This document shows positions 1-59,018 of a DNA stretch of 59,018 nt, one piece after another. Position 1 is the first letter of the stretch. Each line of letters opens with the position of its first letter. The notes below the pieces were generated by a model. The model made no database searches. It was not told the origin of the DNA and worked only from the letters and a program-made list of their open reading frames with translations. A program made the position numbers and the translations under genes. Origin of the DNA: Halomonadaceae bacterium T82-2. Lineage in GTDB: Bacteria; Pseudomonadota; Gammaproteobacteria; Pseudomonadales; Halomonadaceae. Where the stretch lies: NCBI GenBank assembly GCA_001577635.1, contig LSBP01000021.1, positions 1 to 59,018 of the forward strand, given 5' to 3'.

Positions 1-163
1 CGACATCCCCGCCGAGGACCTCGACGCCCGGGCCCTGAACCTGCTGCGCGAGCGCGGCATCGCCGACAGCGGCGATCACGTCATCCTCACCCGCGGCGAT
101 CACATGAACGCCCACGGCGGCACCAACACCATGAAGATTCTCGATATGGAAGCGACGTCATGA
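1..163 (+). CDS. pyk: Pyruvate kinase, C-terminal fragment (5' end outside window)
   Basis: The last 53 codons of an open frame cut by the window edge, ending TGA at 161-163. The visible peptide contains VILTRGDHMNAHGG followed by TNTMKIL, which matches the extreme C-terminus of pyruvate kinase (the fructose-1,6-bisphosphate or regulatory C domain ending in G-x-TNT-x-x-x-L). The enzyme converts phosphoenolpyruvate and ADP to pyruvate and ATP in the cytoplasm. The stop overlaps the mgsA start in an ATGA junction, so the two are probably translationally coupled. The pairing is sensible because both act at the lower exit of the triose-phosphate branch. Only the tail is visible, so isozyme type cannot be settled. 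Confidence 0.85.
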   Translation, partial: DIPAEDLDARALNLLRERGIADSGDHVILTRGDHMNAHGGTNTMKILDMEATS

Positions 164-639
164 GCGTGCAGCGCCCCGCCCGGGACGTTCGGCGCACGCT
201 GCCCGAGCGCAAGCGCATCGCGCTGATCGCTCACGACGGCAAGAAGGAGGAACTGCTGGCCTGGGCCAGACGCTGGCAGGCCACGCTGGCCGCCCACGAA
301 CTACTGGGCACCGGCACCACGGCCAGGCGCGTCGCCGACACGCTGGGGCTGCCGGTGGAAGGGCTGATGAGCGGCCCGCTGGGCGGGGACCAGCAGATCG
401 GAGCCCGCATCACCGAGCAGCGCCTCGACCTGCTGATTTTCTTCTGGGACCCGTTCTCGCCAATGCCTCACGACCCGGACGTCAAGGCCCTGCTGCGCCT
501 GGCGGCGCTGTGGAACGTGCCGGTCGCCTGCAACGCGGCGAGCGCAGACTTCATGATCAGCTCGCCCTACGTGGCGGAAAATTACGACGCCAGCATTCCG
601 GATGCCGGCGAGTGGATCGCCTCGCGCACCCGGGACTGA
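160..639 (+). CDS. mgsA: Methylglyoxal synthase
   Basis: A 159-residue protein, close to the family length of about 150. It makes methylglyoxal and phosphate from dihydroxyacetone phosphate, a bypass of lower glycolysis under phosphate limitation. Family motifs are all present: IALIAHDGKK near the N-terminus, GTGTTA, the SGPLGGDQQIGARI loop that binds substrate phosphate, and FFWDPFSPMPHDPDVKALLR near residues 94-112, with the Asp and His residues expected of the active site. The ATG overlaps the pyruvate kinase stop (ATGA), indicating coupling. The downstream gene is convergent and starts 8 bases beyond the stop, leaving almost no terminator space. Confidence 0.97.
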   Translation: MSVQRPARDVRRTLPERKRIALIAHDGKKEELLAWARRWQATLAAHELLGTGTTARRVADTLGLPVEGLMSGPLGGDQQIGARITEQRLDLLIFFWDPFSPMPHDPDVKALLRLAALWNVPVACNAASADFMISSPYVAENYDASIPDAGEWIASRTRD

Positions 640-647
640 CGATCGCG

Positions 648-2885
648 TCAGGCGCGCGGCAGCTCCGGCTTCGCGCGCGCCTTCTCCCGTTCCATCGCGG
701 TTTCACGCGCCGTGCCGAACAGGGCCCTCACCCGCTCCAGCCGCGCCTGACTGCTGGCCGACAGCGGCGCGCTGGCCGCCACGACATGTTCGACGTGGGC
801 CAGCTGCTGGTCGATGGTCTCGACGACATCCCCCTCCAGTAGTGACGGCAAGGCCTCGAGCGCGGCCACCGCGTCGAGCTTGAGCACGAAGAACTGCTCG
901 CGGACCACCGACTTGAAATGCGCCAGGTCGGTGCCCGGTTCGACCTCGGCGCGCGTCGCCTTCAGGCGCTGGAAGTTGCGCTCGTCGGTTGATGGCGCGC
1001 CACCCAGCACGAAGATGATGGCGCGGACCACGGCATCATGGCTGCTCCCCTGATCCACCTTGGCGCGCAATTCCGCTCGCCGCTGGGCGATGAAGCGCCG
1101 ATGCTCCGGCTCGCGACCGGGACGACGATTGGGCACCTCGCCCCGGTCGCCCCCCAGCCCGGCCAGAATCTGCAGCCAGGGTTGCCCATAGACTTCCAGG
1201 AATGTCCATTCGATGGCGCGATCGCGCATGTCCCGGTAGGCATCGAGCCCACGCACGATGTTGTCGGACATGACCTGCTCGGCGACTCGCCAGGGGTTGT
1301 CGTCACCCACCGGGGCACGATTGGCACGCACGGTATCGGCCAGGACCGGCAGAGGCACCGTCGCCGGGTTGCGATCCGACAGCAGCTTGTAGCCCAGGCG
1401 GATCGGATGCATGCGGCGCATCCAGCGTGCGCCTTCCGGGGTCATCCAGGTGCGTATCCACGGCCGCAGATAGCGCTGATAGAGCCCCAGGTTGATCTCG
1501 GAGAGGCGCGCCACGGTGGCAAAGCGCCGCTCGTCCTCGTGCAGCGGCTGGACCACGGCCTCGACATCGTCGAGCTCCCGCGGCGTGAACTCGAGCAGGT
1601 AGTCGCCGTCGACGCCTCCGGTAGCCGATGTCGGGCGCTCGGTGACCTGGGTCTCGTACAGGCCCGGCGGCAGGATGTCGATGTAGTCCATGTTGGCGGT
1701 GAACTCGGCATGCTCCTTGCGCGAGACACTGCCCGAAACGAAGATGCCCAGATGGCCGGTGGTGTCGTGAATGCAGTAGACGATGGTCTGCTCGTTGGCC
1801 CGGATATCGTCGGCACTGTCGTAGAGGTCGGAAATCCAGCCCAGCGCCTGGGGCGGTGGCGTGATGTCATCACCGCGAGAACAGAACACCACGATCGGCG
1901 AGCGGATGTTGCGCAGGTCGATGCGCCGGCCGTCGCGGGTGAGCAGCTGCGCGGTACTCAGGCGGTTGCCGACGAACAGGTTGTCGACGATGTACTGAAT
2001 CTCCTCGCCGGCCAGCACCACGTGCCCGCCCCACCAGCGCTCGAACTCCAGATAGCGCTCGGCCTCGCTGTCGATGTTGGCAAACAGGCGATACTGCTTG
2101 CTCCACAGGGTGTTGGCCGGGTTGAGCTTCTCGAAGTTCTGCACCAGCCAGGCGCCGTCGAAGTTGCCGGCCCCCAGGTCGCTGGCCAGGGCCGTGACCC
2201 AGCTGCCACCGCTCATGCCGCCGGTGTAGCGCATAGGTGCCTTGCCGCGTTCGCCCGCCCAGTAGGACAGCGGCGCACCGGCGATGAGGATCGGTCCGAA
2301 GCAGGCAGGCTCCAGGGCGGCCGCCATCATGATCTGCCAGCCGGCCTGGCAGTTGCCGACCACCATGGGGCGTTCCGTGGTCTGCGGATGCCGCTCGATG
2401 ACGGCACGCAGGAACTGGATTTCCGCCTCGACCACGTCCTCGACGGTCTGGCCGGGCACGGGAAACGGCAGAAAGCCGATGAAGTAGCAGGGGTGCCCGG
2501 CTCGCAGGGCCACGCCGATCTCGCTGTCCGGCTTGAAGCCGCCGATCCCTGGCCCGTGTCCGGCACGCGGGTCGATCACCACGAAGGGACGCTGGTCCTC
2601 GTCGATCTCGACCCCCTCCGGGGGCAGGATGCGCAGCAGTTCGTAGTTGACCGGCCGCGCCAGCGTCCGGCCGTCGATCAGCAGCTCCGCCTCGAAACCC
2701 AGCACCGAGGGGCGCGTCTGCTCCATGTGCTCGAGATACTGATTGCCCCGCTGGCGCATGACATCCAGGTAGAGCACGCTGCGCTCGAGGGTGTCTCGCC
2801 AGTAGTCGACGGCGGCCTGGCCCAGCCCCAGGGGGTCCCACAGGGCGGTCAGTGACGTGGCAAGCGAGGCATTGACGGGAAACAT
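648..2885 (-). CDS. DUF3141 protein (polyhydroxyalkanoate synthase/alpha-beta hydrolase-like)
   Basis: A 745-residue leftward protein of the DUF3141 family. The N-terminal third has an alpha/beta-hydrolase look with a nucleophile-elbow-like VVGNCQAGWQ (Cys in the G-x-C-x-x-G context, as in PHA synthases) near residue 190. Conserved-looking blocks IVVFCSRGDDITPPPQAL and HDTTGHLGIFVSGSV would supply the Asp and His of a catalytic triad. The family is often annotated as 3-hydroxyalkanoate synthetase-like, but its biochemical role is not established to my knowledge. I chose the ATG at 2885 (MFPVN) because GGAG lies 7-10 bases upstream and family members usually begin near here. An in-frame ATG at 2927 also has a purine-rich site and cannot be excluded. 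There is no phaC or phasin gene beside it. Confidence 0.8.
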   Translation of the reverse strand: MFPVNASLATSLTALWDPLGLGQAAVDYWRDTLERSVLYLDVMRQRGNQYLEHMEQTRPSVLGFEAELLIDGRTLARPVNYELLRILPPEGVEIDEDQRPFVVIDPRAGHGPGIGGFKPDSEIGVALRAGHPCYFIGFLPFPVPGQTVEDVVEAEIQFLRAVIERHPQTTERPMVVGNCQAGWQIMMAAALEPACFGPILIAGAPLSYWAGERGKAPMRYTGGMSGGSWVTALASDLGAGNFDGAWLVQNFEKLNPANTLWSKQYRLFANIDSEAERYLEFERWWGGHVVLAGEEIQYIVDNLFVGNRLSTAQLLTRDGRRIDLRNIRSPIVVFCSRGDDITPPPQALGWISDLYDSADDIRANEQTIVYCIHDTTGHLGIFVSGSVSRKEHAEFTANMDYIDILPPGLYETQVTERPTSATGGVDGDYLLEFTPRELDDVEAVVQPLHEDERRFATVARLSEINLGLYQRYLRPWIRTWMTPEGARWMRRMHPIRLGYKLLSDRNPATVPLPVLADTVRANRAPVGDDNPWRVAEQVMSDNIVRGLDAYRDMRDRAIEWTFLEVYGQPWLQILAGLGGDRGEVPNRRPGREPEHRRFIAQRRAELRAKVDQGSSHDAVVRAIIFVLGGAPSTDERNFQRLKATRAEVEPGTDLAHFKSVVREQFFVLKLDAVAALEALPSLLEGDVVETIDQQLAHVEHVVAASAPLSASSQARLERVRALFGTARETAMEREKARAKPELPRA

Positions 2886-3004
2886 GGGTCGACTCCGGAA
2901 GTGAGTGCTGCACTGCAAGATAAGCATACGCTTCCCCCGCCGTCGATACAGCCCACCGGCTCTGCAAATTCATGCGCATTTCAGGCGCAGCCGGCGCCGC
3001 GCAA

Positions 3005-3021
3005 GGCACTCTTATGGTGCA
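3005..3021 (+). promoter_or_regulatory. NtrC-like site 1 upstream of amt
   Basis: The sequence GGCACTCTTATGGTGCA fits the enterobacterial NtrC consensus TGCACC-N5-GGTGCA at 10 of 12 defined positions. Its centre is about 128 bases upstream of the predicted sigma-54 start site. It lies exactly 32 bases (three helical turns) from site 2. Confidence 0.6.
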
Positions 3022-3036
3022 CTCCCGCAGTCCCAG

Positions 3037-3053
3037 AGCACCAAACCAGTGCA
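3037..3053 (+). promoter_or_regulatory. NtrC-like site 2 upstream of amt
   Basis: The sequence AGCACCAAACCAGTGCA matches TGCACC-N5-GGTGCA at 10 of 12 defined positions. It is centred near -96 relative to the predicted start site. The 32-base spacing from site 1 copies the arrangement of the strong glnA enhancer in enteric bacteria. Confidence 0.6.
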
Positions 3054-3113
3054 TGGAAAGCATCGTTCTGGTGAGGCCTGACAACAACCCGCTGTTTTTA
3101 AATGGAAACAGGA

Positions 3114-3130
3114 TTGGCATGTATCGTGCT
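3114..3130 (+). promoter_or_regulatory. Sigma-54 (-24/-12) promoter for amt
   Basis: TTGGCAT-GTATC-GTGCT matches the TTGGCAC-N5-TTGCA consensus, with the invariant GG (3116-3117) and GC (3128-3129) separated by the required ten bases. The predicted start is near 3141, about 60 bases before the amt ATG. Together with the two upstream NtrC-like sites it implies nitrogen-limitation control. Confidence 0.65.
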
Positions 3131-3201
3131 TACCAAATGCACGGCGCCCGCGATCAGCCCCGCGACGTGCACCAGGAACCCACATAACGACACGACACGC
3201 C

Positions 3202-4395
3202 ATGACCGACACGCCTTCCAGCTCCGACGTCCTGTTCCTGCTCCTCGGTTCCTGCATGGTACTGGCCATGCACGCCGGCTTCGCCTTTCTCGAAGTCGGT
3301 ACGGTACGCGCCAAGAATCAGGTCAACGCCCTGGTCAAGATCATTACCGACTTCGCCGCCTCGACCGTGGCCTACTTCACGATCGGCCATTTCATCGCCT
3401 ATGGCTCGGGCTTCTTCGTCAGCGCCCAGACCCTGTCGGCCGACCACGGCTACGGCCTGGTCAAGTTCTTCTTCCTACTGACCTTCGCTGCGGCCATACC
3501 GGCGATCATCTCCGGCGGTATCGCCGAGCGGGCCCGCTTCTACCCCCAGTTCACCGCCACGCTGCTGCTGGTCGGGCTGGCCTATCCGTTCTACGAGGGC
3601 ATCGTCTGGAACGGCAACGCCGGTATCCAGAACTGGCTGACCCAGACCTTCGGCCGCCCCTTCCACGACTTCGCCGGCTCCATGGTGGTGCACGGCTTCG
3701 GCGGCTGGATCGCGCTGATGGCGGTACTGGCACTGGGGGCAAGGCGTGGCCGCTACCCTCGCCATGGCGCGGTGGCCGCCCACCCGCCGTCGAGCATCCC
3801 CTTCCTGGCCCTGGGCGCCTGGACCCTGACGGTGGGCTGGTTCGGCTTCAACGTCATGTCCGCGCAGACCCTCGACGGCATCAGCGGCCTGGTCGCCGTC
3901 AATTCGCTGATGGCGATGGTCGGCGGCATCCTGGCGGCCATGGCGCTGGGCCGCAACGACCCGGGCTTCATCCACAACGGGCCGCTGGCCGGGCTGGTGG
4001 CGGTCTGCGCCGGCTCGGACCTGATGCACCCGATCGGCGCCCTGGTGACGGGAGTGGTGGCCGGGGCCCTGTTCGTGTCCCTGTTCACACTCACCCAGAA
4101 TCGCTGGCGCATCGACGACGTGCTGGGCGTATGGCCGCTGCACGGCATCTGCGGCGCCTGGGGCGGCATCGCCGCGGGCCTGTTCGGCCAGACCTGGCTG
4201 GGCGGGCTGGGTGGGGTCAGCCTGGCCTCGCAGCTCATCGGCACGCTGGGCGGCATCCTGCTGGCGGTCGTCGCCGGCGGCATCGTCTACGGCGGACTGA
4301 AGCGGCTGGTGGGTATCCGTCTCAGCGAAGAGCAGGAATTCGAGGGCGCCGACCTGGCATTGCACCGGATCAGCGCCACGCCGAATCGTGACTGA
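3202..4395 (+). CDS. amt: Ammonium transporter, Amt/MEP/Rh family
   Basis: A 397-residue polytopic membrane protein with about eleven hydrophobic segments. It moves ammonium across the inner membrane. Family landmarks include AFLEVGTVRAKNQVN near residue 30, FAGSMVVHGFGGWIALM (containing a pore-region His) near residue 160, FGFN, and HGICGAWGGIAAGLFG near residue 315, which holds the second pore-His region. It has no cleavable signal peptide. No glnK gene adjoins it, which is unusual because amt is typically the second gene of a glnK-amt pair. The upstream DNA carries a sigma-54 promoter with tandem NtrC-like sites, so it is probably induced when nitrogen is scarce. Confidence 0.95.
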   Translation: MTDTPSSSDVLFLLLGSCMVLAMHAGFAFLEVGTVRAKNQVNALVKIITDFAASTVAYFTIGHFIAYGSGFFVSAQTLSADHGYGLVKFFFLLTFAAAIPAIISGGIAERARFYPQFTATLLLVGLAYPFYEGIVWNGNAGIQNWLTQTFGRPFHDFAGSMVVHGFGGWIALMAVLALGARRGRYPRHGAVAAHPPSSIPFLALGAWTLTVGWFGFNVMSAQTLDGISGLVAVNSLMAMVGGILAAMALGRNDPGFIHNGPLAGLVAVCAGSDLMHPIGALVTGVVAGALFVSLFTLTQNRWRIDDVLGVWPLHGICGAWGGIAAGLFGQTWLGGLGGVSLASQLIGTLGGILLAVVAGGIVYGGLKRLVGIRLSEEQEFEGADLALHRISATPNRD

Positions 4396-4411
4396 ACAAC
4401 CGCCCTTCCGC

Positions 4412-4774
4412 TCAGGCGGACGGCGGACCCTCGCCGCGCGGCGGGGCTGCCGGCGGCTCGCCCGAGGGCGACTCGAAGACCTCGGGCGGCTCGTCGGCGC
4501 CGGCCGACGTGTCACGCTCCGCTGAGCCGCCCGGCGTCGACGCGCCGGGCGCCGTGGCGGTGCCGCGCTGCCGTTCGCGCCATGCCAGGGCGCCCAGTCC
4601 GGCCACGGCACCGTACTTGACGGCCTTGCCCAGGGCGCTGCGGCCATGGCGGCTGCTCAACAGCAGCCCCAGCACACCCCCGGTCAGCACGCTGCGCGCA
4701 TCCAGCCTGCACGCCTGACCACAGCAACGATCGAGCCAGCGGCTCAGCTCATCCTTCGCCTGCCTGTCATCCAT
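4412..4774 (-). CDS. Short DUF533-like membrane-helix protein lacking the TerB domain
   Basis: A 120-residue protein. The start is set at the ATG at 4774 because AAGGAGAG lies 7-8 bases upstream; the frame is open further up to 4840. Residues 30-70 (SVLTGGVLGLLLSSRHGR, then GKAVKYGAVAGLGALAWR) align clearly with the upstream neighbour's LGILLGSHRGR and RKAVKYGALAGLGMLAWR, so the two arose by tandem duplication. The C-terminal 50 residues are a Pro/Ala/Glu-rich low-complexity tail instead of the helical TerB-like domain. A Cys pair (DRCCGQAC) lies near the N-terminus. Function is unknown. It is convergent with amt. Confidence 0.65.
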   Translation of the reverse strand: MDDRQAKDELSRWLDRCCGQACRLDARSVLTGGVLGLLLSSRHGRSALGKAVKYGAVAGLGALAWRERQRGTATAPGASTPGGSAERDTSAGADEPPEVFESPSGEPPAAPPRGEGPPSA

Positions 4775-4852
4775 GATGATTCTCTCCTTCGCGTCGATGA
4801 AGATACGTTTTTCACCCCGCACGGCGTGCGGGGCCATCATGCCCGGACGGCC

Positions 4853-5488
4853 TCAGCCGCCGTTCACGGTCCTGGCCTCGAGCGCCTCGATCACGTCGCC
4901 TCCCAACCCCAGCGAGGCAGCAAGCTGATCGAGCCAGGCCCGCTCCATCGGGTTCTGCACGTCGATGATGGCAACGCTGGCCAGGTACATTTCACGCGCC
5001 GCCTGGGGAGAATCAGCGTCCATCGCCAGCTGTTCGGCATCCAGCGGCGCCTGGAGTTGCTCGTCCACCCAGGCCAGCAACGGTGGGTCGGCACCCAGCG
5101 CATTGATCTGCTCGACCAGCTGAGTGCGCTCGGCGGCATCGATATGGCCGTCGGCGCGGGCGGCGGCGATCATCGCCTTGAGCAGCGCCATGCTGCGGGC
5201 CTCGCGGGCCTCGCCCTGCAACTGCTCCAGTGGCTCGCCGTCGTCGGGCACGGTCGGCTCGGGGGATTCCCGCTCGGCCTGGTGCGACTGCCAGGCGCGC
5301 CAGGCCAGCATCCCCAGTCCGGCCAGGGCCCCATACTTGACCGCCTTGCGGCCGGCACGGCGCCCGCGATGGGACCCCAGCAGAATTCCCAGGGCGCTGC
5401 CGGGCACCAGCCGGCGTGGATCCGGGCCCCGCCTGCCTCGACTGCCGGCCTGCTGCATCAACTCCTCGAGCACTCCTCTGGCGTTCAT
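4853..5488 (-). CDS. DUF533 (YebE-like) protein with C-terminal TerB-like domain
   Basis: A 211-residue protein with DUF533 architecture: a basic N-terminus, a glycine-rich hydrophobic segment at about residues 27-60, an acidic linker, and from about residue 95 an acidic helical bundle of TerB-like type (LLKAMIAAARADGHIDAAERTQL, with the D-G-H-I-D metal-binding-like loop). Enterobacterial YebE, a member of the family, is an inner-membrane stress-responsive protein. No enzymatic role is known to me. The ATG at 5488 is followed downstream by the truncated paralogue, and the pair is probably co-transcribed. Confidence 0.8.
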   Translation of the reverse strand: MNARGVLEELMQQAGSRGRRGPDPRRLVPGSALGILLGSHRGRRAGRKAVKYGALAGLGMLAWRAWQSHQAERESPEPTVPDDGEPLEQLQGEAREARSMALLKAMIAAARADGHIDAAERTQLVEQINALGADPPLLAWVDEQLQAPLDAEQLAMDADSPQAAREMYLASVAIIDVQNPMERAWLDQLAASLGLGGDVIEALEARTVNGG

Positions 5489-5545
5489 GACACGCTCCCG
5501 ATCCGCCTGAAGATGCTGTCAGCATAGGTGATAGCCGCCAGAGAC

Positions 5546-5571
5546 GAAAAAGCCCGGCATTGATGCCGGGC
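5546..5571 (-). terminator. Rho-independent terminator of the pycA-pycB operon
   Basis: On the minus strand the stem GCCCGGCA / TGCCGGGC with a TCAA loop is followed by TTTTT. It lies 27 bases past the pycB stop. Confidence 0.85.
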
Positions 5572-5597
5572 AACCAAGGGGTGACGAGCATGCCACG

Positions 5598-7403
5598 TCA
5601 CTCGATCTCGATCAGTACCTCGCCGGGCGTGACACGATCGCCGCGCGACACGTGCACGGCCTTGACGCTGCCGGCGACCCGGGCATGCACCTCGGTTTCC
5701 ATCTTCATCGCCTCGGTGATCAGCACGGCCTGCCCTTCCTCGACGCGGTCGCCCGCCGCGACCAGCACGTCGACGATGTTGCCGGGCATCGAGGTGGTCA
5801 CGTGACCGGGCGCGGAGGCCTTGGCACGCCCCGACTCGCCGCCGCCGACATAATCGTCCTTGGCCTCGAAGACCACTTCCTCGGGCATGCCGTCCAGGGT
5901 CAGGTAGACCTGGCGCTTGCCGCCGGTGCGCCCCACCCCGGTGATCTGCACTTCGTAGGACTCGCCGTGCACGTCGATGACGAACTCGGTGGGCACGCCC
6001 TCGGTCACCGGTCGCTTGGCCGGCTCGGCGCTGGGCAGCGGTTCGGGCGCCAGGGTGCCGTCGCGGCGACCCTGCAGGTAGTCGCGTCCCAGGTCGGGGA
6101 ACATGGCGAAGGTCAGCACATCCTCTTCGCTTTCGGCCAGCTCGCCGATCTCGCCGGTCAGGCGCGTCATCTCGGGCGACAGGCTGTCGGCCGGACGCCC
6201 CTCCTCGACCGGCTCGTTGCCGATGGCCTGCCGACGAACGGTCTCGTTGACCTCGGCCGGCGGATGGCCATAGCCGCCCAGCAGGTAGCGCTTGACCTCG
6301 TTGGTGATGGTCTTGTAGCGCTCGCCGGTCAGCACGTTCATCACCGCCTGGGTGCCGACGATCTGCGAGGTCGGCGTGACCAGCGGCGGGTAGCCGAGGT
6401 CGGCACGCACTCGCGGAATCTCGGCAAACACCTCGCGAATCTTGCCCAGCGCGTTCTGTTCCTTGAGCTGGTTGGCGAGATTGGACATCATGCCGCCCGG
6501 CACCTGGTTGATCTGTACCGAGACATCCTCGCGGGTGAACTCGCTCTCGAAGGCAGCGTACTTCTTGCGCACCTCGCGGAAGTAGTCGCCCACCTCCTTG
6601 AGCGCCTCCAGATCCAGTCCGGTGTCATAGCCGGTCCCCTGCAGGGCGGCGACCATCGATTCGGTGGAAGGATGGCTGGTGCCGCCGGCGAAAGCCGAGT
6701 TGCAGGTGTCGATGTGCCGGCAGCCGGCCTCGACCGCCTTGAGCTGGCACAGCGCCGAGAGTCCGGAGGTGGCATGCGCGTGCAACTGGATGGGCACGTC
6801 GACGGCCTCGCTCAGCGCGGCGACCAGCTCCTCGGCGGCATACGGCGTGAGCAGCCCGGCCATGTCCTTGATGGCGATGGAATCGGCACCCATCTCGACC
6901 AGCCGCCGGGCCTGGTCGACGTACATCGCCAGGGTGTGCACCGGACTGACCGTGTAGCACAGCGTACCTTGGGCGTGCTTGCCGCTGGCCTTGACCGCGC
7001 GCATTGCGGTCTCGAGGTTGCGAAGGTCATTGAGCGCGTCGAACACCCGGAAGATGTCGATGCCGTTTTCCGCGGATCGGGCGACGAAGCGCTCCACCAC
7101 GTCGTCGGCATAATGACGGTAGCCCAGCAGGTTCTGGCCGCGCAGCAGCATCTGCAGCGGCGTGTTGGGCAGCGCGTCCTTCAGTGCGCGCAGCCGCTCC
7201 CAGGGGTCCTCCTTGAGAAAGCGCACGCAGGCGTCGAAGGTCGCCCCGCCCCAGACCTCGAGGGAGTGAAAGCCGATGGCGTCCAGCTGCGGACAGATCG
7301 GCAGCATGTCCTCGGTACGCATGCGAGTGGCGATCAGTGACTGGTGACCGTCACGCAGCACGACGTCGGTGACGTGGACCCGGTCGGGTTGCTTCGGGCT
7401 CAT
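5598..7403 (-). CDS. pycB: Pyruvate carboxylase subunit B (OadA-type carboxyltransferase plus biotin carrier)
   Basis: A 601-residue protein. Residues 1-300 form the carboxyltransferase TIM barrel (VTDVVLRDGHQSL, MLLRGQN, NDLRN, IKDMAG, HAHATSG, HIDTCNSAFAGG). A PycB/OadA conserved domain follows, and the C-terminus is a biotinyl domain with the biotinylated Lys in EAMKMETEV. It transfers carboxyl from biotin to pyruvate to make oxaloacetate. OadA of sodium-pumping decarboxylases is similar, but no oadB or oadG is present and the partner is a biotin carboxylase 10 bases upstream, so two-subunit pyruvate carboxylase fits better. The ATG at 7403 follows AAGGAGAG; the upstream in-frame extension is not needed. 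Confidence 0.92.
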   Translation of the reverse strand: MSPKQPDRVHVTDVVLRDGHQSLIATRMRTEDMLPICPQLDAIGFHSLEVWGGATFDACVRFLKEDPWERLRALKDALPNTPLQMLLRGQNLLGYRHYADDVVERFVARSAENGIDIFRVFDALNDLRNLETAMRAVKASGKHAQGTLCYTVSPVHTLAMYVDQARRLVEMGADSIAIKDMAGLLTPYAAEELVAALSEAVDVPIQLHAHATSGLSALCQLKAVEAGCRHIDTCNSAFAGGTSHPSTESMVAALQGTGYDTGLDLEALKEVGDYFREVRKKYAAFESEFTREDVSVQINQVPGGMMSNLANQLKEQNALGKIREVFAEIPRVRADLGYPPLVTPTSQIVGTQAVMNVLTGERYKTITNEVKRYLLGGYGHPPAEVNETVRRQAIGNEPVEEGRPADSLSPEMTRLTGEIGELAESEEDVLTFAMFPDLGRDYLQGRRDGTLAPEPLPSAEPAKRPVTEGVPTEFVIDVHGESYEVQITGVGRTGGKRQVYLTLDGMPEEVVFEAKDDYVGGGESGRAKASAPGHVTTSMPGNIVDVLVAAGDRVEEGQAVLITEAMKMETEVHARVAGSVKAVHVSRGDRVTPGEVLIEIE

Positions 7404-7413
7404 GAATCTCTCC

Positions 7414-8829
<1,416 letters not shown>

Positions 8830-8971
8830 AGGCTGTCCTCCAGGGTTGCGTCCACGACGGGCATGCGAAAAACTCAAGGGTGGCTTGTCCGTTGCCTCGG
8901 CCGTGTTGGGTGTGGCTTTTACGCTACCCCGGGCAAACACCAATAGAAAAATTGATATTTTTTTGCCAACC

Positions 8972-8992
8972 TATAAGGTAGCGCTTATACCT
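8972..8992. promoter_or_regulatory. Candidate LysR operator between pycA and pycR
   Basis: The short AT-rich divergent region holds two overlapping perfect inverted repeats: TATAAG-N6-CTTATA (8972-8989, which also satisfies the T-N11-A rule) and AGGTA-N7-TACCT (8976-8992). It ends 15 bases before the pycR start, where an autoregulating LysR protein would bind. Confidence 0.55.
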
Positions 8993-9007
8993 GTAACGGA
9001 AACCACC

Positions 9008-9994
9008 ATGTCGCGCCCGCACCTGCTCAACAGACTGACCTTTCGCCAGCTTCAGGTCTTTCAGGCCGTTCACCGCCAGCAATCCTATTCGCGCGCGGCC
9101 GAGCAACTGGGGCTCACCCAGCCCGCGGTCAGCGCCCAGATCCGTCAGCTGGAACAGGCTCTCGAGCAGCCGCTGTTCAAGTACGCCGGCAAGACCCTGC
9201 ACGTGCTGCCCGCCGCCGACGCTCTGGCGGCCACCGTGCAGTCGATCTTCGGCCAGGTCTCGAGCCTGCAGATGGAACTGTCCGAACTGGCCGGCACGAT
9301 CCGCGGCGAGCTCAATCTCACGGCAGTCTCCACCGCCCAGTATGTGGTGCCGCACATCCTGGCGCGTTTCCGTGCCCGCTATCCGGAAGTCCACATCCGA
9401 CTGCGGGTGTGCAATCGCGGTCAGGCACTGGAGCGTCTCGCCGAGCGACGCGACGACCTGGTGATCATGGGCATGGTGCCCGACGACGCCAACCTGGCCT
9501 TCATGCCGATTCTCGACAACGAGATGATTCCCATCGTCTGGCCCGGGCATCCCTTGCTCACCGCCACGCAGCCCACGCTGGAAGACTTCACGCGCCATTA
9601 CGTGCTGATGCGCGAACCCGGCTCCGGCACGCGCACCGCCTTCGAGGAGTTCGTCGCGCGCGAGCGTGTCTCCCTGGCGCACACGCTGGAAATGGGCACC
9701 AACGAGGCGATCAAGCAGGGCGTGATGGCCCATCTCGGCGTGGCGGTGCTGCCGCGCCTGGCGGTTCAGCTCGAGCTGGCCTCGGGGCTGCTCGCCTCCC
9801 CCGACCTGCCCGGCTTTCCGCTCAAGCGCTCCTGGTGCACGGTCTACCCCAAGGACCGCTACCCGACCCCGGTCACCGAGCTGTTCATGCGTTTCGTGCG
9901 CGAACTGCTGCCGGAGCTCAACGCCCATTTCAAGGCACCGATCGAGCCCGCCCCCGGGCCCAGCTTCGTGTGCCTGCCGATGGTCGACGCCTGA
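9008..9994 (+). CDS. pycR: LysR-family regulator, probably controlling pycA-pycB
   Basis: A 328-residue LysR-type regulator. The N-terminal winged helix-turn-helix covers about residues 8-67 (LTFRQLQVFQAVHRQQSYSRAAEQLGLTQPAVSAQIRQLE), followed by a linker helix and a periplasmic-binding-protein-like effector domain. It is divergent from pycA across 178 bases containing a palindromic operator candidate. In Pseudomonas aeruginosa the regulator in the same position (PycR) controls the pyruvate carboxylase genes, so the same role is inferred here. The ATG at 9008 starts just before the HTH; the frame is open upstream, but that part would cross the operator. The symbol rests on gene context. Confidence 0.85.
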   Translation: MSRPHLLNRLTFRQLQVFQAVHRQQSYSRAAEQLGLTQPAVSAQIRQLEQALEQPLFKYAGKTLHVLPAADALAATVQSIFGQVSSLQMELSELAGTIRGELNLTAVSTAQYVVPHILARFRARYPEVHIRLRVCNRGQALERLAERRDDLVIMGMVPDDANLAFMPILDNEMIPIVWPGHPLLTATQPTLEDFTRHYVLMREPGSGTRTAFEEFVARERVSLAHTLEMGTNEAIKQGVMAHLGVAVLPRLAVQLELASGLLASPDLPGFPLKRSWCTVYPKDRYPTPVTELFMRFVRELLPELNAHFKAPIEPAPGPSFVCLPMVDA

Positions 9995-10351
9995 GCGCCG
10001 CGCCGGCAGGGCAATCGCAGTTGGCTTCGACGAGGGCGCCGGGGGCAGACTGGAGGGGAGGTCCGATGCCAGGGATGGCATCGGTAGCGCCCAGGGAAGG
10101 GTCTACAGCGCCTCCTCGCAAGCCTGCCGCCGGCTCAGCCCGAGCCATGTTTCAGCTATCGGCAATAGCCCTGGCCAGGCCGGCGCTCGCTGTCCAGAAC
10201 CGGGCCTCGTGTGGTATGTTGAGGCCATCGATCCACGCATCATCCGTCATGCCCGGCCGCCCGGAACCGCCATTCGGCGCAGCGCCCATGCCCCCGCGGC
10301 AGTGCCGGCGTTCCGGCGCCAGCGGCCGGCTTGCAGAGAGGCTCAAGAACC
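9995..10351 (+). other. 357-base gap between pycR and lipA
   Basis: No convincing gene or RNA is visible. Open frames here overlap on opposite strands and have no family features. The last 150 bases, which include a TATGTT hexamer near 10217, presumably contain the lipA promoter, but no convincing -35/-10 pair could be assigned. Confidence 0.4.
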
Positions 10352-11404
10352 ATGAGCGACACCCCCTCCCAGCGCGTCACCAGCGGCAAGAAATACCGCA
10401 ACGATCACGGCATCGCCGCCATCAAGGATGGCATGAAGTCTCGCAACCAGAGCGAAGGCGGTGGCGTCGGCGGGCGCAAGCCCCAGTGGCTGCGCGCCCA
10501 GATTCCCGGCGGCGGGCGTTTCGACGCCGTGAAGCGCAACGTCGCCGAACACCGGCTGAGCACCGTCTGCGCCGAGTCGCACTGCCCCAACATGGGCGAA
10601 TGCTGGAGCAACGGCACCGCCACCATCATGCTGATGGGCTCGGTGTGCACCCGGGCCTGCCGTTTCTGCGCCGTCGACACCGGCAACCCGCGCGGCTGGC
10701 TCGATGCCGAGGAACCGGCCAACACCGCCAAGTCGGTGGAGCTGATGGGGCTACGCTACGTGGTCCTCACCTCGGTGGACCGCGATGACCTGCCGGACGG
10801 GGGCGCCAGCCACTACGCCGCGTGCATCCGGGCCATCAAGGCACGCACCCCCGAGGTCGCCGTGGAAGCGCTGACCCCGGACTTCGACGGCACGCCCAGC
10901 GCCATCGAACAGGTCGTCGACTCCGGCCTCGAAGTGTTCGCCCAGAACGTCGAGACCGTGGAACGGCTGACCCAGCGTGTGCGCGACCCGCGCGCCGGCT
11001 ATCGCAAGACCCTCGACGTCCTCGCTCACGCCAAGCGTCACCGCCCCGAGGTGATCACCAAGACCAGCCTGATGCTGGGCTTGGGCGAAACCGAGGAAGA
11101 GATCCTGCAGACCTTCGATGACCTGCGGGCCATCGGCGTCGATATCGTGACATTGGGGCAGTACCTGCAGCCGACGCGCAACCACCTGCCGGTGGAGCGC
11201 TGGGTCACCCCCGAGGAGTTCGAACGCTACCGGGTGCTGGGGCTGGAAAAGGGTTTCATGGAAGTGCCCTCGGGTCCGCTGGTGCGTTCCAGCTATCGAG
11301 CGGATCGGGTGTTCGAGAAGAACAACCTGGGCCTGGCAGCCCCCGCCGAGGTGCCCGGGCAGTCCTCCGATCCGAACCGCATCGACGCCGTCAACGTCGG
11401 CTGA
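10352..11404 (+). CDS. lipA: Lipoyl synthase (radical SAM)
   Basis: A 350-residue radical-SAM enzyme that inserts two sulfurs into protein-bound octanoate to give lipoate. Both iron-sulfur cluster motifs are intact: the auxiliary cluster C-x4-C-x5-C ([12 protein letters not shown]) near residue 74 and the radical-SAM CTRACRFC near residue 100. The C-terminal RSSYRA region supplies the Ser ligand of the auxiliary cluster. The N-terminal 50 residues are longer than in Escherichia coli LipA, as is common in this group. The start ATG at 10352 follows a weak AGAGAGG. The gene faces lipB across a bidirectional terminator instead of lying downstream of it. Confidence 0.97.
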
Positions 11405-11420
11405 GCGCCGCCCCCACGCA

Positions 11421-11461
11421 TGAAAAAACCCGGCAGCCTGTAAAGGCCGCCGGGTTTTTCA
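11421..11461. terminator. Bidirectional terminator between lipA and lipB
   Basis: GAAAAACCCGGC and GCCGGGTTTTTC form a perfect inverted repeat around a short GC-rich loop, with a T-run on either strand. It serves both convergent genes. Confidence 0.9.
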
Positions 11462-11482
11462 TGCCCGCTTTTCCCGCACAGG

Positions 11483-12136
11483 CTATGCCTCGGCCAGGAT
11501 TAGCTCACGACCCAGCTCACGGGCCAGACACTCGGCCAAGCGCCCGGCCACCGTATCGACATCCGGGCAGTCATCGATCAGATCGGCAAGCCGCGTCATC
11601 GCCATGCCGGCATACCCGCAGGGATTGATGCGCAGGAAGGGCGACAGGTCCCCATCGACGTTGAGGGCCACGCCGTGAAAGCTGCACCCGCGACGGATAC
11701 GCAGCCCCAGCGAAGCGATCTTGGCCTCGCCCACGTAGACCCCCGGGGCATCGGGGCGTGCCTTTGCCGTCACGCCGTACCCCGCCAGCAGGGCGACGAC
11801 CGCGTTCTCCAGCGCCGTCACCAGATCGCGCACGCCCAGGCCGGCACGCCGCACATCGAGTAGCGGGTAGAGCACGACCTGACCGGGGCCGTGATAGGTC
11901 ACCTGACCGCCGCGATCGGTGGCTACCACCGGGATATCGCCGGGCATCAACAGGTGCTCGGGCTTGCCGGCCTGCCCCTGGGTGAACACCGGATCATGCT
12001 CGACGAGCCAGAACTGGTCGGGCGTGTCGGCGTCACGCTGGTCGGTGAGCTCGCGCATCGCCTGCCAGACGGGCAGATAGTCGCGCCGCCCGAGGCGCTG
12101 CACCTGAACCGGCAGACGGCCGCTGTCGCTCGTCAT
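11483..12136 (-). CDS. lipB: Octanoyltransferase
   Basis: A 217-residue LipB protein that transfers octanoate from acyl-carrier protein to lipoyl domains. Motifs: [18 protein letters not shown], the signature [20 protein letters not shown] near residue 76, [14 protein letters not shown] with the catalytic Lys just upstream (EAKIASLG), and [12 protein letters not shown] with the catalytic Cys. The ATG at 12136 overlaps the ybeD stop (TGATG); a GTG one codon earlier is also open. This is the last gene of the long leftward cell-envelope cluster. Confidence 0.95.
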
Positions 12137-12447
12137 CACACCACCATGTGCACACGGCCGGTCGCCTTCAGCGAGGCGAACAGCGCCTCGAGCTGGTCAT
12201 GGCCGGTCGCGGTGATGGTCACGCGAACGGAGCGAAAGCGCCCGTTGCGGCTGTCCACGGCATTGATGGTGGTGCGATCGACGCCCGGGGCATGCTGCTC
12301 GACGATCTCGATCACGACTTGCTCGAAGTCCGGCGCGGCATCGCCGACGATCTTAATGGGATAGTCACAGGGGAACTCGACCCGAGGCCGCTCGACCCCG
12401 GAGGTCGGCGTCTCGACCCGCAGGTCGCGCAGGGATTTGTCGTTCAT
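12136..12447 (-). CDS. ybeD: DUF493/YbeD family protein
   Basis: A 103-residue small protein of the YbeD family, which has an ACT-like ferredoxin fold. Conserved core: [31 protein letters not shown], then [25 protein letters not shown], matching the family's FPxxfxxKvxG and S-x-x-G-x-y-x-s-v-t pattern. Function is not established; it is habitually located between dacA and lipB. The ATG at 12447 gives about the family length (87-105 residues). Its stop overlaps the lipB start. Confidence 0.9.
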
Positions 12448-12491
12448 GAGGGTCACTCGGTGAAAGCCATTTCCGAGTATTCTACGCAACC

Positions 12492-12521
12492 TGTACCGGC
12501 CGACCAAGGTCGACCGGTACA
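12492..12521. repeat. Long imperfect palindrome between dacA and ybeD
   Basis: TGTACCGG, one mismatch, CGACC, AA, GGTCG, one mismatch, CCGGTACA: a 14-base stem with one mispair. It lies between the dacA stop (12572) and the ybeD start (12447). There is no T-run on either strand, so it may be an RNA-processing or attenuation hairpin, or an operator, more than a classical terminator. Confidence 0.6.
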
Positions 12522-12571
12522 CAGGCCAGGCATGGCGGCCGGCGATCGACCACCGCCGGGCGCGGGTGGCC

Positions 12572-13810
12572 TCAGAACAGGCCGGTCACGAACAGCACGA
12601 TCGAATCCCAGATACGCTTGAAGAAGCCGCCCTGCTCCACGCTCTGCAGCGCCACCAGCGGCTGCTCGCGGATCACCTTGCCACCCAGCTTGACCTGCAG
12701 CGTGCCCAGCTGCTGACCGGCCTGTACCGGCGCCTTGATGGTCTCCGGAATGTTCAGCTTGGCGGTCATTTCATCACGCCGGCCCTGCGGCACGGTCAGG
12801 TAGATGTCCTGGGTCACACCCAGCTTGAGGGCATCGCTCGCCCCGCCCCAGATACGCGGCTGATTGAGTACGGCACCCCGCTGGTAGAGCTTGAAGGTGT
12901 CGAAGAAGCGGAAGCCGTAGCTGAGCAGTTTCTGCGACTCCTGGGCGCGGGCCTCGTCGGACTTGGTGCCCATCACCACGGAAATCAGCCGCATGTCGTC
13001 CTGCTTGGCGGAAGACACCAGACAGTATCCGGCCTCTTCGGTATGCCCGGTCTTGAGGCCATCGACCGACGCGTCGCGCCACAGCAGGCGGTTGCGATTG
13101 GGTTGACGAATACCGTTGTAGGTGAAGTACTTCTCCGAGTAGATCTGGTAATGCTCCGGATAGTCCTGAATGATGTGCTTGGCGAGGGTCGCCAGGTCCC
13201 GTGCCGACGAATAGTGTCCGGGACTTGGCAGGCCGGTGGCGTTGGCGAACTGGCTGTTCTGGAGCCCGAGGCGTTGCGCCTGCTGGTTCATCAGCTCGGC
13301 GAAGGCCGACTCAGAGCCGGCGATGTACTCGGCCAGCGCGACACTGGCATCATTGCCCGACTGAATGACCACGCCGCGCAGCAAGTCTTCTACGCTGACC
13401 TGAGTCCCTTCGCGGATGAACATTCGTGAGCCGCCGGTCTGCCAGGCCTTCTTGCTGATCGTGACCAGATCCTGATCGTTGATATTGCCGTCGTCGATCT
13501 CCTTCTCGACGATGTAGGCCGTCATCATCTTGGTCAGACTGGCTGGCGGCAGCCGCTTGTCGGCATTCTGTTCGGCCAGCACCTCGCCGCTGTTGGCATC
13601 GATCAGAATCCATGACGAGGCACTGAGGGTCGGCGGCGAGGGGATCATCGGCTCCGGCAGCGTCTGCTGCAGCGCCGAATCGGGCTGGGGAGCCGGATCA
13701 GGCTGAGGCGCCGCGTCCTGAGCCTGGGCGGGCTGGGCCGCGATGAACAATACAGTGACGGCGGCAGTCAGCCAATGCCAGGACGGTGTCGGTAAAGCGG
13801 GCAATCTCAT
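12572..13810 (-). CDS. dacA: D-alanyl-D-alanine carboxypeptidase (PBP5/6 family)
   Basis: A 412-residue low-molecular-weight penicillin-binding protein that trims the terminal D-Ala of peptidoglycan pentapeptides in the periplasm. Signal peptide: residues 1-30, cut near AQA. A Pro/Gln/Asp-rich linker follows at about 31-60. Catalytic motifs: SLTK (Ser at residue 91), SGN in the QSGNDASVA block and KTG in VDGLKTGHT. The C-terminal PBP5 beta domain ends in an amphipathic anchor, KRIWDSIVLFVTGLF. The N-terminal linker is longer than in Escherichia coli DacA. Confidence 0.95.
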   Translation of the reverse strand: MRLPALPTPSWHWLTAAVTVLFIAAQPAQAQDAAPQPDPAPQPDSALQQTLPEPMIPSPPTLSASSWILIDANSGEVLAEQNADKRLPPASLTKMMTAYIVEKEIDDGNINDQDLVTISKKAWQTGGSRMFIREGTQVSVEDLLRGVVIQSGNDASVALAEYIAGSESAFAELMNQQAQRLGLQNSQFANATGLPSPGHYSSARDLATLAKHIIQDYPEHYQIYSEKYFTYNGIRQPNRNRLLWRDASVDGLKTGHTEEAGYCLVSSAKQDDMRLISVVMGTKSDEARAQESQKLLSYGFRFFDTFKLYQRGAVLNQPRIWGGASDALKLGVTQDIYLTVPQGRRDEMTAKLNIPETIKAPVQAGQQLGTLQVKLGGKVIREQPLVALQSVEQGGFFKRIWDSIVLFVTGLF

Positions 13811-13859
13811 ACGATGTTTCTCGTGGTTTGATTCGACGGAGAGTAATGGTAAAGCGGCT

Positions 13860-14840
13860 TCAACGCCCAGCGCTCACCGAAAAGGCTTGCGCATAACCCG
13901 CCTTACGCAGTTCGCTGCGCAGGCGCTTGAGCGCCGATTGATTGGCGACCGGGCCAACCTGGACCCGGTACAGGCGATCATCGCGAGCGATGCGCACCGG
14001 TCGCGCCAGTTGCTGCTGCAATCGTGACTTGAGCCGTTCGGCGCTAGCCGCCGAACTGAGCGCCGCCACTTGCAGATAGATCCGCGATGCTGCGCTGGCC
14101 TGCACCGGCTCGGCGACGGGCTGGGGCTGGCCAGCGGCCGGCAGCGCCTTGGCGACGTCACCACCCGCACGAACCGGTGCATCCGGCGCCTTGAGTCGAG
14201 TCTCTTCCGGACGCTCCGCAGGCCCTTTTCCCGGCGACGTTTCGCCACTCGCCAAGGCCTTGTCCGCGCCATTCTGACGATACTCGGCCTGCCAGGCGAC
14301 AGGGTCGATCGCCTCGACCCGCACTTTGCCGGTTCCGTTGCGCAGGATACCCAGACGGGCCGCCGCCGCATAGGACAGATCGATCAGGCGATTGCCCTTG
14401 AACGGTCCGCGATCGTTGACTCTGACGATCACCGTACGACCATTATCGAGATTGGTGACCTGCGCATAGGTCGGCAACGGCAGGGTCCGATGCGCCGCCG
14501 ACATCTTGTACATGTCGTAGGGCTCGCCGCTGGCGGTGTCATACCCCTGGAATTTCTTGCCGTACCAGGAGGCCGTGCCTTCCGCCGCGTAACCTCGCGG
14601 ATCGGAGAGCACGTGATAGGTCTTGCCCCAGACCCGGTAGGTCGGCCGATTGCCACTCTTGGCCCGCGGCTCGACCCGGGGCACGGCGTCCGGGACCTGC
14701 GTGACATCGGGCGGGCTGTCGGGATAGGCATCATCGCGCATGGCATAGCGGCCGCCGTCCCGCCGCCCTCCGTCACCGGCACAACCGGCCAGGATGAGCA
14801 ACGCGACCAGCGCCGCCGGCAGCCACCACGCACGTTTCAT
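13860..14840 (-). CDS. rlpA: Septal-ring lytic transglycosylase RlpA with SPOR domain
   Basis: A 326-residue lipoprotein: lipobox LILAGC with Cys at about residue 20, double-psi beta-barrel catalytic domain at about 85-185 (GTASWYGKKFQG, GEPYD, AAHRTLP, VRVNDRGPF, IDLSYAAAARLGI), a variable linker, and a C-terminal SPOR peptidoglycan-binding domain at about 250-322. The Glu of GEPYD, the His of AAHRT and the Asp of VNDRG correspond to the catalytic positions described for Pseudomonas RlpA. It cleaves denuded glycan strands at the septum. The ATG overlaps the mltB stop (ATGA). Confidence 0.95.
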   Translation of the reverse strand: MKRAWWLPAALVALLILAGCAGDGGRRDGGRYAMRDDAYPDSPPDVTQVPDAVPRVEPRAKSGNRPTYRVWGKTYHVLSDPRGYAAEGTASWYGKKFQGYDTASGEPYDMYKMSAAHRTLPLPTYAQVTNLDNGRTVIVRVNDRGPFKGNRLIDLSYAAAARLGILRNGTGKVRVEAIDPVAWQAEYRQNGADKALASGETSPGKGPAERPEETRLKAPDAPVRAGGDVAKALPAAGQPQPVAEPVQASAASRIYLQVAALSSAASAERLKSRLQQQLARPVRIARDDRLYRVQVGPVANQSALKRLRSELRKAGYAQAFSVSAGR

Positions 14841-15871
14841 GCCGACGCCTCCAGCGCCTCGCGAATGCGCTCGGCCAGGGTGGCCACCGCCATGGCATAG
14901 AGGTGGCTGTGGTTGTAGCGAGTAATGACGTAGAAATTGCGGTAGCCGAGGCGGTAACGGGTCTCGCCGTCGGCCACCTCGAGCGCCAGCGGAATCACCC
15001 GGCGACTCGCCGCCAGGCTAGAACCCTGTGCCCGGATGCCGGCGGCGGCCAGCGCATCGACACGCTCATAGGGCGGCTTGGTGCGGTTGAAGGCGATATC
15101 GTTGGGCGGTGTGGCCGGCCCCGTCGCCTCGCCGACGATCGGCGCTCCCGCCTGCCAGCCATGCCGGGCGAAGTAGTTGCCGACACTGCCGATGGCGTCG
15201 ACGGGGTCATGCCACAGATCCCGCTTGCCGTCGTCATCGAAGTCCACGGCATAGGCCTGATAGCTGGTGGGAATGAACTGGGGATAGCCCATCGCCCCGG
15301 CATAGGAACCCTCCAGCGAACCCGGGTCGACCGCCTGCTCGCGGGTGATGGTCAAGAAGGCGGCCAGCTCGCCGCGGAAGAACTCACCCCGCGACGGGTG
15401 GCGAAAGGCCAGCGTGGCCAGCGAATCGAGCACGCGATGGCTGCCCGTATGGCGTCCATAGTAGGTTTCCACGCCGATGATCGCGGCAATCACCTCGGGC
15501 GCGACGCCGTAGGTCTTGCGGGCCCGCTCGAAGGCATCGCGATGGGCGCGCACGAAGTCGGCACCCGCCTGGATGCGTTCCGGCTGAATGAAGATGTCAC
15601 GATACTCGTCCCAGCGCAGATGGCGCTCGGGCGCCTTCGACATCGCGTCGAGCACGCCCTGGCGATACGCCGCCTGCTTCAGGGCCTTTTCCAGCCAGCC
15701 ACGATCGGCGCCGGAGGCCACCTGAGCATCGACCCAGCGCGCGACGGCCGGGTGCGTGCCCGGATCGAATGTCTCGTCGGCGCCCACCGCCGGCAGGGCC
15801 GCCAGCAGACCCAGGCCGCCCAGTACGCCTGCCCGCAGCGCGCGTTGTCGACGCTCCAGCCACTTCCTCAT
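14837..15871 (-). CDS. mltB: Membrane-bound lytic murein transglycosylase B
   Basis: A 344-residue soluble-type lytic transglycosylase of the MltB/Slt35 family. It cleaves glycan strands to 1,6-anhydromuropeptides. The N-terminus (LRAGVLGGLGLLAALPAVGA) is a Sec signal without a lipobox Cys, so this copy may be periplasmic and not lipid-anchored. Catalytic Glu in AAIIGVETYYGRHTG; further family blocks GAMGYPQFIPTSYQAYAVDFDDDGKRDLW and DAIGSVGNYFARHGW. The ATG at 15871 is chosen because it places the signal peptide correctly; an in-frame ATG at 15904 exists. No strong ribosome site is seen at either. Confidence 0.92.
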   Translation of the reverse strand: MRKWLERRQRALRAGVLGGLGLLAALPAVGADETFDPGTHPAVARWVDAQVASGADRGWLEKALKQAAYRQGVLDAMSKAPERHLRWDEYRDIFIQPERIQAGADFVRAHRDAFERARKTYGVAPEVIAAIIGVETYYGRHTGSHRVLDSLATLAFRHPSRGEFFRGELAAFLTITREQAVDPGSLEGSYAGAMGYPQFIPTSYQAYAVDFDDDGKRDLWHDPVDAIGSVGNYFARHGWQAGAPIVGEATGPATPPNDIAFNRTKPPYERVDALAAAGIRAQGSSLAASRRVIPLALEVADGETRYRLGYRNFYVITRYNHSHLYAMAVATLAERIREALEASA

Positions 15872-15922
15872 TGTCGTCGAATCTCCCTGTTGGCCGATGG
15901 ACATCCCCGCGGGGATCGCAAA

Positions 15923-17068
15923 TCAGCGCGGCAACAGCCGCCGGTGCCCGTGAATCGCCATGAGAATACCGAAGCCGGTCAGCAACGTCACGCTGGAGGT
16001 CCCGCCGTAGCTGACCAGCGGCAGCGGCACGCCGACGATCGGCAGAATGCCGCTGACCATGCCGATGTTGACGAACACATAGATGAAAAAGGTCAGGATG
16101 AGGCTGCCGCCGACCAGCCGACCGAAGGTGTCGTGCGCCTGGTTCGCCATCACCAGGCCACGGCCGACGATCAGCAGATAGAGGGTCAGGAAAGCCAGCA
16201 TACCGATCAATCCCAGCTCCTCGCCGAGTACCGCGACGATGAAATCGGTGTGGCGCTCGGGCAGAAACTCCAGCTGCGACTGGGTGCCCATCGTCCAGCC
16301 CTTGCCGAAAATGCCGCCGCTGCCGATGGCCGTGGTCGACTGGATGATGTTCCAGCCCGAACCCAGCGGATCGCTTTCCGGGTTCAGGAAGGTCAGCACG
16401 CGCTGACGCTGGTAGTCGTGCATGTTCATCCACAGCAGCGGCAGCGCCGATCCGGCCAGTGCGCCCAGCACGGCGACGATGCGCCAGGAGATACCAGCCA
16501 GCAGCACCACGAACACGCCCGAGGCCGCTACCAGCAGCGAAGTCCCCAGATCGGGCTGCCGGGCGATCAGCAGTACCGGGACGGCGATGATCACGGCGCA
16601 CACCAGCAGGTCCGGCAGGCTCGGCGGCAGCGCCCGGCGATGGAGGTAGGCGGCGATCATCATCGGCATCGCCACCTTCATCAGTTCGGAGGGCTGGAAG
16701 CGGATCACTCCGGGAATCACCAGCCAGCGCTGCGCGCCCATGCCGATATCCCCCATCAGCTCGACGGCGATCAGCATCAGCAGCCCGGCCCCGTAGGCCA
16801 CCGGCGACCAGCGACACAGCGTCTTCGGCGAGAACTGGGCCACGACCACCATCGCCGTGAGCGCCACCCCGAGGCGCATCGCCTGGGCTTCCACCACCGA
16901 TAGGCGCTGACCGCTGGCGCTGTAGAGCACCACCAGCCCACCGCCCAGCAGCAGCAGCAGAAAGGCACATAGCCAGGGATCGAGATGAATACGCGTCCAC
17001 AGCGTCACCCGACGCTTGACGCGGGCGTTGCGCGGATAGTGAAGAAGGGCCGAATCACGGAGTCGCAT
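15923..17068 (-). CDS. rodA: Peptidoglycan glycosyltransferase RodA (SEDS family)
   Basis: A 381-residue integral membrane protein with about ten hydrophobic helices. It polymerises glycan strands for the rod complex with PBP2. SEDS hallmarks: GAQRWLVIPGVIRFQPSELMK with the conserved Arg and Glu, RQPDLGTSLL, ERHTDFIVAVLGEELGL, and PLVSYGGTSS near the C-terminus. The functional Asp of SEDS enzymes fits TDFIVAVLGEE. Also called mrdB. Its ATG lies 14 bases inside the end of mrdA, so the two are translationally coupled. Confidence 0.96.
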   Translation of the reverse strand: MRLRDSALLHYPRNARVKRRVTLWTRIHLDPWLCAFLLLLLGGGLVVLYSASGQRLSVVEAQAMRLGVALTAMVVVAQFSPKTLCRWSPVAYGAGLLMLIAVELMGDIGMGAQRWLVIPGVIRFQPSELMKVAMPMMIAAYLHRRALPPSLPDLLVCAVIIAVPVLLIARQPDLGTSLLVAASGVFVVLLAGISWRIVAVLGALAGSALPLLWMNMHDYQRQRVLTFLNPESDPLGSGWNIIQSTTAIGSGGIFGKGWTMGTQSQLEFLPERHTDFIVAVLGEELGLIGMLAFLTLYLLIVGRGLVMANQAHDTFGRLVGGSLILTFFIYVFVNIGMVSGILPIVGVPLPLVSYGGTSSVTLLTGFGILMAIHGHRRLLPR

Positions 17069-18947
17069 GGGTCCCTCGCTCGCGGATTTCCGCCGCGGCC
17101 TTGTCCAACGCGTTGTCGTCGGGCAGCAGCCAGGCATCGGTGATCGCCCGCGCCAGCGGCGCGGCATGGGAGCTGCCGCCGCCGGCGTTTTCCACCACCA
17201 CGGCCACCGCGATCTGCGGGTCGTCGATCGGCGCAAAGGCGGTGAACAGGGCGTGGTCGTGCAGGCGATTCTCGAGCTCGTCGGCGTTGTAGCGCTCATC
17301 GTTGTCCAGCGTGAAGACCTGCGCCGTGCCCGACTTGCCGGCCATGCGGTACTCGAGCCCGGCACCGACACGCCGCGCGGTGCCCTCGCTGCCGCTCATC
17401 ACCCGCCCCATGGCGTCGCGGACCAGATCCCACCACTTGTCGTCGAGCTCGATATCGGGCTTGGCGGGCGGCGGCTTGACCGGCTCGTCGCCGATCCGCT
17501 TGGCCAGGTGCGGCGTTACCCACTTGCCGCGATTGGCGAGTACCGACAGCGCCGTGGCCATCTGCAGCGGCGTGGCCAGCCAGTACCCCTGGCCGATGCC
17601 GACCGAAAGGGTCTCGCCGGGGAACCACACCTGCCCCTTGCGCTCGCGCTTCCACTCCCTTGACGGCATCAGCCCCTTCGAGGCGCCGTAGACGTCGTAG
17701 CTGGTATCCTCGCCGAAGCCGAAGCGGTGCATGAAGGCCGACAACCGATCGATACCCAGCTCATGGGCCAGGCGATAGAAGTAGGTGTCGTTGGACACCT
17801 CGATGGCCCGGCGCATGTCGACACGCCCATGCCCCCAGCGCAGCCAGTTGTGATAACGCCGGTCGAAGCCCGGCAGCTTGTAGTACCCGGGGTCGAAGAT
17901 CGTCTTGTCGGGTGAGATCACCTCATTGGCCAGACCGGCCAGCGCCATGTAGGGCTTGACCGTCGAGGCCGGCGGATACTGGCCGCGCGCCGCCCGGTTG
18001 TAGAGCGGCAGGTCGAGGTCGTTGCGCAGGGCGCGGTAATCCTTGCGGCTGATGCCGGTGACGAACAGGTTGGAGTCGAAGCCCGGCGACGACGCCATGG
18101 CGAGGATGTCGCCGGTCTTGGGCTGGATGGCGACGATCGCCCCACGCCGGCCGTCCAGCAGATCGTAGGCCAGCTGCTGCAGGCGCTCGTCGATGGTCAG
18201 CACGATATCCTTGCCGGGCACCGGATCGGTGCGCCCGATCTCCTTGACCACCCGCCCCCGCGCGTTGGCCTCGACCTGGCGCAAGCCGGCCTTGCCGTGC
18301 AGGACCGATTCGTACTGCTTCTCCACCCCGGTCTTGCCGATGAAATGGGTGCCGGCATACTCGCCGCCATCCAGCGCGCGAAGTTCCTCGGCATTGATGC
18401 GCCCCACGTAGCCGAGCACATGGGACATGATCTTCGGGTCGGGGTAGTAGCGCAGCAGCTGCGCCTCGACCTCGACCCCCGGAAGACGATAGCGATTGAC
18501 GGCCAGCCGCGCGATCTGCCGTTCATCCAGCTCGCTCATCAGCAATGCCGGCTGGTAGGGACGCTGCCGCTGGTAGGCCCGTTCGTGAAAGATCTCGGCC
18601 TTTTCGGGCGGAAGATCCAGGATATCGACCAGCAGCTCGAGCGTGGCGTCCAGATCATCGACCCGCTCGGGGACGATGGTCAGGTTGTAGGTGGGGCGAT
18701 TCTCGGCCACCAGCCGCCCGGTGCGGTCATAGATCAGCCCGCGGGTCGGCGGCAGCGGCTCGACACGCACCCGATTGTCCTCGGAGCGCGTGGTGTAGAC
18801 CTCGTGCTGGACGACCTGAAGATAGACCAGCCGCGCCACCAGCGCGCCGGACATCAGCACCACCAGTGCCGCCGCCAGCAACGAGCGGTTGCGGAAGACG
18901 CGCAGCTCCTGCTCGGGATTCTTCAGCGCATCGCGACGTTTACGCAT
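17055..18947 (-). CDS. mrdA: Penicillin-binding protein 2 (elongasome transpeptidase)
   Basis: A 630-residue class B penicillin-binding protein: a cytoplasmic tail, one membrane anchor at about residues 22-46, a dimerisation/pedestal domain (TRGLIYDRTGRLVAENRP), and a transpeptidase domain from about residue 240. Active-site motifs: PASTVKPYMA (Ser near residue 330), EVSNDTYFY (S-x-N) and AGKSGTAQVF (KSG). It crosslinks side-wall peptidoglycan with RodA. It follows rlmH by 89 bases and overlaps rodA. Family length is about 630, so it looks intact. Confidence 0.97.
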   Translation of the reverse strand: MRKRRDALKNPEQELRVFRNRSLLAAALVVLMSGALVARLVYLQVVQHEVYTTRSEDNRVRVEPLPPTRGLIYDRTGRLVAENRPTYNLTIVPERVDDLDATLELLVDILDLPPEKAEIFHERAYQRQRPYQPALLMSELDERQIARLAVNRYRLPGVEVEAQLLRYYPDPKIMSHVLGYVGRINAEELRALDGGEYAGTHFIGKTGVEKQYESVLHGKAGLRQVEANARGRVVKEIGRTDPVPGKDIVLTIDERLQQLAYDLLDGRRGAIVAIQPKTGDILAMASSPGFDSNLFVTGISRKDYRALRNDLDLPLYNRAARGQYPPASTVKPYMALAGLANEVISPDKTIFDPGYYKLPGFDRRYHNWLRWGHGRVDMRRAIEVSNDTYFYRLAHELGIDRLSAFMHRFGFGEDTSYDVYGASKGLMPSREWKRERKGQVWFPGETLSVGIGQGYWLATPLQMATALSVLANRGKWVTPHLAKRIGDEPVKPPPAKPDIELDDKWWDLVRDAMGRVMSGSEGTARRVGAGLEYRMAGKSGTAQVFTLDNDERYNADELENRLHDHALFTAFAPIDDPQIAVAVVVENAGGGSSHAAPLARAITDAWLLPDDNALDKAAAEIRERGTHATP

Positions 18948-19036
18948 CGCGAACCGCGGATGACGTCAGGCATGGCGAGGTGGCACGCGCTCGGTGTCGG
19001 CGATGATGGCTACTACGTGGTGACATCGGTACGTCG

Positions 19037-19504
19037 TCAGCGGTGATAGGGATGACCAACCAGGAGCGTCCATGCCCGATAGAGCTGCTCGGCGAGGATT
19101 AGGCGCACCATGGGATGCGGCAGGGTGAGAGCAGACAGCGACCAGCGCTGGTCGGCCGCCGCCGACAGCCCCGGCTCGAGACCGTCCGGCCCACCCACCA
19201 GCAGCGCCACATCGCGCCCGGAATGGCGCCAGTCGTCGGCTTCCCGGGCCAGCCACTCGGTGGACCAGGCCTTGCCGCCGACTTCCAGGGCGACCGTCAG
19301 TTCGTCGCCGCGCAGACGATCGCGCATGCGCTGCCCCTCGAGCGCCACGGCCCGGGCCACGTCGGCATTCTTGCCGCGTGCCCCGGGAGTGATCTCGACG
19401 ATCTCGAGCGCGAAATCCCGCGGCAGTCGCTTGCGGTACTCGTCGACACCGCGCTCGACCCAGTCGGGCATGCGGTTGCCCACGGCGATCAGGCGTACCT
19501 TCAC
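19037..19504 (-). CDS. rlmH: 23S rRNA (pseudouridine1915-N3)-methyltransferase
   Basis: A 155-residue SPOUT methyltransferase, exactly the usual length. It methylates pseudouridine 1915 in helix 69 of 23S rRNA on assembled ribosomes. Motifs: [17 protein letters not shown] at the N-terminus, ITPGARGKN, and the knotted SAM site LLVGGPDGL with [23 protein letters not shown] and the C-terminal HPYHR. The start is a GTG at 19504 overlapping the rsfS stop (GTGA). The pairing with rsfS is conserved and links ribosome functions to the cell-wall genes downstream. Confidence 0.96.
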
Positions 19505-19863
19505 GCCCGCCCTCCGCCGACCCGCTCCTCGACGTCGGCGGGCATGTCGGCCCACAGGCGCTCCAGATCGTAGAGTCGACGGGTTTCCGGCATCATCACG
19601 TGCACCACCACATCGCCGAGGTCGATCAGCATCCATTCGTCGCCGGCCTTGCCCTCGACCCCCAGAGGGCGCACGCCGGCTTCCTTGGCCTTCTCGACCA
19701 CGTTGTTGGCCAGCGCCGCCACGTGGCGGGACGATGTCCCGCTGGCCACCAGCATGACATCGGTGACGCTGGTCAGCGCCGAGACGTCGAGTTCGGCGAT
19801 ATCCTGCCCCTTGAGTTCCTCCAGGGCATCGATCGCCAGGGTCTTGAGTGCGTCGGTCTGCAT
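19501..19863 (-). CDS. rsfS: Ribosomal silencing factor RsfS
   Basis: A 120-residue RsfS (YbeB/Iojap) protein. It binds ribosomal protein L14 and blocks joining of the 30S and 50S subunits during starvation. Core motifs: [33 protein letters not shown], then [23 protein letters not shown] and [12 protein letters not shown]. It has a short Gly/Arg tail. It starts 54 bases after the nadD stop and overlaps rlmH, so it is co-transcribed with both. Confidence 0.97.
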
Positions 19864-19917
19864 AGCTCCTCGTAAGCAACAGTCTCGTCAGACGACATTC
19901 TACCCCGACAGTTCCCG

Positions 19918-20577
19918 CTAGCGGTAAAGATCGTGCGAACGAATGTAATCCTCCACTGCCCGGGGCAGCAGATAGCGCACGCTGCGGCCTTCGGCCAGCC
20001 GCTCGCGCAGGCCCGTCGCCGAGACCGCCATGCGGCTGGGCAGCCGCAGACGCAAGACACCGCCGGCGGGTCGGGCGAACAGCTCGCCGGCGCTGGCCGC
20101 CTCGCGCCCCTCGATCAAGCGACTCAGCGCCTCGGGCGGCAGATGCCGGTGGTCGGGGCGATCGATCACCACCACGTGCGCCAGCTCGAACAGCCGCTGC
20201 GGGTCGCGCCACTGGTGTAGCTTGAGGAAGGCATCGACGCCCACCGTCATGACCAGCCGCGCCCGCACGCCGTAGTCGCGGCGCAGGGACGCCAGGGTGT
20301 CGCCGCTGTAGGACGGCCCCTGACGGCGCAGCTCACGATCATCGGCGACCAGCCCCGGGGTGTCGCCGATGCCCGCCTCGAGCATCGCCAGGCGCTGCGC
20401 GGCGTCGACCCCAGGGGCGCAGCGATGCGGCGGCACGTGCGCCGGAATCATGTGGACCCGATCCAGCCCCAGGGCCTCGTGCAACTCCACCGCACTGCGC
20501 AGATGGCCGACGTGAACGGGGTCGAAGGTGCCGCCCAGCATGGCGATGCGCGCGGGGCGGCCCGGCGCCTCACTCAC
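19918..20577 (-). CDS. nadD: Nicotinate-mononucleotide adenylyltransferase
   Basis: A 219-residue NadD that adenylylates nicotinate mononucleotide in NAD synthesis. Nucleotidyltransferase motif [13 protein letters not shown] (with HxGH) near residue 15, then [22 protein letters not shown] and the C-terminal [12 protein letters not shown], which corresponds to the family's ISSTxIR block. The start is the GTG at 20577, overlapping the proA stop by 8 bases. No ATG gives a sensible N-terminus, because the frame upstream runs through proA. Confidence 0.95.
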
Positions 20578-21847
20578 GGATCTGGCCGTCGCCGAGCACC
20601 ACATACTTGCGCGTGGTGAGCCCTTCGAGCCCCACCGGGCCGCGCGCGTGCAACTTGTCCGTGGAGATGCCGATCTCCGCACCGAGACCGTACTCGAAGC
20701 CGTCGGCGAAACGGGTCGAGGCATTGACCATCACCGAGCTGGAATCCACCTCGGCCAAAAAGCGCCGCGCCAGCGAATAGGACTCGCTGACGATGGCATC
20801 GGTGTGGTGGGACCCGTAGGTCTCGATATGGGCGATCGCCTCGTCGATCCCCTCGACCACACGGACCGCCAGCACCGGCGCCAGGTATTCGGCATGCCAG
20901 TCGGCCTCCTCGGCCGGCCTCACGTCGGCCAGCACGCTGCGCGTGCGCTCGCAGCCGCGCAGCTCGACGCCGTGCGCCGCGTAGGCTTCGGCCAGCCGCG
21001 GCAGCAGCTCGGCGGCCACCGGCGCGTCGATCAACAGCGTCTCCATGGTGTTGCAGGTGCCGTAGCGCTGCGTCTTGGCATTGACGGCGATGGCCAGGGC
21101 CTTGTCCCGGTCGGCCGTGGCATCGACATAGACGTGGCAGACGCCATCGAGGTGCTTGATCACCGGCACCCGCGCTTCCCGGGACACCCGCTCGATCAGC
21201 GACTTGCCGCCGCGCGGAATGATCACGTCGACATACTCCGGCATGGCGATCAGCCGGCCCACCGCGGCCCGGTCGGTGGTCGCCACCACCTGCACCGCCG
21301 ACTCCGGCAGCCCGGCCTCGGCCAGACCGGCGGCAATGCAGTCGGCGATCGCCGCGTTGCTCTCGCTGGCCTCGGAGCCGCCGCGCAGGATGCAGGCGTT
21401 GCCGGACTTGAGGCACAGGCTGGCGGCCTCCATCGTCACGTTGGGCCGCGACTCGTAGATGATCCCGATCACCCCCAGCGGCACGCGCATCTGCCCGACC
21501 TGAATGCCACTGGGCCGGGCACGCAGGCCGTCGATCTCGCCGACCGGGTCGGGTAGTGCGGCCACCTGATGGAGCCCATCGATCATGGCGTCCAGGCGCT
21601 TGTCGTCGAGGGCCAGACGATCGAGCAGCGCCGCATCGAGCCCGCCGGCACGTCCCCGCTCCAGATCACGGGCGTTAGCGGCCAGCAGCGTATCTCGCGA
21701 CGCCTCGACATGGCGCGCCATTGCCTGCAGCGCGGCATTCTTGCGCCCGGTCGGCAGCCGCCGCAGAGCCACGCTCGCCTGGCGCGCCGCGAGCCCCAGC
21801 TGCTGCATGTAGGTTTCCACGTCGGTGATCGCTGAGTGTCGTGACAT
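20570..21847 (-). CDS. proA: Gamma-glutamyl phosphate reductase
   Basis: A 425-residue ProA, the NADPH-dependent second step of proline synthesis. It has the aldehyde-dehydrogenase fold with the catalytic Cys in [13 protein letters not shown], the upstream blocks [27 protein letters not shown] and [12 protein letters not shown], and the C-terminal [21 protein letters not shown] with [14 protein letters not shown]. The ATG at 21847 has GGAGAG about 10 bases upstream; two earlier in-frame ATGs (21865 and 21874) are possible. It heads the leftward cluster. proB is not in the window. Confidence 0.95.
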
Positions 21848-22001
21848 GCCCGGAAATCTCTCCATAATCGACACGCCGGGCCGGGCCCGGAAGGCCGGGC
21901 GGCCGTCGTGATTCAGGAAAAAGTGTCATACGAGTCGTCGCCGGAGGGGCGGGTATCGTACAGTGTCGGCTATTCGAAAAGGAGATCAATACTAAGCCAC
22001 C

Positions 22002-22859
22002 ATGGAGAGCAAGTTCAAAGCAAGGGACCACCGCCGGCTGATCGTGATCACCGCCGCCACCCTGCTGCTGCTGGCGGCGGGTACACGGGAAACGCCGCTG
22101 CGCCTGGGGCTGGTGCTGGCGGCGCCGGGGCTGGTGTGGCTCTGGCACCGTGCCGACGGCCACTGGCGCGTCGCCGAACTGTGGCTGCCGGCCCTGATCG
22201 CGGCCCTGCTGAGCCTGGCCCTGCTGGAGGCGCCGCAGCACTATTCGATATGGCTCTGGGGTTGGGTCGGCGTGCTCGCTCTGCCCCAGCCGCTGCCGAT
22301 GCGCCTGGTCGTCGTGCTGCTGGCGGCACTCGGCTACTGGCAGATACACCCGTTGCTGACGCCCGAGGCACGCCTGCTCGCCGCCCTGGTCCTGATCGCG
22401 CTGGGCCTGTTGGCCTGCGGCCAGGCGGTGGCTTTCCAGACGTCGCGGCGCAACGACGACTGGCGCCCCCTGACCCTGCCCGATCTTGCCGTGCATTCAC
22501 GCCGACAACTGGAACGCGACCTGACCCGCGAAATCGCGCGCACCACTCGCGAAGGCTCCTCCGCCGACCTGCTCCTGCTTCAGGCGCGTCCCGGACAGCT
22601 TGCCGAGCTGGCGCGCCTGCTGGACCGGCACACGCGTCGCTACGAAGCCCTTTACCAGTGCGACCGCCGCACCCTGGCCGTCATTTTCATCAGCCGGACT
22701 CCGGCGGAGTCCGGCCAACGCCTGGAGCAGCTGTACTCCGCCATGCCGGCCGGGGCCCACCTGCGACTGGCCGGGCTGACGCCGGGGCTGTCGCTGCCCG
22801 ACCAGATACAGGCCCTCGCGCACCAGACGCAGCCGATTGCCGACGCGGGAGCCCACTGA
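22002..22859 (+). CDS. Membrane protein with degenerate GGDEF-like C-terminal domain (first of pair)
   Basis: A 285-residue protein with about five hydrophobic segments in residues 15-150 and a cytoplasmic part from about 165. The C-terminal part (RRQLERDLTREIARTTREGSSADLLLLQARPGQLAELARLLDR, then YEALYQCDRRTLAVIFISRTPAESGQRL) follows the secondary-structure order of a GGDEF domain but has no GGDEF, no I-site RxxD and no metal-binding Asp. A catalytically dead diguanylate-cyclase-like domain is inferred. It sits 2 bases from the next, similar gene. The ribosome site AAGGAGA is unusually far (about 16 bases) from this ATG, but an in-frame stop just upstream excludes earlier starts. Confidence 0.6.
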   Translation: MESKFKARDHRRLIVITAATLLLLAAGTRETPLRLGLVLAAPGLVWLWHRADGHWRVAELWLPALIAALLSLALLEAPQHYSIWLWGWVGVLALPQPLPMRLVVVLLAALGYWQIHPLLTPEARLLAALVLIALGLLACGQAVAFQTSRRNDDWRPLTLPDLAVHSRRQLERDLTREIARTTREGSSADLLLLQARPGQLAELARLLDRHTRRYEALYQCDRRTLAVIFISRTPAESGQRLEQLYSAMPAGAHLRLAGLTPGLSLPDQIQALAHQTQPIADAGAH

Positions 22860-22861
22860 CC

Positions 22862-23806
22862 ATGCGTGGATTCGGCCAGCGCGACTACGAGCGCCTGTTT
22901 CTCGCCGTGTATACCGGCGGCATGCTGTTGATCGCCACCCATGCTCTCTGGCACTACCTGATGGGGCATTATGACGCGATCCTGTTGCCGGCCCTGTTGA
23001 CCCTGCTGCTGGCCGGTGCGCTGTTCGTGCGCCTGGTCAACCCCGGGCTGCAGCGAATGGCGACCTATGCGGTGCTGATCAGCGGTTATCTGCTGACCGC
23101 CGCCGAACTCGCGGAGCATGGTGCCCAGGCCTGGTTCTGGCTCGGCGTGCCGCCGGCCCTGACCTTTCTGCTGCTGCCATTGGCACCGGCGGCCCTGCTC
23201 AACCTGTCGCTGACGCCGGTCTGGCTGCTGCTGGCCCTCCCGACCGCCACCCTCTGGCAAGCCGGACTGGCCTACCTGGCTCTGATCGGCCTGCTGTCCC
23301 TGCCTGCCCGACTGGCGCTGCAGCGCCGTTTCCTGCCGCCGGCCAGCGAGCAGCCGGATGCCCAGTGCCAGGCCCTGTCGCACCATGCCCTGACCCTGCG
23401 CTTGGCGGCCGAAGTGGAGCGTGGCCGAGCCCTCAAGTGCCCGCTGGCCGTGCTGGTAATCCATCTGCCCCAGCTGGAAATGGCCGAGGAGCAGTTCGGC
23501 AGCCACCTGCTTCAGGCGCTGCTCGATCGCGCCTGCACCACCATCAGGGCCAACTGTCGCCAGCACGACCTGCTCGGCCGGGAGCGTGTCTCGCTGTTCT
23601 GGCTATTGCTGCCGGATACCGGCGAGGCCGGCGCGCTGATCGTTCGCGAGCGCCTCCTGCAGGCACTGAACCGCGACGTCTTCGCCGAAACCGGGACCAT
23701 CCAGGTCCGCATTCGTGGCGAGCACCTGCTGCCCGGCGATACCCTCGAACGCTTCGAACAGCGCCTGACGGCCGCCGGCCTGAAACTTCTGGAACCAAGC
23801 CCGTGA
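22862..23806 (+). CDS. Membrane protein with degenerate GGDEF-like C-terminal domain (second of pair)
   Basis: A 314-residue protein: about six membrane segments in residues 12-160, then a cytoplasmic domain. Residues 180-310 resemble a diguanylate cyclase: KCPLAVLVIHLPQLEMAEEQFG corresponds to the usual PLALLMIDIDHFKxINDxxG, and RQHDLLGRERVSLFWLLLPDTGEAGALIVRERLLQ to RxxDLVARLGGDEFALLLPDTxxxxAxxxAERLR. The GGDEF loop is replaced by GRERVSL and the metal-binding Asp by His/Leu, so it should not make cyclic di-GMP. It overlaps the DedA-PAP2 gene by a GTGA junction. It may be a receptor or scaffold; function is unknown. Confidence 0.65.
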   Translation: MRGFGQRDYERLFLAVYTGGMLLIATHALWHYLMGHYDAILLPALLTLLLAGALFVRLVNPGLQRMATYAVLISGYLLTAAELAEHGAQAWFWLGVPPALTFLLLPLAPAALLNLSLTPVWLLLALPTATLWQAGLAYLALIGLLSLPARLALQRRFLPPASEQPDAQCQALSHHALTLRLAAEVERGRALKCPLAVLVIHLPQLEMAEEQFGSHLLQALLDRACTTIRANCRQHDLLGRERVSLFWLLLPDTGEAGALIVRERLLQALNRDVFAETGTIQVRIRGEHLLPGDTLERFEQRLTAAGLKLLEPSP

Positions 23807-25209
23807 CTGCAACCGACTGGATCTCGTCGCTCACCCCCTCCCCCGGCTGGCTCTATCTGATATTCCTGCTCATCGCCCTGATCGAGTCGCTGGCCGTGGT
23901 CGGTCTGCTGGTGCCCGGGGTGGTCCTGATCACCGCGGCCGCCTCCCTGGCGGGGCATCATGAGCTGTCCATCACCATGGCCCTGCTGGCCGCCGCTGTC
24001 GGCGCCGTCATCGGCGACGGCCTGAGCTTCTTGCTGGGCTACCGCTACCGGGATCGCATTCCCACGCTATGGCCGTTCCGGCGCTACCCGGAGTGGCTGT
24101 CCCGCGGCGCCCGCTTCTTCCAGCGCCACGGCGTGCTCTCGGTGCTGATCGGACGCTTCGTGGGACCGGTACGCCCGATAGTGCCGCTGATCGCGGGCAT
24201 GATGCACATGCGCCCGGCGACCTTCCTGTGGTCCAACATCGGCTCGGCGTTGCTCTGGGCGCCGGTCTATGTGCTGCCGGGCTATCTGCTGGGCCGCACC
24301 TGGCAGCAACTGCTGGCCCTGCCTCACGACAGCCGGCGCTGGCTGATCCTGCTGGCAGTGCTGGTAGTCGGGTTACTGGTGGCCTTCTCGCTGCTGCGCC
24401 GACAGCTCGATCACGACGGCTGGACCTACCGCCGCCTGGCCGCCTTCGCCGGTCGCCACCCGGGCGGGCGCCGGCTGTGGGACGCCCTGACGCCCTCGAG
24501 CGCCGATCACGGTGTGCCACTGGCCTCGCTGCTGCTGTTGCTGACCAGCCTGGCCACCCTTTCGGGGTGGACACTGTGGGTGCTCAACCAGGACGGCCCG
24601 CTGCCCATGGATCAGCAGCTGCAGGCCCTGCTCGCCGATCTTCAGCACCCGCTGCTCGTCCGGCTGGCCGATATCATGGCCAGAATCGGCGATACCTACG
24701 GCGTCATCGCCCTGGTCGCCCCCTGGCTGATCTGGATGGCCGGGCGGCGGCTCGTCGCCCTCGGGCTGCACTGGTTCGCCGCCCTGGGCGGCATCGCCCT
24801 GGCCAACACGCTGTTCAAGCATCTGGCAGGGCGCGTGCGGCCGGACATCCCCGACTATCTGGCCGGCTCGTTCTCCTATCCCAGCGCGCATACCTCGACC
24901 GCCGTAGTGCTCTACGGCCTCGCCGCGGCCTTCGTCGCCGACGCCCTGCCACCGCGCTACCGGGCCTCGGCCTACTGGCTGGCGGTGCTGATCTGCGTAC
25001 CCATGGCCCTGTCACGTCTGGTCATCGGCGTACACTGGGTCAGCGACCTGGTCGGCGGTGCGCTGCTGGGGCTGGTGGTCTGCGCCCTCGTGCGCCTGAG
25101 CTACCACCGCTTTGCCGAGTGCCGGCCGCCACGCCCGCCGTGGCTACTCCTGCTGCTGGCTTCCACGGCCCTGCTGGCGGCGCGCCTCGCCTGGCTGCCG
25201 CATGCCTGA
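23803..25209 (+). CDS. DedA (VTT) domain fused to PAP2 phosphatase
   Basis: A 468-residue inner-membrane protein with two modules. Residues about 10-185 are a DedA/SNARE-associated (VTT) domain: ESLAVVGLLVPGVVLI, a G-DGLSFLLGYRYRDR block and GRFVGPVRPIVPLIAGMMHM. Residues about 225-450 are a PAP2 lipid phosphatase with all three signatures: KHLAGRVRP, PSAHTS and SRLVIGVHWVSD, including both catalytic His residues. DedA proteins are linked to lipid scrambling or undecaprenyl-phosphate translocation, and PAP2 enzymes dephosphorylate lipid pyrophosphates such as undecaprenyl pyrophosphate, so a coupled carrier-lipid recycling role is plausible. The start is the GTG at 23803, overlapping the previous stop. 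Confidence 0.88.
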   Translation: MTATDWISSLTPSPGWLYLIFLLIALIESLAVVGLLVPGVVLITAAASLAGHHELSITMALLAAAVGAVIGDGLSFLLGYRYRDRIPTLWPFRRYPEWLSRGARFFQRHGVLSVLIGRFVGPVRPIVPLIAGMMHMRPATFLWSNIGSALLWAPVYVLPGYLLGRTWQQLLALPHDSRRWLILLAVLVVGLLVAFSLLRRQLDHDGWTYRRLAAFAGRHPGGRRLWDALTPSSADHGVPLASLLLLLTSLATLSGWTLWVLNQDGPLPMDQQLQALLADLQHPLLVRLADIMARIGDTYGVIALVAPWLIWMAGRRLVALGLHWFAALGGIALANTLFKHLAGRVRPDIPDYLAGSFSYPSAHTSTAVVLYGLAAAFVADALPPRYRASAYWLAVLICVPMALSRLVIGVHWVSDLVGGALLGLVVCALVRLSYHRFAECRPPRPPWLLLLLASTALLAARLAWLPHA

Positions 25210-25220
25210 CCCGCGGCTGC

Positions 25221-25844
25221 TCAGCCCAGCGCCAGCCAGGCACCAACCCCCACCATCAGGGTTCCGGCGATACGGTTGAGCAGGCGGACGTTGCCGCCGC
25301 GGCTAAGCAGATGGCTGGCCGTGCGCCCGCCGACGGCATAGAGCAGCAGACAGCACAGCTCGATCGACAGGATCATGCCCACCAGCCAGGTCAGCTGCGG
25401 CGCCAGCGGCAGGCGGGCATCGAGAAACGGCGGCAACAGCGCGATGAAGAAGGCCCAGCCCTTGGGATTGGCCACGGCGGTGACGAACCCCTGGACGAAC
25501 AGTTGCCCCCGCGAGACGTCGCGGGCGGCACGGGGCTCATCGGGAATCGCCATGCGCCCGCGCGAGCGCCACATCTGCCAGCCCAACCATGCCAGGTAGA
25601 GCCCACCCAACCACTTGAAGATCGAGAACAACGCCGGCTGGCGCAGCATCAGCGTCGCCACCCCGCCGCCGGCGGCGGCGGCCACCAGACCGACGCCCAG
25701 CAGCTCGCCGACCATCATCCACAGGGCGCGGCGCACCCCCACCGTCATGCCCAGCACCATCGACAGCGTCATGCACATGCCCGGGGTCAGCGACACCATG
25801 AAGAAGGTCGGAATGAAGACCGACAGCAGGGAAAGGTTGATCAT
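25221..25844 (-). CDS. LysE/RhtB-family amino-acid exporter
   Basis: A 207-residue membrane protein with six hydrophobic segments and the family pattern: an N-terminal helix ending MVSLTPGMCMT (the PGP-like motif), KWLGGLYLAWLGWQMWRSR near residue 80, and GFVTAVANPKGWAFFIALLPPF near residue 120. LysE/RhtB proteins export amino acids or homoserine lactones; the substrate cannot be inferred. The ATG at 25844 gives the typical length. It stands alone, convergent with the DedA-PAP2 gene and upstream of nothing obviously related. Confidence 0.9.
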   Translation of the reverse strand: MINLSLLSVFIPTFFMVSLTPGMCMTLSMVLGMTVGVRRALWMMVGELLGVGLVAAAAGGGVATLMLRQPALFSIFKWLGGLYLAWLGWQMWRSRGRMAIPDEPRAARDVSRGQLFVQGFVTAVANPKGWAFFIALLPPFLDARLPLAPQLTWLVGMILSIELCCLLLYAVGGRTASHLLSRGGNVRLLNRIAGTLMVGVGAWLALG

Positions 25845-25897
25845 CAGGCAGGGTTCCGTGTTGCGAATCCGGGAATCGACAGGCGTGACGGCCGGGC

Positions 25898-26518
25898 CTA
25901 CTCCCCCCAGCGCGGCATCAGCGTGTGGGCGATGCCCAGCTGGTTGAGGATGCGCGCGACGATGAAGTCGATCAGGTCGTCGACACTCGTCGGGCGGTGA
26001 TAGAAGCCGGGCGCCGCTGGCAGCACCACCGCGCCCAGGCGGCTGAGCGCGAGCATGTGCTCCAGGTGGATCGCCGACAGCGGGCTCTCCCGCGGCACCA
26101 GCACCAGGCGCCGGCGCTCCTTGAGCGCCACGTCGGCGGCACGCTCGATGAGATTGTTGCTCGCGCCGGTGGCCACCGCCGACAGCGTGCCCGTCGAGCA
26201 GGGGCAGATGACCATGGCGCTCGACGCCCCGGACCCCGACGCCACCGGCGCCATCCAGTCCTCGCGGCCGAAGCAGCGGATCTGCCCCGGCCTCGCCCGG
26301 CTGCGCTCGATCAGCGCCTCGGCCAGGCGCGCCGGCTGGGCCGGCAGATGCACGTCGGTCTCGGTGGCGATCACCATGTGGGCCGCCTTGGAGATCATCA
26401 CCCAGACCTCATGGCCGGCCGCGACCAGGCAGTCGATCAGGCGCAGCCCGTACTGGGCCCCGGAGGCCCCGGTCAATGCCACCGTCACCGGCGGCGCGAA
26501 GGCCTCGCGCTCAGCCAT
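25898..26518 (-). CDS. ubiX: Flavin prenyltransferase UbiX
   Basis: A 206-residue UbiX, which makes the prenylated FMN cofactor for the UbiD decarboxylase of ubiquinone synthesis. Motifs: VTVALTGASGAQYGLRLID (flavin-phosphate loop), PCSTGTLSAVATGASNNLIERAADVALKERRRLVLVPRESPLS (the family signature) and LGAVVLPAAPGFYHRP. The ATG lies 8 bases inside the mpl gene end, so it is coupled to mpl. No ubiD is present in the window. Confidence 0.95.
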   Translation of the reverse strand: MAEREAFAPPVTVALTGASGAQYGLRLIDCLVAAGHEVWVMISKAAHMVIATETDVHLPAQPARLAEALIERSRARPGQIRCFGREDWMAPVASGSGASSAMVICPCSTGTLSAVATGASNNLIERAADVALKERRRLVLVPRESPLSAIHLEHMLALSRLGAVVLPAAPGFYHRPTSVDDLIDFIVARILNQLGIAHTLMPRWGE

Positions 26519-27878
26519 GGCGCGCCTCCAGCGCGGCCAGCAGCTTCTCGTGGATGCCGCCGAAACCGCCGTTGGACATCACCACCAGCCGATCGCCGGG
26601 CCGGGCCTCGTCGACCAGCGCGTCGACCAGCGCCGCGAGGTCGTCGGCCCGCCGCGCCGGCACCGGCGAGGCGGCGACCACCGCGTCCAGCGACCAGTCC
26701 AGCCCCGGCGGCTGATACCACCACACGGCATCCGCGTCGGCCACGCTCTCGCCGAGGCGCGCCTTGAGCGTGCCCAGGCGCATGGTGTTGGAGCGCGGCT
26801 CGATGACCGCCAGCAGCCGCCCGTTGGGGGTCGCCGCGCGCAGGCCGTGCAGGGTGGCCTGGATGGCCGTGGGATGATGGGCGAAGTCGTCGATCACCTG
26901 GATGCCGGCGATCTGGCCGCGCACCTCCTGGCGCCGGCGCGGCGAGGCGAAGCGCGAAAGCGCCGCGCAGCCCCGCGCCAGGTCGACGCCACAGGTCGAC
27001 GCCGCGGCCAGCGCCCCCAGGGCATTGCGGGCGTTGTGCGCCCCGCTCAGCGACCATTCGACCACGGCATCGTCGTTGCCGTGCAGGACGCGAAAGCGCC
27101 CGTCGTCGGCGCGCTCCGAAGCCCAGCGCCAGGCGCTGTCCGCCGCGCTGCCGAAGCGTTCGACCGGCGTCCAGCAGCCCATCGCCAGGACCCGCTCGAG
27201 AGCCGGCTCGCCATCGGCGGCCAGCACTCGCCCGTCGCCGGGCACGGTACGCAGCAGGTGATGGAACTGCCGCTCGATGGCCGCCAGGTCGGGGAAGATG
27301 TCGGCGTGGTCGAACTCCAGATTGTTGAGCACCACGACATCCGGCCGGTAGTGCACGAACTTGGAACGCTTGTCGAAGAAGGCCGTGTCGTACTCGTCGG
27401 CCTCGACCACGAAGGGCGCATCCGGGGCACCGAGTCGCGCCGAAACACCGAAATTGCGCGGCACGCCGCCGATCAGGAATCCGGGGCTGAGTCCGGCGGA
27501 TTCCAGCAGCCAGGCCAGCAGGCTGGCGGTGGTAGTCTTGCCGTGGGTGCCGGCCACCGCCAGCACGCGCCGCCCGGGCAGGATGTGCTCGGCCAGCCAC
27601 TGGGGACCCGAGACATAGGGCAGCCGGGCCTCGAGCAGCGCCTCGACCTCGGGGTTGCCGCGGGACAGCGCATTGCCGACCACCACCAGGTCGGGGCGCG
27701 GCGAGAGGTTCTCGGCGGCGTAGCCGTCGCACAGGGCGATGCCGGCGGCCTCGAGCTGGGTGCTCATCGGCGGGTAGACGTTGGCATCCGAACCGCTGAC
27801 CGTCAGCCCCCGCTCGCGGGCGAGCAGGGCCAGGCTGCCCATGAAGGTGCCGCAGATACCAAGGATATGCACGTGCAT
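26511..27878 (-). CDS. mpl: UDP-N-acetylmuramate:L-alanyl-gamma-D-glutamyl-meso-diaminopimelate ligase
   Basis: A 455-residue Mur ligase that reattaches recycled tripeptide to UDP-MurNAc, saving cell-wall material. N-terminal MHVHILGICGTFMGSLALLAR is the Rossmann signature of Mpl/MurC. The ATP loop is VAGTHGKTTTASLLAWLLE near residue 115, with the downstream conserved VVEADEYDTAFFDKRSKF, FDHADIFPDLAAIE, and DDFAHHPTAI with the catalytic His pair. The ATG at 27878 follows GGGGAA. Family length is about 455. It lies upstream of ubiX and divergent from pfp. Confidence 0.96.
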   Translation of the reverse strand: MHVHILGICGTFMGSLALLARERGLTVSGSDANVYPPMSTQLEAAGIALCDGYAAENLSPRPDLVVVGNALSRGNPEVEALLEARLPYVSGPQWLAEHILPGRRVLAVAGTHGKTTTASLLAWLLESAGLSPGFLIGGVPRNFGVSARLGAPDAPFVVEADEYDTAFFDKRSKFVHYRPDVVVLNNLEFDHADIFPDLAAIERQFHHLLRTVPGDGRVLAADGEPALERVLAMGCWTPVERFGSAADSAWRWASERADDGRFRVLHGNDDAVVEWSLSGAHNARNALGALAAASTCGVDLARGCAALSRFASPRRRQEVRGQIAGIQVIDDFAHHPTAIQATLHGLRAATPNGRLLAVIEPRSNTMRLGTLKARLGESVADADAVWWYQPPGLDWSLDAVVAASPVPARRADDLAALVDALVDEARPGDRLVVMSNGGFGGIHEKLLAALEARHG

Positions 27879-28068
27879 GACAAGAGTTCCCCGCCGGAGT
27901 GAGTCGCCGGGGCGCCGTGCGGGCGCCGCCACAGGCGGGTGAGCCTAGCATGGGGCTCTCGATCGGCGCCACAGGCCGGCCGCCGTGCAGCTGGCGCCGC
28001 TTTCGGCTATGATGCACGGTCGTTCCCCCCTCGCAAGCCCAATGACCAGCAGGAGCAAAGGAAGCCCC

Positions 28069-29328
28069 ATGGCCCAGCACAATGCCTTCTATGCCCAGTC
28101 CGGTGGCGTCACCGCCGTCATCAACGCCAGTGCCTGCGGCGTGATCGAAGCGTGCCGCCGTCACGACGATCGGATCGGCAAGGTGTATGCCGGACACAAC
28201 GGCATCATCGGCGCCCTGACGGAAGACCTGATCGACGTCTCCCAGGAATCCGACGAGGCCATCCGTGCCCTGCGCCACACCCCGGGCGGCGCCTTCGGCT
28301 CCTGCCGCTACAAGCTCAAGGACATCGAGACCCACCGTGCCCAGTACGAGCGCCTGATCGAGGTCTTCAAGGCCCACGACATCCGCTACTTCTTCTACAA
28401 CGGCGGCGGCGACAGCGCCGACACCTGCCTCAAGGTCTCCCAGCTCTCCGAGAAGATGGGCTACCCGCTGACCGCCATCCACGTGCCCAAGACGGTCGAC
28501 AACGACCTGCCGATCACCGACAACTCGCCCGGCTTCGGCAGCGTCGCCAAGTACATCGCCACCTCCACCCGCGAGGCGGCGCTGGACATCGCCTCGATGT
28601 GCGCCACCTCGACCAAGGTCTTCGTGCTCGAGGTCATGGGCCGTCACGCCGGCTGGATCGCCGCCGCCGGGGCGCTGGCCGGCAACGGCGAGGGCGAGCC
28701 GCCGCACCTGGTGATCTTCCCCGAGGTGGCCTTCGACCGCGGCGCGGTGATGAAGCGTGTCGAGGAGTCGGTCAAGCGCTACGGCTACTGCGTGGTGGTG
28801 GTCTCCGAGGGCGCCCGCTACGCGGACGGCACCTTCCTGGCCGACGCCGGCAACACCGATGCCTTCGGCCATCGCCAGCTGGGCGGCGTGGCGCCGACCC
28901 TGGCCGGCATGATCAAGCAGGACCTGGGCTACAAGTACCACTGGGCGGTCGCCGACTACCTGCAGCGCGCCGCGCGCCACCTCGCCTCGAAGACCGATGT
29001 CGACCAGGCCTATGCCGTGGGCAAGGAGGCGGTGGAGCTGGCACTGGCCGGCAAGAACGCCATGATGCCGGCCATCAAGCGAGTCAGCGACACGCCCTAC
29101 GAGTGGCGTGTCGAGGCCGCACCGCTGGCCGAGGTCGCCAACAAGGAGAAGTTCATGCCCCGCGACTTCATCCGCGAAGACGGCTTCGGCATCACCCCGG
29201 CCTGCCGGCGCTACCTGTCTCCATTGATCCAGGGCGAGGATTTCCCGCCGTTCGAGAACGGCCTGCCCATGGTCGCCTCGCTGAAGCTGGCCAAGGTCGA
29301 GCGCAAGCTGCCCACCTTCGAACTGTAA
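28069..29328 (+). CDS. pfp: Phosphofructokinase, pyrophosphate-dependent type
   Basis: A 419-residue protein of the PfkA superfamily. It phosphorylates fructose 6-phosphate; the donor is probably pyrophosphate, which makes the reaction reversible. The donor loop is FFYNGGGDSADTCLKVSQ near residue 108: the G-G-x-D-S-x-D-T form is typical of pyrophosphate enzymes and unlike the GGDGS of ATP enzymes. The catalytic loop is VPKTVDNDLP near residue 140. Also seen are GRHAGWIAA and SEGARYADG. The ATG at 28069 follows AAAGGAAG. Donor specificity is inferred from motifs only. A soluble pyrophosphatase gene lies 1.9 kb downstream. Confidence 0.88.
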   Translation: MAQHNAFYAQSGGVTAVINASACGVIEACRRHDDRIGKVYAGHNGIIGALTEDLIDVSQESDEAIRALRHTPGGAFGSCRYKLKDIETHRAQYERLIEVFKAHDIRYFFYNGGGDSADTCLKVSQLSEKMGYPLTAIHVPKTVDNDLPITDNSPGFGSVAKYIATSTREAALDIASMCATSTKVFVLEVMGRHAGWIAAAGALAGNGEGEPPHLVIFPEVAFDRGAVMKRVEESVKRYGYCVVVVSEGARYADGTFLADAGNTDAFGHRQLGGVAPTLAGMIKQDLGYKYHWAVADYLQRAARHLASKTDVDQAYAVGKEAVELALAGKNAMMPAIKRVSDTPYEWRVEAAPLAEVANKEKFMPRDFIREDGFGITPACRRYLSPLIQGEDFPPFENGLPMVASLKLAKVERKLPTFEL

Positions 29329-29335
29329 GGCGAAA

Positions 29336-29366
29336 GCCCCGCCCCATGCTGGCCGGTGGGCGGGGC
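29336..29366. terminator. GC-rich hairpin between convergent pfp and pseudokinase genes
   Basis: GCCCCGCCC (29336-29344) and GGGCGGGGC (29358-29366) form a perfect 9-base stem. It immediately follows the pfp stop. There is no T-run, so it is a terminator-like or stabilising structure at most. Confidence 0.45.
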
Positions 29367-29373
29367 CGCCGAC

Positions 29374-31110
29374 TCACCGAATCAGCCAGGACAGCACCAG
29401 CAGCAGCAACAGGACCCCGGCAACCGCCTGCCAGAGGTTGGCCGGCTCGCGCAGGGCGGGCCGCTCCTCCTCCGCCGAGGCACGGCGCGGGTCGCGCAGG
29501 GCCAGCAGGAACTCCGACAGCCGGCGGAAACGCAGTGCACGCTGCGGGTCCAGCGCCCGCTTGAGCGCCTCGTCGAGCGCTGCCGGCACCTCGGGGTTGG
29601 CGAGCCGTGCACTGCGATAGTGCATCTGCTCGAGCCCGGTGTGACTGCGCAGCTGATGCGGCGGCTGCGCGTACGGCAGCCCGCCGGTCAGCAACCAGTA
29701 GATCACCGACGCCAGCGAGTACTGGTCGCTGCGCCGACCCACTTCTGTGTCCAGGGCATACTCCGGCGCACTATGCTCGCTGAGCCCCACCTCCCGGGCC
29801 AGCTCCCGCGCCATGGCATCGTCCTCGCGCCGATGACAGGCACCGAAATGGCCCAGCACCACCCGACCGTGCGGGTCGATCAATATCGTGTCGGGCCTCA
29901 ACTGTTGAAAGAGCACGTCACGCCGGTGCAGGGCCTGAACCGCCTTGGCCAGTTGGCGGGCAATGTCCAGCCGCTGAACCAAGGTGGCCTGCGGGTGACG
30001 GCGCGCCCAGTCGGCGAGCGTCTCGCCGTTCACCGGCTCCGTCAGGTAATAGAGGTAGCGATGGGGACGCCCCACGTCGACACGCCGGGGAATGAACGGC
30101 GAGCGCACCCGGTCGATGATCCACTGCTGCAGCAGGAAGTGCTCGAGGTAAGCATTGCGGCTGGACAGTTCGGGGCTCGGCGCACGGAGCACCATCTCGC
30201 GCCCGCCGTGGGTATCGCGCACCCGGTAGACCCGCGTCTTGGCGGTACGCGACAGCACCGCCAGCACCTCGAAACCGTCGAGGCGCTCACCCACGCCCAG
30301 TTCCGGCGGCACGGGCATGCTGCCGTACACCGGCTCGGGGGCGTCGGGCTCGCGCTCCGGCAGGCGATCGATGCGCACCAGCTGGAAGCAGAACTGCTCG
30401 GCATCGTAGCCGCGCGCACCGGCACGCTGCTGGGCGGCCTCGGCCAGCCGCTCGCAGGCCGCGTCCAGGTCGCTGACGTCGGAGCGGATCAGCTGCACGT
30501 AGTCGGAAGGCATCAGGGTGCCCCGCACCGCGCGGGTGGTGAACAGGAAGAGGTCGCCCTGCTTCAGCGGCAGCCGGTCATAGTCGATGTCCAGGTTGCC
30601 GTCGAGCCCCAGCGCGCGGGACGGGTAACGGTAACCGCCCAGGTCGGTGACGTGGTCGCGCGAGAGCTGCTCGAACTCGGCCCCGCGCAGGCGAAAGACC
30701 AGGGTGTCGCCCATGTGGAAGAGATGGGCCTCCGCGCCACGAAAGACGATGGCCGACATCGAGCTGACATAGCTGCCGCCCTCGATGTAGCGGCTCTGGC
30801 TGTGGCTCCAGCTGTTGAGCGCCCGCAGTACCCGCGTGGCCGAGTCCTTGACCTCCCAGTGGGCCGGGGTCGAGTAGTAGTCGGTCAGGAAACCGCGCAC
30901 GCTGAGATCGCCGGCCTGCTTGGCGATCGCGTTGCGCCAGATGGAATCGCTGATCAGCGCACAGACTCCCTTGGCCCCCAGGGCCGCGGCATCCTCGGGC
31001 ACCAGCACCGACATCGAGCTGCGATGCCGGCGCCGCTCGGGCGCCACGAAGGCCTGGCCATAACTCAAAGACAGCGCTTGTTCCGCCAACCGGGTCTCCT
31101 TGCTCGTCAC
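29374..31110 (-). CDS. PP2C-like phosphatase/Ser-Thr kinase fusion with degenerate active sites, membrane-anchored
   Basis: A 578-residue protein: PP2C-like domain at about 1-245, kinase-like domain at about 270-520 and a C-terminal membrane helix at about 555-576. The family exists in Pseudomonas as a bifunctional kinase/phosphatase. Here the key residues are lost. In the kinase, HRDLKPxN is replaced by [11 protein letters not shown] by HFG, and the ATP-binding Lys by Arg (MVLRAP), although APE (SAPEYAL) remains. In the phosphatase, the SDG metal-binding triplet is TTR (LFTTRAV) and the DG of the first metal site is DS. A double pseudoenzyme, perhaps a signalling scaffold, is inferred. It is convergent with pfp and divergent from ppa. 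Confidence 0.8.
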
Positions 31111-31178
31111 GCGGCGTGACTATCATACACGCTCGCGGTGCATCGGCCATGACGGCGAGGGCCGCCGTCGGGCCGGCA

Positions 31179-31207
31179 TGGCAATCGCCGGATACAGTTC
31201 GTATAAT
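31179..31207 (+). promoter_or_regulatory. Sigma-70 promoter of ppa
   Basis: A perfect -10 TATAAT at 31202-31207 is preceded at 17 bases by a weak -35, TGGCAA. The predicted start is about 46 bases before the ppa ATG. Confidence 0.65.
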
Positions 31208-31259
31208 CCGGCCAGTCTTTCCGTCATCTAGCCCAACAGCCCAACGCAAGGATTCGACG

Positions 31260-31790
31260 ATGAGCTTCAACCAGATTCCCGCCGGCAAGGATCTCCCCAA
31301 CGACGTCTATGTGGCGATCGAGATCCCGGCCAATCATGCGCCGATCAAGTACGAGATCGACAAGGATATGGATGCGCTGGTCGTCGACCGCTTCATGGCC
31401 ACGCCGATGTTCTACCCGGCCAACTACGGCTTCATCCCCAACACCCTGGCCGACGACGGCGACCCGCTCGACGCCCTGGTGGTGACGCCGCACCCGGTCC
31501 AGCCCGGCAGCGTGATCCGCGCCCGCCCGGTCGGCGTGCTGAACATGACCGACGAGGCCGGCGAGGACGCCAAGCTGGTCTGCGTGCCGCACAGCAAGCT
31601 CACCTCCCTCTACGACGAGGTCGAGGAGGTCACCGACCTGCCCGAGCTGCTGCGCCAGCAGATCGCCCACTTCTTCGAGAACTACAAGGATCTCGAGAAG
31701 GGCAAGTGGGTCAAGGTCGAGTCCTGGGACAACGCCGAGGCTGCGCGCAAGGCCATCGAGAAGGCTGTCGCCGCCTACACCAAGCAGTAA
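31260..31790 (+). CDS. ppa: Inorganic pyrophosphatase, family I
   Basis: A 176-residue cytoplasmic pyrophosphatase, the same size as Escherichia coli Ppa. Active-site blocks: [43 protein letters not shown] carrying the catalytic DxDxxD, then [15 protein letters not shown] with the fourth Asp, and a C-terminal [18 protein letters not shown]. It pulls biosynthetic reactions forward by removing pyrophosphate. It would compete with the nearby PPi-type phosphofructokinase for the same metabolite. The ATG at 31260 follows a short leader from a perfect -10 box. Confidence 0.97.
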
Positions 31791-31811
31791 GACCGACTCG
31801 CGCCACCCCTG

Positions 31812-31850
31812 ACGCCGACGGGCCGCATTCAGCGGCCCGTCGGCGTTTTC
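31812..31850. terminator. Strong terminator after ppa
   Basis: A perfect 15-base stem (31812-31826 with 31832-31846), loop ATTCA, and a TTTT tail on the plus strand. It lies 22 bases after the ppa stop and also faces the end of the convergent DUF2333 gene. Confidence 0.92.
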
Positions 31851-31880
31851 AGGCTCCGGCAGGGGGCCGGAAACCGGCGG

Positions 31881-33047
31881 TCAGTGGTCGCCGGTCTTTT
31901 CGGTCGCCTGCGGCGTGGCAGCGTCCGGCGTGGTCGAGGAGGGCGCCGAAGCCTCGCTGCCCTGCGCCCCCGCCGGGGCGGGCGTACCCTGCCCCGGCGC
32001 CGCCTGGCCGGCGGCCTCCTCGCCGGCCGCCTGCGGGTCGGCAGCCTTGGCGGGCGTCGGCTCGGGCCGGGAGACCGTGACCTCCTGCACCCGCTGCGCC
32101 AGCGAACGCGCCAGCTCGGAGATGGCCTGGGTATGGTTGGCCAGCACCAGCGAGTGATTGGCGAAGAGCCCGAACCCGCTGCCGTTGAGAATCACCGGGC
32201 TCCAGACGCGCCGCTGAGCCAGTTCCAGCTCGGCGATCAGCCGTTCCCACAGCTCGCCGGCATCGGCCGAGGCGATGAGGTCGGCATAGTCACGGCGTGT
32301 GGCACGCAGCAGCTGCGTGAACCCCCAGGCCTCGCCGCGGGCCGTGTAGAAGACATTGTCGATGCGGAACCAGGGCGTGGCCTCGGGCAGTTCCGCATCA
32401 CTCACGCCCAGCTCGCGCAGGGCGTCGGGGTCATCGACGTTGGCCAGCAGGTGCTGGGTCTGACGCTGGAAGTGGCGGGCCGAGGCATTCAGCCACGCCG
32501 CCAGCGGCTTGCCATCGCCGACGAAGCCGGACACCGTCGACTGGTCAAGCGCATCCTGATAGCCCTGCAACGCGCCGACCGCCTTGGCGTAGCGTCGCTC
32601 CGCGCCGGGATACAGCCAGTCGCCACGGTCGGCGTTCAGCGCCGCCTGCGCGTCTTCCAGCGCGGCCGGCGCCTGCCCGCTCAGGTCGGGCAGCGCCGCC
32701 GCCATCACTCGCGCCTGGTCCAGCACGCCGCCTTCCCAGCTCGGCATGTTGTCCAGCCACACGCCCGGCGGGAAGACATCGTTGCTCAACAGACCGCCGG
32801 GCTTGTCGAGCAGGGTCTCGACCACGCCCTCGAGCGCGGTCACCGTCGCCACGCCCCGTACCGGCGAGGGCGTATCGGCCGCGTCGACCGTGACGATATC
32901 GCCGGGACGCTGGCTCCACCAGATACCCAGCCCGATGCAGACCACCAGATAGACGATGACGAGCGTCAGCAGCGGTTTCCAGATCCAGCCATACTCGGGG
33001 CGTTCGAGCACCTCGGCGCGACGCTTGCGATTGCGAGATAGAGCCAT
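31881..33047 (-). CDS. DUF2333 family membrane protein
   Basis: A 388-residue protein of the DUF2333 family: a basic cytoplasmic N-terminus, one membrane helix at about residues 24-46 (LLTLVIVYLVVCIGLGIWW), then a periplasmic helical domain. Family blocks include GGLLSNDVFPPGVWLDNMP, FRIDNVFYTARGEAWGFTQLLRA, and WSPVILNGSGFGLFANHSLVLA. The last 70 residues are an Ala/Pro/Glu/Gln-rich low-complexity tail. No function is established for the family to my knowledge. The start at 33047 follows AAGGACG; the frame remains open to 33128. It is divergent from dsbD. Confidence 0.85.
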   Translation of the reverse strand: MALSRNRKRRAEVLERPEYGWIWKPLLTLVIVYLVVCIGLGIWWSQRPGDIVTVDAADTPSPVRGVATVTALEGVVETLLDKPGGLLSNDVFPPGVWLDNMPSWEGGVLDQARVMAAALPDLSGQAPAALEDAQAALNADRGDWLYPGAERRYAKAVGALQGYQDALDQSTVSGFVGDGKPLAAWLNASARHFQRQTQHLLANVDDPDALRELGVSDAELPEATPWFRIDNVFYTARGEAWGFTQLLRATRRDYADLIASADAGELWERLIAELELAQRRVWSPVILNGSGFGLFANHSLVLANHTQAISELARSLAQRVQEVTVSRPEPTPAKAADPQAAGEEAAGQAAPGQGTPAPAGAQGSEASAPSSTTPDAATPQATEKTGDH

Positions 33048-33187
33048 GTCCACGACGTCCTTGGGCGTGACGAATGAGAATTGGGTCAATGAGAAGGGTA
33101 TCCTATCATGCGATGCTCGGCGCCCCATGTCGGGCCCTCAACGCCGCCCTTGCGGTCGCCACCGCCCCAACCCGAGGACGATACGTC

Positions 33188-35125
33188 ATGCGTCATGCGT
33201 CATTCGCCACCCGGCTGCTGCTGATCACGACTCTGTTCATGGCCGTGTTCATCCTTCAGCCCGCCCGCGCCGGCTGGCTGGCGGACAACCAGGCCAACGG
33301 CGACGGCTTCCTGCCGGTTGACGAGGCCTTCCAGGCCAGCGCCTGGCGCGACGCGGACACCCTCTACGTCGGCTTCACGCCGGCCGACGGCTACTACCTC
33401 TACCGTCAGCGCTTCGCCGCGGCCAGCGACACTCCAGGCATCTCGCTGGGCGCGCCGCAGCTGCCTCCGGGCATCTTCAAGAGCGATCCCTACCTGGGCG
33501 ACGTGTACGTCTTCCACGATCCGGTCGTCATGCGCGTACCCATCCAGGGCGACGCGCCGGGCGACCAGCCCCTGTCGGCGCGGATCACCTTTCAGGGCTG
33601 CGCCGAGGCCGGACTGTGCTATCCGCCGGAGACGATCTCGCTGACCGCCCGCCCCGGCTCGCCACCGGAACGCTTCGCGACGGCCGCCGGCCTGACGGAC
33701 GCGCCATCGACTGCACCTCGCTCGTCGAAAGCCGACTCGACAACCGGGCAATCTGCCGCCCCGTCGCCCCCGGCCAGCGCTCCGACGTCGACTCCCGCCG
33801 CCGATGCCCCGGACAGCGCCTTCAGCGCCCTGCTCGGCGACGACGCCCCGGCCTGGCTGGTCCTGACCGGCTTCTTCGTAGCCGGGCTGGGCCTGACGTT
33901 CACGCCCTGCGTGCTGCCGATGATGCCGATCCTCGCCGCGATCATCGTCGGCCAGCGCTCCGGCCGCCGACGGGCACTGCTGCTGTCGGGCAGCTACGTC
34001 GCCGGCATGGCGTCGACCTATGCCGTCGTCGGCGTGCTGATGGGGCTGTTCGGTGCCGGGCTCAACCTCCAGGCCCGCCTGCAGTCCCCTTGGGTGCTGA
34101 TCCCCTTTGCACTGCTGTTCACGCTGTTCGCCCTGGCGATGTTCGGCAGCATCAACCTGCGCCTGCCCTCGCGCCTCGGCCAGCACGTATCGGCCTGGCA
34201 GACCCGCCTGCAACGCAGCGGACCGGTGGGGCTGGCCCTGGCCGGCGCCCTGTCCGTGGTGGTGGTGTCGCCGTGCGTTTCGGCCCCGCTTGCCGGGGCG
34301 CTGGTCTACATCGCGGCGACCGGCAAGGCGCTCTGGGGCGGTGCCGCTCTGCTGGCCCTGGCGCTAGGCATGGGGGTGCCGCTGCTGCTCGTGGGCACCT
34401 TCGGCGGCGCCCTGCTGCCCCGAGCCGGCGCCTGGATGAACGGTATCAAGAGCGCCTTCGGCGTGCTGATGCTGGGCGTCGCCATCTGGCTGGTCGAACG
34501 TCTGCTGCCCGACCCGGTAACGCTGCTGCTGTGGGCCACGCTGGCCATGGGCACGGCACTGATGCTCGGCGCCCTGTCGCTCGGCCAGCCGGCGGGCTGG
34601 GCACGCCTGCGCCAGACGCTGGGATTGGTGCTGCTGGGCTGGGGACTGGCTTTGGTCCTCGGCGCCGCCCAGGGCGGTGGCGATCCGCTGCGCCCGTTGC
34701 GCCCGGGCCTGGCGGATGACACTCGCGTGGCACCGCCGGCTTTCACCACCGTGACGACCCTCGAGGGCCTGCAGCGCGAGCTCGCCCGGGCGGAACAGCG
34801 CGGACAGCCCGCTTTCGTCGACATCAGTGCCGAATGGTGCATTTCCTGCCAGATCATGGAAAACGAGGTATTTCCGGCACCCGCCGTTGCTCGCCGCCTG
34901 ACCGACTTCCATCGCATCCGCGCCGACGTCACCGACACCAACGCCACCAGCCGCGCCCTGCTCAATCATTTCGGCCTGTTCGGCCCGCCGGGGCTGCTGT
35001 TCTTCGATGGCGAACACGAGCTGAAGGCGGCCCGGCTGCTCGGGGAGGTCGACGCCGATACGCTGGCCGCGCATCTCGATCGCGTGCGGAAGCGGGTCGA
35101 CGCCGGCCCGATCGCGAGTCGCTGA
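33188..35125 (+). CDS. dsbD: Thiol:disulfide interchange protein DsbD
   Basis: A 645-residue DsbD that carries electrons from cytoplasmic thioredoxin to periplasmic DsbC and DsbG. Order: signal peptide at 1-28, N-terminal immunoglobulin-like alpha domain with redox Cys residues in FQGCAEAGLCYPP, a Ser/Thr/Ala/Pro linker, a beta domain of about eight helices with the membrane Cys pair (FTPCVLPMMP and VVSPCVSAPLAG), and a C-terminal thioredoxin-like gamma domain with the active site EWCISCQIMENEVF. All three Cys pairs are present. The start ATG at 33188 immediately precedes the signal peptide; an earlier in-frame ATG exists at 33074. Confidence 0.95.
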   Translation: MRHASFATRLLLITTLFMAVFILQPARAGWLADNQANGDGFLPVDEAFQASAWRDADTLYVGFTPADGYYLYRQRFAAASDTPGISLGAPQLPPGIFKSDPYLGDVYVFHDPVVMRVPIQGDAPGDQPLSARITFQGCAEAGLCYPPETISLTARPGSPPERFATAAGLTDAPSTAPRSSKADSTTGQSAAPSPPASAPTSTPAADAPDSAFSALLGDDAPAWLVLTGFFVAGLGLTFTPCVLPMMPILAAIIVGQRSGRRRALLLSGSYVAGMASTYAVVGVLMGLFGAGLNLQARLQSPWVLIPFALLFTLFALAMFGSINLRLPSRLGQHVSAWQTRLQRSGPVGLALAGALSVVVVSPCVSAPLAGALVYIAATGKALWGGAALLALALGMGVPLLLVGTFGGALLPRAGAWMNGIKSAFGVLMLGVAIWLVERLLPDPVTLLLWATLAMGTALMLGALSLGQPAGWARLRQTLGLVLLGWGLALVLGAAQGGGDPLRPLRPGLADDTRVAPPAFTTVTTLEGLQRELARAEQRGQPAFVDISAEWCISCQIMENEVFPAPAVARRLTDFHRIRADVTDTNATSRALLNHFGLFGPPGLLFFDGEHELKAARLLGEVDADTLAAHLDRVRKRVDAGPIASR

Positions 35126-35544
35126 AAACGCTGTTCGCGACCTCGCTGGACAAGCCCACGGTTTTTCGGCAAACTCCGCCAGCACTGCATTATTGATATT
35201 CAGAGGCGGCATCTTGCAACAACCTGCCGTGATCTGAACGAATCGCGAACAGGTTAACAGCGCCATTTCAAGGACACGGTCATGGCCCGACTGCCAGTAC
35301 ACCACGGCCCTTGCACCGCCCGGACGCCCCCGCGGCCGACCACGGTTTCGTCCCGCGCGCCGGCAGGCGGACACCCGCCGCCTCCCCTCTTCCCCGAGCC
35401 CGCAGGCTCGTCGCCGCTGGTCATCATGCGCCGCTTTTCCGCGGCGGCCGCGAGCCCGGCTCGGAACTTCGGCACGCCACGCCTTCCCGGCTGACGCTGC
35501 CACGTACGACACGCCCCACTCATCTATTCGAGAGACTCCGACAC
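35126..35544 (+). other. 419-base leader/intergenic region between dsbD and accB
   Basis: aroQ, which usually sits here in relatives, is absent. The first 140 bases are comparatively AT-rich (for example CATTATTGATATTC near 35189) and probably hold the accBC promoter. The remainder is GC-rich with a CGCCGC-TTTTCC-GCGGCG hairpin at 35429-35446. A 70-codon Pro/Arg-rich frame at 35282-35494 follows AAGGACA, but it has no recognisable features and is not called. A long regulated leader is plausible. Confidence 0.5.
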
Positions 35545-36012
35545 ATGGACATTCGCAAGGTCAAGAAGCTCATCGAGCTGCTCGAGGAATCCAACATCAG
35601 CGAGATCGAGATTCAGGAAGGTGAAGAGTCGGTGCGGATCAGCCGCCACCCGAACGGTACCGCGGCCCAGCCGATGGTTGCCGCGCCGCAGTGGAACCAC
35701 GCGCCCTCGGCACCGGCTCCCGCACCGGCCGCCGAGCCCGCGGCAGCGGCCGCCGACCCGGCACCGGCCCAGCCCAGCGGCCATGCCGTCACATCGCCGA
35801 TGGTCGGCACCTTCTACCGTTCGCCGGCTCCCGGCGCCAAGGCGTTCGTCGAAGTCGGCCAGAGCGTCAAGAAGGGCGAGACCGTGTGCATCGTCGAGGC
35901 CATGAAGATGATGAACCAGATTGAAGCCGACAAGGACGGCGTGGTCGAAGCGATCCTGGTCGAGGACGGCGAGCCGGTCGAGTTCGACCAGCCGATGCTG
36001 ATCATTTCCTGA
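35545..36012 (+). CDS. accB: Biotin carboxyl carrier protein of acetyl-CoA carboxylase
   Basis: A 155-residue BCCP. The N-terminal [23 protein letters not shown] block is typical, followed by an Ala/Pro-rich mobile linker at about residues 50-80, and a C-terminal biotinyl domain with the biotin Lys in [17 protein letters not shown], the flanking [25 protein letters not shown] and the protruding-thumb region. It carries CO2 between AccC and the AccAD carboxyltransferase in the first step of fatty-acid synthesis. accC follows 28 bases downstream. Biotin for it comes from the bio operon in this same window. Confidence 0.97.
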
Positions 36013-36040
36013 TTCACGCGACAACCTGGCGGATCACATC

Positions 36041-37381
36041 ATGTTGGAAAAGGTACTCATCGCCAATCGCGGCGAGATCGCCCTGCGCATCCTGCGTGCC
36101 TGCAAGGAGCTGGGCATTCGCACCGTCGCGGTTCATTCCAAGGCCGATCGCGACCTGATGCACGTGCGCCTGGCCGACGAGGCGGTCTGCATCGGCCCGG
36201 CGTCATCGGCTCAGTCCTATCTGAACATCCCGGCGCTGATCAGCGCCGCCGAGGTCACCGACGCCGACGCCATCCACCCCGGCTACGGCTTTCTCTCCGA
36301 GAACGCCAACTTCGCCGAGCAGGTCGAGCGTTCCGGCTTCGTCTTCGTCGGTCCGCGCGCCGAGACCATTCGCCTGATGGGCGACAAGGTCAGCGCCATC
36401 GAGGCCATGAAGAAGGCCGGTGTGCCCACCGTGCCCGGCTCCGACGGTCCGCTGCCGGAGGACGACGACGCCGTGCTAGCCACCGCCCGGCGCATCGGCT
36501 ACCCGGTGATCATCAAGGCCGCCGCTGGTGGCGGCGGGCGCGGCATGCGCGTGGTGCACACCGAAGCCCACCTGCTCTCCTCGGTCAGCGTGACCAAGAC
36601 CGAAGCCAGCAGCGCCTTCGGCGACGGCACGGTGTACATGGAGAAGTTCCTGGAAGAGCCGCGCCACGTCGAGGTGCAGGTACTGGCCGACGGCCAGGGC
36701 AATGCCATTCACCTGTACGATCGCGACTGCTCACTGCAGCGCCGCCACCAGAAGGTCCTCGAGGAAGCCCCCGCGCCGCATATCGACCCCGAGGCCCGGG
36801 CCCGGGTTCTCAAGGCGTGTACCGATGCCTGCCTGGAGATCGGCTATCGCGGCGCCGGCACCTTCGAGTTCCTCTACGAGAAGGGCGAGTTCTTCTTCAT
36901 CGAGATGAACACCCGCGTGCAGGTCGAGCACCCGGTCACCGAGATGGTCACCGGCATCGATATCGTCAAGCAGCAGCTGCTCATCGCTTCCGGCCAGCCG
37001 CTGTCGATCAAGCAGTCCGACGTCGAGGTCAAGGGCCACGCCTTCGAGTGCCGCATCAACGCCGAAGACGCACGCACCTTCATGCCCTCGCCCGGCAAGG
37101 TGGACCTTTACCACGCCCCCGGCGGGCTCGGTGTGCGCATGGACTCTCACCTGTACACCGGCTACAGCGTGCCGCCCCATTACGACTCGCTGATCGGCAA
37201 GCTGATCACCTGGGGTGCGGACCGCACCAATGCCCTGACGCGCATGCGCAACGCCCTCGACGAGCTGCTGGTGGAAGGCATCAAGACCAACATCGACCTG
37301 CAGAAGGACCTGGTCCGCGATGCGGCCTTCCAGCAGGGCGGTGTCAACATCCACTACCTGGAGAAAAAGCTCGGCGAATAA
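36041..37381 (+). CDS. accC: Biotin carboxylase of acetyl-CoA carboxylase
   Basis: A 446-residue AccC. N-terminal [45 protein letters not shown]-grasp glycine loop [16 protein letters not shown] near residue 160, [30 protein letters not shown] in [12 protein letters not shown] form, and [22 protein letters not shown] with the catalytic Glu and Arg. It carboxylates biotin on AccB with ATP and bicarbonate. The length equals that of Escherichia coli AccC (449) within a few residues. It is co-transcribed with accB; prmA follows 24 bases downstream. Confidence 0.97.
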
Positions 37382-37405
37382 GCCGGGCTTGCCGAGGAGA
37401 CCGCC

Positions 37406-38311
37406 ATGCCCTGGCTGCAACTCAAGGCCCGCATCGCGCCGGACCAGGCCGAGACCCTCGAGGACCTGCTGCTCGCCGAGGGGGCTCAGGCCATTACCCT
37501 TCAGGACGCCCACGACGACCCGGTCTTCGAGCCGGAGCGCGGCAGCACGCCACTGTGGCAGGAAACGGTGCTGACCGGCCTCTACGACGACCTCGAGGGT
37601 GTCGAGGCGATGCTCGAGCGGGTCCGTCAGGGCTGGGCGATGGCGATGGGTGACGAGCCCTGCCCGACCATCGAGTACGAGCTGCTCGCCGACCGCGACT
37701 GGGAACGCGAGTGGATGGACGGCTTCGAGCCCCTGCGCATGGGGCAGCGGCTGTGGATCGTGCCCAGCTGGCATGACGCCCCGGACGCCGAAGCCGTCAA
37801 CCTGCGTCTCGATCCGGGCCTTGCCTTCGGCACCGGCACCCACCCGACCACCGCGCTGTGCCTGGGCTGGCTCGACGAGCTCAGCGTCGACGGCGCCCTG
37901 GAGGGCAGGCGGGTGCTCGACGTCGGCTGCGGCTCCGGCATCCTGGCGCTCGCCGCCCTCAAGCTGGGCGCACGCGCCGCGACGGGTACCGACATCGACC
38001 CCCAGGCGCTGCTGGCAACGCGCGACAACGCCGAACGCAACGCCATCGCCGAAGATGACCTCACGCTTCACCAGCCCGAGACGCTGCCCGAGGAGCGCTT
38101 CGAGGTCGTGCTCGCCAATATCCTCGCCGGGCCGCTCGTCGAACTGGCCCCGACCATCGCCGGACACGTCGCCCCCGGCGGCCGCCTGGCCCTCTCGGGC
38201 ATTCTCGCCCACCAGGCCGAGGAGGTGCTCGCCGCCTACCGCGACCAGGGGCTGGCCATGGACGAGCCGGTCGAGCGCGACGGCTGGGTGCTGCTGACCG
38301 GCCGCGCCTGA
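37406..38311 (+). CDS. prmA: Ribosomal protein L11 methyltransferase
   Basis: A 301-residue PrmA that trimethylates lysines and the N-terminus of ribosomal protein L11. An N-terminal L11-recognition domain at about 1-55 (MPWLQLKARIAPDQAETLEDLLL) is joined to a Rossmann methyltransferase with LDPGLAFGTGTHPTTALCL, the SAM motif RVLDVGCGSGILALAALKLGA near residue 170, and the NPPF-like LANILAGPL. The length matches the family (about 293). It follows accC closely, as in many gammaproteobacteria. Confidence 0.96.
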   Translation: MPWLQLKARIAPDQAETLEDLLLAEGAQAITLQDAHDDPVFEPERGSTPLWQETVLTGLYDDLEGVEAMLERVRQGWAMAMGDEPCPTIEYELLADRDWEREWMDGFEPLRMGQRLWIVPSWHDAPDAEAVNLRLDPGLAFGTGTHPTTALCLGWLDELSVDGALEGRRVLDVGCGSGILALAALKLGARAATGTDIDPQALLATRDNAERNAIAEDDLTLHQPETLPEERFEVVLANILAGPLVELAPTIAGHVAPGGRLALSGILAHQAEEVLAAYRDQGLAMDEPVERDGWVLLTGRA

Positions 38312-38399
38312 ACGTCCGGCCGCGATACCCGGCGTGGCCGCGGCCTTCAATCTGGGCGGTCAGGTGAGTATCATAGGCGGCCCCTTAGCCGAGACCCCC

Positions 38400-39428
38400 A
38401 TGACGATGTCAGCCACTGCCAGCATCGCACCACCCGCCATTGGCCCCTACCGGCTACCCAACCGGGTCATCCTGGCGCCCATGGCCGGTGTCACCGACCG
38501 CCCCTTCCGCCAGCTCTGCCGGCGTCTCGGCGCGGGTCTGGTGGTGGGCGAGATGGTCACCTCGGACCCCAGCCTGTGGCATACCCGCAAGTCGCGGCTG
38601 CGCATGGACCACAGCGGCGAGCCGGGACCGCGCAGCGTGCAGATCGCCGGCGGCGATGCCGAGATACTGGCCGAGGCCGCCCGGCTCAATGTCGAGCGCG
38701 GCGCCCAGATCATCGACATCAACATGGGCTGCCCGGCCAAGAAAGTCTGCAACAAGGCTGCCGGCTCGGCCCTGCTGCGCGACGAGCGCCTGGTGGCCGA
38801 GATCCTCCACGCCGTGGTCGCCGCCGTCGACGTGCCGGTGACCCTGAAGATCCGCACCGGCTGGTGCGAGCGCAGCCGCAACGGCGTACGCGTGGCACGC
38901 CTCGCCGAGGACGCCGGCATCCGGGCCCTGGCCGTGCACGGCCGCACCCGGGACCAGCGCTACGCCGGCCACGCCGAATACGACACCATCGCCGCCATCA
39001 AGGCCAGCGTGTCGCTGCCGGTCTTCGCCAACGGGGATATCGACTCTCCCGCCAGGGCGGCCGAGGTTCTCGACTATACTGGGGCGGATGCCGTCATGGT
39101 CGGCCGCGGCGCCCAGGGCAACCCCTGGATCTTCCGCGAGATCGACCACTTCCTGCGCACCGGGGAGCCCCCGGCCGCACCGTCCCGCGCCGAGCAGCAT
39201 GCCGTCATGCAGGAGCACCTCGATGCCCTGCATGCCTTCTACGGCGACATCATGGGCGTGCGCATCGCGCGCAAGCATATCGGCTGGTACCTGAGCACAC
39301 GCGACGACGCCCGCGCGCTACGCAAGCGCTTCAACGCTCTCGAGACGCCGGACGCGCAGCAGCGTTTCGTGGATGAACTGTTCTGCCGGACCGGGCGTCC
39401 GGCAACCGATGGAATCAGCGCAGCATGA
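38400..39428 (+). CDS. dusB: tRNA-dihydrouridine synthase B
   Basis: A 342-residue FMN-dependent enzyme that reduces uridine (position 17 in Escherichia coli) in the tRNA D-loop. Motifs: [39 protein letters not shown] with the catalytic Cys, [38 protein letters not shown], and [18 protein letters not shown]. The start ATG at 38400 has a poor ribosome site; an ATG two codons later is equally possible. The stop overlaps the fis ATG (ATGA), reproducing the classic dusB-fis operon. Confidence 0.95.
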
Positions 39429-39724
39429 CCAGCAGGCAACCCATACCCCCTGAAGCCACGCCCGACGAGGAGTCGCTCGCGCCGGCCCTGCCCCGCGGAC
39501 AGACCCTGCGCCAGGCCGTGGACGACGCCATGCGTCGCTACTTCGCCCACCTCGAGGGCGAAACGGTCACTGACCTCTATGCCATGGTGATGGCCGAAGT
39601 CGAGGCCCCCCTGCTCGGCGCCGTGCTCGAGTACGCCGGCGGCAACCAGACCCGCGCCGCCGACATGCTGGGGCTGAATCGAGGCACGCTGCGCAAGAAG
39701 CTCAAGCAGTACGACCTGATCTGA
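39425..39724 (+). CDS. fis: DNA-binding protein Fis
   Basis: A 99-residue nucleoid protein, the same size as Escherichia coli Fis (98). It binds and bends DNA at rRNA promoters, recombination enhancers and many other sites. The C-terminal helix-turn-helix is [27 protein letters not shown], nearly identical to the consensus. The mid region ([26 protein letters not shown]) forms the dimer core. It is coupled to dusB by an ATGA overlap. Confidence 0.97.
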
Positions 39725-39805
39725 TCCCGGTGGCACCGGGTCCGTCGCCCGGGGCCGCCACCGTCGTTTCAATCCCCGTGAAACCGCCATCCCGAGAGTG
39801 ACACC

Positions 39806-41398
39806 ATGGCCGAACAACCTTCGCAGACCCGTCCCCAGCCCGTGCGGCGCGCCCTGATCAGCGTGTCGGACAAGGCCGGTATCGTCGACTTTGCCCGCAA
39901 GCTCGCCGAGCGCGGCGTCGAACTGCTCTCCACCGGCGGCACCTACCGCCTGCTCCAGGAAAACGGTGTTGCCGTCACCGAAGTCTCCGAGCACACCGGC
40001 TTCCCCGAGATCATGGACGGCCGGGTCAAGACCCTGCATCCGAAGATCCACGGCGGCATCCTCGGGCGCCGCGGCCAGGACGATGCGGTGATGGCCGACA
40101 ACGACATCGCGCCCATCGACATGGTGGTCGTCAATCTCTACCCCTTCGCCGCCACCGTCGCCCGGCCCGACTGCACGCTGGAAGACGCCATCGAGAATAT
40201 CGACATCGGTGGCCCGACCATGGTGCGTGCCTGCGCCAAGAACCACGCCCATACCAGCATCGTCGTCGACAGTGCCGACTATGCCCGGGTACTCGATGAC
40301 ATGCAGGGCCACGACGGCGCAGTCAGCGACGCCCTGCGCTTCGACCTGGCGGTCAAGGCCTTCGAGCACACCGCCGGCTACGATGCCGCCATCGCCGACT
40401 ACCTGGGCCAGCGCGTCGAGGGTGGCGAGCCCGGCTTCCCGCGCACCTACAACCTGCAGTTCCACAAGAAGCAGTCGATGCGCTACGGCGAGAACCCGCA
40501 CCAGGGTGCCGCCTTCTACGTCGAGGCCGATGCCAGCGAGGCCAGTGTGGCCACTGCCGTGCAGCGTCAGGGCAAGGCACTCTCCTATAACAACGTCGCC
40601 GATACCGATGCCGCCTTCGAGTGCGTCAAGGCCTTCACCGACATCGCCTGCGTGATCGTCAAGCACGCCAACCCCTGTGGCGTGGCGCTCGGCGAGACCC
40701 CGCTGGCCGCCTACGAGAAGGCCTTCGCCACCGACCCGACCAGCGCCTTCGGCGGCATCATCGCCTTCAACCGGCCGCTGGACGCCGAGACGGCCCGCGC
40801 GATTATCGACCGTCAGTTCGTCGAGGTGATCATCGTGCCGGGCATCAGCGACGAGGCGGCCGCCATCGTCGCCGAGAAGAAGAACGTGCGCCTGCTCGAT
40901 GTCGGCGCTCACTGGCCCGGCGAGCGGCGCCCGGCGCACGACCTCAAGCGGGTCACCGGCGGCCTGCTGGTGCAGGACCGCGACCTGGGGATGGTCGGCC
41001 GCGACGAGCTGCAGGTGGTCACCGAGCGCGCCCCCAGCGAGCAGGAACTGCGCGACCTGGCCTTCGCCTGGAAGGTCGCCAAGTACGTCAAGTCCAACGC
41101 CATCGTCTACGCCAAGGGCGGCCAGACCATCGGCGTCGGCGCCGGGCAGATGAGCCGGGTCTACTCGGCGCGGATCGCCGGCATCAAGGCCGCCGACGAA
41201 GATCTCTCCGTCCCCGGCTCGGTGATGGCCTCGGACGCCTTCTTCCCCTTCCGCGACGGCATCGACGCCGCCGCCGAGGCGGGCATCACCGCGGTCATCC
41301 AGCCCGGCGGCTCGATGCGCGACCAGGAAGTGATCGACGCCACCAACGAGGCGGGCATCGCCATGGTGTTCACCGGAATGCGCCACTTCCGCCACTAG
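39806..41398 (+). CDS. purH: Bifunctional AICAR transformylase/IMP cyclohydrolase
   Basis: A 530-residue PurH that catalyses the last two steps of IMP synthesis. The N-terminal 200 residues are the MGS-like IMP cyclohydrolase ([65 protein letters not shown]). The rest is the formyltransferase with the catalytic Lys-His in [56 protein letters not shown] and [23 protein letters not shown]. Length is normal. purD, which often follows, is replaced by a strong terminator. Confidence 0.97.
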
Positions 41399-41451
41399 GG
41401 CGCGGAAAACGCTGAGTCTCGGCCAGCCGTTTTCTCTAGTGTCTGGAAAGA

Positions 41452-41483
41452 AAAACCCCATCGGTCATGACCGATGGGGTTTT
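41452..41483. terminator. Terminator after purH (perfect 32-base palindrome)
   Basis: AAAACCCCATCGGTCA is followed directly by its exact complement, TGACCGATGGGGTTTT. It provides T-runs on both strands and can serve purH and the convergent gabD. Confidence 0.93.
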
Positions 41484-41493
41484 CGTTTCTTAA

Positions 41494-41518
41494 AGCTTAA
41501 GGCTTACGGCTTAAAGCT
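41494..41518. repeat. Heptamer repeat AGCTTAA-GGCTTAC-GGCTTAA
   Basis: Three near-identical 7-base units followed by AGCT, between the purH terminator and the gabD stop. It reads as a small AT-richer intergenic repeat. Possible function unknown. Confidence 0.5.
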
Positions 41519-41533
41519 CCGGGCAAAGTCCGG

Positions 41534-42991
41534 TCAACCAAGGTCGATGCACAGGTACTTGGTCTCCAGGAACTCGTCGAGCCCCTGATGGCCGCCCTCG
41601 CGGCCCAGACCGGACTCCTTGACCCCACCGAACGGCGCGGCGGCGTTGGAGATCAGCCCGGTGTTGACGCCGACGATACCGTATTCCAGCGCCTCGCCGA
41701 CCCGCCATACCTGACTCAGGTCCCGCGAATAGAAATACGCGGCCAGCCCGAACGGCGTGTCGTTGGCCATGGCCACGGCATCCTCCTCGTCGTCGAACGG
41801 GAACACCGCCGCCAGCGGTCCGAAGGTCTCCTCGGAGGCGACCAGCATCTCGCTGTTGGCCTGATTGACCAGCGTCGGGGTGAAGAAGTTGCCACCCAGC
41901 GGGTGCGGGTGACCACCCAGCAGCAGCTCGGCGCCCTTGTCGACAGCATCCCGGATGTGCCGGTCGACCTTCTCGACCGCATTCTGGTCGATCAGCGGCC
42001 CGATATTGACCCCGTCCTTGGTGCCGTCACCGACATGCAGCTCGCTGTTCATGGCTGCGGCCAGCTTCTCGCAGAAGGCGTTAACCACGCTCGACTGCAC
42101 CAGGAAGCGGTTGACGCACACGCAGGTCTGGCCGCCGTTACGGAACTTGGAGGCCATGGCCCCTTCCACGGCGGCATCCAGATCGGCGTCCTCGAAGACC
42201 AGAAACGGCGCATTGCCGCCCAGTTCCAGGGAGATCTTCTGGATATGCTGCGAGGCCTGCGCCATCAGCTTGCGGCCCACTTCGGTGGAACCGGTGAAGG
42301 TGATCTTGCGCACCAGCGGCGACTCGGTCAGCGCGCCGGCGATCTCGCTGGCCTGGCCGGAGACCACGTTGAACACACCGCGCGGCACGCCCGCACGCTC
42401 GGCCAGCAGTGCCAGCGCGGTGGCCGAGAACGGCGTCTGGCTGGCCGGCTTGACCACCGTGGTGCAGCCGGCGGCCAGTGCCGCGCCGACCTTGCGGGTA
42501 ATCATCGCCGCCGGGAAGTTCCATGGGGTGATGGCACCCACCACGCCTACCGGCTGCTTGGTCACCAGGATACGCTGGTTGGACTTGGCGGCGGGCACCG
42601 TCTCGCCGTAGATCCGGCGCGCCTCCTCGGCGAACCAGCGCAGGAAACTGGCCGCATAGACGATCTCGCCCGCCGCTTCCTTGAGCGGCTTGCCCTGCTC
42701 GAGGGTCATGATGGTGGCCAGCTCGTCCTGATGCTCGAGCATCAGGTCGTACCACTTCATCAGGATGTCGGCACGTTCCTGCGCGGTTTGCGCACGCCAG
42801 CTCGGCAGTGCGGCATCGGCCGCCTCGATGGCACGCTGTGTCTCGATACGCCCCATGCGCGGCATCCTGCCGATGGTCTCGCCCGTCGCCGGGTTGTCGA
42901 CCTCGATCTGCTCACCGCTGTCGGCGGCGACCCAGCCGCCGTCGATGTAGGCGAAGGGACGAAACAGCGAGCTATCCTGCAACGACTCCAT
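41534..42991 (-). CDS. gabD: NADP-dependent succinate-semialdehyde dehydrogenase
   Basis: A 485-residue aldehyde dehydrogenase most like GabD of 4-aminobutyrate catabolism. Motifs: GAITPWNFPAAMITRK, KPASQTPFSA, FTGSTEVGRKLM, the catalytic Glu in KISLELGGNAPFLVFEDAD, the catalytic Cys in FRNGGQTCVCVNRF, and ETFGPLAAVFPF. It oxidises succinate semialdehyde to succinate. The paired second Cys (CVC) is typical of GabD, where it is involved in redox control. The ATG at 42991 follows AAGGAGA. gabT is not adjacent, so the substrate is assigned from sequence only. Confidence 0.88.
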   Translation of the reverse strand: MESLQDSSLFRPFAYIDGGWVAADSGEQIEVDNPATGETIGRMPRMGRIETQRAIEAADAALPSWRAQTAQERADILMKWYDLMLEHQDELATIMTLEQGKPLKEAAGEIVYAASFLRWFAEEARRIYGETVPAAKSNQRILVTKQPVGVVGAITPWNFPAAMITRKVGAALAAGCTTVVKPASQTPFSATALALLAERAGVPRGVFNVVSGQASEIAGALTESPLVRKITFTGSTEVGRKLMAQASQHIQKISLELGGNAPFLVFEDADLDAAVEGAMASKFRNGGQTCVCVNRFLVQSSVVNAFCEKLAAAMNSELHVGDGTKDGVNIGPLIDQNAVEKVDRHIRDAVDKGAELLLGGHPHPLGGNFFTPTLVNQANSEMLVASEETFGPLAAVFPFDDEEDAVAMANDTPFGLAAYFYSRDLSQVWRVGEALEYGIVGVNTGLISNAAAPFGGVKESGLGREGGHQGLDEFLETKYLCIDLG

Positions 42992-43001
42992 GGTGTTCTC
43001 C

Positions 43002-43561
43002 TTATCCTTGCGACGACCGATGAGCGATCGCCGATGACTGCCTCCCGGCCCTCTCGCCGGGCATGACGTTGACATGTGCGCTGGCGGAGGAGACCGGCGG
43101 CGCGGTCACGAGCAGCCCCGAAAGCAGCGTCACCATCGCCGCCAGGGCGATGGCCGCCCAGCAGAAGAGCCGCCCCTTGTAGCGTTGGGGCGAGCGGCGA
43201 ATCTGATACAGACCGAACAGGGCGAAAAGGACCGCGACACCGCCGAACAGCGGCGCCAGCACATCGAAAAACAGGCCCAGCAGCGCCACCACCACGGCGG
43301 CGATGGCGGCATTGGCATGACGGGGGGACGTGGCGCCGGGCGTCGCCGACGGGGGCGCGGCCTGGCTCGACGCTGGGGCTCGGGGCGGTTGAGGACCTGG
43401 CGCGCGCGCTGGCCACGAGGATCGAAGCGCACGGCGGTGCCCGGGCCGGGAAGCCCGCGCCCACGCCAGTCCGCCAGGCCGAAGGCATAACGCTGGCCGT
43501 CCGGCGTTTCGATGGTCCCTTCCTGTGCTGCATCGTCGAACGCGATGATCTCGCCGTCCAA
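43002..43561 (-). pseudogene. Cold-shock-like domain plus membrane helices, apparently split by a frameshift
   Basis: The first part starts at a TTG (43561) with TAAGGGAG seven bases upstream. It encodes a cold-shock/OB-like segment (DGEIIAFDDAAQEGTIETPDG, then RYAFGLADWRG and GTAVRFDPRGQRARQV). It then becomes an implausible Arg/Pro stretch. Another frame continues with a sensible Ala/Ser/Pro linker (APASSQAAPPSATPGATS) and three hydrophobic helices (AAIAAVVVALLGLFFDVLAPLFGG, AVLFALFGLYQI, AAIALAAMVTLLSGLLV), ending TAA at 43002. Joining them needs a -1 shift near 43376-43415, where minus-strand C-runs occur. This is either a real mutation, programmed frameshifting or an assembly error. It lies 10 bases upstream of gabD. 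Confidence 0.6.
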
Positions 43562-43642
43562 GGCCGTCTCCCTTACGCTGGGCAACCTTCATGCTAAGCG
43601 CTTTACCGGCCGGACACCAATAGCCAAAGGTCGCCGCTCGGC

Positions 43643-44626
43643 TCAGGCCAGCCAGCGCGCGCCCTCCAGCGCCAGGCGCTGCTGCTCCAGCGTGCGAATG
43701 TGCTGATCCCAGTAGTCCTCGCTGGTCACCCAGGGGAAGGCACGGGGGAAGGCCGGGTCCGCCCAGCGTGCCACCAGCCAGGCACTGTGGCGCATCAGCC
43801 GCAGGGTGCGCAGCGTTTCGATCCACTCCAGCTCGCGCCGATCGAAGTCATGATGCTGCTCGTAGCCCTCGAGCAGCTCCGATAGCTGGGCCCGCCATTC
43901 CGGCTCGCTCTGGGCGGTCAGCATCATCCACAGATCCTGCACCGCCGGTGCCATACCGCAGTCGTCGAAGTCGACCAGGGTGAACTTGGCGTCGCGGCCC
44001 AGGATATTGCCCAGATGGCAGTCACCATGCACGCGGATGAGCGCCCGCTCCGGCCAGGCATGCGCGACGAGCAGCGGCTCCAGCGCCTCGCTGATGCGCA
44101 GGTAGGCCTGACGCTGACGCCGGTTCAGCCAGGCTCCGGCCAGCACCTGCTCGCGACTGTATGCCACGCGCTCGGCCGGGTTCAGCGTCGGCCGCTCGAC
44201 GAAGGGCCGACGGCTCGACACCGCATGCAGCCGACCAATCAGCTCGCCCAGCGCGAACAAATGCTCGGGATTCTCGAGTTCCGGCGCCTGCCCGACCACC
44301 TGCGGAAACAACGCAAACCGGAAGCCGGCATGGGTGTGCAAAGTCTCGCCGGCATCATCCCGCCACGGTGCCGCCACGGGCACCGCCGCATCCGCCAGTT
44401 CCTGAAGGAAGGCGTGCTCCTCGCGAATCTGGGCATCACTCCAGCGCTGCGGGCGATAGAACTTGGCCACCCAGCCCCGCCCTTCGTCATCCCGGAACTG
44501 GAACACGCGATTCTCGTAGCTGTTCAGCGCGAACGGCTCGCCGGGCAGCATCAGGCCCAGCGACTCCACGGCCGCGACGATGCGCTGGGGAGACAGGGTG
44601 TCGAAGGGGTGCAGATTGGCAGTCAT
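43643..44626 (-). CDS. srkA: Stress-response Ser/Thr kinase SrkA (YihE/RdoA)
   Basis: A 327-residue choline-kinase-like protein kinase (Escherichia coli SrkA has 328). Motifs: LNSYENRVFQFRDDEG with Lys in GWVAKFYRPQRW, the catalytic loop RVHGDCHLGNILGRD near residue 200, and the metal-binding VDFDDCGMAPAVQDLWMM. It is reported in Escherichia coli to protect against envelope and antibiotic stress-induced death. The ATG at 44626 is in the family position; the frame is open upstream to 44770. In Escherichia coli the gene precedes dsbA, which is not the case here. Confidence 0.93.
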   Translation of the reverse strand: MTANLHPFDTLSPQRIVAAVESLGLMLPGEPFALNSYENRVFQFRDDEGRGWVAKFYRPQRWSDAQIREEHAFLQELADAAVPVAAPWRDDAGETLHTHAGFRFALFPQVVGQAPELENPEHLFALGELIGRLHAVSSRRPFVERPTLNPAERVAYSREQVLAGAWLNRRQRQAYLRISEALEPLLVAHAWPERALIRVHGDCHLGNILGRDAKFTLVDFDDCGMAPAVQDLWMMLTAQSEPEWRAQLSELLEGYEQHHDFDRRELEWIETLRTLRLMRHSAWLVARWADPAFPRAFPWVTSEDYWDQHIRTLEQQRLALEGARWLA

Positions 44627-44681
44627 GTGCGCATCCTTGGCCGTTGATGAGGGGCATGCTAGCAGACCGCACGCCGGCTCG

Positions 44682-45422
44682 TTAGCGCCCGGCCGCCAGC
44701 GGGGTGCGCGCCGCCGCCCAGGCCTCCACGTGCTGCGCCCCCGCCGCCCGGCAGGCCGCGGCCAGGGCACCGAGCGAGGCCCCGGTGGTCATCACGTCGT
44801 CGACCAGCGCCACCCGGGCCGGCAGCTCGTGCCCGACGACGAAGGCATCGCGCAGGTTGCGCCGGCGCGCGCGACGGTCGAGCCCGCGCTGGGTCGGCGT
44901 GTCGCGCCGCCGCTGCGGGACGGTCCACGGCAGGTCCAGCGACCGGGCCAGGCGCGCGGTCAGCCACGGCCCGGTATCCAGCCCCGCCTCGCGGGCACGC
45001 CGCCGGTGCCGCGGCAGGGCGATCAGCAACTCGGGGCGCTCGGCCGCGTCAAGGGCGGCCAGCTCCCGGGCCATCAGCGCCACCAGCAGGGTGCCGGCAC
45101 GCGGGTCAGCACCAAACTTGAAGCGCTGCAACAAGGTGATGACCTCTGCCTCGTAGCGCAGCCCCACCCGCGCCCCATCGAAGGCCGGCGGCGAGGTCAG
45201 GCAGCGCCCGCACCAGTCCGGCGCACCGGGCGGCAGGGGCTCGGCACAGCGCCGACAGGCGGGTCGATTCCACGGCAGCGCCGCCAGGCAGGCCTCGCAC
45301 CAAGGTGCCTGCGGCGGGCAGGGCCCCAGGCAGAAGGCGCAGCCACCGGGCAGGGTTATCCGCAACCCATGGTCAACTCTGTTAGAAACCAAGGTTGACA
45401 GCCGGCGCACTCGCCCTATCAT
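44682..45422 (-). CDS. comF: ComF family phosphoribosyltransferase-like protein
   Basis: About 246 residues. N-terminal zinc-finger Cys residues (GGCAFCLGPC, WCEACLAALPW, CRRCAEPL, WCGRCL), then YEAEVITLLQRFKFGADPRAG and a type I phosphoribosyltransferase core (LIALPRHRRRAREAGLD, RRARRRNLRDAF, VALVDDVMTTGASL). ComF proteins take part in DNA uptake and are also seen in non-transforming bacteria. The start is uncertain: ATGs at 45422 and 45449 and a GTG at 45458 are in frame, none with a good ribosome site. The first two lie inside or beyond the bioB promoter, so the real start could be further downstream. Confidence 0.85.
   Translation of the reverse strand: MIGRVRRLSTLVSNRVDHGLRITLPGGCAFCLGPCPPQAPWCEACLAALPWNRPACRRCAEPLPPGAPDWCGRCLTSPPAFDGARVGLRYEAEVITLLQRFKFGADPRAGTLLVALMARELAALDAAERPELLIALPRHRRRAREAGLDTGPWLTARLARSLDLPWTVPQRRRDTPTQRGLDRRARRRNLRDAFVVGHELPARVALVDDVMTTGASLGALAAACRAAGAQHVEAWAAARTPLAAGR
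45370..45401. promoter_or_regulatory. BirA-like operator for bioB
   Basis: TGGTCAACT-N14-GGTTGACAG resembles the BirA box TTGTAAACC-N14..16-GGTTTACAA (6 of 9 and 7 of 9 matches), with GTCAAC/GTTGAC as a perfect inverted core. The right half covers the -35 of the bioB promoter, where bound BirA-biotin would repress. Confidence 0.6.
45395..45422 (+). promoter_or_regulatory. Strong sigma-70 promoter of the bio operon
   Basis: A perfect -35 TTGACA (45395-45400), a 16-base spacer and a -10 TATCAT (45417-45422, 5 of 6). The start site is predicted near 45429, giving a leader of about 47 bases before the bioB ATG. Confidence 0.75.
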
Positions 45423-45475
45423 CACAGTCAACTTGTTAAAAGACACCATGTTAACCACAGGAAGCCGAACCTGAC

Positions 45476-46531
45476 ATGAGCGTACCGTCCTCTCCGACTC
45501 CGCGTCACGACTGGCGGCTCGACGAGATCGAGGCCCTGTTCGCCCTGCCCTTCAACGACCTGCTGTTCCATGCCCAGCAGGTGCATCGGGCCCATTTCGA
45601 TGCCAATGCCGTGCAGGTCTCGACACTGCTGTCGATCAAGACCGGCGCCTGCCCCGAGGACTGCAAGTACTGCCCGCAGTCCGGCCACTACAACACCGGG
45701 CTCGGCAAGGAAAAACTGCTCGAGATCGAGAAGGTGGTGGAACAGGCCCGGGCCGCCCGTGACGCCGGGGCCAGCCGCTTCTGCATGGGCGCGGCCTGGC
45801 GCAGCCCCCGGGAGCGCGACCTGGACGTGGTGCTGGAAATGGTCCGTCAGGTCAAGGCGCTGGGGCTCGAGACCTGCATGACGCTGGGCATGCTCGACGA
45901 CGCCCAGGCCGCGCGGCTGGCCGAGGCGGGGCTCGACTACTACAACCACAACCTTGATACCTCGCCGGACTACTACGGCGAGATCATCACCACCCGCACC
46001 TACGCCGACCGCCTCGATACCCTGGCCCATGTGCGCGACGCCGGCATGAAGATCTGCAGCGGCGGCATCCTCGGCATGGGGGAAGCCCCCCGCGATCGCG
46101 CCGGCCTGCTCCAGCAACTCGCCAACCTCGACCCGCACCCCGAGTCGGTGCCCATCAACCAGCTGGTCAAGGTGCCCGGCACGCCGCTGGAGAACGCCGA
46201 CGACCTGGACCCGCTCGACTTCGTGCGCGCCATCGCGGTGGCGCGCATCCTGATGCCGCAGAGCCACGTGCGCTTGTCCGCGGGCCGCGAACAGATGGAC
46301 GACGCCACCCAGGCGCTGGCCTTCCTGGCGGGTGCCAACTCGATCTTCTACGGCGACCGGCTGCTGACCACCGAGAACCCCGAGGCCGACCGCGACCACC
46401 GGCTGTTCGAGCGCCTGGGCCTGCATCCGGAAACCCGTGACATCACCGACGATGTCGAACCCAATGCCGTGGCCGCCACGCGTCCGGCGCCGTCCGCCCT
46501 CTATTACGATGCGACGGCCCGGAGCGCCTGA
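45476..46531 (+). CDS. bioB: Biotin synthase
   Basis: A 351-residue radical-SAM enzyme that inserts sulfur into dethiobiotin. The radical-SAM cluster motif is [14 protein letters not shown] near residue 58. Others: [61 protein letters not shown], and [16 protein letters not shown] with ligand residues of the second cluster. The ATG at 45476 is preceded by AGGAAG at about 11 bases. First gene of a tightly packed bioB-F-H-C-D operon. Confidence 0.97.
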
Positions 46532-46532
46532 G

Positions 46533-47702
46533 ATGTGGCGTGACACCCTCGCCCGCCGACTCGAGACGCGGCGCGCCGAGTCGCTGTGGCGCAATCGGGC
46601 GATGTACCGGCCCGCGGGTGACGCCGGCCTGGTCGGGAACAGCCGCCGCCTGCACGACTTCGCCGGCAACGACTACCTCGGCCTGGCCCGCGACTCGCGC
46701 CTCGCCGAGGCCCAGGCCGAAGGTGCACGCCGTCACGGCACCGGCGCCCGCGCCTCGCATCTGGTGTGCGGCCACCTGCTGCCCCATCATGCCCTCGAGG
46801 AACGCCTCGCCGCGCTGACCGGGCGCCCGCGGGCCCTGCTGTTCTCGACCGGCTACATGGCCAACCTGGCCGTGCTGCAGGTGCTCGGCAGTGACGGCAC
46901 GCAGGTCTTCCAGGACCGCCTCAACCACGCCTCGCTGCTGGACGGCGCAGCCCTCGCCGGCGCCCGCTCGCGACGCTTCCATCACGCGGATCTCGCCGAC
47001 CTGGAGCGCCTGCTGGCGCGCGCGCGGGCCGATGTTCCCCGCCTCGTCGTCAGCGACGGGGTCTTCAGCATGGACGGCGACGTGGCCGATGTCGCTGCCC
47101 TCGCCACCCTGGCTCAGCGCCACGCTGCCGCGCTGGTGATCGATGACGCCCACGGCATCGGTGTGCTCGGCGACCATGGCGACGGCAGCGTGGGCTGGCG
47201 CCATGACACCCGCCAGGTACCGGTGCTGGTCGGCACCCTGGGCAAGGCCCTGGGCAGCGCCGGCGCCTTCGTGGCCGGCGACGATCTGCTGATCGACGCC
47301 CTGACCCAGCTTGCCCGCCCCTACATCTATACCACCGCTCAGCCGCCAGGCGTGGCCTGCGCCACCCTGCGGGCCCTCGACATCCTCGCGGCGGAACCCG
47401 AGCGACGCCGCCACCTGCAGGCCCTGATCGACCACTGGCGATCCCGGGGCGCCGCACTCGGCCTGCCTTTGCTGCCCTCGCCGACACCCATCCAGCCGGT
47501 GCGGCTCGGCGACAGCGCGCGGACCCTGCACTGGGCCCGGCGACTGCATGAGCAGGGCTTTCTGGTCGGCGCGATCCGCCCGCCCACCGTGCCCCGCGGC
47601 CAGGCCCGTCTGCGCATCACCCTGAGCGCCGCCCATGACCGCGACACGCTGGACGACCTGCTCGACCGCCTGGCCGCGCTCGCCGCCGAGGAGGCGTCAT
47701 GA
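46533..47702 (+). CDS. bioF: 8-amino-7-oxononanoate synthase
   Basis: A 389-residue PLP enzyme that condenses pimeloyl-ACP (or -CoA) with L-alanine. Motifs: DFAGNDYLGLARDSRL, GTGARASHLVCGHLLPHHALEERLA, FSTGYMANLAVLQ, VSDGVFSMDGDVADV, VIDDAHGIGVLG, and the PLP Lys in [18 protein letters not shown]. It starts one base after the bioB stop and ends in an ATGA overlap with bioH. Length is normal (384 in Escherichia coli). Confidence 0.96.
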   Translation: MWRDTLARRLETRRAESLWRNRAMYRPAGDAGLVGNSRRLHDFAGNDYLGLARDSRLAEAQAEGARRHGTGARASHLVCGHLLPHHALEERLAALTGRPRALLFSTGYMANLAVLQVLGSDGTQVFQDRLNHASLLDGAALAGARSRRFHHADLADLERLLARARADVPRLVVSDGVFSMDGDVADVAALATLAQRHAAALVIDDAHGIGVLGDHGDGSVGWRHDTRQVPVLVGTLGKALGSAGAFVAGDDLLIDALTQLARPYIYTTAQPPGVACATLRALDILAAEPERRRHLQALIDHWRSRGAALGLPLLPSPTPIQPVRLGDSARTLHWARRLHEQGFLVGAIRPPTVPRGQARLRITLSAAHDRDTLDDLLDRLAALAAEEAS

Positions 47703-48421
47703 AGCTGGTGCTGCTTTCCGGCTGGGGCATCGATGCACGCATCTGGCGGCCGCTGGGCCCGCACTGGCCGGACGCGGTCGAGGTGAGCACACCGGACTGG
47801 CCCGGCTATCGTGCCAGTCCCGGGCTCGAGCAGCCGGATGATCTCGAGGCGCTGGCCGAGGCGATGCGCGATGCCCTGCCGGCGGACGCCGTCTGGGTCG
47901 GCTGGTCGCTCGGCGCACTTCTCGCCGCCGCCCTGCTCGACCACCTGCCGCCCCCGCGCGGACTGATTCGGCTGGGCATGGCCGGGCGCTTCACCGGTGC
48001 GCCCGGCTGCCGGGTGTCCGCCGCCGAGCTGCGCGCCTTTCGGCGTGCCTTCCTGCGTGATCCCGACGTCGTCTGGCAGCGCTTTCTCGCGCGCCAGCTG
48101 GGTGGCGAAGCGCATCCCGACAGCGCCCACCAGGCCCTGGCCCGGCTGATCGGCACCCGCCCGCCGGCGGACACCGCCGCCCTCGATGCCGGCCTTGCCC
48201 AGCTGGCCACCCTGGCGACAGACGGCCCGCTTGCGCGCAGCGGCTGCCCGAGCATCACGCTGATCGGCGAGCACGACCCGCTGTTCGACATCGCGGCCCT
48301 GAGCGAGGCCGATGTACTGCCCGGCACCGGCCACTGCCCGCAACTCGCCACGCCTGAGCATTTAGCTCACACGCTCGTCGCCACCGCCCGCGTCCTGCCT
48401 TCCATGGAGGACTCCGCATGA
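47699..48421 (+). CDS. bioH: Pimeloyl-ACP methyl ester carboxylesterase
   Basis: A 240-residue alpha/beta hydrolase that releases pimeloyl-ACP from its methyl ester, ending BioC-primed chain growth. Oxyanion region LLSGWGIDARIW, nucleophile elbow VGWSLGALLAA (Ser near residue 75), acid residue in LIGEHDPLFD, and His in LPGTGHCPQLATPEHL. It is slightly shorter than Escherichia coli BioH (256). It is coupled to both neighbours by ATGA overlaps; such clustering of bioH with bioC supports a dedicated biotin role. Confidence 0.93.
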   Translation: MKLVLLSGWGIDARIWRPLGPHWPDAVEVSTPDWPGYRASPGLEQPDDLEALAEAMRDALPADAVWVGWSLGALLAAALLDHLPPPRGLIRLGMAGRFTGAPGCRVSAAELRAFRRAFLRDPDVVWQRFLARQLGGEAHPDSAHQALARLIGTRPPADTAALDAGLAQLATLATDGPLARSGCPSITLIGEHDPLFDIAALSEADVLPGTGHCPQLATPEHLAHTLVATARVLPSMEDSA

Positions 48422-49230
48422 CTGCCTCGCTCGTCGAGACCACGGACACCGCGCAGGATCGTGACTGGCGCCGACGCGTCGCCCATGCCTTCGGCCGCGC
48501 CGCCCCGCATTATGCCCGCCGGGCCCATGCCCAGGCACAACTCGGCGAGCAGCTCTGGCAATGCCTGCCGGCCACGGCCTCGCACATCGTCGATCTCGGC
48601 TGCGGCCCCGGCGACTGGACGCAGCGCCTGACGGCCCGTTACGGCCGTCCGGCACTGGGCATCGACCTGGCTTTCGGCATGCTCGCCGAGGCTCGCCGCC
48701 GCCATGCCCGCGACGCGCACTGGCTGTGCGCCGACGCCACCCGGCTGCCGCTGGCCGATGGCGCGCTGGACCTGGTGTTTTCCAACCTGGCCATCCAGTG
48801 GTGCCGGGACCTGCCGGCTCTGTTCGCCGAGCTGCATCGCGTGCTGGCGCCGGGTGGCGTGGCCTTGGTCAACACCCTGGGCCCGGGCACCCTGGCGGAA
48901 GTCGCCGATGCCTGGTCGCGCCCCGGTCATACCGCCGCCGTGGAGCCCTTCATTCCAGCCGCGCAATACCGGGCGATGATCCGCCGGGCCGGCCTGCACG
49001 GCCGCCTCACTTCGCGCGTGGCGCGCTTTCACTACCCCGACCTGGACGCCGTCATGGCCTCGATCAAGGGCGTCGGCGCCCAGGTCGCCCGCCCCGGCGC
49101 CCGCCTCGGCCGTGCCGATCTGGCCCGCGCCCGGGCACGCTTCGAGCGCCACCGCGAGGCCGCCGGACTGCCGGTGACCTACCACTGCTTCACCCTCGAA
49201 CTGCACAAGCCGCAACGGAACACGCCATGA
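48418..49230 (+). CDS. bioC: Malonyl-ACP O-methyltransferase
   Basis: A 270-residue SAM methyltransferase that caps malonyl-ACP so it can enter fatty-acid elongation toward pimelate. Motifs: AFGRAAPHYARRAHAQ near residue 28, the SAM site IVDLGCGPGDWTQRL near 62, GIDLAFGMLAEARRR, CADATRLPLADGALDLVFSNLAIQWCRDL and GVALVNTLGPGTLAEV. The methionine lies in an ATGA overlap with bioH, and the end overlaps bioD the same way. Confidence 0.95.
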   Translation: MTASLVETTDTAQDRDWRRRVAHAFGRAAPHYARRAHAQAQLGEQLWQCLPATASHIVDLGCGPGDWTQRLTARYGRPALGIDLAFGMLAEARRRHARDAHWLCADATRLPLADGALDLVFSNLAIQWCRDLPALFAELHRVLAPGGVALVNTLGPGTLAEVADAWSRPGHTAAVEPFIPAAQYRAMIRRAGLHGRLTSRVARFHYPDLDAVMASIKGVGAQVARPGARLGRADLARARARFERHREAAGLPVTYHCFTLELHKPQRNTP

Positions 49231-49916
49231 GCCTGTATTTCGTCACCGGAACCGACACCGACGCCGGCAAGACCCTGATCAGCGCCGGTCTGCTGGCCCG
49301 TGCCCGTACGCAAGGGCTGACCACTCGTGGTATCAAGCCCGTGGCCTCGGGCAGCACGCGCACGGCTCGGGGGTTGCGCAATCGCGATGCCCTGCTGCTG
49401 CAACGCTATAGCGCCCCCGCCGTCGACTATACCGAAGTCAACCCGGTCACCCTGGAACCGGCCGTGGCCCCGCACCTGGCCGCCCGCGAAGCGGGCATGA
49501 CACTGGAAGCATCAAGCCTGATCGCCCACATCCGCCGCTTGCAGGCGTCACCGCGCCAGTTCGGCCTGGTCGAGGGCGCCGGCGGCTGGCGAGTGCCACT
49601 GAATCGGCAGGAAGACCTCAGCGCGATCGCCCGGGCACTCGAGTTGCCGGTGATTCTGGTCATCGGCCTGCGCCTGGGCTGCATCAACCATGCTCGCCTC
49701 AGCGCCGAGGCGATTCGCGCCGACGGCCTGCGCCTGGCCGGTTGGGTGGGCAACCACATCGACCCCGACTACGCGGAAATCGAGGATACCCAGACGATGC
49801 TCGCCCACCATCTGGACGCCCCCTGCCTGGGCCAGGTCCCCTGGATCGACGCCGCCGAGACACACGGGCCGGAGGTTGCCGCCCGCCATCTGCGCCTGCC
49901 CGGCGAGGCGCATTGA
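49227..49916 (+). CDS. bioD: Dethiobiotin synthetase
   Basis: A 229-residue ATP-dependent ligase that closes the ureido ring. P-loop-like FVTGTDTDAGKTLISAGLL at the N-terminus, GIKPVASGS with the substrate Lys, NPVTLEPAVAPHLAAREAG, VEGAGGWRVPLN and VIGLRLGCINHARLSAEAI. Last gene of the operon; its stop overlaps the -35 element of the tRNA promoter. bioA is not in the window, so the operon lacks only the 7-keto-8-aminopelargonate transaminase. Confidence 0.96.
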   Translation: MSLYFVTGTDTDAGKTLISAGLLARARTQGLTTRGIKPVASGSTRTARGLRNRDALLLQRYSAPAVDYTEVNPVTLEPAVAPHLAAREAGMTLEASSLIAHIRRLQASPRQFGLVEGAGGWRVPLNRQEDLSAIARALELPVILVIGLRLGCINHARLSAEAIRADGLRLAGWVGNHIDPDYAEIEDTQTMLAHHLDAPCLGQVPWIDAAETHGPEVAARHLRLPGEAH

Positions 49917-49940
49917 CTCAACGCCGGACATCCGTACAAT
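49913..49940 (+). promoter_or_regulatory. Promoter of tRNA-Leu(UAG)
   Basis: TTGACT (49913-49918), a 16-base spacer and TACAAT (49935-49940), followed by a GC-rich discriminator (ACGGGCG). Such GC-rich stretches are typical of stringently controlled stable-RNA promoters. The -35 overlaps the bioD stop. Confidence 0.75.
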
Positions 49941-49958
49941 ACGGGCGTCCTCTCCCCT

Positions 49959-50043
49959 GCGGATGTGGTGGAATTGGTAGACACGCTAGATTTAGGTTCT
50001 AGTGCCGAGAGGCGTGGGAGTTCGAGTCTCCCCATCCGCACCA
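49959..50043 (+). tRNA. tRNA-Leu, anticodon UAG
   Basis: An 85-base cloverleaf with encoded CCA. The acceptor stem GCGGATG pairs with CATCCGC before the discriminator A (50040). D-loop GGAATTGGTAGAC, anticodon stem CTAGA/TCTAG around loop TTTAGGT (anticodon TAG), a class II long variable arm (GTGCCGAGAGGCGT), and T-arm GGGAGTTCGAGTCTCCC. It reads CUA and related Leu codons. An integrase gene begins 189 bases downstream, so the 3' part of this tRNA is the probable attachment site of the following element. Confidence 0.97.
50026..50037 (+). other. Candidate attL core in the 3' end of tRNA-Leu
   Basis: GTCTCCCCATCC covers the T-stem and acceptor 3' strand and matches a right-end sequence (58781-58792) at 11 of 12 positions. 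The location agrees with the usual target of P4-type integrases, but the repeat is short. Confidence 0.4.
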
Positions 50044-50169
50044 ACAAGCATTTCCCCATATCCTTCCAAACGCTCTCATATCAGCCACAAAGCCCATAAC
50101 TACGCGGTTTTCAGCCTGATTTAGCGCTTCCACATGCTCTCACACGGGGACATATACCCGTTGCCACCG

Positions 50170-50227
50170 TGTATGCCTCCTTGTATGCTCACCTGAAAAG
50201 CGAACTTTGGCATACACCGGGCATACA
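50170..50227. repeat. Integrase arm-type sites, left end
   Basis: TGTATGC at 50170-50176 and 50182-50188 (12 bases apart), then the inverted form GCATACA at 50210-50216 and 50221-50227. They lie between the tRNA and the integrase ATG. The first pair and its context, GTATGCCT-NN-TTGTATGC-N-CACC (50171-50193), recurs at the right end (58715-58737) with 20 of 23 identities. Confidence 0.65.
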
Positions 50228-50231
50228 AGAC

Positions 50232-51524
50232 ATGAAGCGAAGCCAGATCAAGCGCCGCCCCCTGGCGGATACCGTACTGGCCACCCTTGAGCCAGAGGAC
50301 AAGGCATACCGTGTAGCCGATGGCGGCGGGCTGTACTTCCGCGTGAAGCCCAACGGCTCCAAGTCCTGGGAACTGCGGTACAAGGCACCAGATACCAGCA
50401 AGTGGACGTGGTACGGCTTGGGCAGCTACACGGAACTGTCCGGCTCCAAGGCCCGTAAGAAGGCGCTGGAGGCTCAAGACCTACTCCGTGAAGGCATCGA
50501 CCCAGCCAAGCAACGTCGCGCTCAGAAGGCCGCAGAGGACGCTGCAAGGGCTAACACCTTCCGCCGTGCCGCTGAATACTGGTACGAACACAAGGAGAAG
50601 AACGGTCGCCGTGCCGCCACGCTCAAGGGAATGCGCCTGGCTCTCGATAGGGACATTCTCCCCGCCATCGGGGATCGCCCCATCGGTACGCTTGAGCATC
50701 CCGACTGTGTAGCCATTCAGGAAGCCATCGAGGCCCGCGGTGCCCACAACACCGCCGAGAAAGTGCGCGGCTGGCTGCGTGAAATCTTCGGCATGGCCGT
50801 GGCCAAAGGCTGGTGTTTCAGCAACCCCGCCTCAGAAATGCACCGTGTGGCCGCACAAGCGCCGAAAGAGAAGCAGCTCCCCCACCTATACGAGTCAGAG
50901 CTACCAGCCTTCCTGCGGGCTCTCAGGCAGACGCCCAGCCGTACCCTGGTCGCTACCGCCGCATGGATGACGGTCCTAACCGCTTCCCGCCCTGGCATGG
51001 TCAGGCAAGCCGAGTGGTCAGAGATCGACCTGGACAACGCCCTGTGGTCGATTCCCGGTGAGAAGATGAAGATGCATCTTCCCCACCTGGCTCCCCTGCC
51101 GACTCAGGTTGTCGAACTACTGCGTGAACTCAAACGCACTACGGGGCGGAGCAAGTGGGTATTCCCCAGCAACGGGCCTAAGAACCCTGTCCTGTCCGAT
51201 AACAGCATCAACAAGTGCTTTGCGCTGATCGGCTACAAGGGAAAGATGACCGGCCACGGATCGCGCCACACCTTCAAGACGCTGGTGAGCGAACACGGCT
51301 GGAAAACCGAATGGTCGGAACGCCACCTAGCGCACGTCAAGAAAGGCGAGGAAGCCACATACGACAAGGCGCAATACTTGGCCCCGCGACGCATCATGAT
51401 TCAGTGGTATGCCGACTATCTGGAAGCGCTGGAAGCGGGCATGACACCGGAGATACAAGCCGAGTTTGATAGCCGCGTGAATGTGCTGGGCGAGAACATC
51501 GTGGAATTGGTGAGGCGGGCGTAA
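50232..51524 (+). CDS. int: P4-family tyrosine integrase
   Basis: A 430-residue site-specific recombinase: an N-terminal DUF4102-type arm-binding domain (residues about 1-90, YRVADGGGLYFRVKPNGSKSW), a core-binding domain (about 100-200), and a catalytic domain. Catalytic residues: Arg in LTASRPGMVRQAEWSEID, H-x-x-R in TGHGSRHTFKTL, His/Lys region LAHVKKG and the nucleophilic Tyr in EEATYDKAQYL, followed by RRIMIQWYADYL as in P4-like integrases. The ATG at 50232 is chosen because upstream codons would be made from the arm-type repeats. Its stop overlaps the next ATG by one base (TAATG). Confidence 0.95.
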   Translation: MKRSQIKRRPLADTVLATLEPEDKAYRVADGGGLYFRVKPNGSKSWELRYKAPDTSKWTWYGLGSYTELSGSKARKKALEAQDLLREGIDPAKQRRAQKAAEDAARANTFRRAAEYWYEHKEKNGRRAATLKGMRLALDRDILPAIGDRPIGTLEHPDCVAIQEAIEARGAHNTAEKVRGWLREIFGMAVAKGWCFSNPASEMHRVAAQAPKEKQLPHLYESELPAFLRALRQTPSRTLVATAAWMTVLTASRPGMVRQAEWSEIDLDNALWSIPGEKMKMHLPHLAPLPTQVVELLRELKRTTGRSKWVFPSNGPKNPVLSDNSINKCFALIGYKGKMTGHGSRHTFKTLVSEHGWKTEWSERHLAHVKKGEEATYDKAQYLAPRRIMIQWYADYLEALEAGMTPEIQAEFDSRVNVLGENIVELVRRA

Positions 51525-52090
51525 TGGTGCTTACATTAGACATCCGTGCAAAGCAGGCGCTAGAAGCTATTGAGCGAGGAGACACGAGTAAGCTAGCGGA
51601 TTTATTTGAAAATGGAAATCTAAAGAACCTTCCAGCACTCCTATCAGACCGCCCCGATCTTCGCAAAAAAATTGCAAAAGCCCTTAGGAGCGGCACTTCC
51701 AAAGGCAGGGGGCCACGACCTAAAGACAACAGAACAAGAGATGAGCACATTTATTCAGCCGTCGCTTATTGGATGGGGTATGGCCTTCCCGGCTGGCAAG
51801 AGGAGTTTGAGCCCAACAGCTATTTCCATGCAGCGAAAGAAGATTTAGCACGAAGCGGGTACTATCTTGAGGCTGGCACAATACGCAATGTATTCGGAAA
51901 AGGGGAAAACAAGCCTTTTGCCCTGCTGGGAATGACCATCGCATTTTTGGACGGAGCTGAGCATGGCATCCAGCACGCGGGAGACAAAAACCTTTTTATC
52001 AGAGAGGCATTTTCAAGACTAGAAAAGCTAGAACTTATGCCTTTCTCGTATTATGAATTGCTCAAGCTGCACGCTAATTCTACGAAATAG
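51524..52090 (+). CDS. Hypothetical AT-richer cargo protein next to the integrase
   Basis: A 188-residue protein not recognised. It is soluble and mostly helical in appearance, with a basic segment (LRKKIAKALRSGTSKGRGPRPKDNRTRDEH) near residue 45 that could bind nucleic acid, and a Trp/Tyr-rich middle (AVAYWMGYGLPGWQEEF). The DNA is visibly richer in A and T than its neighbours and uses rarer codons (TTA, ATA, AGA), suggesting separate acquisition. It lies between integrase and the regulatory module, the usual slot for accessory or defence genes in satellites. A function cannot be assigned. Confidence 0.7.
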   Translation: MVLTLDIRAKQALEAIERGDTSKLADLFENGNLKNLPALLSDRPDLRKKIAKALRSGTSKGRGPRPKDNRTRDEHIYSAVAYWMGYGLPGWQEEFEPNSYFHAAKEDLARSGYYLEAGTIRNVFGKGENKPFALLGMTIAFLDGAEHGIQHAGDKNLFIREAFSRLEKLELMPFSYYELLKLHANSTK

Positions 52091-52153
52091 GATTCACGAC
52101 CCCAGAGAGCAAGTTTACGAGCATGGAAACGTCATCAACACGAAGGCGTTCAC

Positions 52154-52378
52154 ATGCAATTAGATACCCTCCCCGCTGACATGCGGATCATCTCCAAGCC
52201 CAGCCTTTGCCGCTCATGGGATATGACCCGGAGCGGCTTGGACAAACTGAGCAAGAATGACCCCACCTTCCCCCGGCCCATCAAGTTTGGCCAGACGCGC
52301 CAAGCTGGCTGTTACTTCGTCGTGGCTGAGGTCGAAGCATGGCTTGAAGCCAAGATGGCTGAGCGAGGTGCCGCATGA
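52154..52378 (+). CDS. AlpA-like transcriptional regulator/excisionase
   Basis: A 74-residue MerR-like helix-turn-helix protein: ISKPSLCRSWDMTRSGLDKLSKND, then FPRPIKFGQTRQAGCYFVVAEVEAWLEAKMAE, the pattern of AlpA proteins (recognition helix, P-x-P-x-x-x-G loop, and the Ex-x-x-W-L-x-x tail). AlpA of P4-type elements activates integrase or acts as an excisionase. The ATG at 52154 has AAGG eight bases upstream. The final codons overlap the next start (ATGA). Confidence 0.8.
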   Translation: MQLDTLPADMRIISKPSLCRSWDMTRSGLDKLSKNDPTFPRPIKFGQTRQAGCYFVVAEVEAWLEAKMAERGAA

Positions 52379-52626
52379 AGATTACAGACAATAGCGCCGC
52401 CTCTCAGTGCGCACGCATCCTGGTACGCCTTCACGAAGGCCCAGCCACCACCATCGAACTGATGCAGGAAATGAACATCATGCGCCCTGGGGCTCGCGTT
52501 AATGAGCTGCGTAAGCAAGGGCACAAGATCAACACGCACCTTCAAGATGTTTTCGATCCGTGGGGACGAAAGCACTCTCGCGTGGCCCTGTATTATCTAC
52601 CGACCCAGACTGACGAGGTGGCCTGA
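52375..52626 (+). CDS. Small winged-helix domain protein
   Basis: An 83-residue protein with a helix-turn-helix/winged-helix pattern: ARILVRLHEGPATTIELMQEMNIMRPGARVNELRKQGHKI, then a beta-wing ending HSRVALYYLP. It resembles the short winged-helix proteins found in prophage and satellite early regions, where they act as regulators. It is coupled to the AlpA-like gene by ATGA and to the next frame by TGATG. Confidence 0.75.
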   Translation: MKITDNSAASQCARILVRLHEGPATTIELMQEMNIMRPGARVNELRKQGHKINTHLQDVFDPWGRKHSRVALYYLPTQTDEVA

Positions 52627-53072
52627 TGCTTGCGCATATCATCCCGTCTCACTACCATGTCCGGGTTGCCGCAAATTCGGCAACCGACCTTGGCCGGTCG
52701 AATCCCGAATGGCGCACAAGCGCCCATATCGACGGCGCTATTTTTGTGCCCGTCAGTTATGGCGGCTGTGCGTGGGACGCTTTCGAGCGTGCCGGTTTCC
52801 ATTCGGGCCGGTCGGCCAACCCGCGTACAGTCGCCCCCATCCGTTGCTTGGCCGCAACCGGGGACGACTCCACACCGAATGGAGTCTCACCAATGGCAAT
52901 CCGCCTTCCCGCCCTTAGTGCGTCCGCACGCGCCGCTGCCCACCGGGCAATGGCGAAATCCGCCCTTTTCTCCAACTCAAGCACTGCCGTTCGTCTGCGT
53001 CGCTACAACGCGCACATGGACAAGGCCCGCGCCCTCGAAGCCGCTGCACGCGGTCAGGAGGAGGCGCAATGA
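52626..53072 (+). CDS. Ash-like leader frame and basic C-terminal segment (uncertain as a single protein)
   Basis: A frame of 148 codons. Its N-terminal half (to about residue 85) lies over a hairpin-rich region and may not be under protein selection. The segment APIRCLAATGDDSTPNG followed by an internal Met recalls Ash-family frames of P4-like satellites (the IECLAANGDSF type, from memory). An internal ATG at 52893, seven bases after a GACTCCA/TGGAGTC hairpin, would give a 59-residue basic helical protein (MAIRLPALSASARAAAHRAM, then SALFSNSSTAVRLRRYNAHMDKARALEAAARGQEEAQ). That shorter product is perhaps the real one. It overlaps the next gene by ATGA. Confidence 0.5.
   Translation: MLAHIIPSHYHVRVAANSATDLGRSNPEWRTSAHIDGAIFVPVSYGGCAWDAFERAGFHSGRSANPRTVAPIRCLAATGDDSTPNGVSPMAIRLPALSASARAAAHRAMAKSALFSNSSTAVRLRRYNAHMDKARALEAAARGQEEAQ
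52664..52886 (+). ncRNA. Candidate structured regulatory RNA (P4 CI-like)
   Basis: Four hairpins in about 220 bases: GGTTGCCG/CGGCAACC (52664-52685), CGACC/GGTCG (52685-52700), GGCGC/GCGCC (52711-52724) and GACTCCA/TGGAGTC (52866-52886). A central CCATTCGGG (52799-52807) is complementary to CCCGAATGG upstream (52704-52712) and to CCGAATGG downstream (52875-52882), so alternative pairing is possible. GGCCGGTCG is directly repeated at 52692 and 52806. The position and logic match the P4 immunity RNA, but no transcript is known. Confidence 0.45.
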
Positions 53073-53278
53073 CTCCCCAAGATCGTCTCAACCGCGCCAC
53101 CATCTATGGCGACACTCGCATCATGAGCCGCGCATCCGTGGTGATTAACGGCATTGCTGACCTGCTGGATAGTGAAGAAATCACGGACTTCCATCGTGCC
53201 GCACTGCACGAAGCCCTGCGCCTGGCGGCTGAAAGCCTCGATGATCGCGTGGCATACCTAGAAGGGGGTGAGGCATGA
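53069..53278 (+). CDS. Small hypothetical protein of the early operon
   Basis: A 69-residue acidic, helical protein (VINGIADLLDSEEITDFHRAALHEALRLAAESLDDRVAYLEGGEA). It has no recognised domain. It is coupled at both ends by ATGA overlaps, which supports expression. It may be a DNA-mimic or partner protein, but this is only a guess. Confidence 0.65.
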   Translation: MTPQDRLNRATIYGDTRIMSRASVVINGIADLLDSEEITDFHRAALHEALRLAAESLDDRVAYLEGGEA

Positions 53279-53532
53279 CACACCACCTGATTCACACCCT
53301 GTATGGCTCGCTGTCCATCGAGGCTGAGCATAACTTCGAGGCGCTGCGCATCCTTGGCCGCCCGGATGCCGTGGTAGTCGAGCAATTCCCCGATGGCCGG
53401 TACGAGGCCACCCGCTATTTGCCTGACGTGGATGCGTTCTCAAGTTATCGCGCGGCATCGCCAACCCTGGCGCTGAACCGGGCGTTTAAGCATATCCGCG
53501 AGTGCGAGGAGGTGCTATGCAAGGAGCAATGA
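53275..53532 (+). CDS. Small hypothetical protein of the early operon
   Basis: An 85-residue protein, mixed alpha/beta in appearance (EALRILGRPDAVVVEQFPDGRYEATRYLPDVDAFSSYRAASPTLALNRAFKHIRECEEVL). The latter part looks like an amphipathic helix. It is not recognised. It overlaps the preceding gene by ATGA and the primase gene by up to 16 bases. Confidence 0.65.
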   Translation: MTHHLIHTLYGSLSIEAEHNFEALRILGRPDAVVVEQFPDGRYEATRYLPDVDAFSSYRAASPTLALNRAFKHIRECEEVLCKEQ

Positions 53533-54425
53533 AAACGCCCACGGCTGGGGACCAGTGGGCGGAGAAGCAGGGCATTGTCGTGAAGCTTGCGGCTGAAATT
53601 CTAGCACATACCGGCCTGAATGTTTCCATCGCCACCGATGGAGCCATTCACCGGCTGGACCACCCCGACAGCCGCAAGGGCAACAAGCGCGTCTGGTACG
53701 TGGCTCACCACGACTTCGCCTGCTTTGGCGTGTGGGGGCTGGTCGATACCCAGTACGTCTTTCCCGATGGCGAGCATGACCCCGAGGCCGCCGAGAAAGC
53801 CCGCCTGGAAGCCGAACGCGCCCGACAGGAACGGCAAGCCGAGCGTGAGCGTCAACACGCCCTGGTGGCCCGCCTGTGCCGCCGTGAGAAACCGGGACTA
53901 TCCCCGGCTGCCCCTGGCCATGCCTACCTGATCGCCAAGCGCTGCAAGCCGTTCGGGCTGCTGCAAGACGGTGACCGGCTGGTGGTGCCCATGTACTGCG
54001 AGGCGGGTCTGGTCAATTTCCAGTATATCGACGGTGACGGCATCAAGCGCTTTCGCCCTGGTGGTCGCAAGAAGGGCGCTTACTTCCCAGTAGGCGCACC
54101 CAAGCCGGGCGAGCCGCTGCTGGTCTGTGAAGGCGTGGCGACCGGGCTGACGCTGCACGAAGCGACCGGGTATGCCGTCGCCTGTGCGATGGACTGCGGC
54201 AACCTGCTGCCGGTCTGCCAGAGCTTGCGAGCGCGTCATCCTGCCGTGGCGATCATCGTCTGTGCCGACAACGACCACCGCACCCGTGGCAACCCTGGCG
54301 TCACCAAGGGCAAGGAGGCGGCGACCGCCGTGGGTGGCCGCTGTATCTGGCCCGAGTTTCCCGAGGGATTTGTGGGAACGGACTTCAACGACCTGGCTGC
54401 CGCTGGTGAGGAGGTGACGGTATGA
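53517..54425 (+). CDS. TOPRIM-domain primase (satellite/phage type)
   Basis: About 302 residues. N-terminal part with WAEKQGIVVKLAAEILAHTGL, a charged coiled linker (residues about 85-120, EAAEKARLEAERARQERQAERERQ), then RLVVPMYCEAGLVNFQYIDGDGIKRF and a TOPRIM domain: EPLLVCEGVATGLTLHEATG with the Glu, and AIIVCADNDHRT with the D-x-D metal site. It synthesises primers for element replication together with the neighbouring RepA-like ATPase. The ATG at 53517 has GAGGAGG five bases upstream; the ATG at 53529 would give an ATGA overlap like the other genes. Its end overlaps the next start. Confidence 0.88.
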   Translation: MQGAMKTPTAGDQWAEKQGIVVKLAAEILAHTGLNVSIATDGAIHRLDHPDSRKGNKRVWYVAHHDFACFGVWGLVDTQYVFPDGEHDPEAAEKARLEAERARQERQAERERQHALVARLCRREKPGLSPAAPGHAYLIAKRCKPFGLLQDGDRLVVPMYCEAGLVNFQYIDGDGIKRFRPGGRKKGAYFPVGAPKPGEPLLVCEGVATGLTLHEATGYAVACAMDCGNLLPVCQSLRARHPAVAIIVCADNDHRTRGNPGVTKGKEAATAVGGRCIWPEFPEGFVGTDFNDLAAAGEEVTV

Positions 54426-55417
54426 CAGCACCCCAACTGAAAAGCGTGGCTGAGGCCGTCCAGGAAACCGCCGATGAAATGCGCCTGCGGTCAGTCAGCG
54501 TTGCCGACCTTATCAGCATGGAGTTGCCCGAGAGGACCATGCTGCTATCCCCATGGCTGCCGTCCAGTGGGCTGGCGATGGTCTACGCGCCCCGAGGTAT
54601 CGGCAAGACGTGGTTTGCCATGTGTACCGCCTATGCCGTGGCGGCGGGTGGCGAGTTTCTGGGCTGGGAGGCCAGCGAGGCGCACCCGGTGCTGTATATC
54701 GACGGGGAGATGCCCGCGATAGCCCTCCAGGAACGCTTTGTGAGTGTGATTCAGAGCAGCCCCTACCAAGCCAGCCCGGACGCCCTGCAAATCCTGACAC
54801 CGGACTTGCAGAAGCGTGGTATGCCCGATCTGTCCACCCTCGAAGGGCAGGTGGCCATCGAGCCCTTTACCGATCCGGCCAAGCTGATCGTGGTGGACAA
54901 CATCGCCACGCTATGCCGGAGCGGCAAGGAGAACGAGGGCGAGAGCTGGCTGATGGTCCAGGAATGGGCCTTGAGGATGCGTTCGCAAGGCAAGACCGTG
55001 CTATTCGTTCACCACTCCGGCAAGGGCGGCCAGCAACGCGGCACCAGTCGCCGCGAGGACGTACTGGATACGGTGATTGGCCTTAAAGCCCCACGCGGTG
55101 ACGAGGACGCCCAGGGAGCTAAGTTTGAGCTGCACTTCGAGAAGAACCGGGGTTTCTATGGCGACGATGCCCGAAGCCGAGAGATCGAGCTGACCAACTC
55201 CCCGGATGGCCGCATATCGTGGGCCTACCAGTCTCTCCAGGACAGTACCTATCAGCGTGTCGTGACCCTGCTGAATGAAGGGTTGTTAGCTGCCGAAATC
55301 GCCCGCGAACTGGAGATCAACAAGTCTACCGCCCACCGGCACCAGAAGCGTGCCGAGCGCGAGGGGCTGTACTCGAAGCCCAAATCCAAGAAGAAGGAAG
55401 GGGGGCAGGCGGCATGA
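54422..55417 (+). CDS. RepA-like AAA ATPase/replicative helicase
   Basis: A 331-residue protein of the RepA/RecA-like AAA_25 type. Walker A APRGIGKTWF near residues 56-65, YIDGEMPA (the second acidic site), Walker B LIVVDNIATL near residue 157, sensor-type VLFVHHSGKGGQQRGTS with His, and a C-terminal helix-turn-helix LLAAEIARELEINKSTAHRHQKRA. This combination matches RSF1010 RepA-type hexameric helicases of small replicons. With the primase before it and iterons after it, it forms a compact replication module. ATGA overlaps on both sides. Confidence 0.88.
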   Translation: MTAPQLKSVAEAVQETADEMRLRSVSVADLISMELPERTMLLSPWLPSSGLAMVYAPRGIGKTWFAMCTAYAVAAGGEFLGWEASEAHPVLYIDGEMPAIALQERFVSVIQSSPYQASPDALQILTPDLQKRGMPDLSTLEGQVAIEPFTDPAKLIVVDNIATLCRSGKENEGESWLMVQEWALRMRSQGKTVLFVHHSGKGGQQRGTSRREDVLDTVIGLKAPRGDEDAQGAKFELHFEKNRGFYGDDARSREIELTNSPDGRISWAYQSLQDSTYQRVVTLLNEGLLAAEIARELEINKSTAHRHQKRAEREGLYSKPKSKKKEGGQAA

Positions 55418-55935
55418 CGCGAGAGCAAGAGTTGCAGGTTGCACCCCCTAGGGGACGCAACCTGCAACTTTCCGAGAACCGGGATGCAACTTTCAGCGCC
55501 AGTGATGCAACCGACGATGCAACTGCCGACCTGAAAGCCTTGGCTAACAGGTACTTAGAGCGCAAGAAGTGCAACCCGCCATGCAACCCGGATGCAACCG
55601 AAGGCCCGCAACCCATGCAACTTTCGGGGGGCAACGAAGCGGGAAAAGTTGCATCCGATGATGCCCCGGAGGCTTACAGCGAGGAGGTGCCAGACTGGCT
55701 TTCTTGGATCGCCGACCGCTGCCCCCTGCTGCCGGAGGACAAGACCCATATCGTCCGTGGCTTATACCGGCTGCACCCGAAGCGGCAAGCCAAGCTGGCT
55801 CAGTGGTACGTCTCCGCCTGGCGGATGGCTGCCGAGAGTGAGCCGCGCCCGGTGAAGAAAGAGAACGCCGGTCGTCGTGCTGCCAACTTGATCGTCACGC
55901 GATTGATGAAGGGCGGCGGGCAGATAGACCCGTGA
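55414..55935 (+). CDS. Hypothetical protein carrying the iteron array in its 5' half
   Basis: A 173-residue protein. The first 85 residues are low-complexity and disordered, shaped by the underlying iterons (DATFSASDATDDATADL, CNPPCNPDATEGPQPMQL). The C-terminal half (WLSWIADRCPLLPEDKTHIVRGLYRLHPKRQAKLAQWYVSAWRMAAE) is helical and basic and may contact DNA or the replication proteins. ATGA overlap with the RepA-like gene. It is probably an accessory replication protein; not recognised. Confidence 0.7.
   Translation: MTREQELQVAPPRGRNLQLSENRDATFSASDATDDATADLKALANRYLERKKCNPPCNPDATEGPQPMQLSGGNEAGKVASDDAPEAYSEEVPDWLSWIADRCPLLPEDKTHIVRGLYRLHPKRQAKLAQWYVSAWRMAAESEPRPVKKENAGRRAANLIVTRLMKGGGQIDP
55431..55653. 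repeat. Iteron array (11 copies of TGCAAC), candidate replication origin
   Basis: Forward TGCAAC at 55463, 55485, 55506, 55518, 55570, 55582, 55593 and 55616; inverted GTTGCA at 55431, 55438 and 55648. Spacings of 11-12 or 21-23 bases put most copies on the same helix face. It begins within the 5' end of the 173-residue gene, directly after the RepA-like gene. Copies fall in all three codon phases, so the repeat is probably selected as DNA, not protein. Confidence 0.7.
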
Positions 55936-55954
55936 CCACGGACTAGTGACTGAG

Positions 55955-55979
55955 ACCCGGCCATCGCGCCGGGTTTTTT
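55955..55979 (+). terminator. Terminator of the replication operon
   Basis: Stem ACCCGGC (55955-55961) / GCCGGGT (55968-55974), loop CATCGC, then a T-run. It lies 20 bases past the stop of the 173-residue gene. Confidence 0.88.
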
Positions 55980-56015
55980 GTGCCTGTCGCTCAGCGCACA
56001 GAACCGCACAAATTG

Positions 56016-56053
56016 GCATAAAAACAGGCATTCTTATTCATTTATGCTATAAT
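56016..56053 (+). promoter_or_regulatory. Extended -10 promoter inside an inverted repeat (second operon)
   Basis: TGCTATAAT (56045-56053) is a perfect extended -10. The perfect 7-base inverted repeat GCATAAA (56016-56022) / TTTATGC (56041-56047) straddles the -35 region and touches the -10, as expected for an operator. No good -35 is present, consistent with extended -10 or activator dependence. It is AT-rich compared with its surroundings. Confidence 0.65.
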
Positions 56054-56117
56054 TGTCTAAGCTTATTCCCGATCTGAATACGCCTTGTTTATGAGCTGAC
56101 ATGAGGAGGACACCGGC

Positions 56118-56294
56118 ATGAGCAGCCGCCAAGGGAGACGCAACACGAAGCCGACCCGAAGCGAGGTCGCCTCTTACTATCGCTTGCTGAAAAGCGCCGC
56201 TGAGTCAGGCGATACCGACGCCGCCCGCCACCTGATCGACCTGCACGAACGTCATTGCTCAGAACAGCGGGAGAACAAGCGCGATGGCGTTTGA
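56118..56294 (+). CDS. Small basic protein (58 residues), first of second operon
   Basis: Preceded by GAGGAGG at the ideal distance from the ATG at 56118. The product MSSRQGRRNTKPTRSEVASY continues with a helical YRLLKSAAESGDTDAARHLIDLHERH segment. It is short, basic at the N-terminus and otherwise helical; not recognised. It overlaps the next gene by 11 bases. Confidence 0.7.
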   Translation: MSSRQGRRNTKPTRSEVASYYRLLKSAAESGDTDAARHLIDLHERHCSEQRENKRDGV

Positions 56295-56688
56295 GAAGGG
56301 CCGCAGCGGCAACCCGAGGGGACGCCCACCTGGCCGCCCGGATCGTCGTGCGCAATGGCGAGAGGCGTTGGAGAAGCACGGTAACGCCCTGGTCGCCAAG
56401 GCCGTCGAGCTGGCCCTGGACGGTGATTCCCAAGCCTTGAAGCTGTGCATCGACCGCGCCATCCCCGCCTACCGCCCCACCGCTGAACCTGTCCGCTTCG
56501 AGATCGAAGGCGACACCCTGACCGCCAAAGCCGAGTCGATCCTGTCGGCTGTCTCCGAGGGCAGCATCGACCCGCAGACGGGCCGGGCCCTTATCGACGC
56601 CATCGGCTCACTGGTGAAGGTGCAGGAAATTGACGACATACAGCGCCGCCTCGATGCGCTGGAGGAGAAACGACCCGATGACCACTAA
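56284..56688 (+). CDS. DUF5681-like protein (small-terminase-like N-terminus)
   Basis: A 134-residue protein. It starts MAFEKGRSGNPRGRPPGRPD, the F-x-x-G-x-S-G-N-P-x-G-R-P motif of DUF5681 proteins, which often sit beside phage terminase genes. The rest is a helical domain (AQWREALEKHGNALVAKAVELALDGDSQALKLCIDRAIPAYRP) and a C-terminal coiled coil (VQEIDDIQRRLDALEEKR). The role may be DNA recognition for packaging or maintenance. No large terminase follows. Confidence 0.8.
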   Translation: MAFEKGRSGNPRGRPPGRPDRRAQWREALEKHGNALVAKAVELALDGDSQALKLCIDRAIPAYRPTAEPVRFEIEGDTLTAKAESILSAVSEGSIDPQTGRALIDAIGSLVKVQEIDDIQRRLDALEEKRPDDH

Positions 56689-56890
56689 GCGGCATGAGTG
56701 GATGCGACAGCACGTAGACCGCACCAAGTGGGGCGAGACGATGCCCCGGCAATACCGCGTGCAGATCGTGACCCGGCAAGGCGACTGGCTCGCCACCCTG
56801 GTCGGCAATGACGCCGATGCCCTGCAAGCCCGCGCCAAGCGCATGTCGGCAAACATCCGTGGCTCAAGGGTGGCTGGCCATGCGGCGTGA
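56678..56890 (+). CDS. Small hypothetical protein (70 residues)
   Basis: Starts at the ATG 56678, overlapping the previous gene by 11 bases. Composition is basic and mixed alpha/beta (RQYRVQIVTRQGDWLATLVGNDADALQARAKRMSANIRG), a small RNA/DNA-binding-like profile. Not recognised. Confidence 0.6.
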   Translation: MTTKRHEWMRQHVDRTKWGETMPRQYRVQIVTRQGDWLATLVGNDADALQARAKRMSANIRGSRVAGHAA

Positions 56891-57092
56891 CCTGATACAG
56901 CGCCTTGAGCGACTGGAGCAGCAAGGGGCGGCCAGTGATGACAACGCCCCGTCACGTACCTATCAGGCTATGCGGAACCTTGGCATCGAAGCCCCGGAGC
57001 CGATGCTTGGTGAGCCCCGTCACGAATGGCTGAATCGCGTGCCCCTGGAAGCCCTCGAATCGCTGCTGGAGGAGCGCGACGCCCATGCCTAA
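56880..57092 (+). CDS. Small hypothetical protein (70 residues)
   Basis: The start overlaps the preceding gene. It contains an N-terminal coiled segment MRRDLIQRLERLEQQG and a helical tail (PMLGEPRHEWLNRVPLEALESLLEERDAHA). The N-terminus resembles that of the next protein (NRDLLKRLEALESQ), suggesting a duplicated module. Function unknown. Confidence 0.6.
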   Translation: MRRDLIQRLERLEQQGAASDDNAPSRTYQAMRNLGIEAPEPMLGEPRHEWLNRVPLEALESLLEERDAHA

Positions 57093-57342
57093 CCGTGACC
57101 TGCTGAAACGCCTGGAAGCCCTCGAAAGCCAGCATGGACAGGATGAGTCGGGCCCCCGTCTGGTGGTGCTGACCAGCCCCTACCCCGGCCCGGTCATTGG
57201 CTATCGCGGTGAAGGCATCGAGACACGCCGCCTGGAGGGCGAGAGCGACGACGATTGCTGGCAGCGCCACGTTGCCGCCCTGAAAGCCGCCCATCCCACC
57301 AAGGTCGTGACAATCAGCGCACAGCTTACTGAGGAGGACTGA
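57085..57342 (+). CDS. Small hypothetical protein (85 residues)
   Basis: MPNRDLLKRLEALESQHGQD is followed by a short beta-like section (PRLVVLTSPYPGPVIGYRGEG) and a helical C-terminus (DDCWQRHVAALKAAHPTKVVTI). The first 17 residues repeat the leucine-rich pattern of the preceding gene. TGATG overlap with the next gene. Confidence 0.6.
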   Translation: MPNRDLLKRLEALESQHGQDESGPRLVVLTSPYPGPVIGYRGEGIETRRLEGESDDDCWQRHVAALKAAHPTKVVTISAQLTEED

Positions 57343-57596
57343 TGGCCTTCCGTACCGATGACCCAACCCTACGCATTGAGCAACCCCAACCGAAGGAAGA
57401 CAGCATGACTACCGAAGCCCAGGAACGTACCCAGGCCCGCATCGACCACGACCAGTGGCTGGAATCCCAGCGCCCCAAGACTAGCCGCGACGTGCGTGCC
57501 GACAAGATCGAGCGCGATGCACGCGGTGACAACGCCGGTCAGGGTGCCAGCGATGCCCGCCAACAGATGATCGACCGCATGAAGGGAGACGCCTGA
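57342..57596 (+). CDS. Small acidic/charged hypothetical protein (84 residues)
   Basis: Highly charged, probably largely disordered (RTDDPTLRIEQPQPKEDSM, RDVRADKIERDARGDNAGQGASDARQQMIDRMKGDA). An internal Met at residue 22 (MTTEAQERTQ) preceded by AAGGAAGACAGC could be an alternative start. Function unknown. Confidence 0.6.
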   Translation: MAFRTDDPTLRIEQPQPKEDSMTTEAQERTQARIDHDQWLESQRPKTSRDVRADKIERDARGDNAGQGASDARQQMIDRMKGDA

Positions 57597-58162
57597 TGAA
57601 GACCCCCGAGCAAATCGAGAAGCGCCTGGCTGACATTTCAGCCGAGCGTGACGAGATCGCCGCGACTGACTTCGATGCCGAGATGCGCCTGGCCACTATC
57701 GAGGGTGGCGACCTGGATGCCATTGAAGCCCGCCAGAGCGAGGCAGAACGCCGCGACAAGCGCCTGCGCATCGAAGCCGAGGCACTGGCCGACATTCTGC
57801 CCGAGGCTCGCCGTGTGGCCGCCCAGCCGCGTATCGACGCCATCCGTGAGCAGGAACGCAAGCAACAGGAACAAGCCCGCAAGGCTGCCGACAAGGCGCG
57901 TAAGGCCGTGGCCGCATTGACCCAGGCGATGACCGACTATGCCGCCGCCTGCGATGCACAAGACCTGCGGGTGCAGATGGGCCAGCTTGCCCGCGAGATC
58001 GACGCCGACCTGGAGACAGTGCGGGACATGGCTCACCACGACTTGGCCAGCGACCTGGAATCCGTGCGAACCCAGCTTGCGAACTGGATCGGCCTAGCGA
58101 TGCCCCGAGGCGGCATGGCCTACGGCGACCCGAAGACCACGGACCTGGCGAGGGCGGCATGA
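57596..58162 (+). CDS. Coiled-coil hypothetical protein (188 residues)
   Basis: Helical throughout with clear heptads: EQIEKRLADISAERDEIAA, EARQSEAERRDKRLRIEAEALADIL, EQERKQQEQARKAADKARKAVAALTQAM. The profile resembles scaffold- or capsid-associated coiled-coil proteins of phages, but no homolog is recognised. TGATG and ATGA overlaps with its neighbours. Confidence 0.7.
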   Translation: MKTPEQIEKRLADISAERDEIAATDFDAEMRLATIEGGDLDAIEARQSEAERRDKRLRIEAEALADILPEARRVAAQPRIDAIREQERKQQEQARKAADKARKAVAALTQAMTDYAAACDAQDLRVQMGQLAREIDADLETVRDMAHHDLASDLESVRTQLANWIGLAMPRGGMAYGDPKTTDLARAA

Positions 58163-58308
58163 GCCATGAACGTGAAGGCGAGCTGCAAAAGCGGTGGCTC
58201 GCCCGCTACCGGAAGCGTGACTTCCATAAGGGCAGCCCCAGGGACCGGGCCCACCGGGAGAGCCAGCGGCTCCGCGACTACCGGGAACGCCTGCAACACA
58301 CCTTATAG
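58159..58308 (+). CDS. Very small basic protein (49 residues), last of the operon
   Basis: Starts in an ATGA overlap with the preceding gene. MSHEREGELQKRWLARYRKR, then DFHKGSPRDRAHRESQRLRDYRERLQHTL: strongly basic and helical, like a nucleic-acid-binding peptide. It ends TAG at 58306-58308, nine bases before a strong terminator, so it is probably translated. Not recognised. Confidence 0.6.
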   Translation: MSHEREGELQKRWLARYRKRDFHKGSPRDRAHRESQRLRDYRERLQHTL

Positions 58309-58316
58309 CGTCGTCG

Positions 58317-58340
58317 AGCCCGCCCCGTGCGGGCTTTTTC
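58317..58340 (+). terminator. Terminator of the second operon
   Basis: AGCCCGC (58317-58323), loop CCCGT, GCGGGCT (58329-58335), and a T-run. It lies directly after the last small gene. Confidence 0.9.
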
Positions 58341-58347
58341 CTGCCTG

Positions 58348-58375
58348 GCTTGAAAAACAATCGACGCCTTTCAAG
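58348..58375. repeat. Inverted repeat after the terminator
   Basis: GCTTGAAA (58348-58355) and TTTCAAGC (58368-58375) are perfect 8-base complements spaced by 12 bases. It lies just past the operon terminator; function unknown. Confidence 0.55.
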
Positions 58376-58713
58376 CGGGCCGTGGTCAGCGCGACCACAC
58401 CTGCAAGCCATGCCGGAGGGTTTTGCGAAAGTCTCGTAATACTCACCGCACGCGGGTAGCCCGAGCCCCGCCAGCAACGATGACTCAGGCTGAGGAACCG
58501 TAGGGGGGGGGGACGATCCGGTACACCCCCTGCGGATGAAACAGTGCAACGAATGAAACGGCTGAATCCCTATGATTGGAGGGATTTCCCGATGATTGCT
58601 TAAGGCTATTGGAAAGATGAATTTGATAGGCTTTTCGTGCGTTTCGCTCAACCCAAAAAAGAGGACTAATTGATAGCTTGCGAACATTGTTTAGAGGTCA
58701 GCAAAGCACGGCT
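58376..58713. other. Non-coding right part of the element
   Basis: No credible gene on either strand. It holds a 10-G run (58503-58512), a lone TGCAAC iteron (58545-58550), and AT-rich stretches toward the right end. Possible roles are a packaging (cos/pac) site, replication region or attachment-site flanking DNA; none can be shown from sequence alone. Confidence 0.4.
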
Positions 58714-58732
58714 TGTATGCCTATTTGTATGC
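58714..58732 (+). repeat. Integrase arm-type sites, right end
   Basis: TGTATGC at 58714-58720 and 58726-58732, 12 bases apart, exactly as in the left pair. The surrounding 23 bases match the left copy at 20 positions. This suggests an arm-binding region next to attR. Confidence 0.6.
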
Positions 58733-58780
58733 CCACCCCAAGATTAGATCATAAGATATTGATTTACTTGAATAGTGCGT

Positions 58781-58792
58781 GTCGCCCCATCC
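58781..58792 (+). other. Candidate attR core
   Basis: GTCGCCCCATCC matches the tRNA 3' sequence GTCTCCCCATCC at 11 of 12 positions, and flanking bases extend the match weakly to 14 of 17. It lies 49 bases outside the right arm-type pair. The short, imperfect repeat makes this tentative. Confidence 0.35.
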
Positions 58793-59018
58793 CTTCAAGC
58801 AAGTCATCCGGACTACGCACTACATCGTGAGCGCCCCTTGGTTGTGACTCCGGTTACGGCCTCCCTGATCTTGCGCGGAGCCAGATGCGCGGCTCGGTCA
58901 TGGCCGGCGAGCCATGACCCGACTGTCAGTCTTTCCGAGTCGGATTCATGATGGATCCGGAAGACCTAGCCTTGGTGGCTTGACCCTTGTCTACGATTGG
59001 CCATTGCATGCCTTTGCG
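58793..59018. other. Probable chromosomal flank, no gene visible
   Basis: 226 bases without an open frame of useful length. A perfect 9-base hairpin GGTCATGGC (58896-58904) / GCCATGACC (58911-58919) is the only clear structure. Whether this is resumed host DNA or still part of the element cannot be decided from the window. Confidence 0.4.

What the first reader, a model, noticed from the sequence alone, without database searches (positions are those of the whole stretch)
55431..55653. Intragenic, helically phased iteron array in a satellite-like element
Eleven TGCAAC hexamers (8 forward, 3 inverted) fall in 223 bases inside the 5' half of a coding sequence immediately downstream of a RepA-like helicase gene. 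Spacings are 11-12 or 21-23 bases. The hexamers occur in all three codon phases (giving D-A-T, C-N-P and M-Q-L/L-Q-L), so the encoded peptide is not what is conserved. This looks like a replication origin read through by translation, with a previously unfamiliar iteron sequence.
Basis: seen in the sequence. Interest (0 to 1): 0.75.

Follow-up and report, generated by a model that had tools for sequence, protein, structure and literature searches.

The report
Portable replication origin inside a gene
Right after its DNA-unwinding enzyme gene, this small mobile element carries an ordered set of short binding sites, most likely where its copying starts; relatives keep the layout of the set but change the word of nearly all sites together, in step with the part of the enzyme that should read it.

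Summary
In detail: 11 TGCAAC copies in 55431-55653, 18 elsewhere in the 59-kb window. The best reading is a replication origin bound by the initiator encoded just upstream, RepA (54422-55417), an RSF1010-RepA-like helicase with an added C-terminal helix-turn-helix (HTH). Of 66 non-redundant relatives, 36 carry a repeat array around the 400 bases after repA, with many different words; 7 of 1014 other windows in those 36 loci match that density. In Vreelandella olivaria (RepA 81% identical) 10 of 11 copies became CGCAAC while 0 of the other 55 iteron bases changed, against 84 of 213 sites around them. The layout survives word change: a palindrome (two inverted iterons, CCCCTAGG-like core, two direct iterons), then two iteron groups at one-turn spacing flanking a somewhat AT-richer gap. 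HTH similarity predicts word similarity beyond the helicase core (6 of 5000 permutations). The array lies in all three codon phases of a downstream gene whose conserved domain is missing beside 26 of 36 arrays. It works like SaPI/PICI origins but on a RecA-fold helicase. Binding and origin activity are inferred, not shown.

The parts
55430..55469 (+). Origin palindrome: 13-base perfect arms, each holding two iterons, around ACCCCCTAGGGGAC
   Evidence: 0 of 40 shuffles score as high; ssDNA fold -18.8 kcal/mol, z -6.85. Same device with other words in relatives.
55444..55454 (+). Palindrome core CCCCCTAGGGG
   Evidence: CCTA within the central 18 bases in 16 of 21 palindromic arrays inspected, 0.67 expected.
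55431..55443 (-). Two inverted iterons (55431-55436, 55438-55443)
55463..55468 (+). First direct TGCAAC; beside it the variant CGCAAC at 55456-55461 completes the palindrome
55485..55523 (+). Iteron group 1 (55485, 55506, 55518)
   Evidence: this element has spacings 21 and 12 here, the full-pattern relatives 10-13 twice.
55524..55569 (+). Gap between the groups, 48% AT against 37% around it; encodes the LKALA peptide
55570..55598 (+). Iteron group 2 (55570, 55582, 55593), spacing 12 and 11
55616..55653 (+). Outer direct iteron (55616-55621) and closing inverted iteron (55648-55653)
54422..55417 (+). RepA-like hexameric-type helicase with C-terminal HTH, proposed initiator
55235..55360 (+). 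Codons 272-313 of RepA: three-helix HTH, recognition helix 301-313 (KSTAHRHQKRAER)
   Evidence: helices 272-285, 290-297, 301-313, block pLDDT 89-95; Pfam HTH hits.
55414..55935 (+). 173-aa ORF overlapping the repA stop by 4 bases; N-terminal half lies over the array, C-terminal half is a conserved domain (PHROG 852, unknown function)
53502..54425 (+). Toprim primase, overlaps the repA start
   Evidence: Toprim_3 4.3e-8; PHROG 2249 9.4e-60.
52755..52841 (+). C4 antisense RNA (RF01695)
   Evidence: 78.8 bits, cut-off 45.
52154..52378 (+). AlpA/excisionase-like regulator, weak match
   Evidence: E 0.037, below cut-off; PHROG 66, 6.8e-4.
50169..51524 (+). Tyrosine integrase
49959..50043 (+). tRNA-Leu next to the integrase, probable integration target

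Best explanation
The array is the replication origin of an integrated mobile element. The RepA-like helicase encoded just upstream binds each iteron with its C-terminal HTH. Iterons sit about one or two helical turns apart, so bound RepA lies on one face of the DNA; the palindrome seats a symmetric complex around CCCCTAGG, and two direct groups flank a somewhat AT-richer gap where strands would open. RepA would then load itself as a hexamer, and the adjacent Toprim primase would start synthesis. The sites are placed by helical geometry, whatever the reading frame of the 173-aa gene over them. When the recognition helix changes, nearly the whole array changes word, giving replicons of new specificity. 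Shown: array, layout, concerted change, co-variation with the HTH. Inferred: binding, melting, loading, origin activity.
For: Density. Concerted change: window versus L001 10 of 11 first bases changed T to C and 0 of 55 others, 84 of 213 diverged around them; versus L013 11 of 11, 0 of 55, 86 of 213. A second sister pair, RepA 82% identical: of 14 CGCAAC copies of L135, 9 align to TGCAAC in L137, 4 to CGCAAC, 1 to a gap; 13 of 13 aligned copies keep GCAAC. Generality: arrays in 36 of 66 non-redundant relatives; in 33 of these 36 no other window of the locus reaches the count. HTH against array: 31 of 49 with HTH, 5 of 17 without (Fisher p 0.023; 0.004 and 0.009 at the stricter and looser array thresholds). 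Partial Mantel: HTH similarity given core, 6 of 5000; core given HTH, 246 of 5000. Layout kept across different words: triplet-gap-triplet in 7 of 36 loci, null mean 0.70, 0 of 2000 shuffles of spacing order; 247 spacings favour a 10.75-base period, 0 of 5000. Gap AT above the mean of its surroundings in 13 of 13 loci tested.
Against: No replication or binding data. 18 of 49 HTH-bearing loci have no array by the criterion, and 5 of 17 without an HTH call do; these counts are not corrected for descent. The window gap is only 48% AT, other windows reach the gap's AT in up to 48% of cases in single loci, and the most AT-rich 50 bases between -300 and +900 lie 600 bases downstream of repA. The window has only the relaxed triplet pattern (21, 12 in place of 12, 11). 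The recognition-helix correlation is not corrected for descent, and three of eight threonine loci (L144, L145, L179) have more C than T. Shared descent contributes to layout similarity among NGCAAC loci.
Confidence: 0.77

Rival explanations
1. The array is bound by RepA but serves control (copy number, incompatibility, autoregulation of the repA operon) or partition, while replication starts elsewhere.
For: Iterons commonly act in control as well as initiation (established knowledge); a C4 antisense RNA suggests layered control in this operon; the most AT-rich stretch found is 600 bases downstream of repA.
Against: Position directly 3' of a helicase gene, palindrome, and two iteron groups flanking an AT-richer gap resemble known PICI/SaPI origins (PMC6092414 and PMC7581432 passages).
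Confidence: 0.12
2. The 173-aa protein binds the array inside its own gene, as lambda O does, and is the initiator or autoregulator.
For: Its C-terminal domain is conserved in the 5 relatives aligned and the array lies in its gene; lambda origin iterons lie in gene O (PMC3349717 passages).
Against: Its C-terminal domain is found downstream of repA in 10 of 66 loci, and 26 of 36 arrays lack it; 7 arrays have no ORF of 60 codons or more over 70% of them (L133, L134, L152, L153, L158, L164, L185). Word similarity tracks the RepA HTH.
Confidence: 0.06
3. The array is a packaging or other signal read by a phage or host protein.
For: Relative L013 encodes small and large terminase.
Against: In L013 the terminase genes start about 2 kb beyond the array; words differ between loci and follow the RepA HTH; the word is not enriched in the window as a whole.
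Confidence: 0.04
4. Chance or protein-level repeat.
For: None found.
Against: P 3.5e-21; three codon phases and both strands; peptide changes follow the DNA word.
Confidence: 0.01

Closest known systems
SaPI / PICI replication modules
   Same: Initiator helicase with C-terminal DNA-binding domain; origin of short iterons directly downstream of its gene (PMC7581432 passages); two iteron sets flanking an AT-rich region (PMC6092414 passages).
   Different: Helicase core here is RecA-fold (AAA_25, RSF1010 RepA-like); that paper places relatives of SaPI Rep helicases in DUF927 and Primase_Cterm/D5 families. Primase is a separate Toprim protein. Extra CCCCTAGG palindrome; the array can lie inside a coding sequence.
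RSF1010 (IncQ) RepA helicase
   Different: The RSF1010 RepA matches do not cover the recognition helix 301-313 (they end at model residues 270, 284 and 296). In RSF1010 a separate RepC binds longer iterons (recalled).
Bacteriophage lambda origin in gene O
   Same: Iterons inside a translated gene next to an AT-rich stretch (PMC3349717 passages).
   Different: There the iterons lie in the gene of the protein that binds them; here in the next gene, whose conserved domain is missing beside 26 of 36 arrays.
Satellite phage P4
   Same: C4-type antisense RNA, AlpA-like protein, tRNA-linked integrase, primase and helicase genes (that P4 and P1 have C4-type RNA is recalled).
   Different: P4 alpha fuses primase, helicase and origin binding (recalled); here primase and helicase-HTH are two proteins.

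Membership tests
SaPI/PICI-type origin and initiator | Iteron origin immediately 3' of the initiator helicase gene | tested here: met
   array span starts -19 to 111 bases from the repA stop in the 36 arrays; only the stretch from -20 to +400 was searched, with other windows as control (7 of 1014 reach the count). That it is an origin is not tested.
SaPI/PICI-type origin and initiator | Initiator helicase with C-terminal DNA-binding domain | tested here: met
   HTH by Pfam and model; binding itself not tested.
SaPI/PICI-type origin and initiator | Two iteron sets flanking an AT-rich region | tested here: met
   in the window the pattern is the relaxed form and the AT excess is modest (48% against 37%).
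SaPI/PICI-type origin and initiator | Helicase of the SaPI Rep families (DUF927, Primase_Cterm/D5) | tested here: not met
   AAA_25 at 6.2e-28, no DUF927 or D5-type match listed at E 0.1 or better.
SaPI/PICI-type origin and initiator | Phage-dependent induction and packaging | not testable with these tools
   -
RSF1010 RepA family | RecA-fold hexameric helicase core | tested here: met
   hexamer formation not tested.
RSF1010 RepA family | Separate RepC initiator | tested here: inconclusive
   None among the 10 element proteins scanned; not every small ORF was scanned.
Lambda-type intragenic origin | Iterons inside the gene of the protein that binds them | tested here: not met
   Array lies after repA; the downstream gene's conserved domain is absent beside 26 of 36 arrays. 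Rests on RepA being the binder, which is inferred.
P4-like satellites | C4-type immunity RNA | tested here: met
   RF01695, 78.8 bits.
P4-like satellites | Fused primase-helicase alpha protein | tested here: not met
   Separate Toprim and AAA_25-HTH genes.

The most novel reading that the evidence does not exclude
A widespread class of initiators built on a RecA-fold (RSF1010-RepA-like) helicase gained its own HTH and its own downstream iteron origin, independently of the SaPI-type initiators. The nucleoprotein layout (palindrome with CCCCTAGG core, two helically phased groups around a gap) is held, while the site word is free to change nearly all at once with the recognition helix, so that new compatible replicons arise, even where the sites must be written in all three frames of a gene. 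Among loci with NGCAAC words, asparagine at RepA position 303 goes with CGCAAC (5 of 5 loci) and threonine more often with TGCAAC (5 of 8).
Probability: 0.5. Interest if true: 0.75.

Novelty: new variant of a known kind. Interest (0 to 1): 0.62.

Why it matters
It gives a ready series of natural initiator-origin pairs, some 81-82% identical, in which specificity appears to have switched. How an array of a dozen sites changes word without losing function is an old question for iteron replicons; here it can be tested with natural proteins and DNA. It also lets candidate origins be found in unannotated satellites and phages by looking right after this helicase, and it shows a gene written across such an array with DNA-site constraint overriding the peptide.

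Tried and rejected
Conservation of TGCAAC itself as the test: it fails in L001 and L013 although the array is conserved, so the word was dropped as the criterion.

Array DNA in plasmid records and the 173-aa protein in phage records: no match. RepA protein in phage records (12 records) and plasmid records (7 records): all under 60% identity; not followed up. Order-level genome search at E 1e-40: only the window's own genome among 390; family level 5 of 275, class level 9 of 369, own genome included.

The conserved core as a DNA pattern: 48 IMG/VR stretches; one (L045, same contig as L013) is a clear array, two (L047, L050) hold a similar palindrome with 4 NGCAAC, and the other 45 have 1 to 3 NGCAAC nearby. 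These loci are not in any count.

Loci left out before the counts: L149 (20 bases of downstream sequence only). Fetched but not tested: L195-L200 (E 9e-14 or weaker) and L085-L125 (E 1e-9 or weaker). Several loci are the same contig under two ids (L013 and L138; L072-L082 and loci) and were counted once. 11 redundant loci were dropped (77 to 66). L185 has the relaxed pattern but was not in the gap test, and L002 was added to it without the pattern. The 21 palindromes were chosen by eye from the 36; CCTA is in 16, its complement TAGG in 8 of the 21.

Recognition-helix test: 13 of the 23 loci with 4 or more NGCAAC copies: 5 with N and 8 with T (L126 and L145 have RST, not KST); Mann-Whitney p 0.003, not corrected for descent. 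Left out: redundant L017 and L140; L128 (R, C11 T2), L159 (S, C8 T1), L139 (K, T5 C2), L018 (KGT, G6), L130 (KGT, A3 T3 C2), L157 (Q, A3 G1), L166 (SRQ, C7 T1) and L178 (IST, C3 T1). In L135 against L137, the five further L135 copies that begin with A or T are mostly not kept (1 of 5).

Array threshold: 33, 36 and 39 of 66 loci at 0, 2 and 10 of 200 shuffles; the 2-shuffle figure is used throughout.

Literature: nine searches of open-access PMC papers; none of the titles and abstract starts listed reports this array or a RepA-HTH with downstream iterons. Subscription papers are mostly missing from that library. Passages were read in PMC6092414, PMC7145576, PMC7581432, PMC3349717 and PMC12663086 (the last not relevant); no paper was read whole.

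Full report
Observation. TGCAAC occurs 11 times between 55431 and 55653, 8 forward and 3 inverted. The rest of the window holds 18, which predicts 0.068 per 223 bases (Poisson P 3.5e-21). In the genome, two TGCAAC within 26 bases occur 9 times, 7 of them here; the backward pattern, as control, occurs 18 times, places not listed. Forward spacings are 22, 21, 12, 52, 12, 11 and 23. Copies stand in all three codon phases.

Surroundings. The palindrome that opens the array starts 13 bases beyond the stop of a RepA-like gene (54422-55417), which itself follows a Toprim primase. Upstream lie a tyrosine integrase beside tRNA-Leu 49959-50043, a weak AlpA-like protein, and a C4 antisense RNA at 52755-52841 (78.8 bits). 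The contig ends at 59018, so the far end of the element may be missing; the similarities found between the two ends were an imperfect 24-base repeat at 50170 and 58714 and a 12-base repeat at 49954 and 58527. A relative with 81-82% identical RepA (L013, IMG/VR, also fetched as L138) has scaffold, major capsid, and small and large terminase genes after the same module, so satellites or small phages carry it.

Concerted change. The closest relatives at first seemed to refute the array: L001 (Vreelandella olivaria, RepA 81% identical) has one TGCAAC there and L013 none. Their sequence shows CGCAAC in the same places. In a codon alignment of the downstream gene, L001 has 10 of 11 first bases changed from T to C and 0 of the other 55 iteron bases changed, while 84 of 213 other N-half sites differ; L013 has 11 of 11, 0 of 55, and 86 of 213. 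L002 (Halomonas organivorans, RepA 76%) mostly keeps TGCAAC: 3 of 66 iteron bases differ against 99 of 207 around them. L018 is the most diverged (21 of 66 against 116 of 207) and has GGCAAC at 6 places. Peptide changes follow the DNA word, for example CNP to RNQ and MQL to AQL.

Generality. Proteins, not arrays, were used to fetch the loci counted. Of 78 loci given to, 77 had enough sequence; 66 remain at 90% RepA identity. In 36 of 66 the most repeated 7-mer between -20 and +400 of the repA stop has a count reached by at most 2 of 200 dinucleotide shuffles; in 33 of these 36 no other window of the same locus reaches the count (7 of 1014 windows do, in L018, L142 and L164). Words include TGCAAC, CGCAAC, CGCACAT, GTAAACA, GGAAACA, GGCACAC, TGGACCA, CGTGACA and ATTAGGC. 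31 of 49 loci with a Pfam HTH at E 0.01 or better in the last 100 residues have an array, against 5 of 17 without (Fisher p 0.023; p 0.004 if no shuffle may reach the count; p 0.009 at 10 of 200). Exceptions exist both ways: L003 has a clear array but its HTH scores only E 0.016, and 18 HTH loci have no array by this test, among them weak cases such as L004, L139, L144 and L157. The loci are not independent of descent.

The word follows the HTH. Over the 36 arrays, similarity of words correlates with HTH identity when core identity is held constant (partial correlation 0.22, 6 of 5000 permutations), more than with core identity when the HTH is held constant (0.11, 246 of 5000). Among 13 NGCAAC loci tested, asparagine at the position of RepA T303 goes with CGCAAC in 5 of 5 (C of C+T 0.82-1.0); threonine goes with 0.15-0.86 in 8 loci, 5 of them with more T than C (Mann-Whitney p 0.003, not corrected for descent). 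Two sister pairs switch the same way: window (T) against L001 and L138 (N), and L137 (T) against L135 (N), RepA 82% identical. In the second pair 9 of 14 CGCAAC copies align to TGCAAC, 4 to CGCAAC and 1 to a gap. L144, L145 and L179 (threonine, more C than T) do not fit a simple one-residue code.

Layout. The first part is a palindrome: two inverted iterons, a core, two direct iterons (55430-55469 here, 13-base perfect arms). The best inverted repeat in the first 180 bases beats 40 of 40 shuffles in 22 of 36 arrays. CCTA lies in the central 18 bases, on the repA strand, in 16 of 21 palindromes chosen by eye, 0.67 expected; TAGG in 8 of 21. Then come direct iterons at 11-12 bases, a gap, and a second group at 11-12 bases: triplet, gap of 40-58, triplet in 7 of 36 loci (L003, L135, L145, L148, L156, L164, L183; five clearly distinct words), against a null mean of 0.70 and 0 of 2000 shuffles of spacing order; 13 of 36 in a relaxed form, including the window, null mean 4.6, 0 of 2000. 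Pooled spacings favour a 10.75-base period (0 of 5000; the peak stays when L001, L138, L002 and L018 are left out). The gap is richer in AT than the mean of its surroundings in 13 of 13 loci tested, by 0.10 on average, though in single loci the excess is often small.

The gene over the array. The 173-aa ORF starts inside the repA stop. Its C-terminal domain (PHROG 852, unknown function) is found downstream of repA in 10 of 66 loci; 26 of 36 arrays lack it, and 7 arrays have no ORF of 60 codons or more covering 70% of them. Its array-covered half keeps an LKALA-like peptide, in the gap, in 11 of the 36 array loci by a simple pattern. So the origin does not seem to need this gene, but where a gene is present it has been fitted to the sites.

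How it most likely works. RepA binds the iterons through its HTH on one face of the helix, the palindrome seats a symmetric complex, the gap opens, RepA loads as helicase and the Toprim primase starts synthesis. The array, the layout, the concerted change and the co-variation are shown; binding, opening, loading and origin activity are inferred.

Comparison. [quoted passage not shown] PICI origins lie 3' of rep with two iteron sets flanking an AT-rich region (PMC6092414, passages). This system works like them but its helicase belongs to another fold family, so it is filed as a variant of that kind and not as a member. PLE of Vibrio cholerae uses a RepA_N initiator instead (PMC7145576, passages). 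Lambda is the classic origin inside a gene (PMC3349717, passages), but there the gene is that of the binding protein itself.

Noticed in passing
window 52755-52841: C4 antisense RNA (RF01695) upstream of the primase-repA operon, inside ORF 52626-53072, pointing to P4/P1-type immunity control.
   Followed up: partly
L047 about 3036-3083 and L050 about 6488-6535: IMG/VR phages with the same kind of palindrome (GTTGCA pairs around CCCCCTAGG) and few other copies; in L050 no RepA-like gene was seen beside it among ORFs of 90 aa or more, and a 711-aa ORF lies about 2.8 kb away.
   Followed up: partly
window 55531-55545: An LKALA-type peptide in the gap between the iteron groups recurs in 11 of 36 array loci, also in L003, L128 and L129 where the C-terminal domain of the downstream gene was not found.
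   Followed up: partly
L141 4097-4345: This array holds a second palindrome of the same kind about 207 bases after the first.
   Followed up: no
L158 65-341 bases after repA: The array has two mirror halves: seven forward and then six inverted GTTGTA copies.
   Followed up: no
window 50170 and 58714: Imperfect 24-base direct repeat near both ends of the element, possibly integrase arm sites.
   Followed up: no
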